Origin: Calothrix anomala FACHB-343
Lineage (GTDB): Bacteria > Cyanobacteriota > Cyanobacteriia > Cyanobacteriales > Nostocaceae
Length of the DNA stretch: 64,000 nt
Direction of reading: 5' to 3'
NCBI RefSeq assembly: GCF_014696435.1
Contig: NZ_JACJQG010000026.1
Span: forward strand, 1-64,000
A program made the translations under genes and the position numbers. Positions 1 through 64,000 of the stretch are shown here, piece by piece (within the stretch, counting starts at the first letter, position 1; each line of letters begins with the position of its first letter). A model generated the notes under the pieces. That model was not told where the DNA came from and did no database searches. It saw only the letters and a program-made list of their open reading frames with translations.

Positions 1-87
1 GTTATTACCCGAAACTTCAGAAACCTTTATCTACCTTGCTATGATCCGTATTATGGTGAGGCGGCTAGCATAAAATTTGACCCCTAA
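1..87 (+). CDS. 3' end of a gene entering from the left (partial)
   Basis: Frame 1 is open from the first base to a TAA at 85-87 and gives 28 residues ending GEAASIKFDP. No start is visible, so this may be the C-terminal end of a gene outside the window. It is in the same frame as the following DUF6745 gene, so it could also be an older 5' part of that gene cut by a stop. Too short to identify; chance openness is possible. Confidence 0.3.
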   Translation, partial: VITRNFRNLYLPCYDPYYGEAASIKFDP

Positions 88-156
88 AAACTTTTCAAAC
101 ACCCTCTAACTAAATTTACTACCGATGCAACCAGACAAATAATTGACAATACATAC

Positions 157-1125
157 TTGTCATCTATTTGGAAACAGTACTATTCATATTTCACTGTACC
201 AATTGATAGAGAAAAAGCTGCATCAGCTATCAAATCAACCTATGCAGTTCTTGGGCTTCAAGAACCAGAAGTGATTTTTTATCCAGACCCTTATATAATT
301 AGGAATAAACTGGATGAATTTAACGCTAACAAGCAACCTCTATGGGGAAAACCATTAGTATACGAAATATATAAATTTTGTGAAAATATCTGTAACAGAT
401 TAAGTTCTGGGTTGCAAGATTTTCTATACAATGAAATTGCTAATAAATTACCATTATTACAGGAATTCAATACAGACTTCGATCCAAAATGGGAATCAGA
501 TTATATTACTCCCAGCGAAATGCTAATAATGATTAGCAGGGGGCAAATATCGATGAGTAAATTTAATTATGTACTAGATGATAAAGAAAAAGAGGCTTGG
601 CAATGCCTAAATCAACTATTTGAAAATTGCGGCTGGATATTTCCCGGTGAAAAAGTCTGTGCATTGTGCGATCGCCCCCGTAAAATATCTCTAGATACGG
701 AGAACCGCTTACACGCAGAAGGCGAACCAGCCATTGAATTTGCTGATAGCGGGCATCCTGGATACTATTATCACGGAGTGAAACTACCAGAGAAATACGG
801 CAAACTTCACCCCCAGCAATGGGAAGCACAATGGCTTTTACAAGAAGACAATGCTGAACTTAGACGCATATTAATTCAAGGTATAGGCTACGATCGCATT
901 TGTGAGCAACTACAAGCACAAGTCATCGATTCTTGGCAAGAATACACCCTACTTCGCATTGATGCTGATGTTGATGTCGAGCCAATTCATCTTTTAAAAA
1001 TGACTTGCCCTAGTACGGCAAAAATTCATACATTAAGAGTACCGCCTTTGATCAACTCTGCCAGAGTTGCGATTCGTTGGGTAAATTGGGATATAGATCC
1101 AGAAGAATTTTCTGTGCAAACTTGA
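157..1125 (+). CDS. DUF6745 domain protein
   Basis: A 322-residue protein of unknown function. The C-terminal half matches my memory of the cyanobacterial DUF6745 family: a CALCDRP segment near residue 170, then GYYYHGVKLPEKYG, ELRRILIQGIGYDRI and a terminal NWDIDPEEFSVQT. Such domains often follow leucine-rich or STM repeats; none is present here. The start is uncertain: 157 is a TTG, and the frame stays open upstream to a TAA at 85-87, with residues (KFTTDATRQIIDNTY) that resemble the usual family N-terminus but no ATG. The gene may be 5'-truncated or may use a rare start. It lies 48 bases before an acetyltransferase gene on the same strand. Confidence 0.8.
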   Translation: MSSIWKQYYSYFTVPIDREKAASAIKSTYAVLGLQEPEVIFYPDPYIIRNKLDEFNANKQPLWGKPLVYEIYKFCENICNRLSSGLQDFLYNEIANKLPLLQEFNTDFDPKWESDYITPSEMLIMISRGQISMSKFNYVLDDKEKEAWQCLNQLFENCGWIFPGEKVCALCDRPRKISLDTENRLHAEGEPAIEFADSGHPGYYYHGVKLPEKYGKLHPQQWEAQWLLQEDNAELRRILIQGIGYDRICEQLQAQVIDSWQEYTLLRIDADVDVEPIHLLKMTCPSTAKIHTLRVPPLINSARVAIRWVNWDIDPEEFSVQT

Positions 1126-1173
1126 CTCTCTTTTTGCTCCCATTCAAAATTAAAAATTATTGAAAATTTTCCG

Positions 1174-1677
1174 ATGAGAGATTATTATCGAGACTTTTTG
1201 ATTCGTAACTGGGAGCAGAGCGATCGCACTAGCACTGCCGCAGTTATCAGTTATGTATTATCAGAATACGGTTTGGGCTGGGAACCAAACGGAGCCGATC
1301 GCGATGTGGTACAAGTTGAAGAATGCTACTTAGCCACAGGCGGCGAGTTTTGGGTAATTGAACACCAAGGGCAACTAGTAGGAACCGGGGCATACTATCC
1401 GGTAAATCGCGGTGAAAAAGCCGTAGAGATAAGGAAAATGTATTTATTACCCAGCATTAGAGGTATAGGATTAGGGAAATATTTGTTACAACAACTAGAA
1501 GAAGCGATCGCCGCCCGTGGCTTCCAGCAAATTTGGATAGAAACCGCCAGCGTTTTAGTAGAAGCAGTCAAACTCTACGAAAGCAACGGCTATCAACCAG
1601 CCACAGGAGTAGAAACCCCAAGGTGCGATCGCGTTTATGTTAAATACCTCAATCAATCGCCAAGGGTTGACGGTTGA
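1174..1677 (+). CDS. GNAT family N-acetyltransferase
   Basis: A 167-residue cytoplasmic acetyltransferase that would move an acetyl group from acetyl-CoA to an unknown amine. The acetyl-CoA pyrophosphate loop is seen as RGIGLGKYLL near residues 95-104, preceded by the beta-4 strand EIRKMYLLP; the C-terminal part (EAVKLYESNGYQP) is the usual GNAT helix-turn. One GNAT domain fills the protein. The last residues, SPRVDG and the stop, are encoded by the beginning of a TTGACGG heptamer array, so the natural C-terminus has probably been altered by repeat insertion. The substrate cannot be told from sequence. Confidence 0.85.
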   Translation: MRDYYRDFLIRNWEQSDRTSTAAVISYVLSEYGLGWEPNGADRDVVQVEECYLATGGEFWVIEHQGQLVGTGAYYPVNRGEKAVEIRKMYLLPSIRGIGLGKYLLQQLEEAIAARGFQQIWIETASVLVEAVKLYESNGYQPATGVETPRCDRVYVKYLNQSPRVDG

Positions 1678-1728
1678 CGGTTGACTGTTGACTCATACCC
1701 AATGCCCCATGCCCAATGCCCCATGCCC
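1666..1728 (+). repeat. Short tandem repeats (TTGACGG type and CCCATGC type)
   Basis: Three to four heptamers of the TTGAC(G/T)G type at about 1668-1692 are followed by alternating AATGCCC/CATGCCC units at 1699-1728. The first array codes for the end of the acetyltransferase and the second supplies the ATG of the ComF-like gene. The same unit types recur throughout the window. Confidence 0.85.
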
Positions 1729-2387
1729 TAATTAAAGAATTACTTAATCTTTTTCTCCAGCCCCATTGTCCTTTGTGTCAACGCAGTACTTCTCGCCATC
1801 TGTGTGAATACTGTGAAAGACAGCTGCAACAATGTCGCATTCAAGACCCGCAAAGGTTTTGGCAACAACCTATACCCGTGTTTAGCTGGGGGGTTTATGG
1901 TGGTGCTTTAAAAAGAGCGATCGCTGTGATGAAATATGAAAATCAACCACAAATTGCTAAACCTTTAGGTCAGTGGTTAGGTGAAACATGGTTATTAAAT
2001 TCGCCAATTCTTCATCAAAATTTAATAGTTGTACCTATACCACTTCACCCCAGTAAACAAAAAATCCGAGGATACAATCAAGCCGCACTCATCGGTCAAA
2101 GCTTTTCTCAAACAGCTGGGTTAAAATTCAAACTAAATGGTCTAGAAAGAGTTAGAGAAACTAAAGCGCAATTTGGTTTATCGGCATCTGAACGCGAAAA
2201 AAACTTGGCAGCAGCTTTTGCTGTTGGGCAAGAATTTCGCCGCAATCCTCCCACTGTACCAGTGTTGTTAGTAGATGATATTTACACTACGGGTGCTACC
2301 GTCGCAGCTGCGGTGCAAACACTCCGTGAGTGGCAAATTCCGATTGTAGGTTTGGTAGCCCTGGCTACCGCCATCAAAAATCAATAA
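1716..2387 (+). CDS. ComF family protein (phosphoribosyltransferase fold)
   Basis: A 223-residue protein. The N-terminal zinc-ribbon-like pair CPLC (about 18-21) and CEYC (about 30-33) is followed by a phosphoribosyltransferase domain with the PRPP loop VLLVDDIYTTGATV near 188-201. ComF proteins support DNA uptake in naturally competent bacteria, and cyanobacteria carry one broadly conserved copy; the enzymatic substrate is unknown. The only ATG compatible with the N-terminal helix lies inside a CCCATGC-type repeat array (MPHALIKEL), so the start and leader are repeat-derived. No competence genes adjoin it. Confidence 0.85.
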   Translation: MPHALIKELLNLFLQPHCPLCQRSTSRHLCEYCERQLQQCRIQDPQRFWQQPIPVFSWGVYGGALKRAIAVMKYENQPQIAKPLGQWLGETWLLNSPILHQNLIVVPIPLHPSKQKIRGYNQAALIGQSFSQTAGLKFKLNGLERVRETKAQFGLSASEREKNLAAAFAVGQEFRRNPPTVPVLLVDDIYTTGATVAAAVQTLREWQIPIVGLVALATAIKNQ

Positions 2388-2470
2388 CTCAACAACGCCA
2401 GGGAAAACTATTCTGCTAAATAACTCTAGAATTGACCATATTATCCTGTTTTTATGGAAATTTTACTTTG

Positions 2471-2932
2471 ATGATCGGTAAAGCTTTTGTAGCGGGTTTG
2501 CAACGGGTAATTATTCTTCCTGCCACCTTATTGGCAATGAGCATCAGTACAAATGCTGCCTTGGCTCAAAATAAGTTATACAGTCCAATTCCTTTAACTA
2601 CCAGCAGTTCTGAATTTTCAGATACGCTCTCAGATAAAGATATTCCCACAGGTCAGGGCGGATACGCTCGCGATTACGCCGTTAAGCTCAATAAAGGCGA
2701 TAATTTAGCCGTCGATTTGTCATCAGATAACTTTGACTGCATTATTACCCTACTTTCGCCCAATGGTGCAACCTTAGCCGAAAATGATGACGGCCCTGAT
2801 GGCAGCAGTAATTCCCTATTGTTTACCCGCATAGCAGAAACAGGAACTTATATAATTCGCGTCCGTTCTTTCGGAGAAACTGGCGTTGGTAACTTTAAAT
2901 TAAAAGTCACAAAGCTACAGCCGATTAAGTGA
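2471..2932 (+). CDS. Secreted protein with bacterial pre-peptidase C-terminal (PPC) domain
   Basis: A 153-residue exported protein. ATG 2471 was chosen over the upstream TTG at 2432 because it gives a clean signal peptide (MIGKAF, hydrophobic core, cleavage after NAALAQ). The mature part is one beta-sandwich PPC domain: YAVKLNKGDNLAVDLSS, DCIITLLSPNGATLAENDDG, SLLFTRIAETGTYIIRVRS. PPC domains usually sit on the C-terminus of secreted proteases and aid folding or surface binding; here the domain stands alone. No protease gene is adjacent. Confidence 0.8.
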   Translation: MIGKAFVAGLQRVIILPATLLAMSISTNAALAQNKLYSPIPLTTSSSEFSDTLSDKDIPTGQGGYARDYAVKLNKGDNLAVDLSSDNFDCIITLLSPNGATLAENDDGPDGSSNSLLFTRIAETGTYIIRVRSFGETGVGNFKLKVTKLQPIK

Positions 2933-2934
2933 TG

Positions 2935-2966
2935 TTGGGCATGGGGCATGGGGCATTGGGCATAGC
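2935..2966 (+). repeat. GGGCATG-type short tandem repeat
   Basis: Four units of the GGGCATG/GGGCATT type lie between the PPC gene and the convergent cobS gene. This is the reverse complement of the CCCATGC repeat seen elsewhere in the window. Confidence 0.7.
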
Positions 2967-3012
2967 TATTTCTCCTGTGCTTCGTCTGCCCCTCTGCTTG
3001 TTCTGATTTCTT

Positions 3013-3786
3013 TCAAAAAGGAGTGAGAATGCAAAGAAATAGGGCTTCAGTCCATTCTACGACTGCGCCATAGGTGTCCCCAGTGTGACCACCTAATTTG
3101 TGGTTAAACCAGGCACTAGTGGCAGTAGCGATCGCTATTCCCGCAACTACCATTACTAATGCCAAAAATCTCTGCTGGTTATATAGTAAAAAAAGTAATC
3201 CACTGATGCTAATCAGTAACAACAGTCCCGGTAGCAAATCTTTATAAGATTGAATGGCTTGTTTGTGAATTGCGCCTTTACCGGTTGGTTTAAGATAAGG
3301 ATAACAAGCGATCGCTAGCTGTTGTCCCCAGCGTCCCCAACCACAAGCAGCCATCAAAATTAACCAACGGTTTGTTTCTATCTCTGTTAAGGCTGTTGTT
3401 TTTAGCAATAATAGAGCGATCGCAGCCATTGCGCCAAATGCACCCGTAGCACTATCTGCCATCACCTCTAGCCTTCTTTCTGGGTCACCTACCGCCAAAC
3501 CGTCAGCAGTATCCATTGCTCCATCTAAATGCAGCCCTCCAGTAATGGCGATACCCATACTGACTACTAAGGCGCTACGAGTTAATATTGGTATACCCAA
3601 ATAACTCATCCCGATATCACATAATCCTAAAATTCCCCCAATCAACAGCCCAATTAGTGGAGCCATCCGGGCAACTTGTCCAAATACCAACCCGTTGACA
3701 ATTGGCAACGGAATCACAGTATAAAATATTACAGCAGCTACCAAATCAAGCAGCAGCTTTTTCCCAAAACGAAGCTGGTCAGTCAT
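3013..3786 (-). CDS. cobS: Adenosylcobinamide-GDP ribazoletransferase (cobalamin synthase)
   Basis: A 257-residue integral membrane enzyme that joins adenosylcobinamide-GDP to alpha-ribazole, the last assembly step of cobalamin. The family signature [11 protein letters not shown] lies near residues 81-91, followed by [15 protein letters not shown]; several hydrophobic segments follow. The N-terminus FFYTVIPLP-like segment ([10 protein letters not shown]) is typical. Length is normal. No cobalamin riboswitch was recognised in the short upstream region and no other cob gene adjoins it. Start at ATG 3786. Confidence 0.92.
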
Positions 3787-4009
3787 AGAATTTACGGGAT
3801 GAGGGGCTAGGGGCTAGAGGCTACGGATTAGAAAGCAATTGTACAGACAAGGGTTCATCGCGTCTCTGACCAATAACCAATGACAAAATTTAGTTTGTTG
3901 GACGATCGCTCACGAAAGTTGATATTTTTTAAATGTAGGGAGTAAACAGACAGTTGACCTCAAAGTATTGCGCTGTTGCACCTCACTTACGCTCATACCC
4001 CATTTCCTT

Positions 4010-4462
4010 ATGAGTCACCATCTACCCGACACCAAGATACCAGCTCCGTGCATTATTAACACGGGCATTATTGTGAATAAGCTCGACATCCGGCGATTGT
4101 TGGCTGACTTAGGTCGAGTCCACTACATCTACACCCAAGACGGACAATTACAAAGTGAGGGTGATGGGGATGTGATGGAAGTGTTTGCCAACCCGCAAAG
4201 GTCTACTTTAGTTGCTAACCATGCACTTTACCTGAATGTTCATAGTTTTGACTATTTGGAACTCAAACAGTCAGAGCAACAGGAACCCTACTTTGATTTA
4301 ATCCAAGAAGGCATGTGTTTGCGGCTGATTCCCCTCTCAACGCCTTTACAAGAGCGCAGAGAGCGCAATTTGAATGTTAGCGCCATCGAAGCCATGATGG
4401 AGCAAGTACTCGCCGCCAGATGGGATGCGGAAATTGATGACGATACGACCGATTCATTTTAA
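4010..4462 (+). CDS. Conserved cyanobacterial hypothetical protein
   Basis: A 150-residue soluble protein without a recognised domain. ATG 4010 (MSHHLPDTKIPAP) is preferred to the TTG at 3968. A compact region (residues 20-120) reads DIRRLLADLGRVHYIYTQDG and YLNVHSFDYLELKQ, followed by an acidic C-terminus ending DDDTTDSF. It lies about 200 bases upstream of tgt on the same strand, separated by repeats. Coding is supported by codon use and by the typical clean stop before repeat DNA. I cannot assign a function. Confidence 0.75.
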   Translation: MSHHLPDTKIPAPCIINTGIIVNKLDIRRLLADLGRVHYIYTQDGQLQSEGDGDVMEVFANPQRSTLVANHALYLNVHSFDYLELKQSEQQEPYFDLIQEGMCLRLIPLSTPLQERRERNLNVSAIEAMMEQVLAARWDAEIDDDTTDSF

Positions 4463-4484
4463 ATTATTTAGCTTGAAAATACTG

Positions 4485-4513
4485 TTGACTGTTGACGGTT
4501 GACAGTTGACTGG
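4485..4513 (+). repeat. TTGACTG heptamer array
   Basis: Three to four heptamers of the TTGACTG/TTGACGG/TTGACAG type follow the upstream gene. Confidence 0.75.
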
Positions 4514-4567
4514 AAAGAGAAATTTTCAAGACTGTCTAGTTTACCAATCTTTCTAGATGAATTTTTC

Positions 4568-4634
4568 TTTATGCCTTTGTGCCTTTGTGGTGGAAAATAA
4601 TCTTTTACCACAAAGACCCAAGGGCATACAATCT
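4568..4634 (+). repeat. Inverted repeat element upstream of tgt
   Basis: A hairpin-forming element: TTTGTGGTGGAAAA pairs with TTTTACCACAAA around a TAATC loop, and outer arms rich in GCCTTTGTG pair partly with AAGGGCATAC. Such AC-CACAAAG repeats are widespread between cyanobacterial genes. Confidence 0.6.
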
Positions 4635-4643
4635 TTAAATTAA

Positions 4644-5768
<1,125 letters not shown>

Positions 5769-5776
5769 GTAGAAAC

Positions 5777-5898
5777 AAGGAGGATAAGGGGGACAAGGGG
5801 GACAAGGGGGACAAGGAAGACAAGGAGGAAACAAATGACTAATGACTAATGACTAATGACTATTGACCATTGACCATTGACAACTGACCAATGACCAA
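5777..5898 (+). repeat. Compound tandem-repeat tract between tgt and psbK
   Basis: Units of GGGGGACAA/GGAAGACAA (about 5780-5833) are followed by AATGACT heptamers (about 5836-5860) and TTGACCA heptamers (about 5860-5895). Three distinct unit families are juxtaposed. Confidence 0.8.
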
Positions 5899-5958
5899 AG
5901 CATGTTAAGATACCTATCAATTATGAAAGCTGTGTTGGATAGGTGGATTTAAACGAAT

Positions 5959-6096
5959 ATGGAAGCAGCACTGTTGTTAGCAAAATTGCCGGAAGCATAC
6001 CAAATTTTTGATCCTTTGGTAGATGTTCTCCCAGTTATTCCCGTTTTCTTCTTGTTACTTGCTTTCGTTTGGCAAGCAGCAGTTGGATTTAGGTAA
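5959..6096 (+). CDS. psbK: Photosystem II reaction centre protein K
   Basis: A 45-residue precursor, MEAALLLA followed by the near-invariant mature PsbK starting [17 protein letters not shown] and ending [13 protein letters not shown]. PsbK is a single-span thylakoid membrane subunit near CP43 in photosystem II. The ATG at 5959 gives the expected short leader. It is monocistronic by layout, with repeats upstream and a strong hairpin terminator 22 bases after the stop. Confidence 0.97.
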
Positions 6097-6118
6097 GTTA
6101 ATTAAGTTTTCATCTCTG

Positions 6119-6147
6119 GGACAGGTTGAAAATACCTGTCCTATTTT
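6119..6147 (+). terminator. Rho-independent-type terminator of psbK
   Basis: GGACAGGT (6119-6126) pairs perfectly with ACCTGTCC (6134-6141) around a 7-base loop, followed by TATTTTTT. Confidence 0.85.
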
Positions 6148-6279
6148 TTGGTGAGATTAATTTTGCAAAACTTGATATTTCTTAATAATATGTAATCTTT
6201 TAATATAGACTTAAGTTAGTATATCAAGCCTGGTTAAAAAAATATCCAAGCCACGCTGCAAGATTCTCAGGTATTAGTT

Positions 6280-6576
6280 ATGGGTAATATCAAATTTGTT
6301 AAAGAAGATAAAGAAGTAATAGCGGCGGATGGTGCTAATCTCCGGCTGAAAGCCATGCAAAATGGCATTGATATCTATACATTGTTCGGCAAAATGACAA
6401 ATTGCGGCGGCTATGGACAATGTGGTACTTGCATAGTCGAAATTACAGAAGGATTGGAGAATCTTTCCCCCCGTACAGATGTAGAAAACCGCAAATTAAA
6501 GAAAAAACCTGCAAATTACCGCCTAGCCTGTCAAACTCTCGTTAACGGGCCTGTCAGCGTCGTGACTAAGCCTTAG
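6280..6576 (+). CDS. 2Fe-2S ferredoxin
   Basis: A 98-residue one-electron carrier. Cluster ligands are Cys42, Cys48, Cys51 and Cys84, so the spacing is CX5CX2C...C. This is the adrenodoxin/Isc-type spacing; plant-type photosynthetic ferredoxin (PetF) has CX4CX2C. The conserved RLACQT segment carries the last Cys. It is therefore probably not the main photosynthetic ferredoxin. It lies upstream of psbM on the same strand (121 bases). Its partner proteins are unknown. Confidence 0.9.
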
Positions 6577-6697
6577 CCGGGGAAATCCATTTCCTATTTG
6601 TAAGCATTTGCCGCATCAGAAAATTTGGGCAAACTCTGTCATCGATGATGCTATTCTAATGTTGTTGACCGGAAAATCTAGGAGAGGCTTTCTTGCC

Positions 6698-6814
6698 ATG
6701 CAAGTTAATGACCTGGGGTTTGTAGCGAGCATTCTGTTCGTACTAGTTCCCTCTGTATTTTTGATAGTTCTTTACATTCAGACTGCTAGCCGCGAAGGTA
6801 AAAAAGATAGCTAA
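6698..6814 (+). CDS. psbM: Photosystem II reaction centre protein M
   Basis: A 38-residue single-span protein, [20 protein letters not shown] at the N-terminus and [10 protein letters not shown] at the C-terminus, matching PsbM, which sits at the monomer-monomer interface of the photosystem II dimer. The frame is open further upstream, but ATG 6698 gives the standard length. A bidirectional terminator follows 19 bases after the stop. Confidence 0.96.
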
Positions 6815-6833
6815 AACCTTTTTTAAAATAAAG

Positions 6834-6864
6834 AACCCCTACACCAATGGTGCAGGGGTTTTTG
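6834..6864. terminator. Bidirectional terminator between psbM and the universal stress gene
   Basis: AACCCCTACACC (6834-6845) pairs with GGTGCAGGGGTT (6849-6860) with one mismatch and an AAT loop. T-rich runs lie on both sides (TTTTTGTTT on the plus strand, TTCTTTATTTT on the minus strand), so it can end both convergent genes. Confidence 0.85.
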
Positions 6865-6892
6865 TTTATCAACCGCTAAATCTATTTAGCTG

Positions 6893-7747
6893 TTAACTAG
6901 TGGTTCGTGCCAACAGTACAGGACAAGTAGCATTGACGCGAACATAGTCAGATAAAGAAGAGCCAATGAGCCTATCTATATCGACAAAACTCTTAGCTAC
7001 CGATGGACGACGATCGGGAGATCCCAGTAATAATAAATCTACGCTCAACTCTTCTGCTAAACGACAGATTTCTTCACCTGGTTTACCCGAACTGCTGAAA
7101 CAGCGTGCTTTTACCCCTTGTCTGGTAGCTTCTGCAACAGCTGCGGCTAAAACGGGATTTTTATCTGGGGTAACTTCGTTAAGTTCAGAAGATTTACCAC
7201 GTAAATCTGTATTCACATTTGCTAAGATTAGCTGACCGCCTTCGATACCACGCAATAGGAACAAAGCTAAACTCAAGCAGTGTTTTGCTGACTCAGAGTT
7301 ATCCATTGCCACCATCACGCGGTTAATTCGTTTCACATAAATGTCATCTTTGACCAGCAACATAGGACGAGATGACAGTTGGAATACGTACTGGCTAACG
7401 GAATTAGATAAAATAGATTGTAGGCGTTTGAGTCCGCGTGAACCCATAATAATCAAGTCAGCATCAATTTCATCAGCTACCTGACAAACCACATCTTTGG
7501 GATCGCCTTGGCGCAAGATAGAAGAAACCTGGCTTGGATCTAAGTTCAAAGTTTGAATCGCATTCGCTAGAATTTTGCCACCTTCCTCCCACTTTTCGGT
7601 CATAGCGTTAGCAGTAGATTGAGAAGGAACTACATGCAATACTGTGACTTTTGCGCTTTTGATTGATGGCACTTCTTTCAACGCCTTGAGCATCTCTTCC
7701 GCATGTCCCAATCCAGACACAGCCAGCAAAATTTTATCTATCATCAT
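6893..7747 (-). CDS. Tandem-domain universal stress protein
   Basis: A 284-residue protein of two UspA-type domains in series (about 2-133 and 140-282). Each domain has the Rossmann-like start (KILLAVSG; RVMVAMDNS) and an ATP-binding type glycine loop: domain 1 shows GSRGLKRLQSILSNSVSQYV, domain 2 shows GSPDRRPS then IGSSLSDYV. Double UspA proteins are common in cyanobacteria and usually act as dimer-like stress or nucleotide sensors; the stimulus is not evident. Two adjacent ATGs (7747 and 7744) are possible starts. It is convergent with psbM and followed upstream by a 1-kb gene-free stretch. Confidence 0.9.
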   Translation of the reverse strand: MMIDKILLAVSGLGHAEEMLKALKEVPSIKSAKVTVLHVVPSQSTANAMTEKWEEGGKILANAIQTLNLDPSQVSSILRQGDPKDVVCQVADEIDADLIIMGSRGLKRLQSILSNSVSQYVFQLSSRPMLLVKDDIYVKRINRVMVAMDNSESAKHCLSLALFLLRGIEGGQLILANVNTDLRGKSSELNEVTPDKNPVLAAAVAEATRQGVKARCFSSSGKPGEEICRLAEELSVDLLLLGSPDRRPSVAKSFVDIDRLIGSSLSDYVRVNATCPVLLARTTS

Positions 7748-8438
7748 ACGTCTTGTTGTTAAGATTGCTTTGGTTTCTGCTCTTAGTGATTTGACTCAAC
7801 TTGGCTTGGTTACAAGCTTGCTGAACTACCTAGTAAGTTTTTTGTACTCATTCCATCACAACCAAACGATCCACAGTATGATTTTTCGGGAACGAGAAGA
7901 TGAACTTTACAGTTGGGATTGTGAAGGTGATTTGCACTTCACTGAAGTAAGTACTTAACTAGGCTCTAATGATTAAGCTTACTTTCAATTTAGCCTGAAC
8001 AATTTACTAAAATATGATGGTATTTATTATTTTTAATCTATGTTTACTTTTGTTCATTAAAACAGAGTTAAGTATTGCAACGATGCTCTAAAAAAAGTAA
8101 ATGAATTATATGTGAATCTAATATTTATGTATAAGCCGCAAATTAGCAGGATGCTTGCAATATTGGGGGTTAGAGATTTCTTATATTTAGATATTAAATA
8201 AGATTTGTATAGCATCTTTTATGCTATGTTCAGCATTTTGCAATAATTTTTGAGAATCATTAAGCTATTTTTTTAGAAATTTTTTGGGTTTAGTGTCAAA
8301 AAAATTTGCCAGATAAATCCCTAATTTTTTGTAAATACTGTATTTGTGCACTTGACTATTAATTGTCATCTGATAAATCACAACTGCAAATTATTTTCAT
8401 TTTATTTTCATTTTCTTGTCGGCTCAAATATGCATAAT

Positions 8439-8486
8439 TACGCTTAAATAGCGATCGCGCTGGCAAGCGATCGCTATTTAAGCGTA
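8439..8486. repeat. Perfect 20-bp inverted repeat with a HIP1 octamer in each arm
   Basis: The arm TACGCTTAAATAGCGATCGC (8439-8458) is repeated exactly as its reverse complement at 8467-8486, with an 8-base loop GCTGGCAA. It would form a 20-bp cruciform or RNA hairpin. No T-run follows, so it is not a typical terminator. Confidence 0.9.
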
Positions 8487-8629
8487 TATACTGAAGAATT
8501 TTTCATTAATTAGCGTAAATTGTAACTAATATCCTCAAAGATAGAGTTCAAAACGAAATTCACAATCGAATTCCGGTATCAATCCCCGGTTTACCCTTTT
8601 AAAACCCATCCCCCCCTGTACGGGCGCGG

Positions 8630-8692
8630 TCTCCGCGCCCTTGTAATATAAATAATCTCCGCGCCCTTGTAATATAAATAATCTCCGCACCC
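8630..8692. repeat. 26-bp tandem repeat, about 2.5 copies
   Basis: A 26-bp unit starting TCTCCGCGCCCTTG and ending ATATAAATAA occurs at 8630-8655 and 8656-8681, with a diverged partial third copy. Confidence 0.85.
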
Positions 8693-8797
8693 AACCCCGT
8701 TAAATCATCGATTAAATGCAATTTAATTCCGAAAAGCGATCGCATTCACTCATCTAAGGCAATACTATGAGGATGTTTACTGAGCGAGTATTTTGAT

Positions 8798-9556
8798 ATG
8801 CGTCAATTGTTTCGGTATATGCGTACTTGGGTATTCATCAGCTTACTGTGTTTAGTTGTCAGCTGGTCACTTCCCGCACAAGCTGCTACTTCCTTCAGTC
8901 CCAAACTAGAACAGCAAGTATTACAAATCCTCCGCGAACACCCGGAGGTAATTATCGAATCTGTTCAAATATACCAGCAGCAACAGCAACAGCAACTAAA
9001 ACAAGTACGCCAAGCATTTTTACAAGATTTAAAACTCAATCCTCAAACAGTAATTGGCGAATCTCCCACTACAGGCGCGAATCAGTCAAAGATTTTGCTA
9101 GTAGAATTTTCCGATTTTCAATGTCCCTACTGTAGTGAAGCCCATAAAACCTTAAAGCAGTTGTTAGCCAAGCATCAAAATGAAATTACACTAGTTTACA
9201 AACATTTACCTTTAATTTCTATTCACGATCAAGCACTACCCGCAGCGAAAGCAGCTTGGGCTGCTAGTCAACAAGGTAAATTTTGGGAATATCACGATGC
9301 TTTGTTTGCCAATCAAAAACAACTGGGCGAAGCATTATATATAGATACCGCCAAATCATTGCAGCTGGATCTGGAGAAATTTAAAAACGATGCTTTTGGT
9401 GCCAATAATCTGGCGGAAAAAGCCATAGCTAAAGATATTCTATTAGCGGATAATTTAGGCATTGATGGTACACCATTTTTTGTGATAAATAGCCAAAAGT
9501 TCTCTGGTGTAGTGCAGTTGTCAAATATCGAGAAAATATTAGCTGATGCTCAGTAA
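8798..9556 (+). CDS. DsbA-family thiol oxidoreductase, exported
   Basis: A 252-residue periplasmic or lumenal thioredoxin-fold protein. A signal peptide (cleavage after QAA near residue 30) precedes a glutamine-rich linker (YQQQQQQQ, 59-66) and a DsbA/DsbG-like domain. The active site is FQCPYCSEAH (Cys109 and Cys112), and the cis-proline segment is GTPFFVIN near residue 225. Proteins of this kind oxidise or isomerise disulfides in exported proteins. A second in-frame ATG at 8819 is possible but leaves a weaker n-region. A strong terminator follows. No DsbB/VKOR partner is adjacent. Confidence 0.9.
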   Translation: MRQLFRYMRTWVFISLLCLVVSWSLPAQAATSFSPKLEQQVLQILREHPEVIIESVQIYQQQQQQQLKQVRQAFLQDLKLNPQTVIGESPTTGANQSKILLVEFSDFQCPYCSEAHKTLKQLLAKHQNEITLVYKHLPLISIHDQALPAAKAAWAASQQGKFWEYHDALFANQKQLGEALYIDTAKSLQLDLEKFKNDAFGANNLAEKAIAKDILLADNLGIDGTPFFVINSQKFSGVVQLSNIEKILADAQ

Positions 9557-9609
9557 ATGCAGACATTTAGCTAAAAATTTCTGAAAACAAAGGTACATAG
9601 AATATTTGA

Positions 9610-9650
9610 AAAATAGACACGGAGATCGGAATTTTCTCTGTGTCTATTTT
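9610..9650 (+). terminator. Terminator of the DsbA-like gene
   Basis: AAAATAGACAC (9610-9620) pairs with GTGTCTATTTT (9640-9650), extended inward by GGAGA/TTCTC with a wobble pair. The stem is long and A/T-flanked. Confidence 0.8.
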
Positions 9651-9675
9651 GCGATCGCTCTGTCCCCTACAGGGT

Positions 9676-9807
9676 CTACTCACTCTTTACGTTTATGGTA
9701 ATAAAGGTTACAACATACTTTGAGTGAGAATTGTAATAACGCAGAGGTTTAACGCCGGGTATTTGAGAGTTGTCTGTACTACTAGGCGTAACTCTGCGCT
9801 TTTTTTC
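9676..9807 (+). ncRNA. Candidate structured RNA ending in a terminator
   Basis: CTCACTC (9679-9685) can pair with GAGTGAG (9722-9728). CGCAGAG (9740-9746) pairs with CTCTGCG (9792-9798), and ACGCC (9752-9756) pairs with GGCGT (9785-9789) inside it. A run of seven to eight T follows at 9800-9807. The unit sits after the terminator of the preceding gene and about 95 bases before the next start, so it is either a separate small RNA or an attenuator-like leader of the CAP gene. No known family was recognised. Confidence 0.4.
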
Positions 9808-9903
9808 TGAAAAAATCAGGTAAATCTACCGGAATTATACTGTTATTTAATGTATTTAAAATTCAGAAAGGTTCCCCGTATAAATAACTTAGTGAGATAA
9901 TTT

Positions 9904-10611
9904 ATGAATCGCTTTGGAATTTGGTTATTTTTGCCCCTAGCCCTGATAGCTAGCTGTTATCAACAATTAATACCCAATAACCAGTCTGTAGCACAATCGC
10001 CCCAGTCTCCAGTGGCAAAATCTAGCCCGACTCTGTTAGCCAAGGCGAGTTATCTTTCTCCATTAGAACAACAAGTAATTGTGGAGATGAACAAGGTACG
10101 GACAAATCCTAAATCCTACCTTCCCATCATAGAAAATTATCGCCAGCGCTTTCAAGGAAATAAAGTGAAAATTGGCCAGAATACTTATTTAGTGACTCAA
10201 GAAGGGGTAAAAGCAGTTGATGAAGCGATCGCATTTCTCAAGTCGGCTCGTCCTGTGGGAACATTAACAGCATCAAAAGGAATGTCTTTAGGGGCGAGAG
10301 ATCATGTCAAAGACCAAGGCCCTAAAGGTACAACAGGTCATAATGGTAGCGATGGTAGTAACCCGGTGACTCGCATTAGTCGCTATGGTCAATGGCAAGT
10401 GACAGCAGGCGAAAATATTAGCTATGGCCCAAACACCGCCCAAGATATCGTTATGCAGTTAATTATCGATGATGGTGTACGCGATCGCGGTCATCGCACC
10501 AACATTTTTAATGGTGCTTTTAAAGTTGCGGGTGTGGCTTACGGCACTCACAAAAAATATAGAACTATTTGCGTGATTAATTACGCTGGTGGTTATCAAG
10601 AAAAATCATAA
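9904..10611 (+). CDS. CAP-domain lipoprotein (SCP/PR-1 family), copy 1
   Basis: A 235-residue exported protein. The N-terminus has a lipoprotein signal (LALIASC, Cys18), a short low-complexity linker and a CAP domain (about 57-232): [58 protein letters not shown] and [12 protein letters not shown]. The His/Glu set of the CAP cavity (GHN, GEN, GHR) is present. CAP proteins are secreted, often with lipid-binding or protease-related roles. A closely related second copy lacking the signal follows 114 bases downstream, indicating tandem duplication. Confidence 0.9.
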
Positions 10612-10655
10612 TTTTTCACCAGGAATTCAGTAATTAATTTAGGAAAGCGTCTTTT

Positions 10656-10689
10656 CCTGTAGGGGAATTCATTTTGAATTTCCCGCAGG
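10656..10689 (+). terminator. Hairpin between the two CAP genes (possible terminator)
   Basis: TGAATT pairs with AATTCA, extended by CCCGCAGG with CCTGTAGGGG through G-T wobbles. A run of T lies about 10 bases after it (10702-10707), so terminator activity is uncertain. Confidence 0.45.
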
Positions 10690-10728
10690 AGTTGGTGAGA
10701 GTTTTTTATTAATTCTAATTAATCAGTG

Positions 10729-11301
10729 ATGCTATCAAGTTTAGAACAAGAAGTAATTATAGAAATGAACAAAGTGCGGACAAATCCCACTGCGTATCTC
10801 CCAGTTTTACAGAACTGGAAACAGCGTTTTCAAGGATTACAAGTCAAAATCGCTGAGGGGGTTTACTTGCTGACTCAAGAAGGCGTCACAGCAGTTGATG
10901 AAGCAATTTCCTTTCTTTCTTCAGTGCGTCCTGTAGCCGCTTTGAGTACATCTCAAGGAATGTCTTTAGCAGCAAAAGATCACGTACAAGACCAAGGAGT
11001 TACAGGGGCGATGGGTCACACTGGTAGTGATGGTAGCAATCCATTTACCCGCATGAATCGCTATGGTGAGTGGCAATTTACCGCAGGTGAAAATATTAGC
11101 TATGGTTCATATCTGGCTCAAGATATCATCATGCAATTAATTATTGATGATGGAGTACGCGATCGCGGTCATCGCCAAAATATTTTTAACTCTGCTTTTA
11201 AAGTCACCGGGGTGGCTTTTGGCGTTCACCCGAAATATAGACAAATGTGTGTCATCACCTACGCTGGCGGCTATCGAGAAAAATCGGTGTCACAATTATA
11301 A
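10729..11301 (+). CDS. CAP-domain protein, copy 2, without signal peptide
   Basis: A 190-residue protein that is almost only the CAP domain, closely matching copy 1: [60 protein letters not shown] and VAFGVHPKY. The frame has a stop (TAA, 10720-10722) just upstream, so there is no room for a signal sequence; the start is ATG 10729 or GTG 10726. Either the product stays in the cytoplasm, or the 5' end including the signal was lost in the duplication. In copy 1 the domain is preceded by 56 residues that are missing here. Confidence 0.85.
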
Positions 11302-11321
11302 GCAAGATATCAATATTTGCT

Positions 11322-12188
11322 ATGACACCAGGAGAACGGGGACTAATGGGCGATCGCCATAGTGCTAAAGCGGCAAAGTTAAATGTCTATATTCAAGGTC
11401 AAGGCTTCCCCATCCTGGCTTTACACGGCCATCCTGGTTCCGGTCGCAGTCTTTCTGTGTTTACAAATCACCTATCCCAGCGCTATCAAACTTTTGCTCC
11501 TGATTTGCGTGGCTATGGCAAAAGTCGCTTTCAGGGCAATTTTGACATGGAAGACCATATATATGACTTAGAAGCGCTTTTAGACCGCTTGGGAATTGAA
11601 AAATGTCTAGTACTAGGGTGGTCGCTGGGTGGGATTTTGGCGATGGAACTGGCGTTACGTTTACCACAACGGGTAACAGGGCTGATTTTAGTAGCGACAG
11701 CAGCCAGACCTCGTGGTAATCATCCCCCGATTACTTGGCAGGATAATCTCTATACTGGTGTAGCGGGAATCCTGAATTATATTAAACCAGGTTGGCGATG
11801 GAATATTGAAACTTTTGGCAAGCGATCGCTATTTCGTTACTTAATCCAACAACATACACCTACAGCTTATAGTTATCTTGCCAAAGATGCCGTCCCCGCT
11901 TATTTACAAACTTCTCCTGCGGCAACTCGTGCCCTTTATACTGCCATTCGCGCTGGCTACAACAGGCTAACAGACTTGGAGCAAATAGAATGCCCTAGCT
12001 TAGTACTTGCAGGTGCCCAAGACCGGCACATCACCGTTGATGCTAGTTTAGAAACAGCTCGTCACCTGAAAAACTGTCAGTGGGAATCTTACGCCAATAC
12101 GGCTCACCTCTTTCCTTGGGAAATTCCCCAGCAGGTATTGAGAGACATTGACTACTGGCTGGAAGCAAATTCTTCAGAAATTCTCTAA
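11322..12188 (+). CDS. Alpha/beta hydrolase
   Basis: A 288-residue serine hydrolase-fold protein. Motifs: oxyanion region LHGHPGSGRSL, nucleophile elbow GWSLGG, a probable acid Asp in LVLAGAQDRHI, and a catalytic His in NTAHLFPWE. The order and spacing are those of the esterase/haloperoxidase-like group; the substrate is not known. ATG 11322 is preferred; the frame continues upstream into the CAP gene, and ATG 11346 is an alternative. It starts 20 bases after the CAP copy 2 stop, so the two are probably co-transcribed. Confidence 0.88.
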   Translation: MTPGERGLMGDRHSAKAAKLNVYIQGQGFPILALHGHPGSGRSLSVFTNHLSQRYQTFAPDLRGYGKSRFQGNFDMEDHIYDLEALLDRLGIEKCLVLGWSLGGILAMELALRLPQRVTGLILVATAARPRGNHPPITWQDNLYTGVAGILNYIKPGWRWNIETFGKRSLFRYLIQQHTPTAYSYLAKDAVPAYLQTSPAATRALYTAIRAGYNRLTDLEQIECPSLVLAGAQDRHITVDASLETARHLKNCQWESYANTAHLFPWEIPQQVLRDIDYWLEANSSEIL

Positions 12189-12312
12189 GGGACTTCCAGA
12201 AAATAAATTATCCAATTTACTCAGATAATATTTGTATTCCTCCCCCTGCCCCCTGCTCCCTGCCCCCCTGCCTACGTAGCGATGGGATATTTTTTTAGTT
12301 GGAAGTCCCTAA
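12188..12312. repeat. MITE-like element with AGGGACTTCCA ends
   Basis: The ends AGGGACTTCCA (about 12188) and TGGAAGTCCCT (about 12301-12310) are inverted repeats about 120 bp apart, with ATAAATTATCC near the left end and TTTTTTTAGT near the right. A related element lies at 38391-38503, and an isolated right-end-like sequence at about 44328-44346. Confidence 0.65.
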
Positions 12313-12348
12313 TGCTGATAGTAGCGGTTGGAATTATTGAAATTGAGC

Positions 12349-12371
12349 CGCCAGATTTCTTCAATCTGGCG
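12349..12371. repeat. Short perfect hairpin
   Basis: CGCCAGATT (12349-12357) pairs with AATCTGGCG (12363-12371) around TCTTC. It has no T-run. The rest of 12372-12515 shows nothing I can name. Confidence 0.7.
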
Positions 12372-12515
12372 TAGCTAATAATTCCCACCAGCAAATCTAA
12401 AAGCAAATTTGATTGGTTCTACCAGGAATTAGCAAGGCCAGGTGGTCTACTCTCAAAACTAGAGCAAGCAACTGGCTCCTCAATACTCAGCATTTGATAG
12501 TGAATGTTGCCTAAA

Positions 12516-12818
12516 TTAAATCTGACCGCTAAAGGCAGGCGTTACTTTGCGGTCAATCCGTTCCCCCAGGTCTTCAGCAATTGTTAAAGAATCTGGTTTA
12601 CAACGCTTGACAGTCACAGTAATTCCTTGTGCGCCTTCTGACTCCAAATCTTCTACATAACCCTTAATAGACAGATTGGCTTCGACAGAGTTAATAAAGG
12701 GGCCGAAGTAGTAAGTGCAACGAGGATTCTGTGTCACAATCTCTACCCACCAAGCCATGCCTAGATTATTGACTGTGCTAATCAGCTTTTCCTTGAGATC
12801 ATCCCAAATGGTTTTCAT
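12516..12818 (-). CDS. DUF1816 domain protein
   Basis: A 100-residue cyanobacteria-specific protein. The diagnostic stretch WWVEIVTQNPRCTYYFGPF and the following EANLSIKGYVEDLESEGAQG match my memory of DUF1816, found alone or next to phycobilisome linker-like domains. Function is unknown; an association with phycobilisomes is only suggested by family context. ATG 12818 is preferred to the TTG at 12830. The neighbours do not point to a pathway. Confidence 0.85.
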   Translation of the reverse strand: MKTIWDDLKEKLISTVNNLGMAWWVEIVTQNPRCTYYFGPFINSVEANLSIKGYVEDLESEGAQGITVTVKRCKPDSLTIAEDLGERIDRKVTPAFSGQI

Positions 12819-12914
12819 GGTAGTTGCCAATTTATGAATGAGGTACTGGATATTAAACTGTTTTTTGCTTTTTGTTTTGCTTTACATTTCTTTATACTCT
12901 GTTATTCTGAAATT

Positions 12915-13979
12915 TCAAAGAGGTTTTGGTAATCTATCCAGGTAGTGTGTGTTGAGCAAGCGCTGGCGAGAAATTTCATAAAGCGCCATTCCTGCGGCTA
13001 CAGAGGCATTCAGACTAGGGGTTTTACCCTGTAGGGGGATGGATACTAAAACATCGCAAGAGCGTTGTGTTAACATGCTGAGTCCTTCACCTTCTGAGCC
13101 AATCACTAAAACGATTGGGCCTCTGAAATTGACTGTGTGCAGGGGTTCACTACCGGTAGCTGCTGTGCCATAAATCCAAAAGCCAGCTTCCTTGAGTTCT
13201 TCCAAAGAACGGCTCAGATTTACTACACGAGCAACGGGGAAGTTTTCTAAAGCACCTGCTGCCACTTTTACCACAGTTGAAGTGATCCCGGAAGCCCTTC
13301 TTTGAGGAATAACTAATCCTTGCGCACCGATGGCTTCTGCTGTGCGAATAATTGCACCTAAATTATGGGGATCGGTAATCCCATCAGCAACGATAATTAC
13401 AGGATCGCTGACAGATTTTGCTTTGGCAATTAAATCTGGTAACTCAATATAGCTATAGGGTGCGATTTGTGCAGCTATCCCTTGATGATTAGCACCGTGG
13501 GTGATTTGATCTAAGCGCTTAGGTTCTACTTCATCAATGACTGCACCATTATCTTTAGCTTGTAAAATCAAATGATGAAAGCGGGGATCGTAACGTAACC
13601 GAGAAGTAATCCAGATGCGGTTAAGCCCGCGTTGACTTTCTAAAGCACTTAAGACTGGATGACGGCCATAGATGATATCACTCTCTTCTGATGCTGGGTG
13701 TATATCTGTATTGGGATGAGGTAAGTGACGCTGCTGGTTACTTCTTATCGTTACGGGTTTAGCATCACCAGTTCTTACCGTTACGGGTTTAGCATCACCA
13801 GTTCTTACCGTTACGGGTTTAGCATCACCAGATTGATGATGACGCACGGGTTTAGCATCACCAGGACGGGACTTGCGAATGGGATTAGCGAGAACGCGCT
13901 TTTTACCTTTGACTTTCACAGGTAGGCCGCGATTAGGTTCGCCAGCAGTTTTGATTTTTCTGGGTTTATCTGATGACAT
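12915..13979 (-). CDS. rlmB: 23S rRNA (guanosine-2'-O-)-methyltransferase, TrmH family
   Basis: A 354-residue SPOUT-fold RNA methyltransferase. The substrate-binding N-domain begins at [12 protein letters not shown] (about 104). The knotted SAM-binding core contains [37 protein letters not shown] and [22 protein letters not shown], the three TrmH motifs. The first 100 residues are an extra basic, low-complexity tail with four GDAKPV repeats. Family members methylate G2251 of 23S rRNA or equivalent sites. It lies about 100 bases downstream of the Mini-RNase III gene, the same pairing seen in Firmicutes, which supports a joint role in 23S rRNA maturation. Confidence 0.9.
13736..13863. repeat. 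30-bp tandem repeat inside rlmB
   Basis: Three nearly identical units containing TTACGGGTTTAGCATCACCA, plus a diverged partial copy with an extra GACGCACGGG context and one at 13853-13863, encode the [10 protein letters not shown] repeats of the RlmB N-terminal tail. The near-identity at DNA level indicates recent expansion. Confidence 0.85.
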
Positions 13980-14077
13980 AGAAGTATTTGCTATTACTTA
14001 TAAGGTGGGCATACTGTTTACTAAACTTACCGAAGCTTACTCGGCCTAGATTTTGCTAGCGTGAGATTAACGGCCCA

Positions 14078-14557
14078 CTATTTTTCTAGATGGAGTTTCT
14101 GTAACAGTTCGGTTAAGCGGGTAAAGTCTGTGAGATAAAGGTAGCCAATTAAAGTTTCTAGACTAGTTGCTTGCTGGTAAATTTCTGGATCAACCCGTTT
14201 AGAGCGTCCTGCGGCAGCATTACGACCCCGTCGGACAATATCTAATTCACTATCCCTCAGATGAGGTATTAGCGATCGCAAATGTAGCGCCTGTTGTTCT
14301 GCTCTTACCTGTGCCACTACCAGACGATGGTAAGTGTCTGGTCGCTGCAATGGCATTAGATAAAACATTCTAACATATAGCTCATAAATTGCATCTCCTA
14401 CATATGCTAATGCAGCAGGAGAGATTTGTTGCACTTGTGAAACAGAAATTTGTTGGGGTAGTTGAAATTTGTTTGCCAAGAGCGATTCAGTCCAAAATGA
14501 ATTCTGTGACACAGGTTCATCTTGTCCATCTAATAACTCTTCCTCCTTGGGCTTCAC
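14078..14557 (-). CDS. mrnC: Mini-ribonuclease III
   Basis: A 159-residue RNase III-type catalytic domain with no double-stranded RNA binding domain. The signature is SPAALAYVGDAIYELYVR (about 46-63), containing the first metal-binding acidic residues; YQQATSLETLIGYLYLTD (about 126-143) holds the second acidic set. Mini-III matures the 23S rRNA ends in Bacillus and is known in cyanobacteria. An acidic 35-residue leader precedes the domain. rlmB follows on the same strand. Confidence 0.9.
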   Translation of the reverse strand: MKPKEEELLDGQDEPVSQNSFWTESLLANKFQLPQQISVSQVQQISPAALAYVGDAIYELYVRMFYLMPLQRPDTYHRLVVAQVRAEQQALHLRSLIPHLRDSELDIVRRGRNAAAGRSKRVDPEIYQQATSLETLIGYLYLTDFTRLTELLQKLHLEK

Positions 14558-14730
14558 AAGTTAACTATTCCTTCTTGTGCTATATTTGGCAGCCATCATT
14601 GCTCTTGTGTTTACATACTTAGCATTATCTACACTATCAAAAATTACTGAATAAATTTGATCTTTTTATTGAGAACTGAAAATTTTAATAATTTTAATAA
14701 ATATTTATCACTTGAGCTAATTATCTATAC

Positions 14731-14796
14731 ATTTGTCATTAGTCATTGGTCATTTGTCAACACAAATGACACAAGACAAATGACTATTGACAACCT
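14731..14796. repeat. Tandem and inverted short repeats
   Basis: Units of GTCATTA/GTCATTG/GTCATTTG are followed by their inverse CAAATGAC units, so CATTTGTC and GACAAATG can pair. The rest of the 14558-14917 gap holds the STAS gene terminator and nothing else recognised. Confidence 0.7.
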
Positions 14797-14854
14797 GAGC
14801 GAAAAAATCAACAATTTAGACGCTCGTTAGTCCAGAGAAGTTTGCTAGCCAACT

Positions 14855-14894
14855 GGGCTAAAAATTAAGCTATCCAGATAAAGCATCGGATAGC
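14855..14894 (-). terminator. Terminator of the STAS-domain gene
   Basis: On the minus strand GCTATCC (14894-14888) pairs with GGATAGC (14875-14869) and is followed by TTAATTTTTAG. Confidence 0.75.
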
Positions 14895-14917
14895 TAGATT
14901 GTTTTTTGGTCAAGCAA

Positions 14918-15376
14918 TCAAGACGGCTTGATGTTTTCTAGAGCCGCGTCAACGGATGATTGCAGGGAGAGAAACTTCTCTAAGCGAACAAGCTTGACCG
15001 TTTGAGTTACACGGGCATTGGTGACAATTTGCAAGGTGCCATTAGCGGTTTGAGCCTGCTTGGCTAGTTGTACCAAAGCACCTAAGCCAGAGCTATCAAC
15101 AAAGTCAATTTGTGAGAGATCCAAAATAATATTCTTTGGGCCCTCATCAATTTTGCTACTGAGTACCTTGCGAAATGTCGGCTCAGAAAAAGCATCTAAT
15201 AAACCTGTGAGGCGGAATAGCTGACAGTTATCCCGGGTTTCACGAGTACCCCTTAGGCTCACAGTTAGATTCAGTGGCTCAGCAATAACTCCCTCCTCAT
15301 GGTGAAAGTGAACGCTCCAGTATAATTGGTTTTGGTGCAAGTTGTCTACAACCTGCTGGGTTAGGGCATGGGGCAT
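14918..15376 (-). CDS. STAS-domain anti-sigma factor antagonist-like protein
   Basis: A SpoIIAA/RsbV-like regulator. The conserved core FRLTGLLDAFSEPTFRKVL, NIILDLSQIDFVDSSGLGAL (with the phosphorylatable Ser in DSSGLG) and TVKLVRLEKFL is complete. Such proteins bind anti-sigma kinases in partner-switching circuits. The start is doubtful. The only ATG (15376) lies in a CATGGGG-type repeat and adds 30 unusual residues (MPHALTQQVV...). A strong Shine-Dalgarno-like GAGGAGGG lies inside the frame (15298-15291), followed five bases later by an ATT codon at 15286, exactly where the domain begins (IAEPLNLTVSLRG). The real protein may be about 122 residues. Confidence 0.85.
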   Translation of the reverse strand: MPHALTQQVVDNLHQNQLYWSVHFHHEEGVIAEPLNLTVSLRGTRETRDNCQLFRLTGLLDAFSEPTFRKVLSSKIDEGPKNIILDLSQIDFVDSSGLGALVQLAKQAQTANGTLQIVTNARVTQTVKLVRLEKFLSLQSSVDAALENIKPS

Positions 15377-15481
15377 GGGGCATTGGGCATTGAGAATTAA
15401 TTTTTTCTCCTCTGCTTCCTCTGCTTCCTCTGCTTCCTCTGCTCCTTATCCTAGTTCCTAGTCCCTAGTCCCTAGTCCCTA
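15360..15481. repeat. Compound short tandem repeats upstream of the STAS gene
   Basis: GGGCATG/GGGCATT units (about 15363-15393), then four CTCTGCTTC units (about 15411-15440), then CTAGTCC units (about 15452-15480). Confidence 0.8.
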
Positions 15482-15483
15482 TT

Positions 15484-16650
15484 TTATTTAACCCCAGTTG
15501 CGGCTAATTGGCGTGCTGCTTGCATTGCTTTGACAAATTCTGCAAACAAGTAATCAGCATCGTGGGGGCCAGGACTAGCTTCTGGGTGATATTGTACTGA
15601 AAATACAGGTAGAGATTTGTGACGTACCCCGGCAACAGTGCGATCGTTCAAGTTTAGGTGGCTAATTTCCACAACTGCTTCAGGTAAAGAATCCGGGTCA
15701 ATAGCAAAACTGTGGTTTTGGCTAGTAATTTCTACCCGTTGTTGTAAGCCGGCTGGCTGATTCAATCCCCGATGCCCAAACTTGAGTTTAAAGGTTTCTG
15801 CTCCCAAGGCATGACCCAAAATTTGATGCCCCATACAAATACCAAAAATGGGTTTTTCTGCGCCTAGCAGAGCTTTAGCCGTGGCAATCCCTTCTGTCAC
15901 TGCGGCGGGATCGCCAGGCCCGTTAGAAAGGAAGATACCATCTGGATTATATTTGAGAATTTCCTCTGGTGGTGTATTGGCTGGTACAACAATGACTTGA
16001 CAACCATAGCTGGCGAGGCGACGTAATATATTACGTTTCACCCCAAAGTCAAGGGCAACAACGGTGAAGGATTCGCCATGATTTTCCGGTGCATTGGCGT
16101 TGAATTCCCAAGCTGGAATAGTAGGCTCTGACCATTCATAAACCGTTGGTGTAGTTACTTCCCGCACCAGATTCAATCCTTGCATACTAGGTGCTGCCTG
16201 CACCTGCTCAAGTAACTCAGCCTCATCCAAAATAGCTGTGGAAATCGCACCATTCATCGCTCCAAACATGCGAATTTTGCGAGTGAGGGCGCGGGTATCA
16301 ATACCATAAATACCTGGGATTTGGTGTTGTTTGAGGTAGTCAGGTAAAGATTGTGTAGAACGCCAATTACTAGGGCGCTGACAAATGTTGCGCGCGATCG
16401 CACCTCTTACCTGTGGTCTAGCCGATTCTTCATCTTCGGGATTGACCCCAGTGTTACCCAGTTCAGGATAAGTAAAAACAACTATTTGACCGCAGTAACT
16501 GGGATCTGTTAACACTTCCTGATATCCAGTCATACCAGTGTTAAACACTACTTCCCCAATTGTGGTTCCCGTGGCACCAAAAGACCAACCACGATAAGCA
16601 GTTCCATCCGCTAGGACAAGTAGAGCAGGTATTGTGTCAGACAGAGACAT
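15484..16650 (-). CDS. carA: Carbamoyl-phosphate synthase small (glutaminase) subunit
   Basis: A 388-residue glutamine amidotransferase subunit that releases ammonia from glutamine for CarB, feeding arginine and pyrimidine synthesis. The N-domain begins [18 protein letters not shown] and contains [16 protein letters not shown]. The class I amidotransferase domain shows [11 protein letters not shown], the nucleophile in [11 protein letters not shown] and the His-Glu pair in [16 protein letters not shown] 16650 was chosen over the TTG at 16656. carB is not next to it, as usual in cyanobacteria. Confidence 0.96.
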
Positions 16651-16661
16651 AGGCAATCATG

Positions 16662-16893
16662 ATTAGGGTTTAGGAGCTAGGGATTAGGGGCTAGGGGTTA
16701 GGTGTTTCTTGTTGTTTAGCCTTAGTCTTTATTCCCTAGTCAGCTGCGAATGTTAATTATCCCATGAGTTGGGTAATTTAGCGAGAAGATGGTTAGGGCA
16801 GGGGACGGTCAATGGTCAATAGTCAATGGTCAATAGTCAATAGTCATTTGTCCTCCTTGTCCCCCTTGTCCCCTGCCCAATGCCCCATGCCCA
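16662..16893. repeat. Compound short tandem repeats upstream of carA
   Basis: TTAGGGGC-type units (about 16670-16703), GGTCAATAGTCAAT units (about 16808-16846), CCTTGTCCCC units (about 16852-16874) and CCCAATGC units (about 16875-16893). These fill most of the gap between carA and the divergent protease gene; its promoter must lie within or after them. Confidence 0.75.
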
Positions 16894-16959
16894 TTTCTTA
16901 ACTTTCCTGCAAAAGATGTAGATTTCCTCCCTAAAGGGCGGGTAAAATCGAAGTTAATT

Positions 16960-18015
16960 ATGCTCCAGTCTTTTTTATCCCGTGCAACCCTGGTTGCTGT
17001 TACAAGTGCGCTAGCGGTTTTGGGTGTTGCCTGTAGTCAAGACAAACAGAATAATGCTTATCGCGATCGCGAGCAGTCTCAGCCCGTGGACAAGGTAGCA
17101 GAAACGCCTGTTGTCGAAGCAGCAACACCATTATCCAGCCCAGAACCTCAGGCACAGTCTTCGTCGGTAGTTGAACTGAATTCTTTTGAGTTGGCGCTAG
17201 ACAAGGCGGCTGGTGCGATGACGATCAGCCAATCTGCCCAGTCTTCTGATGATTGGAAATTGGTGGCGACTCAGTTCCAAGATGCGATCGCGCTGATGCA
17301 AAATGTCCAGCAAGAAAGTCCCAATTTCACGGTCGCGCAAATCAAAATCTCTGAATATCAGCGTCAGATTAAGTATGCTTTAGACAAGGCTAGTCCTAAA
17401 CCTGTCACACCAGTTGCGGCTAAACCCCAAAGTGTGGTTGTTGTAGTTCCTGCGCAAAAAACCCCGTCTAACCCTATTCAACCTCCAGCGCCACAGGTGG
17501 TAAAACCACAACAACCAGCCGTCCAATCGGTATTAATGCCATCGCCACAAGATACCGAAGAGTCAGATGTGTTTATTGCCCCAATTAAACGCCGCATTGG
17601 GGGGACACCAATTATTGAAGTTACCTTTAATGGCGAGCGTCGATTTGAGATGATTGTGGATACTGGGGCGAGTGGCACTGTGATTACTCAAAACATGGCT
17701 AATGCTTTGGGTATCGTCCCTGTAGGTAAAACTAAAGCCAACACAGCCAGTTCCAAACAGGTGGAATTTACCATTGGCTATGTTGACTCGATGGCGGCGG
17801 CTGGGGTAATGGTGAATAAAGTACCAGTAGCGATCGCAGGTTCAGACCTAGAAACAGGATTGCTAGGTCATGACTTTTTTGGTAATTACGATGTCACCAT
17901 CAAGCGCAACGTCGTAGAATTTCGCCCCCAATCCCACACGGAAGTTAATTCCCCAGAAACCGGACTAACTCCTGCAATTTCACCCAAGGAGCGCCACTAT
18001 TTAGGATCTCCTTAG
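16960..18015 (+). CDS. Retropepsin-like aspartic protease, lipoprotein
   Basis: A 351-residue exported protein. The lipoprotein signal (VLGVACSQ, Cys25) is followed by a Pro/Gln/Val-rich linker (about 30-205) and a single retropepsin-type domain (about 206-322): [20 protein letters not shown], catalytic [10 protein letters not shown], and the C-terminal [17 protein letters not shown]. The clan AA enzyme is active as a homodimer; the substrate is unknown. The last 71 bases overlap the 3' end of trpD, which runs the other way. Confidence 0.9.
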
Positions 18016-19036
18016 CTACCTTAATACCTTGAGCATGGTCTAACAACGGGATCGCACCTGCCACTTGTAGCGCTAAGGAAGCATTTAACGCCACAGCATC
18101 CTGCTGCGCTTGAGTTCCCTTACCTTGAAGTACCGCTTGCAAAATTTCCGCATTTTCTCGGACATTGCCACCTTTAAGAGTGCCTATTGTTGCTGGTGTT
18201 AAACCCACCTCTTCCGGGTTAATAGTAGTTAACTGTACTTCCCCATCTGATAACACGGCTAAATCGGTTACATCTCCTAATCCCGCCTCATCAAGTTTTT
18301 CCCGCCCATGTACAACAATTGCCTTTTGCTTACCTAAATTTTGTAAAGCATGGGCAACTGTTGCTAATAATTTAGGAGTAAATAACCCTACCACCTGCCC
18401 AGTCGGATTTAAAGGATTGACTAAAGGGCCGAGTAAATTAAACACAGTCCTTACCTTGAGAGTGCGGCGCAAACTCGCAACTGCTTTGAGTGCAGGGTGC
18501 CAACCAGGAGCAAACAGAAAAGTGATCCCCACTTCTTTGACTGCGGCTTGGACTTTTTCACTAGGTGCGCTGAGATTAACACCCAAAGCTTCTAAAACAT
18601 CCGCACTTCCTGTGAGACTGGATGCTGAACGATTACCATGTTTCGCTACAGGTACACCATAGGCAGCAGCCACAAAGGCAACGGCTGTAGAAATATTAAA
18701 AGTTGATGAACCATCTCCACCAGTACCACAGGTATCAATGAGGGAATAAGGTGAGGAAAGATCCCCAACTCCTTGAGTTCCTCCATTTCCGTATCCTCCC
18801 AGGGATTGAGACTGTAGCACTTGTGCCATCCCAGTCAACTCATCAGCCGAAACCCCTTTAAAGTTCAGTGCTGTTAAAATTGCTCCCGATAATTCTGGGG
18901 GAACAGATTCACTCAGCCAACCTTGCATCAATTCCGCCGATTGATTGCGGCTTAAAGATTCACCATCAATTAATTGTTGCAGCAGGAGATACCAGCTAGT
19001 TGAGATTTCTGGCGTAGAGATGGGGGAAGTTGTCAT
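17945..19036 (-). CDS. trpD: Anthranilate phosphoribosyltransferase
   Basis: A 363-residue enzyme joining anthranilate to PRPP in tryptophan synthesis. Motifs: [18 protein letters not shown] (PRPP/Mg loop), [34 protein letters not shown] and the acidic [12 protein letters not shown]. An 11-residue glycine-rich insert ([13 protein letters not shown], about 87-99) is unusual. The C-terminus [11 protein letters not shown] is typical, so the 3' overlap with the protease gene is real unless the sequence has an error. No other trp genes adjoin. Confidence 0.95.
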
Positions 19037-19190
19037 AGATAAGTTTTGTGTGTGCGCTAGTGTCTGGGAGTTATCCTACCGGAAAATGGAAACAGTTCGT
19101 AGTCAGGAATTTAGTCTTTATATATTTGAGGATACTGATGATAAAATGTGCATCTGTTCCCTCAATTCAAATAAAAAAATTTCTCTCCCC

Positions 19191-19257
19191 TACCCGAAAT
19201 AACGCTCGCAGGCTAGAAGCCTGGAGCTATAAGTACGAAGCCCACGAAGGTGGGCTT
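19191..19257. repeat. Two-hairpin dispersed repeat, copy A
   Basis: A roughly 67-bp element starting TACCCGAAATAACGC with two small hairpins (GCAGGCT/AGCCTG and AAGCCCAC-GAAG-GTGGGCTT). An inverted, closely similar copy lies at 42781-42847. The rest of the 19037-19339 gap has nothing recognised. Confidence 0.85.
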
Positions 19258-19339
19258 TGTAAGATTAGCCGCACCCTTCTAGGGTGACGGCGGGATTGTG
19301 GAATTGCCGAGGGTTGTAATTTGAGGAATTCAGTCCTCA

Positions 19340-20155
19340 CTACGAGGAAATTTGATAGTTAGTAATAAATAACTCTTTTCCTTTGGCAGCATTAGTCTGT
19401 TTATAATTATTCATTCCATACTGTAATTCCCACTCAAATATATTTGCCCAATTAAAATTTTCTCGGATTTGGGGGGAATTGTCGTAGGTAATTAACCATT
19501 GGTGATGGCATTGTTTTAATAATTCAGCAAATTTTTGATGTGCAAAAGAGGTATGTAAGTTACCATCTTTACCGTAGAGCTTAGATTTTGTGGCGATAAA
19601 ATAAGGTGGATCTAAAAATAAAAATACTTGCTCTCCTGGCGCATGTAATAATTCACTGTAATCTAAATTAGTTATCAAAATATCTTTTGATAAAATAGGT
19701 TCTAATTTTTCCAATCGGTCTATAGATGAATTGGTAAAACGTTTATAAAAAGCTTCTTGGGAAAATCCACCAGATTCTACAGTTCCCGAAAATGTGATTC
19801 TGTTAAGTACAAAAAAACGGACTGCTCTTTCCAAATAAGATAATTTATTGATATCTATTCTGGTCAATTCTGTAAATAGTAATTTACCATTTGTATATTC
19901 TTTTTTAATCCCACGAATTTCTGTGACTAGTTGAGATATATCAGATTGGGCAAATTTCCAAAATAGATATAATTCACGGTTTAAATCATTAATCCAAATT
20001 TTTAAATGTGGGAATTTTTGTTTTAAATAGATAAATACAGAACCACCGCCTACAAATGGTTCTCTAAATTCTGAGAAATTTTCTGGTAAGTATTCAATTA
20101 TTTGATTGATTGCTTTTGATTTACCGCCGGGATAACGGAGGGGACTTTTAAGCAT
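19340..20155 (-). CDS. Dam-type DNA adenine methyltransferase
   Basis: A 271-residue D12-class N6-adenine methyltransferase. The SAM-binding motif is REPFVGGGSVF (about 32-42), preceded by the family N-terminus LKSPLRYPGGKSKAI, and the catalytic motif is LDPPYFIATKSKLYG (about 180-194). The family methylates GATC or related sites. No restriction endonuclease gene adjoins, so it is a solitary methylase. GATC lies at the centre of every HIP1 octamer (GCGATCGC), which is frequent in this window, so it may mark these sites; specificity is inferred only from family. Confidence 0.88.
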   Translation of the reverse strand: MLKSPLRYPGGKSKAINQIIEYLPENFSEFREPFVGGGSVFIYLKQKFPHLKIWINDLNRELYLFWKFAQSDISQLVTEIRGIKKEYTNGKLLFTELTRIDINKLSYLERAVRFFVLNRITFSGTVESGGFSQEAFYKRFTNSSIDRLEKLEPILSKDILITNLDYSELLHAPGEQVFLFLDPPYFIATKSKLYGKDGNLHTSFAHQKFAELLKQCHHQWLITYDNSPQIRENFNWANIFEWELQYGMNNYKQTNAAKGKELFITNYQISS

Positions 20156-20310
20156 GATTTTCTGGCGATCGCAAAAATCTTATTGTAAGTATAAAAATAC
20201 TCATGCATCCAGTAAACCATAAAAACGACTGATGCAAAATCTCTATGGGTGAGTGCAAATTACATTTATGCTACCTTTGTCAAGAAAATGTTGCATTTCG
20301 ATAAAAATCT

Positions 20311-20326
20311 GTTACATTACTTTACA
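20311..20326 (+). promoter_or_regulatory. HLR1 box (RpaB-binding type) upstream of hli
   Basis: GTTACATTACTTTACA matches the cyanobacterial high-light regulatory consensus of two (G/T)TTACA-type half-sites separated by four bases. It lies 44 bases upstream of the hli start, as in other high-light-inducible genes, where RpaB binds it. A third TTACA follows at 20332. Confidence 0.75.
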
Positions 20327-20369
20327 GGCAGTTACAACTGTCATCACATAAAAGCTCGGAGTGTTATTT

Positions 20370-20549
20370 ATGGCAGACACGAAGAATCCTACAACTACAG
20401 TTTCTGAAGATCCTAACGCTTTACGCTGGGGCTTCACTCCTCAGAGCGAAAACTGGAACGGTCGTTTTGCAATGATTGGTTTTATAGCGGCGATTCTAGT
20501 GGAAGTTTTTTCGGGACAAGGAGTTTTACACTTCTGGGGTATCCTCTAG
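20370..20549 (+). CDS. High light-inducible protein (one-helix chlorophyll-binding protein)
   Basis: A 59-residue single-span thylakoid protein. The chlorophyll a/b-binding motif is [18 protein letters not shown] (ExxNxRxAM), followed by [16 protein letters not shown]. Hlips bind chlorophyll and carotenoid, and protect or assist photosystem assembly under excess light. ATG 20370 was chosen over the in-frame GTG at 20361. The upstream HLR1 box predicts control by RpaB. Two hairpins downstream separate it from the convergent cluster. Confidence 0.95.
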
Positions 20550-20680
20550 ATTCAGCTAGGCTTGATGTTTTGGGAAGACTGCGATGTGTAGAGTCGTCTA
20601 GCTTCTTTTGACATCAAAACTCATTCGGACTGCGATCGCAGTTGCAATACATTTAGATAAATATCATTCTTTCGATAGTT

Positions 20681-20751
20681 GTAAAAAATGCAAGCTTATG
20701 CATTTTTTACTTAAAGGCAAAGCTGAACATTAATTGTTCAGCTTTGCCTTT
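20681..20751. terminator. Two adjacent terminator hairpins between hli and the Zorya-like cluster
   Basis: GTAAAAAATGCA (20681-20692) pairs with TGCATTTTTTAC (20699-20710). AAAGGCAAAGCTGAACA (20713-20729) pairs perfectly over 17 bp with 20735-20751. They lie between convergent genes; the second can end the long minus-strand cluster and the first the hli transcript. Confidence 0.85.
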
Positions 20752-20764
20752 CTTATATTTAGAT

Positions 20765-22174
20765 TCAGTTTGTTAAAAAACCAATCTTGTTACAGTAGAC
20801 TCTAGCTTCGCGTTCCAAGCTTTCAATCTCATTTTGCCACCATCTAAGATTTTCTTGACGTTGTTGCAATTTATCTGCTTTAGGGTTTGGGTAAGGTTTA
20901 GTACCAGGGTTTGGGTTGATTCCCTTCCTTGCTAGCCATTGACGGCAAAAGAATTGCCAAAGAAATACATGATCGTGTCTATCGCCACCTAAACAACGAA
21001 TCCGTTTCACTGAAAGTCTAGATTCACCAAAAAGAATTTGCTGATTTCTGGAATTGTTAGGAAGCAGGCGTGTCTCACTACCTCGTCCACGAAAAAACTC
21101 GACTACGAACCACTCACCAAAATCAAATATACATACCTCTGTGGAGTCGCTACCATCATCTTCTAATAGATCAGCATCTCCTTTAATTTGTGTCCCTATA
21201 GCAAGTTGTGATGTTTTGGGTAGCAGGATGCGAAGCCTTTCAAAACGGTTACTGTAATTAGCCCAGAATTCCCTGCGACTTTGTAACCGATCTGACTCGA
21301 ACTGTTGTATGTGAAGTCTGTTCAATATTACATCTACTAACTTTTGGAAATCACCATAATTAATCCCCCCAATCCACTCTCTAAGTCGCTTCCTTGCTGG
21401 CTCAGAAAGCTGATACCATCTATCAGCATTTCGATAATGTTGTCGCAACCATTCAACTAGCGGTGGGTTATTACTTGCTACATGATTGGTAACATTGTTT
21501 AGTAAATGATCAACTGCTTTTAACTGCTGCTTATCCGACATCTCATCTAAACATCTTAATAGCCATTTAACCTGCTGCTGGGTTGGAGAAATTATTTTAG
21601 AGAAATAGGGACTAATATCCTCTAAAAAATGGCTAAATAATGGCAGCCAAATAGGTAAATTATTTTGGATTAAGTTTAGCAATTGAGTGCGATTTACATT
21701 TTGTTCACAAGCGATTTTTGCTAATTTACTACCAGGTTGTTTACTGCGTAGTGCCTGAATAATTTTAACCGATAGCAGTTGGCTAACTGAGTGATAATTA
21801 GCAAAGACATCAAAAGATTCAGCTAGAGATTGTGCGAAATTCTGTTCTGGCTGAAAACTATAATAAATAGCGATACGCCAAAGCAAATGATGTTGCAACC
21901 ATGAGTGAGAAATTGCTATCTTCCAAATAGCTGCTGATGTTTTTCTGGAACGGCCAATATTTTGCTTATCCCATTGTGCTTTGCTATGGATGCAGTAAAC
22001 CCATTCTAACTTACTTACTTTATCAGCTTTACCCTGTTCAATTGCTGCCAATACTTGATCAACAGTTGGTATAGATATTGTTGTATTTGGTAAAGTGCTT
22101 GCAAGTTGAATAAGTTTATTAGGACTAAATTTGGGAGTTTCAGTTTGGGGAGGAACAGAGAACTGAAAATTCAA
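20765..22174 (-). CDS. EH-signature-like protein (ZorC-like)
   Basis: A 469-residue soluble protein. The C-terminal part resembles the EH-signature domain of ZorC: FWANYSNRFERLRILLP, then CIFDFGEWFVVEFFRG with Glu359, LSVKRIRCLGG and DRHDHVFLWQFFCRQWL with His402, in the expected order. The N-terminal 300 residues are mostly helical, and the C-terminus is a charged helix. In Zorya type I, ZorC is a cytoplasmic DNA-associated partner of the ZorAB motor. The gene starts 13 bases after the ZorB-like stop and is last in the cluster. The assignment rests on motif order, not on a search. Confidence 0.65.
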   Translation of the reverse strand: MNFQFSVPPQTETPKFSPNKLIQLASTLPNTTISIPTVDQVLAAIEQGKADKVSKLEWVYCIHSKAQWDKQNIGRSRKTSAAIWKIAISHSWLQHHLLWRIAIYYSFQPEQNFAQSLAESFDVFANYHSVSQLLSVKIIQALRSKQPGSKLAKIACEQNVNRTQLLNLIQNNLPIWLPLFSHFLEDISPYFSKIISPTQQQVKWLLRCLDEMSDKQQLKAVDHLLNNVTNHVASNNPPLVEWLRQHYRNADRWYQLSEPARKRLREWIGGINYGDFQKLVDVILNRLHIQQFESDRLQSRREFWANYSNRFERLRILLPKTSQLAIGTQIKGDADLLEDDGSDSTEVCIFDFGEWFVVEFFRGRGSETRLLPNNSRNQQILFGESRLSVKRIRCLGGDRHDHVFLWQFFCRQWLARKGINPNPGTKPYPNPKADKLQQRQENLRWWQNEIESLEREARVYCNKIGFLTN

Positions 22175-22187
22175 GATTATTACTCCG

Positions 22188-22838
22188 TTAATGAGAAGTT
22201 TTGGTGATATCTGGCTTTAACTCATCACTGCGAAACTGAAAGCGGAAAACCACTTTGCGATCGCCTGGGTTATCAAGTGTCTGGTCAGCTTCAATTTCTC
22301 CACGACCTGCTGCCAAAATTTTTTGATTTAAAGGTGATTTAGTTGGAAAATCAATGTCATAAAAAATGTATTTATAAACTGATGAAGACCTCATTACACT
22401 TAATTGTAAATTGGTTTTGTCATCGCCTTCTGAGCTAGTGTGACCTTCTATCACTACGCGGCTAATTTCCTTATCAAATTCTCGCTTTGAAAAAATTACC
22501 CCACTGTAAACAGGGATAAATCGGCGTAGGAAAGCTTTACCTTCTGGTTTAAGTTCAGCGCTTCCTTTAGCAAATAAAATTGATTCTTCGATACTTACAT
22601 CTCCAGTGTCCGGGTTAACTTTGACATTGATATTATTGCTTTTCATCTGTTGCATAACGTTTTCAATTACATCATTTTTTGGAGCGCCTCTTTCTGCAAG
22701 CTGAAGTAAGACGGTGATGAATAATAGAGCAAAAAACATCAGCAATCCAGACATTAAATCGCCAATAGACAGATAGATACTAGAGTCTTCATCTTCTGTA
22801 ATTTCTGCGTCAATTTCGCCTCTGATAAAATCATCCAT
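22188..22838 (-). CDS. MotB/OmpA-like peptidoglycan-binding protein (ZorB-like)
   Basis: A 216-residue membrane protein. An acidic leader precedes one transmembrane helix (about 24-45) with the ion-carrying Asp27 in SIGDLMSGLLMFFALLF. This is followed by an OmpA-type domain: ESILFAKGSAELKPEG, VVIEGHTSSEGDDKTNLQLS and MRSSSVYKYI, the peptidoglycan-anchoring pattern. Its make-up equals that of MotB, ExbD-like stators and ZorB. ATG 22838 overlaps the ZorA-like stop by eight bases (ATGGATGA), implying translational coupling and a stoichiometric complex. Upstream in-frame ATGs (22871, 22862, 22856) are possible but add a Met/Ile-rich leader. Confidence 0.85.
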   Translation of the reverse strand: MDDFIRGEIDAEITEDEDSSIYLSIGDLMSGLLMFFALLFITVLLQLAERGAPKNDVIENVMQQMKSNNINVKVNPDTGDVSIEESILFAKGSAELKPEGKAFLRRFIPVYSGVIFSKREFDKEISRVVIEGHTSSEGDDKTNLQLSVMRSSSVYKYIFYDIDFPTKSPLNQKILAAGRGEIEADQTLDNPGDRKVVFRFQFRSDELKPDITKTSH

Positions 22839-25032
22839 GATGATTTCTCCCATTACCATTATCATTGGCATCTAGCAGTACACTTGCTGTGTGAAGTACT
22901 CTATCGCAAACTTTAGTCATAGCCTCATCAGCTTTTTGAAAAAAGCTTTCTTGTAAATCAACAGTTTGTTTCATAGAGTTCTCTAGGTGATCGCGCCAAG
23001 ACTCAAGGCTATGGTCAAATTTATCATTCAAATTCTTGTATGAATTGTCTACAATTTGCACTTGTTGACCAATACCAATGGCAAGTTTTTCTAGTTGTAT
23101 GAGTCTTTGTGCATCATGTAATCCAGCCGCACTCACTAATTTATGGATTTGTTCGACAGACATCTGAATTTTATTCATACTCCTGTCTACTTCTTCAGTT
23201 AATTTAATTCGCCTTTCAGCTTCTTCTTTGAAAACGCGATCCAAATTCGTCACTACGCTAGTTAATCCATCCCGATGTTCGCCTAGTGTCCCCTCTAATA
23301 GGTTATTTTGTTGTCTAAAGAATTCTTGGAGATTTCCTTGATATTCTTCCCGAAATTTTGTTAAATCATGCTCTACTGTTTCGCGAGTAGCAGTCAAGGT
23401 TCTATCAATATTTCCTAAAGCTTCTAAGAGATTATTTCTCGCATCATTCATCAAGTTAGATGCATCATCTCCCACTTTTTTGAGATTATTAGTTTGCTTT
23501 GTAAATGCTGTATTGGCTTCAGAGAGAATTTCACTAATTCTCGCCTGAGTATCTTGCAGCATTTCTGATTCTACTTTTGCACGGTTTTCTAGCGCTGTCT
23601 CAAGTTCCTCTCGAATTCCTTTGAAGGTAGCAGCAGCTTGTTGTGCGCTGGTTTCAAAAGCGCTTCGCTGGGCTGTCATTCCTTGGATACTTTCTTGTAC
23701 AGATCGATTAATTTCCTGAGATGTTAGTTGTAAAACATCGATTGTATCTGTTTTTAATCTACTGAAAGTTGTTTCCAAATTGTTAGCAAATGTGTGCAAC
23801 ATATCTGTTTCTACTGCTGCACGTTTTTCTAGTGCTATCTCAAGTTCCTGGCGAATTCCCTTGAAGGTAGCAGCAGCTTGTTGTGCGCTGGTTTCAAAAG
23901 CACTGCGCTGGGCTGTCATTCCTTGGATACTTTCCTGTACAGCTTGATTAATTTCCTGAGATGTGAGTTGCAAAACATCTTTTGTATCTGTTTGGAATTG
24001 AGTTAAAGTTTCTCCTAAATTGTTAGCAAAACCTTCAAGCTTTACTAAAGTATCTTGTTGAAAGTCTTGCATTTTCTGGATAGAATTTGCCAAACTTTGA
24101 GAAATACCACCCAGTTCCTTATGCAGAGTTAGCACTGCATTAGAAGCTTGCTGAGTTAATTCAGCACTTTTATCTAGTCGAACTGCAATTGGTTCAATTA
24201 CCTGAATTCGCAAATTTTTGATCAGTTCTTCTAAAACTTTTTCTCCTGGATTTTGTTGAAGTTCTCGAAGTTGTCTTTGCTCTGTAAAAATTGCTTTCAT
24301 TCCTGGTAGAATTAGAGTTAGCATTTGCTGTCCGACCGCTTGACCGATGGCTTCAGCACTCAGATGGTTTAGCCCTGTGAATGTATCTGCTACACGACTC
24401 AGAATTTGAACTACTTCAGCATTAGCATTATCTGTTGTTGGTAAAGTTGCAATCTTTTCTAGTCTTTCACGTAAACTATCACGTCGTTTCTGTTTTAGCG
24501 AATCACTGATAAACAAAACTAAAGTGAACAAGCTACCAGAACCTAAGCCCATTAAGGAAGTAGAAAATGCTGTTTTCATTCCTTCTAGTAAACCAGTACT
24601 AGCTTCCATTAGTTCGCTAGAGTTATTTATGGAAGATAGATTGATACCTTGTAATCCGTCTTGAATACCGTAAAATGTTCCCAACACACCAATAGCAGTA
24701 CACAAAGTAGTCACAAAACGTAGGGAACTACGAGGTATTGGACGAGATAAAACAGAGGGGTACTTTATTAGTAAAAATTTATCATCCGGTTTCTTGAAAT
24801 CACCTTTAGTATCTGTTTGTAGATACCTGTCTTTCCATCTGCGAACATTGGAATTTTCTTGCAACCGACTATTTTTTGGATTTTCTAAAGATTTAATTGC
24901 AGCTTGAGTTTTACTACAATACTGCCATACTGTGTAAAACTCTACAATTACTGCAACTATTAGCACAAAAGCAGTAGCCCAATGAAAAGGCCCGTTATCC
25001 CAAATAATGTCCCAAATTTTTGCTATTCCCAC
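22831..25032 (-). CDS. MotA/TolQ/ExbB-type channel protein with long coiled-coil tail (ZorA-like)
   Basis: A 733-residue protein. Transmembrane helices are predicted near 17-38, 107-124 and 157-178; the last two carry the proton-channel signature TAIGVLGTFYGIQDGL and GMKTAFSTSLMGLGSGSLFT. Residues about 180-700 are a long helical, coiled-coil tail without Pro, containing two 80-residue repeats (335-414 and 415-494). A MotA/ExbB-type core plus a long cytoplasmic tail is the defining form of ZorA, whose tail is thought to pass the phage signal inward. A single channel gene next to a ZorB-like gene argues against flagella. The start is ATG 25032, 16 bases after the preceding gene. Confidence 0.85.
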   Translation of the reverse strand: MGIAKIWDIIWDNGPFHWATAFVLIVAVIVEFYTVWQYCSKTQAAIKSLENPKNSRLQENSNVRRWKDRYLQTDTKGDFKKPDDKFLLIKYPSVLSRPIPRSSLRFVTTLCTAIGVLGTFYGIQDGLQGINLSSINNSSELMEASTGLLEGMKTAFSTSLMGLGSGSLFTLVLFISDSLKQKRRDSLRERLEKIATLPTTDNANAEVVQILSRVADTFTGLNHLSAEAIGQAVGQQMLTLILPGMKAIFTEQRQLRELQQNPGEKVLEELIKNLRIQVIEPIAVRLDKSAELTQQASNAVLTLHKELGGISQSLANSIQKMQDFQQDTLVKLEGFANNLGETLTQFQTDTKDVLQLTSQEINQAVQESIQGMTAQRSAFETSAQQAAATFKGIRQELEIALEKRAAVETDMLHTFANNLETTFSRLKTDTIDVLQLTSQEINRSVQESIQGMTAQRSAFETSAQQAAATFKGIREELETALENRAKVESEMLQDTQARISEILSEANTAFTKQTNNLKKVGDDASNLMNDARNNLLEALGNIDRTLTATRETVEHDLTKFREEYQGNLQEFFRQQNNLLEGTLGEHRDGLTSVVTNLDRVFKEEAERRIKLTEEVDRSMNKIQMSVEQIHKLVSAAGLHDAQRLIQLEKLAIGIGQQVQIVDNSYKNLNDKFDHSLESWRDHLENSMKQTVDLQESFFQKADEAMTKVCDRVLHTASVLLDANDNGNGRNHHG
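23551..24030. repeat. 240-bp tandem duplication in the ZorA-like tail
   Basis: Two adjacent 240-bp units (24030-23791 and 23790-23551) are highly similar. Each encodes 80 residues beginning FANNL and containing DVLQLTSQEIN and ESIQGMTAQRSAFETSAQQA, so the tail grew by one in-frame duplication without changing helical phase breaks. Confidence 0.9.
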
Positions 25033-25048
25033 AACAACACCCCTGTTT

Positions 25049-25393
25049 TTATTGCTTCTTAAATTGCGCTAATTCTTGAGAAGAAAGAACATCTTCTGCT
25101 ACCCGTACAGGAAGATGTTCTGCATACTGACGGTTGTTTATATGTTCGCGGAGATATAAGCTATAAAGACGCTCACCTTCTACATTTTTGTCTTCTATTA
25201 AATAAACCTGTTTTGGTGCATAGCTTCGCAACAAACGCACTTGTAAACAGGTTTTTAAATCTCGTGATGAGGTTGATAGAGGCGAATCTTCGCCAAATAA
25301 TTCACAAGCCACTTTCCAAGCGTGATTAACCGCGACAATCTCCCTCACCATCTGCTCAACAGAGGGATTCCATGCATCAGTATTTTCATGCAT
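25049..25393 (-). CDS. Small hypothetical protein of the Zorya-like cluster
   Basis: A 114-residue soluble protein with no recognised domain. It begins MHENTDAWNPSVEQMV and reads as a mixed alpha/beta fold (KTCLQVRLLRSYAPKQVYLI, ERLYSLYLREHIN). It lies 16 bases upstream of the ZorA-like gene on the same strand, so it is probably translated with it. There is no signal or membrane segment. It may be an accessory or sensor subunit; nothing in the sequence proves this. A 318-bp gap precedes it, where a second promoter of the cluster could lie. Confidence 0.75.
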   Translation of the reverse strand: MHENTDAWNPSVEQMVREIVAVNHAWKVACELFGEDSPLSTSSRDLKTCLQVRLLRSYAPKQVYLIEDKNVEGERLYSLYLREHINNRQYAEHLPVRVAEDVLSSQELAQFKKQ

Positions 25394-25570
25394 AATTGCA
25401 GTTTTATTATTTACCTATTTTTCTACATACTTATTATTCCCAAATCTAAAGAATAATTTAATTTTTTCTCAAAATATCGTTTTATTGAACGTAAAATAGG
25501 ACTCAGGATCTGATCTCAATATGCTGTGTAGATTGGGCTTACTGTGTGAAAACCCAACAAACCCCCAAAA

Positions 25571-25600
25571 TGTTGGGTTTCGTTCCTCAACCCAACCTAC
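25571..25600. repeat. Dispersed 30-bp repeat (copy A)
   Basis: A 30-bp sequence starting TGTTGGGTTTCGTTCC is found exactly, in inverse orientation, at 53227-53256. A nearby AACCCAACAA at 25551-25560 can pair with TGTTGGGTT to form a hairpin. The rest of the 25394-25711 gap is AT-rich and otherwise unremarkable. Confidence 0.85.
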
Positions 25601-25711
25601 TATTATCCTTAATTGAACCGTATTGGAGCTTGTGGAACAGCCTACGAAAAACCTAACTCTCTATGGCGTGTTCAGGAATTAGCGGTAAATTTAGGCGAAA
25701 ATAAGCACAAA

Positions 25712-26797
25712 TTACCGTGATGAGCGAAATATTACGCGCCCTGGTGATTCTTCTTGATTAATTCGCGCATAGACTCGCAGACAAGCTAAGACTTCCCCAG
25801 GATTACCGCCACAATCAAGTTGCAAGTCGTCTTTGGTTAAGGCGCAAATATCGGCGTAAAGTCCTGATAATTGGCGAATGCGGACATCATTACCTGCATT
25901 ATTCGCCATATCAACAAATTTTTTTAGCATTCGCCGTGATTCTTGTTGTAGTTTACCCCACCAGGAATAGCGATCGCTTGGTGGAATAAATACTAAGGAA
26001 TGGATGGCTTCATCTATGTCAATCCAAGCACGTAGAGTTAATAAGGCATCAGTGTTTTCTACAGCTTTTTGGGTGCGTTGAAAGCGTTCTGTTAAGGCTT
26101 CAATATATTGATTTTGCTGTTCTGGTTTGGCGTGTAAGGAGACGATATCGAAGCTGAAAACGCTTTTTAAAGCATGATGTAAGTCTGGTTCTATTTCAAT
26201 AAAATTAATACAAAAAAATAAGTAACCTGCGAGTAAGTTTATATCTTTTGAATCGGTATTTTGTTTGGTTTGGGTATAAGATAATGCTTTTTGGGATAGG
26301 CTTAAACCTTTGGTTTGAATTGTACCGCTAAGTCCGGGGTAAATAATTTCGTCGCGGATGAAGGGTAAGGGGTAGAGGTTGGAAGTGTCTTCTACTGCAC
26401 CAATTTCTTGGGCTAAAGTCAAGGCGCGTTGACGCCAAGTTGCTGCTAATTCTTCGGGAATTCGTAGGAGTTTACGTTGTATTTCGTTCCATAATTCTGC
26501 GTCTGTTTGGCTTTGGAGGGGGTTATTTCCTAGATATAATTTGAGGTCTTTATCTGCGTCGAATTCTTGTTTAAGTTGGCTGAGTTTTAGTTCATTATTT
26601 GGGTTGGGTTGGGGAGATTTGGGTTGTAATAAGTTATGGATTTCTTGGAGTATTTCTTCGCATAATTTAGCGCCTGGATCTAGGGGATGTTCTGTTTGGG
26701 CTTGTTGTAATGTGGCGGCGATTCCGTGGAGGCTATAGCGTAATATTTGGGCTAGTTGGGAGTTTTCTGTTTGTAAGAGTTGGCGTAGGTTTTCCAT
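25712..26797 (-). CDS. Hypothetical protein of the GTPase/Hsp70 module
   Basis: A 361-residue, helix-rich soluble protein with no motif I recognise. It starts MENLRQLLQTENSQLAQILR, has a Pro/Asn linker near 75-90, an IRDEIIYPGLSGTIQTKGLS segment and a C-terminal part with ADICALTKDDLQLDCGGNPG. It follows the Hsp70-like gene by about 200 bases on the same strand. Always-adjacent position would make it a partner of the GTPase or ATPase; the size and order loosely recall SrfA of the Salmonella srfABC operon, but I see no sequence support for homology. Confidence 0.75.
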   Translation of the reverse strand: MENLRQLLQTENSQLAQILRYSLHGIAATLQQAQTEHPLDPGAKLCEEILQEIHNLLQPKSPQPNPNNELKLSQLKQEFDADKDLKLYLGNNPLQSQTDAELWNEIQRKLLRIPEELAATWRQRALTLAQEIGAVEDTSNLYPLPFIRDEIIYPGLSGTIQTKGLSLSQKALSYTQTKQNTDSKDINLLAGYLFFCINFIEIEPDLHHALKSVFSFDIVSLHAKPEQQNQYIEALTERFQRTQKAVENTDALLTLRAWIDIDEAIHSLVFIPPSDRYSWWGKLQQESRRMLKKFVDMANNAGNDVRIRQLSGLYADICALTKDDLQLDCGGNPGEVLACLRVYARINQEESPGRVIFRSSR

Positions 26798-26825
26798 GAG
26801 TGTCGCCTCCAGGTTATTTATTTTT

Positions 26826-27004
26826 TTTAATTAACCGCCAAGACGCCAAGACGCCAAGGAAGAGAGAAGAGAGATGAAACCGCAGAGACGCAGAGGAGCC
26901 AGTGCGTTGCGCGGGTTCCCCGCGTTGTAGCCACTGGCGTGACACAGAGAAGAGGTTTTGAGAGGTTTTCTCTCTGCGTCTTTGCGTCTCTGCGTGAGGT
27001 AATT
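26826..27004. repeat. Intergenic repeat cluster (GACGC/CGCAGAG types)
   Basis: GCCAAGACGCCAAGACGCC units, a CCGCAGAGACGCAGAGG unit with an inverse CTCTCTGCGTCTTTGCGTCT near the other end, and a GC-rich hairpin around GCGCGGGTTCCCCGCG. The inverse units frame a foldable element between the Hsp70-like gene and the 361-residue gene. A related CTCTGCGTCTCTGCGG tract lies at 30040-30062, between the GTPase and Hsp70-like genes. Confidence 0.75.
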
Positions 27005-27005
27005 C

Positions 27006-29963
27006 CTAATGAATTCCGCAGAAGGGATCGCGTTCTTTATCTACTTCGTTGGGTTGCAGTTCTAATTCGGCGCGATAAACACATCCTGGTTGTTTGAGGC
27101 TTTCTTGGATGTTTGATGTCCAGTAAGGTACTTCACCGGCGTGCATTCTTAAAATACCTTTGTTGTCGAGGGTGACGCGATATTGGCAAGGGTAATCTGT
27201 GGTGACATCGGGTTTAGTTAATGCGCCGATACGTATCCATTTTTTTGTGTTGGTTTCTGCATCTGTTTGTACTACATAAAAGGTATGTTCTCCATTTTTA
27301 GGGAAGGGTGGTAAGGGATTACTAATTAATCCTTTTCCTGGTTCGGGTGAACCATCGCGGATGTAATGAAATTCTTGCAGGGATTTACTAATATCTTTGT
27401 CGGCTTCAAAGACTAAATGATAAGCGTCTGGTTGATCTACGGTGGCTGATTCGATGACGTTGATGGCTATATCGCCATCGTTTAAGTCTTTGTTGGGACG
27501 TTCAACGGCTATATTCCATTTCAATTTACCATCAGCAAATAATGTAAATGTTTCTGAGGCGGCGGAGATGACGGAGGTGACATCAATACCGGGAACATCT
27601 ATTAGGTAATGGGGGTTTCCTTGGCATAGTAAAACGCTAAATTGCAGGGTTTGATCGATTTCAAATTGAACTTTGATTTTTTTGAGAAAGTCGGGTTCTA
27701 AAAATCCAAGTTTCTCCATTAAGGTTTTACCGTCAAAGCTACCCCATAACCTTAAATCGCCGTCTTCGTAGTCTTGGCGATAAATAATGTTTGTTAATTG
27801 TATCCCTTGCCATTCTGTGCGGACTTTGGCGACGTTTTCATCTGCTGCTAGTTGATAAAGTTCTTGTCCGGCTTTAAATATTGTTAGGAGTTCGTTGCTT
27901 TGGGTTTTGCGTTTGAAGTTGCAAGGTAAGTAATAAAACAGGTTTTTGACATCTATTTCTAGTTGATTTGCACCTTTACGAAGTAATCCTTTTGACTCTT
28001 CGGGGTCGAATCTTAATCTACGTAGTTTCTCGGCGTAGCAAGCACCGGCTGAGGTGGCTAGTTTGGTAAATTCTAATACAAAGGTGATGCGTTCGGGGTT
28101 CCAGACGAAGTAGGGAGATTTGCTAAATTCTTGGTAGATGGAACGCTGTACGAGGTCGAGGCTGCAAGTTTTACCGGATAAAATTAGCCAGTCTACTTTG
28201 TGGGTATTCCAGGGGTCTATGGTGCTATCCTGGGGACGGAGGCGGCTATCCATGAGTCCTTGGGCAATACCGATCGCTTCTTTGATGGCTGATGATGCGG
28301 CGCGATCGAATTGTTGGCTATCGATGGTGACGCAGATACTACTGGGGTCTTTTACTTGGTATCTAATAGCACTTTGGTTGAGTAGTTCGGAAATCTGCTG
28401 TTCGGAGAGGGTAAAGGTGATGGGTAAAGCGTCTGCTGGCTTTTGTCCGAGTTTGATTTTGGCAGCTTCGGCATGATCCCACAATGTATAAAATGTTTGC
28501 AGGCGTTGGGGTGCTTGTTGCCAGCGAGTAGGTAAGACTTTTTCGGCTGTATCTAAAGCGTCTTTATAAGCGGCGTCGCCTTCGGGGTTTTCTTTATCTA
28601 AACATTTCAAAATACTGCCACTTTTGAATTGTCCGTTTTCGAGAAATCTTTCGTTTAATTCGGAGTTGATTAAGTCTTCTAGCTTGTCGCTTTCTAAATT
28701 TCCGGTGGAAACTGCTGTTAATAAAAAATCGGCGATCGCAATTTTTAACAGCTTAAATATTCTCAGGGTAATTAATTCGCCGCCTAGCTGTAAATGTCCC
28801 GATGAACCTAATAGTTTAGGTGTGAGTTTATAGTAACGTCCGCCTAAACCTCTGTCTTCATTATCGGCAAAGAATGGGGTTTTATCTTCTAGAGTTAATT
28901 CAATTAAAGCTAAGTCTGTAGTTCCCCCACCAATATCTAAAACTAAAACATTTTGTGACCATTTATTCCCGACTTGACGACAGCGAGTTTTGAAAGATTC
29001 AATTCCAATATTCAGATTACCGCCAAATTCTCGCCAGAGGAAAAATATCGCTACAGAAACGGCTTCGTCATAAGCGGTTTGGACATCATCAAGTCCTAAT
29101 TTTTCAACTAATTCTTTAACTTCTTTCCGCACTACAGGCGGCGCAACGGTGGGATAAGTAACAACGGCGGAGAGAAAATCACCTTCAGAAAATCTGCGTC
29201 TGGCGCGTTTGCGATAATCTTCGGTTAATTCAATTAAATGTCCCCAAGCTGCTTGTACTAATTGGTTTACATTTATTGTTTCTTCCGCCTCATCTAAGAT
29301 AACGGGAAAGGAACGATCCTGGCCAAAATAGCGTTTGGGGGAGTGATGAAAGCGGCTAATAATTTCTTTTAAAGCGCTGCTTGTTCCTTGGGCGATCGCT
29401 TTTTTTCGATTATCGCTGGCTTCTCTGCCCATTTTCAGTTTTAAAGCGGCTAATTTAGCGATTTCTAACTCGCTTTTAATTTCGGTGCTGCGCCTATCTA
29501 TATCTAAAACGACGGGGATGAGATTTTGCGATTCGAGAGTGGGAACGCGGAAGACTTCATGATATATCTGATAAAGCTTTTTACTCACAGCACGCCGAAA
29601 GCGATCGCTTGTTCCTAAGCATAGTTCAATTTGGCGCAGTGCTTCTAAAAATCGTTCCCGGTTATCGCTTTCAAACACTTCACTTAAGCGGCTGGGTTCT
29701 ATTTCGAGGTTTTTACTGATGTCAGCAATAAACTTTTCCCAGTCGCTAGCGCTGACATCTGGTAAAGCATCTGTAGCGGGGGAACTTAACCATTGTGCCA
29801 TGCGATCGCGCAGTCGCATTTCTTGTTCTTTGGGTAATACTTCGGCGATGGGGACTTCAATGGGATCGAAAAGTGTGACTGTAGAATTGGATGTGCCAAA
29901 GTCTAATGCAAACCATCCGGGGAATCTTTTTTGTTGTTGGCTATTGGTTTGGGAGGAGTTCAT
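27006..29963 (-). CDS. Hsp70/actin-fold ATPase (SrfB-like)
   Basis: A 985-residue protein. The N-terminal half has the sugar kinase/Hsp70/actin elements: phosphate loop 1 WFALDFGTSNSTVTLFDP (Asp21), connect 1 with VVTYPTVAPPVVRKEV (about 267-282) and YDEAVSVAIFF (about 298), phosphate loop 2 VLVLDIGGGTTDLALIEL (Asp343), and the adenosine segment DWLILSGKTCSLDLVQ (about 615). A long C-terminal region (about 690-985) is beta-rich and unlike DnaK. There is no DnaK-type EEVD tail and no DnaJ or GrpE gene near, so a housekeeping chaperone is unlikely. Length and layout recall the 'virulence factor SrfB' group. It is second in the cluster, between the GTPase gene and the 361-residue gene. Confidence 0.85.
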   Translation of the reverse strand: MNSSQTNSQQQKRFPGWFALDFGTSNSTVTLFDPIEVPIAEVLPKEQEMRLRDRMAQWLSSPATDALPDVSASDWEKFIADISKNLEIEPSRLSEVFESDNRERFLEALRQIELCLGTSDRFRRAVSKKLYQIYHEVFRVPTLESQNLIPVVLDIDRRSTEIKSELEIAKLAALKLKMGREASDNRKKAIAQGTSSALKEIISRFHHSPKRYFGQDRSFPVILDEAEETINVNQLVQAAWGHLIELTEDYRKRARRRFSEGDFLSAVVTYPTVAPPVVRKEVKELVEKLGLDDVQTAYDEAVSVAIFFLWREFGGNLNIGIESFKTRCRQVGNKWSQNVLVLDIGGGTTDLALIELTLEDKTPFFADNEDRGLGGRYYKLTPKLLGSSGHLQLGGELITLRIFKLLKIAIADFLLTAVSTGNLESDKLEDLINSELNERFLENGQFKSGSILKCLDKENPEGDAAYKDALDTAEKVLPTRWQQAPQRLQTFYTLWDHAEAAKIKLGQKPADALPITFTLSEQQISELLNQSAIRYQVKDPSSICVTIDSQQFDRAASSAIKEAIGIAQGLMDSRLRPQDSTIDPWNTHKVDWLILSGKTCSLDLVQRSIYQEFSKSPYFVWNPERITFVLEFTKLATSAGACYAEKLRRLRFDPEESKGLLRKGANQLEIDVKNLFYYLPCNFKRKTQSNELLTIFKAGQELYQLAADENVAKVRTEWQGIQLTNIIYRQDYEDGDLRLWGSFDGKTLMEKLGFLEPDFLKKIKVQFEIDQTLQFSVLLCQGNPHYLIDVPGIDVTSVISAASETFTLFADGKLKWNIAVERPNKDLNDGDIAINVIESATVDQPDAYHLVFEADKDISKSLQEFHYIRDGSPEPGKGLISNPLPPFPKNGEHTFYVVQTDAETNTKKWIRIGALTKPDVTTDYPCQYRVTLDNKGILRMHAGEVPYWTSNIQESLKQPGCVYRAELELQPNEVDKERDPFCGIH

Positions 29964-30069
29964 GGTGTTGAAGGGTTAATTTTTTTTTAACGCAAAGGGG
30001 CGCAAAGGTTGGCGCGGAGGTTCGCAAAGTTTTCTCTCTGTGTTCTCTGCGTCTCTGCGGTTCATTTTC

Positions 30070-32598
30070 CTAATAGTTAATCTCAGAAACATCGGACAGA
30101 ATTTGCAACCAGGTAGGAATTGCTAGTTGTGAGGATTCACCAGCAGCTAAATACCTCAGCAATTCTTCCTTTTTAGAAAGATTTTGCAAACTGGGAATAA
30201 TTTGATCCAAAACCCCAGCTAATTCCCCATTCACTTGCTGATTAACTTCACTCACATATTGCACTAAATGCAGACTCGCACTAGCAGTAATTTCATCCCG
30301 CAAGCGCAATACAAAAAGCTGATGATTGTTCGATTTAGTTAAACCATTCCTTTCAGGTGCCCAATCAAATATTTGCCCTACATTATGTTTTTCATCTTGA
30401 TGCGCTAAGGGAAAGATTACTTCAGCAACAATATTTTTCTCTCTACTTTCAATTTCCGAAATAATTGCTTCTTGCCATTTATTTGGATCGCAACCTAACA
30501 GCAGTTTATAAAATAACTCGGCTTCTTCAATGCCAAATTTAGCTTCTATTTCGGCTTCTATTTCTGGGTTGAGATTGGCTTGTAAATAATCTCGTTCTCT
30601 GGCAACAATATTTGATAACTTACTCAATAAATCTCCAATGGCTTGACGAATGCGATCGCGGGCGAATTCTTCTACTTCTTGAACTGTCTTAGCAAAGGTG
30701 GGATAAAAATCATCGCTTTTGGTAGGAATCGCTGTATTTACTCTATTACCCCTATCAAATAATTTCCCGGCTGCACCTTTAGATTCAGTTAAGGAAATTG
30801 TGCCGTTGTTCGCTTTATTAAATAGTAAAGTCCACTGATTCCAATTGAGAATGCGGTATGTTAGCTCATCTTTAACAACATCGCTAACGCCAATTCCCCT
30901 TCTATCTTTGAGTGGTTCCTTACCTAAATCTTTTTGGAAATTTCTGTAGGTTTTATCTAAATTCTCAATTGCTGCTCGTAATTCTAGCAAAGCTGGGCTA
31001 TCGGCGGTAGGCATACCTTGTTCTTGCATTTCATCCAGGATATTTTTTAAATTATCCTGTTGTTGACGCACGTTATCAGCAGCCCTTTTCGTATCTTCAT
31101 GGAGTTGCTTTAAACCGTGATTAGCTACGTGTTTTTGAATTAATTCTCGCAGCTTACTAATCCCCCCGTCTTGAGCAAAGTAGCCTAATTGTCTACCTAA
31201 ATAATTACGCGCATCGGTTGCTAATAAATTCTCGCTTAACTGTCCCCATTTATCTTGTAAGCGCTTGGAACGATCTAAATAATCGGGATAATCTAGATTA
31301 GCGAGAAATTCTGGCGAACCTGCTTTGACGGAAGTGGAACGTTTCGCTAAATCTGCTAGCCCTAAAAGTGGTGATAGTAAAACAATTCTATCTTTTTGGC
31401 TGGTAAATGCATTAGCAGCATCAAGGGTAGTTTGCAGAACTTTGAGCTTTTGAAAAACCTGACTTTCACGTAAAGGATTATCGATGCTATCTTGAATTAA
31501 TTGGTCTAATTCTCGTTCTCCTCCTTCACTATCTAGAGGTAGTTGATCGAAGCGTCCCACACCTACTAAAATTAAATCCTTGAGGTCTTGTCCCGGACGC
31601 TGTTGTTGCATCATGGTAAAGATTTTATTGGCGCGATCGCTTCCTGGGGATTTACCATTTAACAACACTAAAATTGTTTGAACTTCCGCTAATTCGCGCA
31701 GTGATAAAAAGGTATCTCTTGCGCCAGAATTCGCCGCACCCAATCCGGGAAAATCCAGCAAGATAAATTCCGATGCACCATTTACATCCCAAATTTCCCG
31801 CGAGATTTTCACATCAATATCTACACGGCGAATTAGGGGGAAACTATTCTGTAATAACTTAGCTGGTAATCTTTGCGGGGGACTGGGTAACTTGATATGT
31901 GCTGGCGGTAAATCGTCAAAGCTAATGGTTTGAATCGCCATTGGTTGCTCGACCAGCTTTAATCCTTCCCTGGCGGTGGTAGCATCAATTTGATAGGAAC
32001 CGCCACACATGACTTCGCCGTAGGCTTGGTAAGCGCGAACAAAGATGACTAATTCACGCAAAATGTAACGCAACTCTAAATTATTGCTATTTTTCCAGGT
32101 TTCCTCGCACCAATTGAGTATATCCTTTGGTTCCTTCAGCTTCGTCACCAGCGCAGGTAAAAGTCCAGCCGCGACTGTGCGCCGATTAGCTTCCCCAATC
32201 ATGAACCGCAGACAATCACTCACCCCTTCATGGGAAAGATACTCAACTGTAAAGTTGCCTAACTGTGTAGTGGCAAACCCATCCTGGGGTATGATGTGAA
32301 TCGCTGTAACATTGCCCGTCGTAGGATTTTCGCTCACTGGTAAAGCATCAGCGTAGCCAATCAAGCTGCCTAACAGCAAAGTTTTCCCGCTACTAAATTC
32401 ACCCATCACCCCGATTTTCACTGGTGAAGTAGCAAGTTCTACTGTTTTCTCCGCAGCTTCCCGGAGGCGAAACAGACTCTCATCAAGACTAGCTGGTACC
32501 CAATCTTCTTGCTTGGAGGGATATTCAGGCACAGAGTCTAATTTCTGGAGGATGAATTCGCCATATTTTTTATAACGCTCCAGTTGTTCTGTTTCCAT
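30070..32598 (-). CDS. Dynamin-like GTPase
   Basis: An 842-residue large GTPase. G1 is GVMGEFSSGKT (about 63-73), the switch I threonine lies in ENPTTGNVTAI (about 90-100), and G3 is LLDFPGLGAAN (Asp282, Gly285) after a long insert. G4 is the atypical GRFDQLP (Asp351), where N/TKxD is usual. Helical and charged segments follow (about 480-842), as in bacterial dynamin-like proteins, which bind or remodel membranes. No clear transmembrane helix is visible. It is first in the cluster, with an 800-bp gene-free region upstream that should hold the main promoter. SrfC-like proteins are an alternative family. Confidence 0.85.
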   Translation of the reverse strand: METEQLERYKKYGEFILQKLDSVPEYPSKQEDWVPASLDESLFRLREAAEKTVELATSPVKIGVMGEFSSGKTLLLGSLIGYADALPVSENPTTGNVTAIHIIPQDGFATTQLGNFTVEYLSHEGVSDCLRFMIGEANRRTVAAGLLPALVTKLKEPKDILNWCEETWKNSNNLELRYILRELVIFVRAYQAYGEVMCGGSYQIDATTAREGLKLVEQPMAIQTISFDDLPPAHIKLPSPPQRLPAKLLQNSFPLIRRVDIDVKISREIWDVNGASEFILLDFPGLGAANSGARDTFLSLRELAEVQTILVLLNGKSPGSDRANKIFTMMQQQRPGQDLKDLILVGVGRFDQLPLDSEGGERELDQLIQDSIDNPLRESQVFQKLKVLQTTLDAANAFTSQKDRIVLLSPLLGLADLAKRSTSVKAGSPEFLANLDYPDYLDRSKRLQDKWGQLSENLLATDARNYLGRQLGYFAQDGGISKLRELIQKHVANHGLKQLHEDTKRAADNVRQQQDNLKNILDEMQEQGMPTADSPALLELRAAIENLDKTYRNFQKDLGKEPLKDRRGIGVSDVVKDELTYRILNWNQWTLLFNKANNGTISLTESKGAAGKLFDRGNRVNTAIPTKSDDFYPTFAKTVQEVEEFARDRIRQAIGDLLSKLSNIVARERDYLQANLNPEIEAEIEAKFGIEEAELFYKLLLGCDPNKWQEAIISEIESREKNIVAEVIFPLAHQDEKHNVGQIFDWAPERNGLTKSNNHQLFVLRLRDEITASASLHLVQYVSEVNQQVNGELAGVLDQIIPSLQNLSKKEELLRYLAAGESSQLAIPTWLQILSDVSEINY

Positions 32599-33399
32599 AG
32601 AGTATTTTTTGCTCTAAGATAAATTGCTGTGAGTTTTATAACACAAAAAACCTGACCTTCGCCGTAGGTAAATTTCAACTCACCACAGGTAGCGATCGCC
32701 ACGAAACCCGTTCATGCTTCCCAACGTCAATAAAAAAATTAACTATTTTTTAATAAAAAGATTTGTCTTAATAAACTATAAAATTGTGCTTTTTGTTAAT
32801 GATTTTCTGGATCACATATCAGATAATTAAACTCCAGCATTCTCAAAAATTAAGTGCATCTCACATAACTGCTTCATAGTGGCATAAAAGGCAGAAAGAT
32901 AGATTAAGGTGCTGTATAGAGATTGATTTGGCAAACATGATTGGTGAGTTTCGCGATCGCTCTTAGCGCAGAAGAGTGCGATCGCGATTATTTATGTTTG
33001 TCGTTAGAGACGCGATGAATCGCGTCTATACAATTGTCGTCTCCCTTGTCCGCAAATGAGGGGAGTAAACCCTCTCCACAGCTATAGTTATCCGTGTGAA
33101 AATCAGTTTCTACATATTTATACGGAGTCGAAGATTCCTCAAACCCCTGGCTGCCATGTATTCTATGTGGAGAATACTGGTTTACCAGTTGGGGTTTATG
33201 AATCTTTGACAGATTCTTTACGTAAACTTAACTAAACTTTATTGAAAAAATAACCAGAAAGCTGTTTACTGAATAGTAATTCACTTTTTGCTGCAACATT
33301 TGAACCCCTCAAACACCCTGTTCTGCAGGCATTGAGGGGATTCTTTATTTTGGGGCATTGGGCATTGGGCATTGGGTATTGATTATTTCGCCCTTGTCT
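32599..33399. other. Gene-free region upstream of the cluster
   Basis: No protein gene is supported. It holds the promoter region of the GTPase gene, a GAGACGCGAT-type inverted repeat near 33004-33032, and a stretch with plus-strand hairpins ending in a terminator (33110-33350). Otherwise AT-rich. Confidence 0.6.
33110..33350 (+). ncRNA. Candidate plus-strand small RNA with terminator
   Basis: AAGATTC...AAACCCC (33130-33149 area) can pair with GGGGTTT...GAATCTT (about 33189-33208), forming a long imperfect stem. CCCCTCAA (33305-33312) pairs with TTGAGGGG (33332-33339) and is followed by ATTCTTTATTTT. Both flanking genes run on the minus strand, so a plus-strand terminator here has no protein gene to serve. 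This points to an RNA gene, but expression is unproven. Confidence 0.35.
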
Positions 33400-34551
33400 C
33401 TAGTCGGCGTTTTCTTGCAAAACTAACTTCCCTCCTGGAATTAGCTGCAATTGTTGCCCTCGCCAGGTAATATATTTACCAAAAAAGCCATAACACCAAA
33501 TTGCAAAATGCATTAAATCGCGGACAGGGATTAGCCAAAAATATTGTTTGGTAACGGTATCGTTGAATACGCTAACGCCAATTACCCAAGCCATAATTAA
33601 CCGCAATATCCAAGTAATAACTAAGCTAGTCCAACCTAAGATTGAGCCTTTTGTCACTAACAATAAAAGTAAACTAGTAACTGTTCCATAGGTAAATAGC
33701 AATCCTAAATAACCCCAAGGACGAGAAACCCAAATACAACGCAGCCAACGGATTTGGCGTTGAATGATATCTGCTAGGGTGCTTTCATCTAAAATATGAT
33801 CAACTATATAGTTAGATAAAAAGACGCGATAGCCAGCTTGAGCAGGTAAATAGCCGAGTTGAAAGTCATCTGCGAGATAATCTGCGATCGCATTAAATCC
33901 ACCAATTGCTTCTAAGGCTTGTTTGCGAATAATAATAGTAGAACCGAAAGCAAATTTTATTTTTTCTAATTGATTGCTGACTAACACCCCTGGATGAAAG
34001 CTGGTAGCAATCCCCAGCGCTTCAAAAGAAGTTACCCATCCTTGAGCTAAGGAACGATATAAGCAGGTAACCACACCTACCTTTTCATCTTGCAACGGCT
34101 GGACGATGCGTTGTAAATAATCTTTACCGACGCGAATATCGCTGTCAGCGATGAGAAGAATTTCGTGTTTAGCTGCTGTGACAGCATTGGCGAGATTACT
34201 CACCTTTAGATTAGCGCCAATAATGCGATCGCTCACCACAAGCTGAATATCTACATTGGGGAACTGCTGAATTAGTTGTTCAATAATAGCGATCGCTGGA
34301 TCTTCGCGATCGCGCACTGCAAAGATAATTTGGTATGCTGGGTAATCTTGCTGACAAAATGAAGCTAAATTTTCCTCAGCGTCTCGATCCACACCACATA
34401 TCGGTTTGAGAATCGTTACCGGGGGAAGGAATGCAGGATCTATGGTGTGGGGTTGGGTAAAAAAGGCGATCGCTGCATATATGCTGTAACAGTAGAAACA
34501 GATAGCCACTAGACACAGTATTAACAGCAACCACTCAATGACTAACATCAT
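33400..34551 (-). CDS. Hopanoid/ceramide-type glycosyltransferase (HpnI-like)
   Basis: A 383-residue membrane glycosyltransferase of the GT21 type. One N-terminal helix is followed by the GT-A domain, with ILKPICGVDRDAEENLASF, LIADSDIRVG (DxD-type), FGSTIIIRKQALEAIGGF, LADDFQLG and RQIRWLRC, then three or four C-terminal helices. Ceramide glucosyltransferases have this layout; in hopanoid-producing bacteria the relative HpnI adds N-acetylglucosamine to bacteriohopanetetrol. The presence of shc and an hpnB-like gene within 11 kb favours the hopanoid role. ATG 34551 is preferred to GTG 34557. Confidence 0.82.
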   Translation of the reverse strand: MMLVIEWLLLILCLVAICFYCYSIYAAIAFFTQPHTIDPAFLPPVTILKPICGVDRDAEENLASFCQQDYPAYQIIFAVRDREDPAIAIIEQLIQQFPNVDIQLVVSDRIIGANLKVSNLANAVTAAKHEILLIADSDIRVGKDYLQRIVQPLQDEKVGVVTCLYRSLAQGWVTSFEALGIATSFHPGVLVSNQLEKIKFAFGSTIIIRKQALEAIGGFNAIADYLADDFQLGYLPAQAGYRVFLSNYIVDHILDESTLADIIQRQIRWLRCIWVSRPWGYLGLLFTYGTVTSLLLLLVTKGSILGWTSLVITWILRLIMAWVIGVSVFNDTVTKQYFWLIPVRDLMHFAIWCYGFFGKYITWRGQQLQLIPGGKLVLQENAD

Positions 34552-34852
34552 GCTCACTTTGGTAAATATCTGCTGGACTCAAACGCTGATAAATCCTACT
34601 TATACAATGGGATAATAATCATAGAGCTGATAAGTTCTTTCTGACCCCTAGACGAGCGCATTCAGTAAAATTGCTCATCGAAGAAGGGAATAGGGAACGG
34701 GGAACGGGGAACGGTTAAGAGTTCCCTATTCCCGTCAGGGGAGTTAGATACCCCTGTTTCTTTTCGTAGCAAGTTTCAATTGGGGTATAAATCCCCACTT
34801 GTAACACTCTGTTCCCTATTCCCTGTTCCCTGTTCCCTTTTAATACATCTTC

Positions 34853-36475
34853 ATGAATCTGATTTACTTTCTTTTACGTTCGGCATGGGGGATGGTAGCG
34901 ATCGCGATCGTTACCGGATTCCTGAGTGGTGGGAGCAGTGCGGGACTAATTGCGCTCATTAGTTCAGCCGCAAATCCTAGCAACCAATCACCCCTGACAT
35001 CTATCGCTTGGGGGTTTGTCGGATTAGTCATAGTTGCATTAATTACCAGCATCATCTCCCAAGTGATGCTAGTTCGCCTCTCCCAAAACGCCATCTTACA
35101 ATTACGGATGGGTTTAAGTAATCAAATCCTCGCTTCTGAGTTAAGTCATCTAGAAAACTTAGGTAATCCCCGCATCTTAGCCACCCTCACCGAAGATGTT
35201 CAAGCTGTCGCTAATGCTGTATATTTAATTCCCTTTCTCTGCATTGATTTAGCGATGGTTGCTGGTTGCTTAGTGTATATAACTTGGCTTTCTTGGTTAG
35301 TATTTTTACTAGTTGTCATCTTAATGGTAGTCGCATTGGGTAGCTGTAACTGGCTGTTACGCGGTGGGGGAGAATTACTAGCTCAAGCGCGTGACGATCA
35401 AGATGTATTATTTCAGCATTTTCGCACAGTTACCGAAGGGATTAAAGAACTAAAACTTAATTATCAACGCCGTCAAAGTTTCTTAAAAAACCAACTTAAA
35501 TCAACGGCTGTTAGATACCGAAATCATAATGTTAAAGGCTTAACTTTATTTGCCGTCACTACAAGCTGGGGTAGATTTATCTTTTTTTTCGCGGTGGGTT
35601 TTCTGTTATTCGCCTTACCAAATTTAATTACTATTAGTCCCCATACACTTTCAGGCTTCATCTTGACATTTACTTATTTGATGTTGCCAATGGACAATAT
35701 AGTTAATAACCTACCGCAAATTATTCGCGCTAATGTTTCGTTTCAAAAGATAGAATCATTAGGTTTAGCTCTGGCTAGTAAAGAAGAAACTTCCACAGTC
35801 CCGCCAAATATTAACCCGATTTGGCAGAGTTTACAACTCAAGGGTATTACTCACACCTATTACAGAGAGCAAGAAGATAATAGCTTTATTCTTGGCCCTA
35901 TTGATTTGACATTATATCAGCAAGAAATAGTATTTATTGTTGGTGGTAATGGTAGCGGTAAATCGACTTTAGCTAAACTAATTACTGGTTTGTATATCCC
36001 TGAAAAAGGAGATATTTTTTGGGATAAAGAGCTAATTACAGACAGTAATCGTGAATGGTATCGTCAACATTTTTCTGTGGTGTTTTCTGACTTTTACTTA
36101 TTTGAGGAACTTTTAGGTTTAGAAAATGCTGATTTAGATAATAAAGCCCAAAAGTACCTCAAACAACTTCAGCTAGAGCATAAAGTCAAAATTGAAAATG
36201 GTAAACTTTCTACTACTGCGCTTTCTCAAGGACAGCGTAAAAGATTGGCTTTACTCACAGCTTATTTAGAAGATAGACCGATTTATTTATTTGATGAATG
36301 GGCAGCAGATCAAGACCCTATTTTCAAAGATATATTTTACACCCAATTATTAGCAGAATTGAAAGCCCAAGGAAAAACGGTAATAGTCATTAGCCACGAC
36401 GATCGCTATTTTCATTTAGCAGACCGAATAGTTAAATTAGACTACGGTAAAGTTGAGTATGAAAATAGTCAGTAG
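34853..36475 (+). CDS. Cyclic-peptide-type ABC exporter (fused membrane and ATPase domains)
   Basis: A 540-residue half-transporter. Six membrane helices (about 1-290) precede an ATPase domain: Walker A IVGGNGSGKSTLAKL (about 364-378), signature LSQGQRKRLALL, Walker B PIYLFDEWAADQDP and switch His in VISHDDRYF. The unusual DEWAADQDP and SQGQRKR variants are those of the SyrD/PvdE cyclic-peptide/siderophore exporter family. No peptide synthetase gene lies near, so the cargo is unknown. It diverges from the hpnI-like gene with about 300 bp of repeat-containing DNA between them. Confidence 0.9.
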   Translation: MNLIYFLLRSAWGMVAIAIVTGFLSGGSSAGLIALISSAANPSNQSPLTSIAWGFVGLVIVALITSIISQVMLVRLSQNAILQLRMGLSNQILASELSHLENLGNPRILATLTEDVQAVANAVYLIPFLCIDLAMVAGCLVYITWLSWLVFLLVVILMVVALGSCNWLLRGGGELLAQARDDQDVLFQHFRTVTEGIKELKLNYQRRQSFLKNQLKSTAVRYRNHNVKGLTLFAVTTSWGRFIFFFAVGFLLFALPNLITISPHTLSGFILTFTYLMLPMDNIVNNLPQIIRANVSFQKIESLGLALASKEETSTVPPNINPIWQSLQLKGITHTYYREQEDNSFILGPIDLTLYQQEIVFIVGGNGSGKSTLAKLITGLYIPEKGDIFWDKELITDSNREWYRQHFSVVFSDFYLFEELLGLENADLDNKAQKYLKQLQLEHKVKIENGKLSTTALSQGQRKRLALLTAYLEDRPIYLFDEWAADQDPIFKDIFYTQLLAELKAQGKTVIVISHDDRYFHLADRIVKLDYGKVEYENSQ

Positions 36476-36547
36476 GTAATGGGCATGGGGCATTGGGCAT
36501 TGAGTATTTATTGTTTCTTCCTTGTGTGTCTTTTGTCTCTTTAGGCT

Positions 36548-36874
36548 TTAATTGGGTTGCGGCTGAGAATTATTTCTGACTGGACTATTTTCTTTAATTG
36601 GTTGTAGAGGATTAACCTTGAGGACGGGTTCATTATTGGAAATTTGTCTTTGTCTGAGAAGTTTAATTTCTCGTTCCATTAATTCTTGTCCTTGGCGGAA
36701 AAAGTCTTGAGAACTATGGGGAACTAAATCACGAGATAACTGTTGAGTTTGTGCAGGAGTCAAGCTAGGTAGCTGTTGTTGCGCATTCACAGCAGTGTTT
36801 CCCAACATAAATAAACCAGTGGAGAAACCAAACACTGTAGTTTTAATGTAACGAGAACATCTGAGTAACAACAT
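36548..36874 (-). CDS. Hypothetical exported protein
   Basis: A 108-residue protein with a signal peptide (MLLLRCSRYIKTTVFGFSTG, cleavage after NAQ near 32) and a short polar, Gln- and Asn-rich mature part containing the helix FFRQGQELMEREIKLLRQ. No domain is recognised. A short secreted or periplasmic product is likely. It is convergent with the ABC exporter, separated by GGGCATG repeats (36478-36506). Confidence 0.65.
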   Translation of the reverse strand: MLLLRCSRYIKTTVFGFSTGLFMLGNTAVNAQQQLPSLTPAQTQQLSRDLVPHSSQDFFRQGQELMEREIKLLRQRQISNNEPVLKVNPLQPIKENSPVRNNSQPQPN

Positions 36875-37018
36875 GGTTTATACCTCTCTTGCTGCTTTTA
36901 ACTACTAGAAAGGTACAACAATTAATTTGCTCATTACCTCCTACAAATGGGTTAATTATTTTCAGTCAAAAGCTTGATATCAAGCACATCTATAATGTTA
37001 CGCAGCAATTAAGAGTAG

Positions 37019-37168
37019 TATAGGAATCCGATTTGATTTCTGAAAAAATATATGTATTTGTAGGGTGTGTTATCGCGTAGCGTAACGCACCAAAGCCTTC
37101 GGACGGTGCGTTAGCCTCCGGCATAACGCACCCTACGTATATTTCAAAAATCAAATATGAGTCCTATA
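37019..37168. mobile_element. MITE-like palindromic element of about 150 bp
   Basis: The two ends are imperfect inverted repeats about 50 bp long: left TATAGGAATCCGATTTGATT and onward to TAGGGTGTGTTAT; right ATAACGCACCCTAC and onward to AAATCAAATATGAGTCCTATA. The centre can fold again (GGTGCGTTAGCC). No transposase is encoded. Confidence 0.75.
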
Positions 37169-37228
37169 TATATAGATTGCATTACAGCAAAGCCCGTAAC
37201 CTCAGCATTAACACACCATACAAATTTA

Positions 37229-37298
37229 TACTAATTCAAATATTATTTGCGATATATCAATATATTCTTAGAGGGCAAGGCATTGCCTTGCCCCTACA
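37229..37298. repeat. Dispersed 70-bp palindrome-bearing repeat, copy 1
   Basis: Related to 39019-39089 and 42869-42939. The core hairpin here is GGGCAAGGCATTGCCTTGCCC-like (given as arms GGGCAAGGCA and TGCCTTGCCC), a perfect palindrome, where the other copies have GGGCATGGCA and TGCCAATGCCC. Confidence 0.8.
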
Positions 37299-37381
37299 AT
37301 TTGTTGCATTCTTATTTCAAATTGGTATTATATTTATGCATCAAAATATATTGAATTTTGAGCTTTGACTCAATTAACAAT

Positions 37382-37431
37382 TAACAGTCAATAGTCAACA
37401 GTCAACCGTCAACAGTCAACCGTCAACCGTC
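37382..37431. repeat. CAGTCAA heptamer array
   Basis: Seven units of AACAGTC/AACCGTC, the reverse complement of the TTGACTG family, upstream of the comB terminator. Confidence 0.85.
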
Positions 37432-37438
37432 ACCAAAA

Positions 37439-37474
37439 AAATAAAGAGACATTGGCGGCAATGTCCCTTTATTT
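37439..37474 (-). terminator. Terminator of comB
   Basis: AAATAAAGAGACATTG (37439-37454) pairs with CAATGTCCCTTTATTT (37459-37474) with one mismatch; the loop is GCGG. A/T-rich stem ends supply U-runs on either strand. Confidence 0.85.
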
Positions 37475-37502
37475 CATAATTTGCTATAGGCTTTTGTAAT
37501 AA

Positions 37503-38240
37503 TTAATGGTGGCGTTTGAGAACACCAAGTTCTTGCTGTATGGGTAATACATCTAAAATATCGGTTTGGGAACAATATTTTAGATCTTCATCACATTCTA
37601 GACGCAGCAGACGTTTGCCGTGACTGGCTTGGTGTAAGAGTCCTAACAAGTTATCTTGCCATTGAGAGTAGAGCGCGATCGCACTAATCACTTCATCATT
37701 ACCAGCTATTTCCTCCGGTGATAACTGAGTTTGTTGCACAATACTATGCGCGATCGCACCTGCACATACAGTATCTTCTAAAGAAAAACTGCCTTCCCAA
37801 CCTGAACCAACAATCCAGACAGTCTCTGGTTGCTTTTCTAGCAGAAATTGAACCACCGCAGCACGGTTGATTAAAGCAGCTGCTAAAACAGTAGGGGCAT
37901 CTTGTACCCGCTTTAAAGCACGAGTGCCATTGGTGGTACTAATAAATAAGCGCCGCCCTTCTACGAGTTCTGGCGTGCAATCTAGGGGAGAATTACCCAA
38001 TTCAAAACCAGCTACTTTTGCACCACCGCGTTCTCCAGCTCGTAGCCGTTTTACTGGGGGCCATTTTTCACTGACTTCCATGAGTTGATCTAAATCGCTG
38101 AACACTTGTACAGCTTCGCCCCCAGCCGCCAAAACTGTGGCCATTGTGCTAGTAGCCCGCAGAACATCGACTGCGATCGCACATTCTGGGGCTTGATCGG
38201 TTGGAGTCAATTCCGGGGTATGGTAAACAAAAAGCTTCAC
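37503..38240 (-). CDS. comB: 2-phosphosulfolactate phosphatase family protein
   Basis: A 245-residue soluble phosphatase-fold protein. Family features: VYHTPE near the start, [20 protein letters not shown] (about 22-41), [20 protein letters not shown] (about 66-85) and [12 protein letters not shown] (about 99-110). In methanogens ComB makes sulfolactate for coenzyme M; cyanobacteria keep the gene without coenzyme M, so the native substrate is uncertain. Length is normal. A strong terminator lies 28 bases beyond the stop. Confidence 0.92.
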
Positions 38241-38340
38241 GTTATAGATAAGCCTGATTAATGCTGTCGAGAAACATTTTAACCAGTTGATGACATATAA
38301 AGTAAGTAAGAATTCTCAAAGGTTAAGACAGAGGATGCTC

Positions 38341-38389
38341 TATGGTTTGGGCATGGGGCATGGGGCATGGGGCATGGGGCATGGGGCGT
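38341..38389. repeat. GGGCATG tandem repeat
   Basis: Six consecutive GGGCATG units, upstream of comB and next to the MITE-like element that starts at 38391. Confidence 0.9.
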
Positions 38390-38390
38390 T

Positions 38391-38503
38391 AGGGAACTCT
38401 AAAAAATAAATTATGCCAAATTGTAGGGGCGGGGTAACCCCGCCCTTACGAGTTGCGGTTTTGGTAAGTTCTAGATCGCAAGATTTTTATTTGGAAGTCC
38501 CTT
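38391..38503. repeat. MITE-like element, second copy of the AGGGACTTCCA family
   Basis: Left end AGGGAACTCTAAAAAATAAA and right end TTTTTATTTGGAAGTCCCTT match the ends of 12188-12312. The inside differs and holds a GC palindrome (GGGCGGGGTAACCCCGCCC, 38427-38445), a motif also seen at 58198-58222. Confidence 0.65.
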
Positions 38504-38506
38504 AAT

Positions 38507-38779
38507 GAGGCTTTTTTTCTCGTCGTTGAGTCTTTGATACTGGTTAATGAGGCTTTGATACTCGTCAGCGAGTCTTGAATACTCGTCGTTGAGTCTTTGA
38601 TACTGATTAATGAGTCTTTGATACTGGTTAATGAGTCTTTGATACTGGTTAACGAGTCTTTGATACTGGTTAATGAGTCTTTGATACTGATTAATGAGTC
38701 TTTGAGACTGATTAATCAGTCTTTGATACTGGTTAATGAGTCTTTGATACTGGTTAATGAGTCTTTAATACTCGTGAAT
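38507..38779. repeat. 21-bp minisatellite, 13 copies
   Basis: Thirteen exact-length 21-bp units (consensus GAGTCTTTGATACTGGTTAA plus T), the first and some others diverged, start right at the end of the MITE-like element. The plus strand encodes NESLILV heptads (open frame 38597-38827). The minus strand encodes INQYQRL heptads ending in a clean DEKKSLIKGLPNKNLAI stop but has a stop (TAA for CAA) at the upstream end and no start. It is probably non-coding now. Confidence 0.9.
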
Positions 38780-39018
38780 GAATTAGAACTTATGCCAATT
38801 TATACCAACAATGAGATAAACCCGTAGGGGAAAGGCACTGCCTTGCCCCGAAAAATGATTTAGGTATCGCCAAGCTTGTTTAAATTGATACAACGCCTTC
38901 ACAATTTGTAATCCTTGGGTAGAGCATCAGCCAAAGTCAACAAAGCCGCAAATACAAGCAGTAGAGTTTTAGCATTGCCTTGACCTGAAAATTATTTAGG
39001 TATCGCCAACCTTATTTG

Positions 39019-39089
39019 ATACCAATTTAAATAATGTTGGCGGCGTGTTGATATATTCTAGAGGGCATGGCAGTGCCAATGCCCCTACC
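39019..39089. repeat. Dispersed 70-bp palindrome-bearing repeat, copy 2
   Basis: Starts TACCAATTTAAATAATGTTG and ends at CCCCTACC. It is nearly identical to 42869-42939, with only a few substitutions. Confidence 0.9.
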
Positions 39090-39205
39090 TGTTGCATGAT
39101 TTTTTATATTGGTATGAATTGGTACCACACATTCACTATTCTTTGAATTACGAATTAGATAGACGCAAGCCTTACCCCAGGGAATTACGAATTACGAATT
39201 AGTTT

Positions 39206-39426
39206 GGCATTACTTATTGGTGTCACCTTAACGCGAAACCCAGTCACCGCAAGGAACTGAAGTTCCTTGCTAATAGTCAAAGTCATCGTCAGATTCCTAC
39301 ATATCCTCAAAATCTTGAGTCTACTTTAGTAGACTTTGGCTATGAGCCTGAGAATTCATTCTCAGGCGGGGGACAAAGCTAAGACAGAGGCTATTTTTAG
39401 CTTAAGTTGACACCAATGGGCATTAC
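39206..39426. mobile_element. MITE-like element with terminal inverted repeats and possible target duplication
   Basis: ATTGGTGTCA (39216-39225) and TGACACCAAT (39408-39417) are terminal inverted repeats, extended inward by CCTTAACGC/GCTTAAGT. GGCATTAC flanks the unit on both sides (39206-39213 and 39419-39426), suggesting a target-site duplication. The interior holds three more small hairpins (AAGGAACT/AGTTCCTT, GTCTACT/AGTAGAC, GCCTGAGAA/TTCTCAGGC). No open frame. Confidence 0.65.
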
Positions 39427-39680
39427 CAAACCCCTACGGTGCATTGGTGTTTTTTTATGTAATTGGCAATTTAGTGAATTTCTTCCCCGCAAAACTGCAT
39501 AACCCCCACCCTGCTCAGAACTATATAACAATAAGCCAGCAAATAACGCTGGTGCTGCGGTTAAATTATGCACAATTTAGCCAAATTCACCAACTCTTTA
39601 GCATATTCCTTGACAAAACAGCTTAACTTAATTACTTGAGCCTCCTGCTTCCCCACCCAATCTTAATTTCATCATTCCCT

Positions 39681-42476
39681 ATGCGCTTTTCCAACATTGG
39701 TCTAAGTTTCCTCGCCCTAATTATCGCCACAGCTTCCACACCAATAACTTTCAGCCTTTTCGCCTCACCAGGAGAGTTACGAGTACTGGCGCAAACATCA
39801 GCCGACCGCAAAGCCGAAGCAGATAGATTGTTACAGCAAGGTATTGAGCAATATCAAACCAGTCAATTTGAAGCAGCATTACAGTCTTGGCAACAAGCAT
39901 TGATTATCTATCGCCAAATCAAAGACCGTAAAGGTGAGGGACAATCTCTGGGCAATCTGGGACTTGCTTACGATGCTCTAGGAGACTATACCAAAGCCAT
40001 TGACTACCAGCAGCAGTTATTGGCGATCGCTAGGGAAATCAAAGACCGTAAAGGTGAGGGTACTGCTCTGGGCAATCTGGGAATTGCTTACTATGCGCTA
40101 GGAAACTACACCAAAGCCATTGACTACCAGCAGCAGAGTTTGGCGATCGCTAGGGAAATCAAAGACCGTAAAGGTGAGGGAAATGCTCTGGGCAATCTGG
40201 GACTTGCTTACTATGCTCTAGGAAACTACACCAAAGCCATTGACTACCAGCAGCAGTTATTGGCGATCGCTAGGGAAATCAAAGACCGTTTAGGTGAGGG
40301 TGCTGCTCTGGGCAATCTGGGACTTGCTTACTATGCTCTAGGAAACTACACCAAAGCCATTGACTACCAGCAGCAGAGTTTGGCGATCGCTAGGGAAATC
40401 AAAGACCGTAAAGGTGAGGGTGCTGCTCTGGGCAATCTGGGAAATGCTTACTATGCTCTAGGAAACTACACCAAAGCCATTGACTACCAGCAGCAGTTAT
40501 TGGCGATCGCTAGGGAAATCAAAGACCGTAAAGGTGAGGGACAATCTCTGGGCAATCTGGGAAATGCTTACGATGCTCTAGGAGACTACACCAAAGCCAT
40601 TGACTACCACTCCTCAAGATTGGCGATCGCTAGGGAAATCAAAGACCGTAAAGGTGAGGGTGCTGCTCTGGGCAATCTGGGACTTGCTTACTATGCACTA
40701 GGAGACTACACCAAAGCCATTGACTACCACTCCTCAAGATTGGCGATCGCTAGGGAAATCAAAGACCGTTTAGGGGAGGGAAATGCTCTGGGCAATCTGG
40801 GAATTGCTTACTATGCACTAGGAGACTACACCAAAGCCATTGACTACCACTCCTCAAGATTGGCGATCGCTAGGGAAATCAAAGACCGTTTAGGGGAGGG
40901 AAAAGCTCTGGGCAATCTGGGAGTTGCTTACTATGCACTAGGAGACTACACCAAAGCCATTGACTACCAGCAGCAGACATTGGCGATCGCTAGGGAAATC
41001 AAAAACCGTTTAGGGGAATGGGAATCTCTGAACAATCTGGGATTAGCTTACCAAAAATCTGGCAAACTCCCAGAAGCTGAAAAAATCCTGCTTGCTGGTA
41101 TTGAAGTATTAAAATCTATCCGAGGAGACTTGGGTAACAACGATGCTTATAAAATCTCAATTTTTGAAGAACAAGCTCGCACCTACCGTATATTGCAACG
41201 AGTGCTGATTGCTCAGAATAAAATCAACGATGCACTCTTAATCTCCGAGCAAGGACGTAGTAGGGCGCTGGTGGATTTGTTAAATTTACGTTTGTCTGCT
41301 AAAAATGCCCTGGCAAATGTAGAACCCACATTATCCCTACTGCAACAAATCGCCAAACAACAAAACGCTACCCTTGTTGAATATTCAATTATTTATGATG
41401 AATTCAAAATTCAGGGTAAACAAGAAGGTAAGGAATCAGAACTCTACATTTGGGTAATCAAACCCACAGGCGAAGTTACTTTCCGCAAAGTTGACCTTAA
41501 ACCTTTATGGCAAAAAGAAAATACAACTTTAGCTCAATTAGTCACCAACAGCCGTGAGTCAATTGGTGTCAGAGGTCGGGGTATTTTTGAGTCCAGTTAC
41601 AAACCCAATCCTAGCCTAGCAAAACAACGATTTCAACGACTTCACCAACTACTAATTAATCCCATTGCTGACTTGCTACCAAAAAATCCTGATGAGCGAG
41701 TTACATTTATACCCCAATCATCTTTATTCCTTGTTCCCTTCGCCGCGTTACAAGATGAGCAAGGTAAATACCTCATTGAAAAACACACTATCCTCACTGC
41801 CCCAGCAATTCAAGTATTAGATTTAACTCGCAAACAACGGCAGAAAGTTTCTGGTAATCAAGCTCTAGTTGTGGGCAATCCTATCATGCCCAGCGTTTCC
41901 CCCAAAGTTGGCGAAGCACCGCAACAATTAACTCCCTTACCAGGTGCAGAAAAGGAAGCTAAAGAAATCGCCCAACTGTTAAACACCAAAGCCATCACAG
42001 GTAAAGAAGCAACCAAAGCCGCTTTTATGCAAAGATTACCCCAAGCGAGATTTATTCATCTAGCTACCCACGGCTTACTTGACGATTTTAAAGGTTTGGG
42101 TGTCCCTGGTGCAGTCGCTCTCGCCCCTGATGGTAAAGATAACGGCTTGCTAACTGCCAATGAAATTTTAGATTTAAAAATTAACGCCGAATTAGTTGTT
42201 TTAAGTGCTTGCGATACCGGACAAGGTAAAGTTACAGGCGATGGTGTAATTGGCTTATCTCGCGCCTTAATTTCTGCGGGTGCGCCGAGTGTGATTGTCA
42301 CATTATGGTCTATTCCCGATAGTCCTTCCGCATTATTAATGGGGGAATTTTACCGTCAGTTGCAGAAGAATCCTGATAAAGCTTGGGCTTTGCGTCAAGC
42401 GATGTTGGTGACGATGAAACAGCATCCAAATCCTAGCGCTTGGGCGGCGTTTACTTTAATTGGCGAGGCGAAATAA
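39681..42476 (+). CDS. Secreted TPR-CHAT protease-like protein
   Basis: A 931-residue exported protein. ATG 39681 (MRFSNIGLSFLALIIATAST) gives a signal peptide and is preferred to TTG 39636. About eleven TPR-type units follow, nine of them near-identical 40-residue repeats (ALGNLG-AYYALG-YTKAIDYQQQ). A CHAT domain fills the C-terminal third: LPGAEKEAKEIAQLL, catalytic His in RFIHLATHG, catalytic Cys in VVLSACDTGQG, then GVIGLSRALISAGAPSVIVT and NPSAWAAFTLIG. CHAT domains are caspase-like peptidases; many cyanobacterial TPR-CHAT proteins exist, and some CHAT proteins act in defence, but targets here are unknown. Confidence 0.92.
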   Translation: MRFSNIGLSFLALIIATASTPITFSLFASPGELRVLAQTSADRKAEADRLLQQGIEQYQTSQFEAALQSWQQALIIYRQIKDRKGEGQSLGNLGLAYDALGDYTKAIDYQQQLLAIAREIKDRKGEGTALGNLGIAYYALGNYTKAIDYQQQSLAIAREIKDRKGEGNALGNLGLAYYALGNYTKAIDYQQQLLAIAREIKDRLGEGAALGNLGLAYYALGNYTKAIDYQQQSLAIAREIKDRKGEGAALGNLGNAYYALGNYTKAIDYQQQLLAIAREIKDRKGEGQSLGNLGNAYDALGDYTKAIDYHSSRLAIAREIKDRKGEGAALGNLGLAYYALGDYTKAIDYHSSRLAIAREIKDRLGEGNALGNLGIAYYALGDYTKAIDYHSSRLAIAREIKDRLGEGKALGNLGVAYYALGDYTKAIDYQQQTLAIAREIKNRLGEWESLNNLGLAYQKSGKLPEAEKILLAGIEVLKSIRGDLGNNDAYKISIFEEQARTYRILQRVLIAQNKINDALLISEQGRSRALVDLLNLRLSAKNALANVEPTLSLLQQIAKQQNATLVEYSIIYDEFKIQGKQEGKESELYIWVIKPTGEVTFRKVDLKPLWQKENTTLAQLVTNSRESIGVRGRGIFESSYKPNPSLAKQRFQRLHQLLINPIADLLPKNPDERVTFIPQSSLFLVPFAALQDEQGKYLIEKHTILTAPAIQVLDLTRKQRQKVSGNQALVVGNPIMPSVSPKVGEAPQQLTPLPGAEKEAKEIAQLLNTKAITGKEATKAAFMQRLPQARFIHLATHGLLDDFKGLGVPGAVALAPDGKDNGLLTANEILDLKINAELVVLSACDTGQGKVTGDGVIGLSRALISAGAPSVIVTLWSIPDSPSALLMGEFYRQLQKNPDKAWALRQAMLVTMKQHPNPSAWAAFTLIGEAK
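39926..41040. repeat. 120-bp tandem repeats encoding TPR units
   Basis: About nine units of 120 bp in exact register. Each contains GGCAATCTGGGA, CTATACCAAAGCCATTGACT-type and GCGATCGCTAGGGAAATCAA sequence. Variation is confined to a few positions, including alternation between a QQQLL/QQQSL and a HSSRL block, so recent expansion or gene conversion is likely. Every unit carries a HIP1 octamer. Confidence 0.95.
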
Positions 42477-42527
42477 TAACAATTTAAATAAGTAGGCGGC
42501 GGAATTCAAAATAACTGGCGAAGTCTG

Positions 42528-42575
42528 TCATTAGTCATTAGTCATTAGTCATTAGTCATTAGTCATTGGTAATAG
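42528..42575. repeat. CATTAGT heptamer array
   Basis: Six to seven units of GTCATTA/GTCATTG. Confidence 0.9.
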
Positions 42576-42587
42576 TTGTCAACCTAC

Positions 42588-42691
42588 AGAACTTACGCAC
42601 TCAGATCCCCCAACCCCCTTAAAAAGGGGGCTTTAGACTTTCCCCCCTTTTTAAGGGGGGATCGGGGTTTCAGGCTTCAGTGCGTAAGTCC
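42588..42691. mobile_element. MITE-like palindromic element, about 104 bp
   Basis: ACTTACGCACT (42591-42601) and AGTGCGTAAGT (42679-42689) are terminal inverted repeats. The interior is rich in CCCCCTTAAAAAGGGGG-type hairpins. This kind of element is common between cyanobacterial genes. Confidence 0.75.
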
Positions 42692-42780
42692 TAATCTATT
42701 ACATTGCGCCGAAATCTTGCCTTCACCATAGAATGGTACGGCTAATCGAACAAAGCCAAATCAAGCAGGCTCAAGAAATT

Positions 42781-42847
42781 TAGCCCACGCAGGTGGGCTT
42801 CGTACTATTAGCCCCAGGCTTTGAGCCTGCAGGCGTTATTTCGGGTA
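42781..42847. repeat. Two-hairpin dispersed repeat, copy B (inverse)
   Basis: The reverse complement matches 19191-19257 nearly base for base. The differences fall in hairpin loops or as small swaps (loop GAAG against CTGC between AAGCCCAC and GTGGGCT). Confidence 0.9.
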
Positions 42848-42868
42848 TGCGATCGCATTTTTGGTCTA

Positions 42869-42939
42869 ATACCAATTTAAATAATGTTGGCGGCGCGTTG
42901 ATGTATTCTAGAGGGCATGGCAGTGCCAATGCCCCTACC
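42869..42939. repeat. Dispersed 70-bp palindrome-bearing repeat, copy 3
   Basis: Nearly identical to 39019-39089. The 42477-42964 gap is thus almost entirely repeats. Confidence 0.9.
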
Positions 42940-42964
42940 GTATTCATATCATGAGGCAATTCCT

Positions 42965-44131
42965 TCACCCTGGATAAACGCGCCCTTTCCACGCACCACC
43001 GCGCCCTTGCCAATGGCGAATAGCGGAATCTACAGTCATCAGGGTATAAAGAAAAGCGATCGCAGGTAAACAAAAGGTGAGCCAAGGCGGACATTTATAA
43101 AAGCGGATAGTTGGATAATAAGCTACAGACATTAATAACCAAGCTGATAAACCTAAAAGAGCGATCGCCCAATTAAGACTTAATAAACCGAAAATAGTTG
43201 CAAATTGTGGTATCAAATAAATCAAAGTCATCGCCAAGACTGTACCAACTAACAGCACAGGCGAATAATTCAGTTGAGTATAAGCAGTACGCGCCACCAT
43301 CTGCCAAATCGTCTCTAAATCAGGATAAGGACGCAAACTCCGAGTTAAAGCACTCAACCCTAACCAAATTCTCCCTTGTCCTCCTTGTCCCTTAACAGCT
43401 TTCGCCAAAGCACAATCATCAATTAAAGCTTGCTTAATCGCCCCAATTCCACCAATTTTTTCTAAAGCGGCTGTGCGAATTAAAATAGAACCCCCAGCCG
43501 CCGCAGCTGTAGGATTTTTCGGGTTATTCACCCAGCGAAAAGGATAAAGTTTTTGAAAGAAAAATACAAAAGCTGGTATTAAAAGTTGTTCCCAAAAGCT
43601 TTGACATCTCAGGCGCACCATCACCGAAACCATGTCTAAATCTTCCTGTTCGGCTTTAGCAACTAATCGGCGGAGACTGCTGACATCATGCTCAATATCT
43701 GCATCTGTGAGTAAAAAATAGTCTGGTGCAAAATCTGTCGCTAATTGAATGCCTTGTTCTACCGCCCAAAGTTTACCACTCCAGCCAGCAGGCAAGGATT
43801 TACCAGAGATAATATGTAATTGATTGGCTTTATTTAAAGCGTAAGCTACCCCTTGGGCAAAGTCTGCTGTACCGTCATTACTGCGATCGTCCACCAAAAA
43901 CACGTTAAAATCGCCAGGGTAGTCTTGCAGAAGCAGCGATCGCAAACTAATAGGTAGTAAATCAGCTTCATTACGCGCCGGAATAACTGCACAAATCCTG
44001 GGTAAAGATGACAAAGGAATTTCTGCAACTTCTAATTGGCGATCGCAACGCCAAAACTGTCCGCGTAAAGTCAGTAATCCTATCCAAATCACTAAAGAAA
44101 ACACTGTTAACACTAATACAACTGCCGCCAT
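42965..44131 (-). CDS. hpnB: Glycosyltransferase HpnB-like
   Basis: A 388-residue membrane-bound GT2 enzyme. An N-terminal helix is followed by ICAVIPARNEADLLPISLRS, VFLVDDRSNDGTADFA, SGKSLPAGWSGKLWAVEQG, LLTDADIEHDVSSLRRLV (DxD-type), GGSILIRTAALEKIGGI and IDDCALAKAVK, then four C-terminal helices. These are features of HpnB, found with hopanoid genes; its exact acceptor is not settled. shc lies 241 bases away, divergently. A GQGGQG insert (near residue 250) is encoded by a CTTGTCC-type repeat at 43371-43393. Confidence 0.85.
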   Translation of the reverse strand: MAAVVLVLTVFSLVIWIGLLTLRGQFWRCDRQLEVAEIPLSSLPRICAVIPARNEADLLPISLRSLLLQDYPGDFNVFLVDDRSNDGTADFAQGVAYALNKANQLHIISGKSLPAGWSGKLWAVEQGIQLATDFAPDYFLLTDADIEHDVSSLRRLVAKAEQEDLDMVSVMVRLRCQSFWEQLLIPAFVFFFQKLYPFRWVNNPKNPTAAAAGGSILIRTAALEKIGGIGAIKQALIDDCALAKAVKGQGGQGRIWLGLSALTRSLRPYPDLETIWQMVARTAYTQLNYSPVLLVGTVLAMTLIYLIPQFATIFGLLSLNWAIALLGLSAWLLMSVAYYPTIRFYKCPPWLTFCLPAIAFLYTLMTVDSAIRHWQGRGGAWKGRVYPG

Positions 44132-44186
44132 TAGCTGTCGCCTATTCTCAATATCTCAGAGAGAATACTACAGCATATTTCAGGGG

Positions 44187-44345
44187 TATGGGGCATGGGG
44201 CATGGGGCATTGGGCATTGGGCATGGGGCAAAAGTCAAATAAAATTCTTAATTTTGAATTTTGAATTTTGAATTTTGAATTGATTGTCCTTCTTCCCCGC
44301 CCCCTGCCTACACAGTGATAGTATATCTTTTTAGTTAGAAGTCCC
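44187..44345. repeat. Repeat-filled gap between hpnB and shc
   Basis: GGGCATG/GGGCATT units (44187-44228), five AATTTTG units (about 44250-44282) and a right-end fragment of the AGGGACTTCCA family (CTTTTTAGTTAGAAGTCCCT, 44327-44346). The shared promoter region of the divergent hopanoid genes therefore consists largely of repeats. Confidence 0.8.
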
Positions 44346-44372
44346 TGTGGTGTAGAGGTTCAAGGGTATTTG

Positions 44373-46292
44373 ATGCAAACTCAAGATAGAGTCACGGTTA
44401 ATCAAGTCGCAGAAGCGATCGCGGCTAGTCAAAAATATCTGCTATCAATTCAAAAGCCAGCAGGTTACTGGTGGGCTGAGTTAGAATCTAACGTCACGAT
44501 TACGGCTGAAGCTGTGCTGCTGCATAAAATTTGGGGTACAGATAGCACCAGGCCTTTGCACAAAGCTGAAACTTACCTGCGTTCTCAACAACGAGAACAT
44601 GGGGGTTGGGAATTGTATTGTGATGATGGCGGCGAACTGAGTACTACAGTAGAAGCTTACATGGCTTTGAAGCTCTTAGGTGTGCCCGCCGATGATCCCG
44701 CCATGCTCAAGGCTAAAGCTTTTATTCTCCAACGGGGCGGCATCAGTAAAACTCGCATCTTTACTAAACTACACCTCGCCCTGATTGGCTGTTACGACTG
44801 GCGCGGTATTCCTTCCCTCCCGCCTTGGATTATGCTTTTGCCCGATAATTTCTTTATCAACATTTATGAAATGTCGAGTTGGGCGAGATCCAGTACTGTA
44901 CCGTTGTTGATTGTCTGCGATCGCAAACCTGTTTTTCAAATTGAGCCAGCTATTACTGTTGATGAACTCTACGCCGAAGGACGCGATCGCGTCCAGTGGG
45001 AATTACCTAAAAGTGGTGATTGGACTGATTTATTTCTTACCTTGGATCGAGGCTTCAAATTAGCCGAAAGCTTGAATTTAGTACCCTTCCGCGACGAAAG
45101 CATCAAAGCCGCCGAAAAATGGATTTTAGACCGCCAAGAAGCCACCGGTGATTGGGGTGGGATTATTCCCGCCATGCTCAATTCTTTATTAGCATTGCGC
45201 TGTCTCAATTATGACGCTGCCGACCCCATTGTAGAACGGGGATTGAAAGCTGTTGATAACTTTGCCATTGAGACGGAAACTACCTATTGCGTTCAGCCTT
45301 GTGTATCACCGGTTTGGGATACAGCCTGGGCAATTCGCGCCTTAATAGATTCTGGTTTTGCCCCCGATCATCCGGCTGTAGTACAGGCGGCAGAATGGTT
45401 AATTGACAAGCAAATTCTCGACTACGGAGATTGGTATGTCAAAAATCGCCAAGGCAAACCAGGTGCTTGGGCATTTGAATTTGATAACCGCTTTTACCCC
45501 GATGTCGATGATTCTGCGGTTGTCGTCATGGCGCTACATCAAACCAAACTCCCCAACGAAAAATTAAAACAAGCTGCGATCGCTCGTGCTTTAAACTGGA
45601 TTGCGACCATGCAGTGTAAACCAGGTGGTTGGGCAGCTTTTGACATCGACAACGATCAAGAATGGCTGAATGCAATACCCTATGGCGACTTAAAAGCCAT
45701 GATTGATCCCAACACCGCCGATGTCACCGCCAGAGTATTAGAAATGCTCGGTGCTTGTAACCTTGCTATAGATAATCGTAACTTTGAAAGAGCGATCGCC
45801 TATTTACTGAACGAACAAGAATCAGAAGGTTGTTGGTTTGGGCGTTGGGGCGTAAATTACATCTATGGTACTAGCGGCGCACTTTCCGCCCTAGCCTTAG
45901 TTGCACCCAAAACCCAGCAGCAAAGCATCGAACGCGGCGCAGCTTGGTTAGTCCAATGTCAAAATTCTGACGGTGGCTGGGGTGAAACCTGCCGCACCTA
46001 TAACGATCCTAGTCTCAAAGGACAAGGAACCAGCACCGCATCCCAAACAGCCTGGGCATTAATTGGACTGATAGCTGCTGGTGAAGCCACAGGTAAATTT
46101 GCCCATCAAGCCATTGAAAAAGGAATTAACTATCTTTTGACCACCCAAAAGCCCGATGGTACATGGTACGAAGCATATTTCACAGGCACAGGCTTTCCCT
46201 GCCATTTTTACCTCAAATATCACATGTATCAGCAGTACTTCCCCCTAATCGCCCTCGGTCGCTATCGTTCTGTTTTAGGGGCTAGAGGCTAG
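44373..46292 (+). CDS. shc: Squalene-hopene cyclase
   Basis: A 639-residue monotopic membrane enzyme that folds squalene into hopene/hopanol. The catalytic acid motif is FYPDVDDSAVVVMAL (DVDD), and several QW repeats are visible (REHGGWELY, PGGWAAFD, EGCWFGRWGVNYIYGT, DGGWGETC, DGTWYEAYFTGTGFP). Length is typical. ATG 44373 was chosen over TTG 44370. Together with the hpnB-like and hpnI-like genes it shows that the strain makes hopanoids, although the pathway is not one operon here. Confidence 0.96.
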   Translation: MQTQDRVTVNQVAEAIAASQKYLLSIQKPAGYWWAELESNVTITAEAVLLHKIWGTDSTRPLHKAETYLRSQQREHGGWELYCDDGGELSTTVEAYMALKLLGVPADDPAMLKAKAFILQRGGISKTRIFTKLHLALIGCYDWRGIPSLPPWIMLLPDNFFINIYEMSSWARSSTVPLLIVCDRKPVFQIEPAITVDELYAEGRDRVQWELPKSGDWTDLFLTLDRGFKLAESLNLVPFRDESIKAAEKWILDRQEATGDWGGIIPAMLNSLLALRCLNYDAADPIVERGLKAVDNFAIETETTYCVQPCVSPVWDTAWAIRALIDSGFAPDHPAVVQAAEWLIDKQILDYGDWYVKNRQGKPGAWAFEFDNRFYPDVDDSAVVVMALHQTKLPNEKLKQAAIARALNWIATMQCKPGGWAAFDIDNDQEWLNAIPYGDLKAMIDPNTADVTARVLEMLGACNLAIDNRNFERAIAYLLNEQESEGCWFGRWGVNYIYGTSGALSALALVAPKTQQQSIERGAAWLVQCQNSDGGWGETCRTYNDPSLKGQGTSTASQTAWALIGLIAAGEATGKFAHQAIEKGINYLLTTQKPDGTWYEAYFTGTGFPCHFYLKYHMYQQYFPLIALGRYRSVLGARG

Positions 46293-46455
46293 GGGCTAGA
46301 AAGCAGAGGGGCAGGGAGCAGGGAGCAGGGGGAAGAAATCACTTTGGACTATTGACTCTTGTACAGACGCGATTCATCGCGTCTCTGCCCAATGCCCAAT
46401 GCTCAATGCCCAATGCCCAATGCCCAATGCCCAATAACAACTGACAACTGACAAA
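46290..46455. repeat. Compound short repeats downstream of shc
   Basis: GGGCTAGAG/GGGCAGGGAGCAGG units, a GACGCGATTCATCGCGTC palindrome (46366-46383), seven CCCAATG units (about 46387-46434) and ACAACTG/ACAAATG units (about 46437-46457). The last unit provides the ATG of the next gene. Confidence 0.85.
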
Positions 46456-46847
46456 TGACCAATCTAATCGAATACGAACAAGCCTCTGATGAAGTGCGGG
46501 CTGTATATGACGACATCCGCGCTACCCGCAAGACTGAATATATCAACAATTTTTGGAAAGCGATCGCTAATCATCCGCCAACTCTGCAACGCACTTGGCA
46601 AGCTGTCAAGGAAGTGATGACGAGTCCGGGAGAAATCGATCCACTGATGCGTGAATTAATTTACATCGCCGTGAGCGTGACAAATGGCTGTGATTATTGT
46701 ATATCCTCACACTCAGCCTCCGCCCGTGCCAAGGGCATGACTGATACAATGTTTGGCGAACTTTTGGCGATCGTTGCTACAGCAAACTCTACCAATCGCC
46801 TAGCTGATGGTTATAAAATCCCTGTGGATGAGCAATTTAAAACCTAA
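46455..46847 (+). CDS. Carboxymuconolactone decarboxylase (AhpD-like) family protein
   Basis: A 130-residue helical protein. The AhpD-type active site is NGCDYCISSHSASARAKG, with the CxxC pair and downstream His (about 75-92). Such proteins are peroxidase- or decarboxylase-like; for short orphan members the reaction is unknown. The ATG is the last unit of a repeat array (ACAAATGACC), yet the following residues (NLIEYEQASDEVRAVYDDI) are standard for the family, so this start is plausible. No ahpC-like gene is adjacent. Confidence 0.88.
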   Translation: MTNLIEYEQASDEVRAVYDDIRATRKTEYINNFWKAIANHPPTLQRTWQAVKEVMTSPGEIDPLMRELIYIAVSVTNGCDYCISSHSASARAKGMTDTMFGELLAIVATANSTNRLADGYKIPVDEQFKT

Positions 46848-47531
46848 CCATTATCTGATTGTCTAATTGACCGTATCTGGTCTTAGATGCGGCTCAAACA
46901 TAGGGCACAGGCAACATTTTGATGATTTGTTGCCTGTCTCTTGTGAAAATTGCTGAGTTAAAAGAGCGATCGCTTCTAAGTAATTTATCCTATTTTAACT
47001 CTTACATCTTTCTTTACCCTGGAATTCAAATGACATTGAAAACTACTTTTAATCAGGTTTCTGAGTTTAAATATGAAATCAGCTTACGCAAAAATCACGA
47101 TAAATAGATGACTTATTTATTACTTTAAACAATCTTTATTTAACTGATATTAAGTATGGAATTCTACAAAAGCAAAATTTAAAACTGTGCTAAATGTTTC
47201 TTGATAAATTAGAGGTTATTACTCAGTTTCAATAACTACAAAAATAAGAAGATAATTAAACAAAGAGAGATATTTTGAAACCTATCGTAAGACAGATGAG
47301 AAGATTACTAAATAAATTTAAACTATTAGATAGAAAGCAAAAGGCATCACAAATATTGAGGGTGCAGATACATAGGTAAAAACAGAGTAAAAAGCAGATT
47401 TTTTACTCTGTATTTATTTTTGCCAATTGTTAGAGACGCAATTAATTGTAGAGACGCGATTAATCGCGTCTACAGATGTCAGTTGTTATGCAAATAGTCA
47501 ATCCCATTGACCATTGACCATTGACCATTGA
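46848..47531. other. Gene-free stretch of about 680 bp
   Basis: AT-rich DNA with a hairpin after the preceding gene (ACAGGCAACA 46907-46916 with TGTTGCCTGT 46928-46937), a second hairpin (ACAGAGTAAAAA with TTTTTTACTCTGT, about 47382-47412), a GACGCGATTAATCGCGTC palindrome (47453-47470) and TTGACCA heptamers (about 47507-47531). A 62-codon open frame at 46919-47107 has no family features. Confidence 0.6.
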
Positions 47532-48374
47532 CTAAGGTGTTGATTCCGGTGCAACACTAGGACTAGCAATCGGTGTAGGTTTGAGATTCTGGGCTTTGTA
47601 GAAAGTTTCCAAGCTATCGCGATCGCCTACAAAACGCCAGTGCCAAGGTTCATAACTCACACCTTGGGGATTATCCTTAGGAAAGGACATCTCAAACCCA
47701 AAACGGGCAGCATTTTCTTCTAACCACTTATAAGCTCTGGTATTGTCAAAGTTAGCTTGCAGATTTGTGGCTGGAACAGCACCATCCCCAATATCTACAG
47801 CATAGCCAGTGTGGTGTTCGCTATGACCGGGAGGCGCGCTTAAAGCTGCTCTTTCGGCGGGGGTTTGATTGCGCTGCGCACCCACACCAAAAAATAACTG
47901 TTCCTGCTCCTTCACAGAGCGAAAGCCAGAAATCGGGACTAAATTGACACCAGCTTGGCGTGCGGCTCTTTCCATCTCGCGAAACTTTTCCGCAGCTGCT
48001 GTGCGCATTTTAATGCGTCCAGAAACTACTGCTAAATCAGATTCTGGCGCTTCTGTATATGCTAAATGCCCTAATATAGTATCGCTATTATTAGTTTGCG
48101 CTTCTCCAGAATTTTCAGATATTGGTGTTTCTGTGGGTGAAATAGTCGGAGAAGGTTGAGAACTAGTGATTCTTTTAGGTGAAAGGATAAAAAATACAAA
48201 GCCACTACTGACAGCAAGCAGGACAAAAGCCAATGCTCCACCAATCAGCAAAACTAGAGGTTGGACGCGCATTTTCGGTTTTGGATCGGGAGTATCGCGT
48301 AAAGCTGCTGGAATATCATCCCCAGAAGCAGCCGAAGAGTGTTGAGGTTCTCCAGAAAACCCAGCTTTATTCAA
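47532..48374 (-). CDS. D-alanyl-D-alanine carboxypeptidase, VanY (M15) family
   Basis: A 280-residue envelope peptidase that trims peptidoglycan stem peptides. A cytoplasmic Pro-rich leader is followed by one signal-anchor helix (about 41-68), a Ser/Thr/Pro linker and the M15B domain. The zinc and catalytic residues lie in PPGHSEHHTGYAVDIGDG and GVSYEPWHWRFVGD, and the substrate-side motif is LVPISGFRSVKEQEQLF. It is probably membrane-anchored and periplasmic. A short Pro/Ser tail ends the protein. TTGACTG heptamers lie just upstream of the start (48405-48436). Confidence 0.92.
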   Translation of the reverse strand: MNKAGFSGEPQHSSAASGDDIPAALRDTPDPKPKMRVQPLVLLIGGALAFVLLAVSSGFVFFILSPKRITSSQPSPTISPTETPISENSGEAQTNNSDTILGHLAYTEAPESDLAVVSGRIKMRTAAAEKFREMERAARQAGVNLVPISGFRSVKEQEQLFFGVGAQRNQTPAERAALSAPPGHSEHHTGYAVDIGDGAVPATNLQANFDNTRAYKWLEENAARFGFEMSFPKDNPQGVSYEPWHWRFVGDRDSLETFYKAQNLKPTPIASPSVAPESTP

Positions 48375-48584
48375 GAATTCTCTCCTAGCTTGAAAATAGC
48401 GTTGACTGTTGACTGTTGACTGTTGACGGTTGACTCTTAAGAAAAATTTTCATATTTGGTGCTGAGATTTTCTCGTGATTAGCTGCCTTGTTTCAATAGC
48501 CATAACAGATTTTAGACTGGAAAAAAATAAATGCAAGCGCTAGCATTTTACATCTATATTTTTAGATGATTTTTAGGTGATATC

Positions 48585-49502
48585 TTGACAAATCTTTTCG
48601 AGCTATATGTCAAGCTAGTGGGACTAGTCCTGTTAGGATTCATTTTGGGACGTAAGCTACCAAGCACGGTTCCCTCAGTTGTAGGTCATTTCCTCTTTTA
48701 TTTGGGAGTACCGATAAGCATAGTATCTTTTTTATATCAAGCTGACCTTTCGGGACAGATTTGGATTGCACCTGCGATCGCATACCTCGCCATTTTACTA
48801 GGAGCATTATTAGCTTGGTTAGCAATTAAAGGACAAACCTATGTGACAAATACCATGCCCCAACAACCAACGCAAGGGAGTTTGCTGTTAGCTGCGATGG
48901 TAGGTAATACAGGTTACCTCGGCTTTCCCATTACCTTAGCAATGGTAGGACAACAATACTTTGCTTGGGCTTTATTTTACGATCTCTTGGGCACAGTATT
49001 TGGTGCTTACGGCTTAGGCGTCGCCCTAGCAGCAAGATTTGGCAACAATATTAACAACCATCAGCACATAACTAAAGCAATCTTAATTAATCCTGCTTTG
49101 TGGAGTTTCGCGTTTGGCTTACTTTTGCGCCAAGTAAAAATTCCCCACTTAGTCGCCTTCTACATGGATAAATTAGCTTGGATTGCCCTAACCTTATCCC
49201 TAGTTTTAATTGGAATGCGATTGTCACAGCTAAAATCTTGGAGAAGCTTGCCACAGGTAGGCATTAGCTTGGCAATTAAAATGATCTTAGTCCCCCTCAT
49301 TCTCGGCAGTACCTTAGGATGGTTTGGCATCACAGGTTCAGCCGCCAAAGTCATTGTTTTGCAAATGGCTATGCCACCTGCATTTGCTACCCTGGTACTA
49401 GCGGAAACCTTCAATCTCGACCGCGATTTAGCCGTCACTGCCCTAGCCGCCGGAGCTTTTATACTACTGATTACATTACCCTTTTGGCTGTGGCTGTTTT
49501 AA
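48585..49502 (+). CDS. AEC family transporter (auxin-efflux-carrier-like)
   Basis: A 305-residue membrane protein with about ten hydrophobic helices in two halves. Features: LVLLGFILGRKLP at the start, MVGNTGYLGFPITLAMVGQQ in the first broken helix and LQMAMPPAFATLVLAETFNLD in the second, both typical of the AEC family. Substrates are usually organic acids or auxin-like compounds; not defined here. The start is a TTG (48585) preceded by an AGGTGAT Shine-Dalgarno-like sequence. Confidence 0.9.
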   Translation: MTNLFELYVKLVGLVLLGFILGRKLPSTVPSVVGHFLFYLGVPISIVSFLYQADLSGQIWIAPAIAYLAILLGALLAWLAIKGQTYVTNTMPQQPTQGSLLLAAMVGNTGYLGFPITLAMVGQQYFAWALFYDLLGTVFGAYGLGVALAARFGNNINNHQHITKAILINPALWSFAFGLLLRQVKIPHLVAFYMDKLAWIALTLSLVLIGMRLSQLKSWRSLPQVGISLAIKMILVPLILGSTLGWFGITGSAAKVIVLQMAMPPAFATLVLAETFNLDRDLAVTALAAGAFILLITLPFWLWLF

Positions 49503-49590
49503 AGGGGACAAGGAGGACAAGGGAGACAAGGAAGACAAGAAAAAATAATCAATGCCCCATGCCCAATGCCCAATGCCCCATGCCCAATAC
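49503..49590. repeat. GGACAAG and CCCAATG tandem repeats
   Basis: Units of GGGGACAAGGAGGACAAG type (49503-49540), then CCCCATG/CCCAATG units (49554-49588). Confidence 0.85.
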
Positions 49591-50127
49591 CTATAAACGA
49601 GATGATACCTCGCTCCGTGGGCTAAACTTTGCAGCTAAATCTGCTGGGTTTGTATATTCATAAGGTTCAAAAGGCTGATGAATCCAAGGATTATCTGTGA
49701 GATAGTCAACATAATAATCTGGCTCAAAAACTGAACAGGCTTTATACCAAATTACAGCAGAGCGAATTTCGGAAATCTCAAATTCAGGATGTTGCTGTAG
49801 CCAGGGAATAGTCTCTTGAATTGTGATACCAGAGTCTACTAAGTCATCAACTAATAGAATCCGCGAACCTAAAGTTTCGCTAGTCATTGTTAAATGACGT
49901 GACAAGATTAACGATCCCCTTTCTTGCTTGCCGGGGCCACTGTAAGATGATGTTGCTAAAATTGCCAGAGGTTGCTTATATATACGGGAAAGAATATCTC
50001 CCACCCGTAGTCCACCTCTGGCTAGACAGACAATCTGGTTGAATTCCCAACCGGATTGATAAATCTGAGCAGCCAGTTGTTCGATTTTCTGGTGATAATC
50101 TGACCAAGAAACGTAAAGGTCTGGCAT
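49591..50127 (-). CDS. Phosphoribosyltransferase (hypoxanthine/xanthine type)
   Basis: A 178-residue protein. The PRPP loop is ILLVDDLVDSGITIQ (about 90-104), and the N-terminal segment IVCLARGGLRVGDILSR (about 32-48) is typical of the Xpt/Gpt/hypoxanthine branch. It probably salvages a purine base or acts as a related phosphoribosyltransferase. The C-terminus carries a Tyr- and Asp-rich tail and ends in residues (FSPRSEVSSRL) next to repeat DNA, so the last codons may be repeat-influenced. Confidence 0.88.
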   Translation of the reverse strand: MPDLYVSWSDYHQKIEQLAAQIYQSGWEFNQIVCLARGGLRVGDILSRIYKQPLAILATSSYSGPGKQERGSLILSRHLTMTSETLGSRILLVDDLVDSGITIQETIPWLQQHPEFEISEIRSAVIWYKACSVFEPDYYVDYLTDNPWIHQPFEPYEYTNPADLAAKFSPRSEVSSRL

Positions 50128-50196
50128 AAAGCAAGGGGTTTTGGTGAATACTGAAGGAATTGCAAATTCTTTATTTTAATATGAGCGCTAAATATT

Positions 50197-51618
50197 ATGA
50201 ATGATTCTGTTGCTGATGACTCTCACAAAAGTGAAAAGCTATCATTTAAAACTAAACTAGCTTACGGTGCAGGTGACTTAGGCCCCGCGATTAATGCCAA
50301 TATTTCGGTGTTTTTTTTATTGGTGTTCTTTACTAATGTTGCTGGGATTCCAGCTGGTTTAGCCGGCAGCATTTTGATGATTGGTAAAATTTGGGATGCA
50401 GTCAACGATCCATTTGTCGGGTTTCTCACAGATAAAACTCAATCTCGGCGTTGGGGTCGTCGTTTACCTTGGCTATTATATGGGGCTATTCCCTTTGGAG
50501 TTTTCTTTTTCTTACAGTGGATTGTACCACCGTTTAGTGTCTGGGGTTTATTTTGGTATTACGTAGTCATTGGGTTGATATCTCAGGTGTTTTACACCGT
50601 CGTCAATTTGCCTTATACGGCAATGACTCCAGAACTGACGCAAGATTATGATGAACGTACTAGCCTCAATAGTTTTCGCTTTACTTTTTCGATTGGTGGC
50701 AGTATTTTATCGTTGATTTTGTCGAAGATTGTCTTTTCTCAAATTAGCGATCGCGCTCAACAATATGTAGTCTTAGCCGCTATCTGTACTATAATTTCTG
50801 TTTTCAGCTTATATTGGTGCGTTTACGGTACGCGCGATCGCGTTTTAGAATTTGAAGCTAAACGTATCCAATTAGAAGCACCGCCATCTATTCCTTTTTT
50901 CGACCAATTAAAAATTGTCTTTAGCAATCGACCTTTTTTATTTGTTATTGGTATATATCTTTGTTCTTGGTTAGGCGTACAAATTACAGCCAGTATTATT
51001 CCTTATTTTGTCGTTTACTGTATGCGTCTCCCAGAAGCAGACGTACCTACAACTATGATAGCCGTCCAAGGAACAGCTTTAATCATGCTATTTTTTTGGA
51101 GTAATTTAAGTAAAAAAGTTGGCAAGAAAGTTGTTTATTTTCTGGGAATGATTTTATGGATAATCGCCGCCGCCGGACTATATTTTTTACAACCCGGTCA
51201 AATAATTGTCATGTATATTATGGCGGTGATGGCAGGTTTTGGTGTCTCTACAGCTTACCTTGTTCCTTGGTCAATGATTCCCGATGTGATTGAATTAGAT
51301 GAACTGCAAACCGGACAACGCCGCGAAGGTGTGTTTTATGGTTTCATGGTGTTGTTGCAAAAGTTTGGTTTAGCTTTTGGGTTATTTTTAGTAGGAAATG
51401 CCTTACAAGCTTACGGTTTTAAAGAAGCTGTTGCTGGACAAACAGTACTTCCTACACAACCGGAATCAGCATTATTAGCAATACGTCTTGCGGTTGGGCC
51501 TTTACCGACAATTTGTTTAATTGCTGGTTTATTTTTAACCTACTTTTACCCAATTACCAGGGAAATGCACGCCGAAATTATGTTGAAACTGCAACAGCGA
51601 AAAGAAAAGATTGAGTAA
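50197..51618 (+). CDS. GPH-type sugar:cation symporter (MFS_2)
   Basis: A 473-residue transporter with 12 hydrophobic helices. The N-terminal half has AYGAGDLGPAINANISVFF, then GKIWDAVNDPFVGFLTDKTQ and SRRWGRRLPWLLYGAIPFG, the melibiose-carrier-type signature; VPWSMIPDVIELDELQTGQR is the matching second-half motif. Members couple sugars or glycosides to H+ or Na+. No sugar-metabolism gene adjoins, so the substrate is unknown. Confidence 0.92.
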   Translation: MNDSVADDSHKSEKLSFKTKLAYGAGDLGPAINANISVFFLLVFFTNVAGIPAGLAGSILMIGKIWDAVNDPFVGFLTDKTQSRRWGRRLPWLLYGAIPFGVFFFLQWIVPPFSVWGLFWYYVVIGLISQVFYTVVNLPYTAMTPELTQDYDERTSLNSFRFTFSIGGSILSLILSKIVFSQISDRAQQYVVLAAICTIISVFSLYWCVYGTRDRVLEFEAKRIQLEAPPSIPFFDQLKIVFSNRPFLFVIGIYLCSWLGVQITASIIPYFVVYCMRLPEADVPTTMIAVQGTALIMLFFWSNLSKKVGKKVVYFLGMILWIIAAAGLYFLQPGQIIVMYIMAVMAGFGVSTAYLVPWSMIPDVIELDELQTGQRREGVFYGFMVLLQKFGLAFGLFLVGNALQAYGFKEAVAGQTVLPTQPESALLAIRLAVGPLPTICLIAGLFLTYFYPITREMHAEIMLKLQQRKEKIE

Positions 51619-51703
51619 TAAAAAAGGTGGGGAATTACCCACCCTACAAATGACAAATGACTATTGTACAGACAAGGGTTATCCGTCTCTCATGACCAAT
51701 GAA

Positions 51704-52174
51704 TTATAATTGCCCTTGAATAATATCAGCCAATTCACTCCGAGTTTTCTTTACTTCTGACCAAAAAACTAACCAAACTATAAATAGTATTCCGAAAGGT
51801 GTAGATAAAAATAGAAATCTCAAATAAATAGGTAAAGCATCTTGCAGCATAATTGGTAGAAAACCACCATGCCAAAACCAAAATAAGAATATTAAAAAAC
51901 CAATAGCAGCAGGATGTAAACTCATTTGAATATGCACTACTGTTTGCTGAGATTGTGTTTCTAAGCTACCTTTAATTACGGGGATAAATAATTTGCGATA
52001 GACGTTGCGAGTAATATTAAAGCTTTCTGCGGAGATGGTTCCGTAATAAGGTAATTTTGCATCTGGAAATTGCAAAATTTTCGCTGTTTCAATCTTGGCA
52101 CTCAAACGTTGTAAAACTACAGGTACTATATCAGGCGTGCAAATCGTAAAGCGATCGTAAGGTAGTAGTTTCAT
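51704..52174 (-). CDS. Hypothetical membrane protein
   Basis: A 156-residue protein with a soluble N-terminal part (residues 1-95, MKLLPYDRFTICTPDIVP) and two hydrophobic helices (about 90-112 and 115-142), ending in a charged tail. No named domain is recognised. The N-terminal phrase recalls other cyanobacterial proteins of this type, but I cannot name the family. An inverted-repeat remnant and a duplicated gene end lie just upstream. Confidence 0.7.
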   Translation of the reverse strand: MKLLPYDRFTICTPDIVPVVLQRLSAKIETAKILQFPDAKLPYYGTISAESFNITRNVYRKLFIPVIKGSLETQSQQTVVHIQMSLHPAAIGFLIFLFWFWHGGFLPIMLQDALPIYLRFLFLSTPFGILFIVWLVFWSEVKKTRSELADIIQGQL

Positions 52175-52326
52175 AATGCTTTAAGTTACTGTCTGCAAAA
52201 CCCAGATTACATATTTCAATACAGGGTATTGCTTGCAGTATTCCCCTGACAGTAACTTCTCTAACAGCTGATGTAACTGTTGTCTTTGTTCAGATATCAT
52301 GAGGGCGAGTGAGAAATGCCAGAAGA

Positions 52327-52350
52327 TGAGAAATGCGATCGCATTTCTCA
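52327..52350. repeat. 24-bp HIP1-centred perfect palindrome, copy of 53580-53603
   Basis: TGAGAAATGCGA (52327-52338) pairs with its exact reverse complement to 52350. The same sequence follows the metal-binding protein gene, where it can act as terminator. Confidence 0.9.
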
Positions 52351-52352
52351 AT

Positions 52353-52424
52353 TCAATTCTTGAGTTGAAAGGCTGTGTATTTACCCCCCAGTGCTTCAAT
52401 TATGATGCGGGTATTCGCTTCCAT
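52353..52424 (-). pseudogene. 3'-end remnant of a metal-binding-protein gene
   Basis: The reading MEANTRIIIEALGGKYTAFQ followed by LKN and a stop closely matches the last 24 residues of the intact binding protein (QANTRTIVEALGGKYTPFQV). The homology continues into the 3' palindrome. Upstream the frame runs into a stop (TAG) within about ten codons, so only the gene end survives. Confidence 0.85.
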
Positions 52425-52464
52425 CATTAAATTCAGGCGATCGCGCTATACCAGGATACACATT

Positions 52465-53106
52465 TTATGAGCTTGGATATTCAACACTACAAGTATTATC
52501 TTGTACATTAAACAGCTTTCGTTCTCGTGTTTGTGGGTTTGGATACCAAGAATAACGATTATTAGGAGAATTTAACCAATAGTTCGCAACAATTTTTTGG
52601 CATTCAGCTAAATCATTGGCTTTAAAATTAATACCTATTGTATCTTCTTTACCTATATATTCAAAGTTCTTAGAAACACAGATAAACCCATTGAAATTTT
52701 TATCTTTTATCAATGCATCTACAATGTTACCTTTAAGTTTATTAATGCAATTTTTCTGATCCCCAACTCGGTACATTACACTATATATTCTCAAGGTTGG
52801 ATAACCTTCCATGAGTCCTTTTGTACTATGATTTGATGATAGAGAATTTAATGTAATTGCATTATTAATTGCTGTTTGATTTTTACTGTTATGTCTAGTA
52901 TAGTAATAACAGGTTTTAATTGATACAATAATTAAGGCAATACCCAAAACAATTTTTAATTGATCAAACTCATTTAAATAGTTACTAATGTTAATTTTGA
53001 AAAACTTTCTAAGTATTCGATCAAATATATAACCCCATACATATATACCTAATATATAACCTAAAACATCTATTAACAAAGCTATAATAAATTTTAGATA
53101 AAACAT
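52465..53106 (-). CDS. Hypothetical membrane-anchored protein
   Basis: A 213-residue protein with two hydrophobic helices at the N-terminus (about 3-27 and 48-66) and a soluble C-terminal part containing four Cys (CINKLKG, FICVSKN, AECQKIV, NTCSVEY) and WLNSPNNRYSWYPNPQ. The region is more AT-rich than its neighbours, which may mark acquired DNA. No family is recognised. Confidence 0.65.
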   Translation of the reverse strand: MFYLKFIIALLIDVLGYILGIYVWGYIFDRILRKFFKINISNYLNEFDQLKIVLGIALIIVSIKTCYYYTRHNSKNQTAINNAITLNSLSSNHSTKGLMEGYPTLRIYSVMYRVGDQKNCINKLKGNIVDALIKDKNFNGFICVSKNFEYIGKEDTIGINFKANDLAECQKIVANYWLNSPNNRYSWYPNPQTRERKLFNVQDNTCSVEYPSS

Positions 53107-53226
53107 ATGAAAGAACCAAATAATAAATAATCAATATCATATTCATGATAATCTTGAATATAAAACAGTGGCAATAAGAAAATTTACGTAAAAAATAATA
53201 TTTATTCTTTTGCAATACATTTAGCA

Positions 53227-53256
53227 GTAGGTTGGGTTGAGGAACGAAACCCAACA
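53227..53256. repeat. Dispersed 30-bp repeat (copy B)
   Basis: Exact reverse complement of 25571-25600. Confidence 0.9.
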
Positions 53257-53378
53257 TTTGCGTTACTTCATTGCTCAGGTGGAAAAACCTCATCAAGGGG
53301 AGTAACAATCACATTCACTTTTCATCCTTCCTAAGATTTTCTTCATGAAGCTCAGGTATCACGCCACTTCACAGTACC

Positions 53379-53504
53379 TTATTTATAACTAATTAACTTA
53401 CCTGTACTTTCATCAAAGGGAATTTCTGCAAACCAGGTATTGGTGTTGATGTACTCTACCCTGGATTTCTCACAAAATTTTTCAAACTTCAGCGTTCTCT
53501 TTAT
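53379..53504 (-). pseudogene. Possible C-terminal gene remnant
   Basis: A 41-codon frame closed upstream by a stop and lacking a start reads EYINTNTWFAEIPFDESTG and ends KLISYK. The composition looks protein-like and the end is clean, but I cannot name a parent gene. Confidence 0.25.
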
Positions 53505-53579
53505 TTATAGGTCGTAGGGGCTACTTAAGCGAGATAGTCGTGCATTGGATTATATCTGTGAACCCACCCCTACAGGTTG

Positions 53580-53603
53580 TGAGAAATGCGATCGCATTTC
53601 TCA
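53580..53603. repeat. 24-bp HIP1-centred palindrome after the metal-binding protein gene
   Basis: Same sequence as 52327-52350, just past the stop of the binding-protein gene. It could form a transcription-terminating hairpin (12-bp stem). Confidence 0.85.
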
Positions 53604-53605
53604 AT

Positions 53606-54727
53606 TTATTTGTTGACTTGAAAAGGTGTATATTTACCCCCCAAGGCTTCTACTATGGTGCGGGTATTAGCTTGCATCATTTTAATATAAGTATCGCCTG
53701 CACTTCCCTTGGCACCAATAGAGTCAGAATAGAGTTGATTCGGGGCTAGTTTTACACCTGCTTCTTGGGCGACAGTTTTAATTAATGCCGGATTAATGGT
53801 AGTTTCGGCAAAAATTGCATCGACGCCGATTTTCTTAATTGATTCTACCAATCGCTGTACTGTTTGGGCGCTTGGTTGTTCTTCGGTACTAATGCCAATT
53901 AATGTACCCGCGATCGCAATTTGGTAAGCTTGTCCATAATATTGAAACGCATCATGGGTAGTCACAAGTTTGCGTTTATTAATGGGAATCGTTTGAATTT
54001 GCTGATTAATCCACTTATCTAACTGTTTTAGCTCAGTGGTAAGTTCCTTTGCGTTCTGAGTAAATTTTTCTTTATCTTCCGGCGATAATTGAATTAAAGC
54101 ATCGCGAATCGCATTTACCATTGCGATCGCATTTTCTGCACTCCCCCAAACATGAGGATCGGGTACTATTTCACCTTTACCCTTATCTAACTGCAAGGGT
54201 TTGACAACTTCTCCCACCGCTACCCGCTTTACCTTTCCACCCGCAGCATTCATTAATTTAATCAGCCCAGGTTCTAAATTGTAGCCGTTATATAAAATCA
54301 AGTTTGCTGTTTCCATCACCCGGCTATCTGCTGGTACCGGTTCGTAAACATGGGGATCTGTACCCGGTTTGAGAATTCCCGTTACCTTAACTTCATCACC
54401 AGCAACCTCTTGAGTTAGATCGGCAATAATTGTGCTAGTGGCGACAACTTGCGGTTTACCATCGCCTTGAGAATTATTACCACCATTCGGCTGACTGCAC
54501 CCAAATAAAGCCATAGGCAGAAGCATTCCCAGGCATATCTGCGAAACAATATTCTTCAATTGGCGATTGTTGACGGTTGACGGTTGACTGTTGACCGTTG
54601 ACGGTTGACTGTTGACTGTTGACTGTTGACTGTTGACTGTTGACTGTTGACGGTTGACGGTTGACGGTTGACTGTTGACCGTTGACTGTTGACTCTTACC
54701 CTTATCTATCTTCAGCATTAGTTTCAC
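53606..54727 (-). CDS. Metal ABC transporter substrate-binding lipoprotein (Mn/Zn type)
   Basis: A 373-residue cluster A-I binding protein. The lipobox is ALFGC (Cys77). The mature domain shows VVATSTIIADLTQEVAG, the metal ligands in GTDPHVYEPVPAD and VPDPHVWGS, TTHDAFQYYGQAY, and FAETTINPALIKTVAQEAG. It lacks the His-rich loop of zinc-specific ZnuA, so manganese is somewhat more likely. The signal sequence is preceded by an in-frame heptapeptide array (about residues 13-54, STVNSQP units) coded by 18 TTGACTG-type heptamers; normal family members have only about 20-25 residues before the lipobox Cys. It diverges from the ATPase gene. Confidence 0.92.
   Translation of the reverse strand: MKLMLKIDKGKSQQSTVNSQPSTVNRQQSTVNSQQSTVNSQPSTVNSQPSTVNNRQLKNIVSQICLGMLLPMALFGCSQPNGGNNSQGDGKPQVVATSTIIADLTQEVAGDEVKVTGILKPGTDPHVYEPVPADSRVMETANLILYNGYNLEPGLIKLMNAAGGKVKRVAVGEVVKPLQLDKGKGEIVPDPHVWGSAENAIAMVNAIRDALIQLSPEDKEKFTQNAKELTTELKQLDKWINQQIQTIPINKRKLVTTHDAFQYYGQAYQIAIAGTLIGISTEEQPSAQTVQRLVESIKKIGVDAIFAETTINPALIKTVAQEAGVKLAPNQLYSDSIGAKGSAGDTYIKMMQANTRTIVEALGGKYTPFQVNK
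54570..54695. repeat. 18-copy heptamer array inside the metal-binding protein gene
   Basis: Eighteen uninterrupted units of TTGACGG, TTGACTG or TTGACCG. Since 7 is not a multiple of 3, three units (21 bases) encode each seven-residue period, and 18 units keep the frame. Confidence 0.95.
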
Positions 54728-54904
54728 TTATTTACAACATTATTCCTCTCTATAGATTTTTTCATAATTTTCTCATTTTTATAGTAAGCTCAAGTTAATG
54801 AAATATAAAACACCATTATGATAAACGTCTCTTTTTACACCAAGTTTAATAAATCACAGAGAAATACCAGGGAACAATCGGCACAAGTTATACATACTCA
54901 TGAT

Positions 54905-55645
54905 ATGAAATCCACAGCAGGAATTAACATTGCCCATTTAGGGGTACATTACCGCAGCCAAGAAGCTTTAAGAGACGTTAATTGTTATATTGAACCAGGT
55001 AAACTTACAGGTATTTTTGGCCCCAATGGTGCAGGTAAAAGTACCTTAATGAAAGCGATGTTGGGCTTAGTTCCCAAAAGTAGCGGTAATGCATTATACC
55101 AAGGCAAGCCATTAATGCAGCAACTAGAAAAAGTTGCCTATGTTCCCCAGCGTAGCCAAATTGACTGGACTTATCCGGCGACAGTGTGGGATGTGGTGAT
55201 GATGGGGCGAGTAAAAAAGACTGGATGGTTGCGTAGCTTTTCCGCAGTTAGCCGCCAAGTAGCAAATAATGCTTTGGAAAGAGTGGGAATGAATAATTTT
55301 CGCGATCGCCCGATTGGCGAACTTTCCGGAGGACAACAGCAGCGAGTATTTTTAGCCCGTGCTTTAACGCAGCAAGCCGATATATTTTGTTTTGACGAAC
55401 CCTTAGTAGGTATCGATCAAAAGACTCAAACAGTTATTTTTGAAGTCTTTGAGGAACTTGCAACCGCAGGTAAAATTGTCTTAGTAGTTAACCACGACTT
55501 AGGCGAATCTATCGCTCACTTTGATGATTTAATATTATTAAACCGAGAATTAATGGCCACAGGTTCACGGCAAGAAGTACTCACCGAAGCAAACTTAAAC
55601 CGTGCTTATGGTGGTAAGGTTATGTACTTTTCTGATGCGGCTTAA
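54905..55645 (+). CDS. Metal ABC transporter ATP-binding protein (Mn/Zn type)
   Basis: A 246-residue ATPase. Walker A is IFGPNGAGKSTLMKAML, Q-loop VPQRSQIDWTYPATVWDVVM, signature LSGGQQQRVFLARAL, Walker B ADIFCFDEPLVGID and switch VVNHDLGES, all typical of the manganese/zinc importer ATPases. ATG 54905 (MKSTAGINIAHLGVHYR) fits the family; an upstream ATG (54818) would add 29 unusual residues. The permease gene follows 131 bases later, and the binding-protein gene diverges. Confidence 0.93.
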   Translation: MKSTAGINIAHLGVHYRSQEALRDVNCYIEPGKLTGIFGPNGAGKSTLMKAMLGLVPKSSGNALYQGKPLMQQLEKVAYVPQRSQIDWTYPATVWDVVMMGRVKKTGWLRSFSAVSRQVANNALERVGMNNFRDRPIGELSGGQQQRVFLARALTQQADIFCFDEPLVGIDQKTQTVIFEVFEELATAGKIVLVVNHDLGESIAHFDDLILLNRELMATGSRQEVLTEANLNRAYGGKVMYFSDAA

Positions 55646-55649
55646 TAGT

Positions 55650-55776
55650 TCATAGTCATTAGTCATTAGTCATTAGTCATTGGCGATAGAAGAAAGACAG
55701 ATGGCAGAAGGGATTTATTAGACAAATGACAAAGAACAAATGACAAAGGACAAATGACAAAGGACAAATAACAAAT
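55650..55776. repeat. CATTAGT and AAATGAC repeats between transporter genes
   Basis: Four GTCATTA units (55655-55682), then four GACAAAG/AACAAAT-type units (55724-55768) that run up to the permease start. Confidence 0.85.
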
Positions 55777-56652
55777 ATGACAATTCAATCATTAATTGAG
55801 CCATTACAATATGGCTTTATGCAGCGATCGCTAGCCATCGCGATATTAGTCGGCTTATTGTGTGCAGTTGTGGGCAGTTACTTGATGGTACAACGATTGG
55901 CGTTACTGGGTGATGCCATCAGTCACTCAGTTTTGCCAGGATTAGCGATCGCCTTTATGGTGGGGGCTAATATATTTGTTGGTGCGTTTATTGCTGGCGT
56001 TGTCAGTACAATGGCGATCGCACTTATTAGAACGCGATCGCCAATTAAAGAAGATGCAGCAATGGGAATAGTTTTCTCTGCATTCTTCGCCTTAGGAATT
56101 ACCTTAATTACGGTCATTCAAAAAGATAATAAAATCGACCTGAATCACTTTCTCTTTGGTAATATTCTTGGTGTTACCATTGATGAAGTACGCGATACAG
56201 CTATCATTGCCGCAGTTGTGTTGATAGTAGTAGTTTTACTCTACAAAGAACTATTATTTTACACCTTTGACCCCTTAGGCGCACAAGCCGCAGGTTTACC
56301 AGTTAATCGCCTCAATTTTGGTTTAATGCTGCTGATTGCTTTAACAATTGTCGCCAGCATGAAAGCTGTAGGTGTAATTCTCGTACTTTCTCTATTAATT
56401 ACCCCCGGTGCTACCGCCTATTTATTAGTAAAACGGCTCAATCAAGTAATGATTTTGGGTGCAGTTATCGGCGTAACTTCTAGTATTAGCGGTATGTACC
56501 TGAGTTACTTTTATAATTTACCCTCCGGCCCCGCAATTGTGTTAGTAGTATCGGGGTTATTTGTATTAGCATTATTATTTAGTCCGCGACATGGGATATT
56601 TGCACCCCAGAAAAAAGAACTAGTGGTTCATCGCGTAAATTCTGAGGAGTAA
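55777..56652 (+). CDS. Metal ABC transporter permease (Mn/Zn type)
   Basis: A 291-residue membrane permease with about eight helices. Family features: MVQRLALLGDAISHSVLPGLAIAF, EDAAMGIVFSAFFALGITLI, FGNILGVT, DPLGAQAAGLPVNRLNFGLML and VGVILVLSLLITPGATAYLL. It pairs with the ATPase and the divergent binding protein to form one high-affinity importer. The start ATG follows an AAATATG repeat remnant. Confidence 0.94.
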   Translation: MTIQSLIEPLQYGFMQRSLAIAILVGLLCAVVGSYLMVQRLALLGDAISHSVLPGLAIAFMVGANIFVGAFIAGVVSTMAIALIRTRSPIKEDAAMGIVFSAFFALGITLITVIQKDNKIDLNHFLFGNILGVTIDEVRDTAIIAAVVLIVVVLLYKELLFYTFDPLGAQAAGLPVNRLNFGLMLLIALTIVASMKAVGVILVLSLLITPGATAYLLVKRLNQVMILGAVIGVTSSISGMYLSYFYNLPSGPAIVLVVSGLFVLALLFSPRHGIFAPQKKELVVHRVNSEE

Positions 56653-56698
56653 AAAACGAACCGCGTTCGACGTACTCCAAAGGAGAACTCCCAGAGTA

Positions 56699-56757
56699 GT
56701 CGTTCCCGCAGGGTAGACACGAATTACTCGTTCGACGAAGTCGTTCCCGCAGGGTAG
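56699..56757. repeat. 18-bp direct repeat after the permease gene
   Basis: GTCGTTCCCGCAGGGTAG occurs at 56699-56716 and 56740-56757, each preceded by a TTCGACG-type context. Confidence 0.9.
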
Positions 56758-56860
56758 GAAGAGAAAAGAAGAAGAAACTTACCATACATAATTAATGAGA
56801 CAAAGCACTAGTGTTATCTTAAGAAATATTTGGAATTAAGAATTACCAAAACCAAAACAA

Positions 56861-57109
56861 ATGACTATCACTGTCAACGCGGCTGAAGCAACCACAAAAT
56901 TTGCTGAACTTCTCAGTCAAGTATTGCTAGGTGAAGAAGTTGTAATTGCAGAACAGGGTATTCCCCTTGCACGTTTAGTCCCGATCGCAAATAATAGTTC
57001 TCCTCGCATTCCTGGCTTAGATAAAGGTAAAGTGTTTATGACATCCGATTTCAACGAACCTTTACCAGAAGAAATTTTGAGTGATTTTGAAAATTCTCAC
57101 ATTATTTAG
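56861..57109 (+). CDS. Phd/YefM-type antitoxin
   Basis: An 82-residue antitoxin. The N-terminal DNA-binding fold reads MTITVNAAEATTKFAELLSQ with the family LLGEEVVIAEQGIPLARLVP; the C-terminal part (PGLDKGKVFMTSDFNEPLPE) is the toxin-binding tail. Such proteins neutralise a PIN-domain RNase (VapC-type) encoded just downstream, and repress the operon. Here only a toxin stump follows, so this is an orphan antitoxin. Confidence 0.9.
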   Translation: MTITVNAAEATTKFAELLSQVLLGEEVVIAEQGIPLARLVPIANNSSPRIPGLDKGKVFMTSDFNEPLPEEILSDFENSHII

Positions 57110-57111
57110 TA

Positions 57112-57177
57112 ATGAGAGCTTTACTGGATACCCAGACAAAATGCGATCGCCTAACTAAAGCTTGTTCCAAATCATAA
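57112..57177 (+). pseudogene. Truncated PIN-domain toxin
   Basis: Starting two bases after the antitoxin stop, MRALLDTQTKCDRLTKACSK and a stop match only the first six or seven residues of a VapC-type toxin (usual start M-x-x-LLDTHT). The catalytic acidic residues beyond the first Asp are lost. It is a decayed toxin gene. Confidence 0.8.
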
Positions 57178-57325
57178 CTCGCGATCGCCAATCAACTTTT
57201 ATAGTTTGGATAATCAGGCTGAGTAAAAAAACAATAAGGCTTTGCGATCGCTTACAAAAACAGTGCCAAGGTCACTAATATAATGTATAATCCCGGACAT
57301 TGGAACTACTCTCACGGGATTGAGT

Positions 57326-58033
57326 ATGGATAAAGCGCTCATAGATCAGCTAATACAGACTGTTCGCCAAGAGTTAATTCCGCAACTCAAGATAGAGAGT
57401 ATCGATCCTCACGATCCAGTAGTATTTACCTATCTTCCCCAACCTTGGCAAAAATTAGGCGCAGGAAATTACGCCGCAGTGGTTTACCATCCAGATTATC
57501 CTCACTGGGTAGTAAAAATTTACGCACCGGGACGCCCTGGTTTTGAGGAAGAAGTAGAAGTATACCGTCTTCTAGGTTCTCACCCGGCTTTCTCGGAATG
57601 TTTTTATGCTCAAAATGGCGTGTTAATTCTTAAGCGTTTATACGGTGTAACGCTGTATGATGCAATTCAACGTGGTCTGCGTATACCCAAGCAAGTAATT
57701 GAAGATATCGACCAAGCTTTAGATTATGCACGTAAACGGGGACTATATCCCCATGATGTGCATGGGCGAAATGTAATGATGTATGAAGGTAAGGGATTAG
57801 TCGTTGATATTTCCGACTTTCTCCATGAAGACAAATGTGGCAAATGGGATAACCTCAAACGAGGATACTATTGGTTATATCGCCCAATTCTGGCACCATT
57901 GCGGATCAAGATTCCCTACTTTTTGCTAAATGTTGTCCGCAAAACTTATCGCTTCTTCTCTAAATTAAAGCAAGCAGGCGATGGCATTTTTGCGAAAATT
58001 TCTCGAAGACATCACAAAAAGAAACATTCTTGA
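57326..58033 (+). CDS. Small protein kinase-like protein
   Basis: A 235-residue protein with a shortened kinase fold. The P-loop-like LGAGNYAAVVYHP (about 44-56), a lysine in WVVKIYA, a catalytic-loop-like PHDVHGRNVMMYE (about 148-160) and a metal-binding VVDISDFLHED (about 165-175) are in the expected order. The C-terminus is a basic helix tail rich in Arg/Lys (about 195-235). It is much shorter than a Hanks-type kinase and resembles RIO/Kdo-like or fructosamine-type folds. ATG 57326 is preferred to TTG 57320. Confidence 0.8.
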   Translation: MDKALIDQLIQTVRQELIPQLKIESIDPHDPVVFTYLPQPWQKLGAGNYAAVVYHPDYPHWVVKIYAPGRPGFEEEVEVYRLLGSHPAFSECFYAQNGVLILKRLYGVTLYDAIQRGLRIPKQVIEDIDQALDYARKRGLYPHDVHGRNVMMYEGKGLVVDISDFLHEDKCGKWDNLKRGYYWLYRPILAPLRIKIPYFLLNVVRKTYRFFSKLKQAGDGIFAKISRRHHKKKHS

Positions 58034-58035
58034 GT

Positions 58036-58080
58036 TGGTCATTTGTCATTTGTCATTTGTCATTTGTCATTTGTCATTGG
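58036..58080. repeat. CATTTGT heptamer array
   Basis: Six units of GTCATTT/GTCATTG. Confidence 0.9.
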
Positions 58081-58197
58081 TAAGGGTTTCAGGCTATTTA
58101 TGTCAATTATAGAGTTGAGTATAATTACTGAGTTAACGTCAGCTTATTTTATGTAAATGACACCAATTTACATTCTAATACGTAATTAAAATTCTGG

Positions 58198-58222
58198 TAG
58201 GGGCGGGGTTTCCCCGCCCTGG
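58198..58222. repeat. GC-rich palindrome also found at 38423-38450
   Basis: TAGGGGCGGGGT and its inverse CCCCGCCCT are joined by TTT here and by AA at 38423-38450. Confidence 0.75.
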
Positions 58223-58236
58223 TGAAGGTTTCAATG

Positions 58237-61200
58237 TTAAGTTTTAGATTGCGATTTGATTAAAAGTTGTTGAATTGTGGCTATAAGGTGTTGCAGTCTA
58301 ACTGGCTTAGTTAAATATTCATTAGCGCCAGCTGCTAGACAAGTTTCGCGATCGCCTGGCATGGCTAGCGCCGTTAAAGCAATAATGGGAATATGATTAA
58401 ATTGGACATCCTCCCGAATGCGCTGGATGGCTTCTATTCCGTCCATTTCTGGCATTTGAATATCCATTAAAATTATGTCGGGATGTTGACTATAAATCTG
58501 CTCAATGGCTTGTTTTCCATCGTTGGCGATCGCTAAACGATATCCGCGATGTTGCAAATAGTTAGCCATTGTAGTGATATTGGCTTGATTGTCTTCTACC
58601 AATAAAATCAAAGCAGAGGTGTTTGGCATAACAGCGATCGCTGAGGATATCCCAGAGTTAGGAGATTGTACTTCCGGCACAGTTGGAGAATTGCGATCGC
58701 TGCTAATGTAGGGAATGCGCACAGTAAAACAACTCCCTTCTCCTACCTGACTGGTAACTGAGACTGTACCACCATGTAAAGTAATAATGCGCTGTACTAA
58801 TGCCAAACCTAAACCAGTGCCATTGTACTGGCGGTTGAGGTTGCTATCCAACTGGATGAAAGGCTGAAATAATTTGTGAATATCTTCAGAGGCGATACCA
58901 ATACCAGTGTCACTCACAGTAAAATTCACATGCGGAACAGAAGATGGTGAATTTTCTCCCTCTGCTACTTCTAGCCATACCTTGAGCGTCACCACACCCC
59001 CTGCAGGGGTAAACTTAATCGCGTTGCTGAGTAAGTTAATTAGTACTTGACGCAAACGGCGATCGTCCGCTTGCATACTACCCAAAGACTCGGCAATATC
59101 AGTCATCAGGCGAAGATTTTTATTTAACGCCAGCTGTTGAACAAACAACAAACTGCTATGACACAGACTTTTAACTGGGCTGTCACTCAGTTGCAGTTCC
59201 AGTTTACCCGATTCAATTTTAGCTAAATCAAGGATCTCATTGATCAGTTCTAGTAAATGTCTACCACTCCGTTCGATAGTCGCGATCGCTTTTGCTTGCC
59301 GTTGATTAATCTCACCAAATATAGCTTCATTAAATGCTTCAGACATCCCCAAAATCGCATTCAGTGGTGTACGCAATTCATGGCTCATATTCGCCAAAAA
59401 TTCATCTTTGAGGCGAGTCGCACGGGCTAGTTCAAGATTAGCTTGGGTAAGTTCCTGATTTATTTGATAAAGTTGTGCTTCCGCGCGTTTGCGTTCAGTA
59501 ATATCATAGTTAATCCCTACCATTCGTTGGGGTTGGCCCTGCTCATTGCGTTGAACTAGAGCTATTGCTCTAATAAAGTGAATGCTGCCGTCTGGATGCA
59601 CCGCACGAAATTCTGTATTAAATTCTTTTTCTCCCCTAATAGCAGCCTGAAGAGCAGCTTCAGCGTCAACAAGATCATCTGGATAAACCGCCTTCCGCCA
59701 ATCCTCATATGTAGCGGGAATTTCTGAGCGTTGCATCCCATACAGTTCATACATCCGGTCATCCCATTCTGCTTCGTGAACCAAATCCCAGTCCCAAGTG
59801 CCAATTGCTCCGGCTGCGAGTGCCAAGTTCAAGCGATCGGAAAGATTTTGTAATTTTTCTTGGGTTTGTTTGCGTTCGGTAATATCGGTTTCTGAACCAC
59901 TCATGCGGATGACCTTACCTGTTTCATCCCACAAAGCCTGACCCCGGTCTAAAATCCAGATATATGAGCCATCTTTTTGCTGTACTCGGTATTCTGCTTG
60001 AAAAAACGGTGTTTTTTGGGCAAAATGGTCATTCAATGATTGCATCACCATCTCGTAATCGTCGGGATGAATGCGACTTGACCATTCTTCTAAGTTGTTG
60101 CTAATTTCCGCATCGCTATAGCCCCGCATTTGTTTCCAGCGAGTTGATAAAAATACCTCATTATTTTTGATATCCCAATCCCAGATACCATCATTAGTCC
60201 CTTGCAATACTAAATGCCAACGTTCTTCGCTAGCTTGCAACGCTGCGGTGCGGCGTTTCACTCTCTCTTCTAGTTCCTGATTTAGTTGTAGCAATGCTTG
60301 CTCTGCCAGAATTCGTTCGGTAATATCAACAGCCACACCACCAATTAAGTATTGTCCTGATGTTTGCGGCAAAGGGAATTTGTAAACTAAAAAATCCCCT
60401 AATGTGCCATCTTTTCTCGGAGCTTTTTCTACAGTTTCCAGAACTTCTTGGGTTTGCGCCACCAGACGAATATTATCTAAAAACTGTTGAGCAATTTCTA
60501 CCGGATACAAATCAAAGACTGTCTTACCAATTACATCTTCTACGGTTTTAGCTGGAAGTTGAATGTTATCAAGATAAGTTTGGCTGAGATAAACGAGCCT
60601 ACCTTCTGCATCAGTAATCCACGAGGCTGTAAGACTATGATTCATGAATGCCTGAAACCTGGCTTCACTTGCCTGCAGGGCAATTTCTGCCTGTTTACGC
60701 TGGCTAATGTCCTCAATCACACTAATCATGTATTGTGGATGATGCAAACTATCATGCGCTAAAGAAACAGTCAGTTTAATCCAGATAACCGACCTATCCT
60801 TGCGGATATAGCGTTTATCCATTGAATAGGTATTAATTGTGCCTGCCAGCAGCATTTGTAATTGTTGTAAATCTGCTGCTAAATCATCTGGATGAGTAAT
60901 TTCTTGGAAAGTTAAGTTCATCAATTCCGACTGGCGGTATCCGGTAATCTCACAAAATCGTCGGTTAACGCGCAAGAATTGCCCGCTTAATAGTATATGA
61001 CTGATGCCCACTGCTGCTTGCTCAAAGGTGCTGCGAAATCGCTCTACACTTTCTCTGAGGGTTTTCTCAGTGCGTTTGCGCTCCTCCATCTGGGTTTGTG
61101 CTATTTCATAAGCACTAGCTTGTTGAATCGCGATCGCTATTTGTACCGCTAGTTGATCCAACAATTCCAATTCCAATGCATCCCATTGTCTAGGCGCATG

Positions 61201-62025
61201 ACATTGGTGCGCAATTAATAATCCCCATAGGCGATTTCTCACCACAATTGGTACTACTAAATTGGCTTTGACTTCAAATTCCTCTAGTAGCTGTAAATGA
61301 CAATCTGTGAAGCCAGCTTCATAAATATTATCGATTGCCCTAGTTTTGCCTTGACGATATTCAACGCCCGTCCCCCCTTGAAAGCAGGTATCCTGAATCT
61401 GTCTGGCTAAACTTATCTTCCAGCCTGGTAGAACTGACTCCGACACCACAATTCCACTCATATCTGAGTTAAATTGATAGACTATTACCCGGTCTACTTG
61501 TAAAAATTGCCGTACTTCTTCGGTGGTGACTGCTAAAATATCTTTCAGCTTGAGTGCCTGACGAATTCGTAAAGCGATCGCGGCAATTAATTGTTTTTGT
61601 TCGCGACTTTGTTCTAACTGCCAAATGCGATGTCTGTGTTTGAGCGCATCATGAATCGCTGCATGTAAAGTTGCTGGTGTCAACTGATTTTTGATTAAGC
61701 AATCTTGCGCCCCGTTTTTCATCGCCCGAACAGCAATCTCTATATCTTCATGTTCTGTTAGCAGGATGATTGCTGTTTGTGTATTGCTGCAACTCTCCCT
61801 TAATTTCCCCAACAACTCCAGCCCATTACCATCAGGTAATAAAAAATTCAGTAAAATTACATCTGCGCTCTCTTGTTGACACCAAACAATTGCTTGTTTC
61901 CCTGTCTCAAACTGCAAAATTTTATACGTATATATACTATCCTGTTGCAAATATTGACGAAAATTCATCCATTTTGCAGTGCGATCGTCAATGAGCAAAA
62001 TAGTTAGACAGGAAGATTGAGTCAT
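58237..62025 (-). CDS. Hybrid sensor histidine kinase (REC-GAF-PAS4-HisKA-HATPase-REC)
   Basis: A 1262-residue cytoplasmic sensor. Domain order (approximate residues): receiver 8-125 (IILLTEHEDIEIAVRAMKNG), phytochrome-like GAF 150-310 (TDCHLQLLEEFEVKANLVVP with a Cys-His pair), four PAS domains 330-855 (repeated DITERK ends), HisKA 880-945 (LANMSHELRTPLNAILGMSE), HATPase 990-1110 (LSNAIKFTPAGG, DTGIGIASEDI, GTGLGLALVQRI) and a C-terminal receiver 1140-1255 (LILLVEDNQ, IILMDIQMPEMDGIEAI). ATG 62025 replaces the upstream frame start (62130) because it directly begins the receiver. The N-terminal receiver's acceptor position reads NFLLPDGNG, with Asn where Asp is usual, so it may not be phosphorylated. 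Confidence 0.94.
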   Translation of the reverse strand: MTQSSCLTILLIDDRTAKWMNFRQYLQQDSIYTYKILQFETGKQAIVWCQQESADVILLNFLLPDGNGLELLGKLRESCSNTQTAIILLTEHEDIEIAVRAMKNGAQDCLIKNQLTPATLHAAIHDALKHRHRIWQLEQSREQKQLIAAIALRIRQALKLKDILAVTTEEVRQFLQVDRVIVYQFNSDMSGIVVSESVLPGWKISLARQIQDTCFQGGTGVEYRQGKTRAIDNIYEAGFTDCHLQLLEEFEVKANLVVPIVVRNRLWGLLIAHQCHAPRQWDALELELLDQLAVQIAIAIQQASAYEIAQTQMEERKRTEKTLRESVERFRSTFEQAAVGISHILLSGQFLRVNRRFCEITGYRQSELMNLTFQEITHPDDLAADLQQLQMLLAGTINTYSMDKRYIRKDRSVIWIKLTVSLAHDSLHHPQYMISVIEDISQRKQAEIALQASEARFQAFMNHSLTASWITDAEGRLVYLSQTYLDNIQLPAKTVEDVIGKTVFDLYPVEIAQQFLDNIRLVAQTQEVLETVEKAPRKDGTLGDFLVYKFPLPQTSGQYLIGGVAVDITERILAEQALLQLNQELEERVKRRTAALQASEERWHLVLQGTNDGIWDWDIKNNEVFLSTRWKQMRGYSDAEISNNLEEWSSRIHPDDYEMVMQSLNDHFAQKTPFFQAEYRVQQKDGSYIWILDRGQALWDETGKVIRMSGSETDITERKQTQEKLQNLSDRLNLALAAGAIGTWDWDLVHEAEWDDRMYELYGMQRSEIPATYEDWRKAVYPDDLVDAEAALQAAIRGEKEFNTEFRAVHPDGSIHFIRAIALVQRNEQGQPQRMVGINYDITERKRAEAQLYQINQELTQANLELARATRLKDEFLANMSHELRTPLNAILGMSEAFNEAIFGEINQRQAKAIATIERSGRHLLELINEILDLAKIESGKLELQLSDSPVKSLCHSSLLFVQQLALNKNLRLMTDIAESLGSMQADDRRLRQVLINLLSNAIKFTPAGGVVTLKVWLEVAEGENSPSSVPHVNFTVSDTGIGIASEDIHKLFQPFIQLDSNLNRQYNGTGLGLALVQRIITLHGGTVSVTSQVGEGSCFTVRIPYISSDRNSPTVPEVQSPNSGISSAIAVMPNTSALILLVEDNQANITTMANYLQHRGYRLAIANDGKQAIEQIYSQHPDIILMDIQMPEMDGIEAIQRIREDVQFNHIPIIALTALAMPGDRETCLAAGANEYLTKPVRLQHLIATIQQLLIKSQSKT

Positions 62026-62439
62026 AAAATAACTTAACAACAGAGGCTGGAAATAAGGGGTTAAAGAACAATATTTTTCCTTCCCTTGTGGATGTTTCCA
62101 TAAGGGGCTAGCGGATAATATTTCTTCCAAATACTATCTGTAATGGGAAAAATTGCCGGAAATGTTCAGCCTTCTACTTGTGTCAAAAGTCACGACTCAA
62201 TTAGAGCCTGTAGTGATAAATAATTGACTAACTTATAGCATTAAAATATACAAAAGCCAATTGTATTTATTTTAAGCGTTCGCAGTGATACAGTTGTGTA
62301 TTTTACTTGACAAATAAATGAATTTACGTAAAATAAATCCAAATCTCCAATAGAGATGCACCTAGAGTAGAGATTTTTAGGAGCGATCGCTATTACTCGA
62401 TCGCCTAGACATTCAGAACTATAGCACTCTCATATTGTC
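62026..62439. other. Gene-free stretch of about 410 bp
   Basis: AT-rich, between the sensor kinase start and the modBC stop. It holds the kinase promoter region and a GAGCGATCGC site near 62381-62404. No other element recognised. Confidence 0.6.
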
Positions 62440-64000
62440 TCAATCCATCAGCATTAACCGCAAAGGATCTAAATACACATACCAAGGAAATGGTTGATCT
62501 TTCATCGTTAGCCATTTTTCCTTAAAAACCTCTGCTTGGAGATGATAGTCATGGGGACTAGTAGCTGGAGAATGCAACTTTAAAAACAAACTCATGCGAT
62601 GAGGTGTTTCACTAGTTCTTACCAACCAGCAGGGAAATGTATTTTCTTGTTGGGGATTGTTGGTAAAGGCTATCTGATGGGCACGAATCCCAATATAAGC
62701 TAAATCTCTGGGATTTGCTGGTAAAACTTGCAAATTACAACCCCAATCACTCGCTTCTACTTGTGAAGCTTGTAAAAGTCGCCCCCGCGATATATTTTTA
62801 CAGCCAGTAATTTGCGCCACAGTTGCAGAGACAGGATGCTCGAAAATCTCATGTTTGGAATCATGTTGTATTGCATTACCATGTTCCAAAACTAGCAAAT
62901 TCGGACAAATGCGGTAAGCTTCTTCCATATTATGGGTGACAAACAAAGTAACGCCTTGGTAATCTGCAAGGGTTTCCATCATTTGCTGTTCTAACTGACT
63001 GCGCAAATATGTATCGAGAGCCGAAAAAGGCTCATCTAACAGTAACGCTTCTGGTTTACTCGCCAAAGCCCTAGCCAAAGCTACCCGTTGTTGCTGTCCC
63101 CCAGACAGTTGGTGCGGATAGCGATCGCCTAATCCTTGTAATTGCATGGCGATTAATTGCTGTTCTAATTGTACCCGAATACTGCTGTGAGATAATCCTT
63201 GGGGTAAGCCAAAAGCGATATTTTCCGCCACAGTCAAGTGGGGAAACAGCGCATAATTCTGTACTAAAAAACCAATCCGGCGATCGCGACTAGGTAAATT
63301 AATTCCTTGTTCCGAATCATACAATACTCTCCCATTTAAAACTATCCGCCCCCTAGTAGGTGTTTCTATCCCCGCAATACAGCGCAGAATCATACTTTTA
63401 CCCGCCCCAGATCCCCCCAATAATCCCAAGGGAAGATTATCGGTATTAAAGGTAACTTGCAGATGAAAACTCGATAATTGTTTTTCAATATCTATAAATA
63501 ACCCCACAGGCGAAGATGAAGCAGATATCCAAGAAACTTCACTCCCATGTCCCCCATGTCTCCCTTGTCTTCCTTGTCTCCCTACTCCCCCTCGTCCCCC
63601 AATCCGCTTACCTTCCTGCCATACATTAGCAATAATAATAGCCGATAGAGAAATTACCATAATTGCGATCGCCCAAAACCAGGCTTCATTCATTGCGCCG
63701 GCTTCCACAGCAAAATAAATCGCCATTGGTATCGTCTGAGTTTGTCCGGGAATATTCCCAGCTAACATTAAAGTTGCGCCAAATTCCCCCAAAGCCCGCG
63801 CAAAAGCCAGAGTTGTCGCCGCAATAATTCCCGGTAAAGCTAAAGGTAAACTAATTCGCCAAAATATCTTACTTTCCCCAGCACCAAGAGTTTTCGCCAC
63901 CCGCAGCAGATTTTTATCAATCTGTTCAAAAGCTCCTAGTGCAGTTTTATACATTAACGGAAAAGAAACCACAGTAGCCGCGATCGCAGCCCCATACCAA
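62440..64000 (-). CDS. modBC: Fused molybdate ABC permease and ATPase (ModB-ModC), 5' end outside window
   Basis: The gene is open to the window edge and its start is not visible; at least 519 residues are seen. The permease part has VVSFPLMYKTALGAFEQID, the EAA loop KTLGAGESKIFWRISLPLAL, and ALGEFGATLMLAGNIPGQTQ. After a membrane helix and a Gly-rich linker comes the ATPase: GLLGGSGAGKSMILRCIAG (Walker A), LSGGQQQRVALARAL and ALLLDEPFSALD. The C-terminal extension (YIGIRAHQIAF) is a TOBE/Mop-like regulatory part. The fusion is known in cyanobacteria. The linker (about residues 121-143 of the visible part) holds GGRGGVGRQGRQGRHGGHG, coded by short repeats at 63541-63602. Confidence 0.92.
   Translation of the reverse strand, partial: WYGAAIAATVVSFPLMYKTALGAFEQIDKNLLRVAKTLGAGESKIFWRISLPLALPGIIAATTLAFARALGEFGATLMLAGNIPGQTQTIPMAIYFAVEAGAMNEAWFWAIAIMVISLSAIIIANVWQEGKRIGGRGGVGRQGRQGRHGGHGSEVSWISASSSPVGLFIDIEKQLSSFHLQVTFNTDNLPLGLLGGSGAGKSMILRCIAGIETPTRGRIVLNGRVLYDSEQGINLPSRDRRIGFLVQNYALFPHLTVAENIAFGLPQGLSHSSIRVQLEQQLIAMQLQGLGDRYPHQLSGGQQQRVALARALASKPEALLLDEPFSALDTYLRSQLEQQMMETLADYQGVTLFVTHNMEEAYRICPNLLVLEHGNAIQHDSKHEIFEHPVSATVAQITGCKNISRGRLLQASQVEASDWGCNLQVLPANPRDLAYIGIRAHQIAFTNNPQQENTFPCWLVRTSETPHRMSLFLKLHSPATSPHDYHLQAEVFKEKWLTMKDQPFPWYVYLDPLRLMLMD
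63541..63602. repeat. CTTGTCC/CCATGTCC short repeats in the modBC linker
   Basis: About six units of the TCCCTTGTCTT/TCCCCCATG type lie in frame between the permease and ATPase domains. Confidence 0.85.

Follow-up and report, generated by a model that had tools for sequence, protein, structure and literature searches.

The seven minus-strand genes between positions 20765 and 32598 of the window (the whole analysed stretch, 64,000 nucleotides of Calothrix anomala DNA) belong to two units: a mobile four-gene cassette, coding for a 114-residue protein (here D114) and for ZorA-, ZorB- and ZorC-like proteins, and an old, vertically kept three-gene operon, coding for a dynamin-like GTPase, an Hsp70/actin-fold ATPase and a 361-residue protein, downstream of which the cassette is inserted at a variable site. 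The probability is about 0.9 for this two-part split and likewise for D114 being a functional part of the cassette. The cassette is best read as a membrane defence system of the Zorya type that lacks ZorD and has D114 in its place. The open reading frames, of 842, 985, 361, 114, 733, 227 and 469 residues, lie on one strand with the coordinates and lengths that an earlier sequence-only reading had given; the features are as follows.

20713..20751, no strand: 17-bp perfect palindrome with a 5-nt loop, terminator-like, at the ZorC end of the insertion (repeat search)
20759..25672, no strand: the insert D114-ZorA-ZorB-ZorC, limits inferred (loci L005 and L052 empty here; L006 filled by the same cassette)
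20765..22174, minus: ZorC-like protein, 469 aa, with an EH-signature domain (Glu359, His400, Asp401) (PADLOC, Pfam, conservation in 25 ZorC)
22188..22871, minus: ZorB-like motor subunit, 227 aa, with membrane Asp38 and an OmpA-type peptidoglycan-binding domain (PADLOC, D38, PDB)
22831..25032, minus: ZorA-like motor subunit, 733 aa, with a long coiled-coil tail (PADLOC, PDB, tail duplication)
25049..25393, minus: D114, 114 aa, the gene that opens the cassette (regularly accompanies ZorABC in cyanobacteria)
25712..32598, minus: core operon, outside the cassette (locus and genome co-occurrence; dS against L006)
25712..26797, minus: 361-aa protein of the core operon (open reading frame)
27006..29963, minus: Hsp70-like ATPase, 985 aa (HSP70 and SrfB Pfam matches below cut-offs)
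30070..32598, minus: GTPase, 842 aa (Pfam Dynamin_N)

All seven genes had previously been taken for a single system, a Zorya core coupled to the GTPase and the Hsp70-like ATPase, and their close packing on one strand here, with the same arrangement in L006, invites this reading. Among related loci, however, the Zorya genes adjoin the GTPase/Hsp70-like operon in only 1 of the 68 that are informative, and in only 1 of the 13 family genomes that hold both ZorC and the Hsp70-like gene. Across 386 genomes, all cyanobacterial (43 of this family and 343 others), the Hsp70-like gene is present in 43/43 of the family (one copy fragmented) and in 0/343 of the others; a ZorC match occurs in 30/386, one of them spurious, which leaves 29 real ones, 16 outside the family. 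The test that the earlier reading set itself, co-occurrence in other genomes, is thus failed, and the single-system idea with it. None of the GTPase, Hsp70-like and 361-aa genes is found in the 28 ZorC loci L111-L138, and within the same genus the GTPase occurs in 9/9 genomes, a near-full cassette in 2/9. Together with the empty insertion sites, these distributions effectively rule out a seven-gene system.

The empty sites delimit the insert directly: positions 20758 and 25673, which flank the four genes D114, ZorA, ZorB and ZorC (4.9 kb), lie one base apart in both L005 and L052, and in L006 the same cassette occupies the same site. Locus L006 and genome G393 are probably one genome. Measured against L006, dS is 0.30-0.51 for the cassette genes, 0.84-1.12 for the core operon and 0.65-0.73 for the flanks; the contrast between cassette and flanks is modest, the intervals of ZorB and ZorC overlapping those of the flanks. 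D114 and ZorABC were probably transferred as one unit. The neighbouring operon is reminiscent of SrfB-type Hsp70-like proteins, in that 74 residues of its 985-aa protein match SrfB weakly and a GTPase is encoded beside it; it differs in that this match reaches 23.5 bits against a cut-off of 27.1 and the GTPase has no SrfC-type match.

The last three genes, read earlier as ZorA, ZorB and ZorC, are indeed identified by their sequences as members of the Zorya families. In profile searches against PADLOC, ZorA matches the ZorA1 model PDLC00597 (E=2.6e-268), ZorB the ZorB1 model PDLC00609 (E=6.5e-73) and ZorC, over its full length, the ZorC1 model PDLC00618 (E=5.6e-176). Pfam matches above the cut-offs are EH_Signature in ZorC (2.4e-34), OmpA in ZorB (5.3e-9) and Dynamin_N in the GTPase (1.8e-6); those of MotA_ExbB, HSP70 and SrfB all fall below theirs. 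The one PDB match of ZorA is a Shewanella type I protein (8vvn, E 8.7e-6), and ZorB matches three Zorya or MotB-like chains at E<=0.001 (8vvn, 8qyd, 8vvi). The membrane aspartate attributed to ZorB, D38, is conserved in 24/24 ZorB sequences, and the peptidoglycan-binding domain is of the OmpA type; the true start of ZorB may lie at codon 12. The tail of ZorA carries a tandem duplication of 240 bp (positions 23555-24030). For the EH signature of ZorC, Glu359 was correctly picked out (25/25 in the ZorC alignment), but not His402: the matching histidine is His400 (24/25), next to Asp401 (25/25).

From ZorA through ZorB to ZorC, the cassette has the genes and the gene order of type I Zorya; it differs in having no ZorD next to ZorC and in adding D114. 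ZorD of type I is an SNF2 helicase with an Mrr-like nuclease. In two control loci, L158 and L161, from Polaromonas and Nitrosospira plasmids, ZorABC is directly followed by ZorD; their ZorC has 578-606 residues, against 469 in the cassette, and hhalign aligns only the C-terminal half of the cassette protein with theirs (probability 52, E 1.5e-4). With type II (ZorA, ZorB, ZorE) and type III (ZorA, ZorB, ZorF, ZorG) the motor pair is common, but the cassette has no ZorE/HNH protein, carrying ZorC and D114, and has neither ZorF nor ZorG.

That ZorD and ZorE are missing had been noticed before, and no such gene is present in the stretch. The ZorE, ZorF and ZorG models match none of the seven proteins, and none of the Zor models, ZorD, ZorE, ZorF and ZorG included, matches a neighbouring open reading frame at 20 loci (148 of 157 searched). 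These neighbours are mostly housekeeping genes, and 15 PADLOC families are matched by few of the 148, so that the defence-island context is weak; the exception is a plasmid of Nostoc HK-01, on which DpdE/DrmD-like and DrmMI-like genes follow the cassette.

A ZorD function could conceivably be supplied in trans, D114 acting as an adaptor through which the motor borrows a host SNF2 helicase. Elsewhere in these genomes, an SNF2 protein of about 1000 residues matches the PADLOC ZorD models at E 2.8e-102 to 4.8e-143, and a ZorD model is its best PADLOC match in 8/9 open reading frames. The match is, however, confined to the SNF2 half, the N-terminal part being unlike the model: model PDLC00630 aligns there only around positions 267-650, whereas its alignment in two genuine type I loci spans 131-806. 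The protein is moreover found in 40/40 relatives, at least 10 of which have no ZorC match; it is therefore housekeeping. Borrowing of this kind is improbable, but a ZorD-like partner in trans may still exist.

The sole true extra component is the 114-aa gene, which the sequence-only reading had passed over. D114 is present in 23/24 loci carrying ZorA, ZorB and ZorC, and lies on the same strand as these in 22/22, upstream of ZorA in 17 and downstream of ZorC in 5. Among the 386 cyanobacterial genomes, 23 have ZorC and D114, 6 ZorC alone, 1 D114 alone and 356 neither (Fisher 1.8e-30, relatedness not corrected for), so that 23 of the 24 genomes with D114 also have ZorC; the two genes lie less than 6 kb apart in 22/23, the remaining pair being split across two contigs. 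The only ZorABC locus without a full D114 (L112) has a ZorA with a deletion and a remnant that resembles D114 over its initial 18 residues (a weak tblastn match, E 0.031), and the genome with D114 alone (G155) has a fragment or copy. In the D114-only tree, L122 stands apart from the other loci with D114 downstream, and in the ZorB+ZorC tree it groups with them (support 1.000); because the two trees disagree, the number of D114 relocations is uncertain.

No credible match to the D114 family is found in Pfam, PHROGs, NCBIfam or the PDB (the best match of a single member, E 0.0065 in NCBIfam, carries unrelated names), nor in PADLOC with the D114 of this locus, and the protein has no recognisable catalytic motif. 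The idea that it is a domain split off from ZorA, ZorC or ZorD of type I is rejected, as it appears unrelated to the control proteins (hhalign probability 0.1-0.2, with thin two-sequence comparators). A search of 50,697 phage records finds no D114, and degenerate-pattern searches of IMG/VR find neither D114 nor ZorC; a plasmid search finds each once, both on the same Nostoc HK-01 plasmid.

D114 could also be a hitchhiker beside an ordinary or decaying type I system that has lost ZorD. Broken loci do exist (L126 and L136 have a split ZorA, L120 and L124 a cut ZorC), and ZorD is absent; but D114 has a dN/dS of 0.16 against L006, a mark at the sequence level of purifying selection, is linked to ZorABC in two gene orders and travels with the cassette, all of which makes this very improbable.

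If D114 is instead a working part of the cassette in ZorD's place, the mechanism would, by analogy, follow that described for types I and II of Zorya. The motor, driven by ions, anchored to peptidoglycan and in Zorya of 5:2 assembly, would consist of ZorA and ZorB and would sense the envelope disturbance at phage entry, and the tail of ZorA would relay the signal to cytoplasmic partners, ZorC being one of these and D114, in place of ZorD, an essential effector-side subunit acting with it. The mechanism in full has a little less than an even chance. In published type I Zorya, protection was lost on deletion of any single component, ZorD being thus needed (PMC11890865), and in type III other partners can take the place of ZorC, ZorD and ZorE (PMC8565338). 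More tentatively, D114 may found a new effector family and with it a fourth Zorya type, in which a rotary motor anchored to peptidoglycan and ZorC act via a 13-kDa protein rather than a 1200-aa ZorD helicase-nuclease.

D114 might, conversely, be a regulator, an inhibitor or immunity-like protein that holds ZorABC off, the EH domain of ZorC being the effector. The near-invariant Glu359, Asp401 and His400 resemble active-site residues; D114 itself is a small acidic protein (pI 5.8), and its conservation is strong, at a mean identity of 0.54 against 0.42 for ZorC; and one genus has three genomes (G039, G203, G354) that retain a ZorC-like gene but lack both ZorAB and D114. Yet ZorC here has no detectable nuclease motif, and in published type I Zorya it depends on ZorD (PMC11890865), which leaves such a role unlikely.

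The tempting link between Zorya and a dynamin/Hsp70-like ATPase is corrected as false; the core operon, kept across one filamentous cyanobacterial family and confined to it in this sample, poses a separate question. The PADLOC type I label on ZorA, ZorB and ZorC conceals both the missing ZorD and the extra D114 gene. The cassette bears on how the ZorAB motor passes its signal to differing effectors and, if the preferred reading of D114 in ZorD's place is true, ZorABC with a 114-aa partner would be a minimal system for separating the roles of ZorC and of the effector.

The seven minus-strand genes that the sequence-only reading had joined into one Zorya-like system are all present at the positions it gave, and they are two separate blocks, an operon and a Zorya cassette:

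30070..32598, minus strand, dynamin-like GTPase (operon)
27006..29963, minus strand, Hsp70-like 985-aa ATPase (operon)
25712..26797, minus strand, 361-aa protein (operon)
25049..25393, minus strand, D114, a 114-aa protein (cassette)
22831..25032, minus strand, ZorA (cassette)
22188..22871, minus strand, ZorB (cassette)
20765..22174, minus strand, ZorC (cassette)

The identity of ZorA, ZorB and ZorC is borne out by the PADLOC Zorya models, which match at E=2.6e-268, 6.5e-73 and 5.6e-176, respectively. ZorB matches three PDB entries at E<=0.001 (8vvn, 8vvi and 8qyd, the last of which we take to be a Zorya structure), and ZorA, at E<=0.01, matches 8vvn alone; 8vvn is also, with 8vvi, among the Zorya motors described in PMC11890865. 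The proposed membrane aspartate of ZorB is D38, invariant across 24 cyanobacterial sequences. In the Glu-His pair assigned to ZorC, Glu359 holds, being invariant in 25 sequences (as is Asp401), but the histidine is residue 400, not 402, since His400 is conserved in 24 of the 25. The tail of ZorA carries a 240-bp tandem duplication (window 23555-24030), whose copies are 87% alike and both cross-match in L006, a relative's locus. In the operon, the GTPase scores above the Pfam cut-off for Dynamin_N; the 985-aa protein has sub-threshold Pfam matches to SrfB and HSP70, and its DFGTSN and DIGGGTTD motifs are conserved in an alignment of 15 relatives. All three operon genes (window 25712-32598) are under strong purifying selection, with dN/dS of 0.05-0.11.

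With the Hsp70-like protein as query, 80 of 93 confirmed loci were retrieved, all cyanobacterial by title. The GTPase gene adjoins the Hsp70-like gene in 78 of these and the 361-aa gene lies alongside it in 77; the latter is truly absent at L024, the remaining misses of either gene being contig ends. The neighbourhood survey speaks against a single seven-gene system: a match to ZorA, ZorB, ZorC or D114 occurs at 1 of the 80 loci, L006, and at 1 of the 68 informative ones (46 showing the downstream dam gene and 22 with more than 5 kb beyond the 361-aa gene). Of 386 cyanobacterial genomes, 43 have the Hsp70-like gene (as fragments only in one, G334), a count that we read as 43/43 in the window's family, as the kinship-sorted listing shows no family genome without it, and 0/343 outside; from organism names, we infer this family to be GTDB Nostocaceae. 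ZorC is patchy, with matches in 30 of the 386 genomes, of which 29 are real, 13 inside the family and 16 outside; the match in G059 is spurious (E 7.8e-5, four stops). The expected co-occurrence of the two as neighbours fails: among the 13 family genomes with ZorC, the window's is the only one in which they are close (7 kb); in 7 the distance is 80 kb to 3.8 Mb, and in 5 they are on separate contigs. Near ZorC, none of the three operon genes was found in 28 fetched loci (L111-L138). Within the window's genus, the GTPase occurs in 9 of 9 genomes and a near-full-length cassette match in 2, the window's own and G393, where the cassette adjoins the GTPase as well and from which L006 may itself come; the raw cassette tally of 9/9 is an artefact of a short dispersed repeat.

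The bases equivalent to window 20758 and 25673 sit one base apart in L005 (Nostoc linckia FACHB-104) and L052 (Calothrix membranacea FACHB-236); the ~4.9 kb between them (20759-25672) is thus absent there, and is present in the window and L006. This insert carries the genes for D114, ZorA, ZorB and ZorC, with no other notable feature. In L001, the closest relative (its Hsp70-like protein is 99% identical), the site is occupied instead by a gene for an uncharacterised 381-aa protein and a second adenine methyltransferase of the D12 class. The site, which extends from the 361-aa gene to dam (window 20156-25711), is variable: across 46 loci its length spans 49 to 7475 bp, and other inserts in L001-L080 carry DUF5131, dynamin-like, kinase and transposase genes. 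Relative to L006, the four cassette genes have dS values of 0.30-0.51, the operon 0.84-1.12 and three flank genes 0.65-0.73. For D114 and ZorA the intervals fall below those of the flank genes, and for ZorB and ZorC they overlap them; the lower cassette values suggest transfer as one unit after the hosts diverged. The dispersed repeat (~25523-25627) lies on the D114 side of the insertion and makes up nearly all of the matches listed among the 48 that a cassette query gives in the window's genome. Between ZorC and dam, 20370-20549 (plus strand) encodes a 59-aa high-light-inducible-like protein with a Chloroa_b-bind match just under cut-off.

D114 is the fourth component of the cassette. It is present at 23 of the 24 loci at which all three Zor genes were detected (the window, L006, 21 fetched loci and the plasmid locus L149); the exception, L112, has a deletion in ZorA and, just upstream of that gene, only a weak match to the first 18 residues of D114 (tblastn E 0.031). 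Outside the 24 are L117 (contig edge, with D114 on another contig of its genome, G207), L123 (D114 present, no ZorB), and L113, L119, L121, L137 and L138 (no ZorAB). Three of these, L113, L137 and L138, from one genus, have stand-alone ZorC-like genes with cysH- and aldolase-like neighbours named by eye; ZorA, ZorB and D114 were not found in their fetched stretches. D114 occurs in 24 of the 386 genomes, 23 of which also have ZorC, the other being a partial copy in G155, whose assembly runs to 1110 contigs. With a profile search the same 24 came back, together with one hit that contains two stops (E 0.007) and, in G211, a second scrap of 30 residues. The gene lies upstream of ZorA in 17 of 22 loci and downstream of ZorC in 5, always on the ZorABC strand (22/22) and mostly within 30 nt. 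D114 is conserved to the same degree as ZorB (mean identity 0.54 and 0.53; ZorA 0.46, ZorC 0.42), and its distances correlate with those of ZorA, ZorB and ZorC (r 0.81-0.89, 20 loci), for which common descent alone could suffice. Invariant residues include N23, W26, K27, K47, Q51, R53, D68, E74, H93, P95 and R97; no credible family match was found in Pfam, PHROGs, NCBIfam or PDB, or, for the window's copy, PADLOC.

In type I Zorya controls on Polaromonas and Nitrosospira plasmids, ZorABC is followed immediately by ZorD (PADLOC E=0). The absence of ZorD and ZorE beside ZorABC, as first read in the window, extends to its relatives: at E<=1e-10, no Zor family is among the 15 PADLOC families found on scanning 148 of 157 neighbour ORFs (at least 140 aa, within 5 kb, 20 of 21 loci). 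The case for a defence-island setting is weak, because neighbour Pfam matches are mostly housekeeping (first 25 of 183 families); the exception is a mobilizable Nostoc HK-01 plasmid (L149 9861-16580), with genes for a DpdE/DrmD-like helicase and DrmMI/type IIG-like proteins directly after ZorC. Counter to the reading of a ZorD-less system, the missing helicase could, though with low probability, be supplied in trans by an SNF2 protein, which the ZorD model PDLC00630 matches in 22 D114-bearing genomes (best E 4e-42) and for which, among nine ORFs scanned, the ZorD model PDLC00633 is the best match in eight and DpdE in one. However, the PDLC00630 alignment covers mainly positions 267-650, as against 131-806 at true ZorD loci (E 1e-79 to 1e-88). 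The same protein is found in 40 of 40 relatives, at least 10 of them without a ZorC match (G008, G014, G051, G056, G062, G101, G131, G172, G229 and G385); it is therefore a housekeeping protein. In nine genomes (G386, G387, G101, G396, G402, G068, G039, G062 and G054) the match to this protein is interrupted near residue 612-622 within open frames of 1282-1580 aa, an intein-like pattern.

Existing PADLOC models already fit ZorA, ZorB and ZorC, so these proteins are not new. The composition of ZorABC with D114 appears new; top-ranked, mostly non-subscription literature yielded nothing on a cyanobacterial Zorya that lacks ZorD or on a small partner protein, and similar sources nothing pairing Zorya with Nostoc. 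In published work, type I and II Zorya have a ZorA5B2 motor anchored to peptidoglycan, and in the Serratia type I system protection was lost on deleting any one component (PMC11890865); perturbation of the membrane is the proposed signal that brings ZorC and ZorD to incoming DNA (PMC12904381), and in type III other partners can serve (PMC8565338). By homology, ZorAB would act as the sensor in the cyanobacterial cassette and ZorC would be recruited after sensing; D114, judged from its linkage, may perform or enable the job of ZorD.
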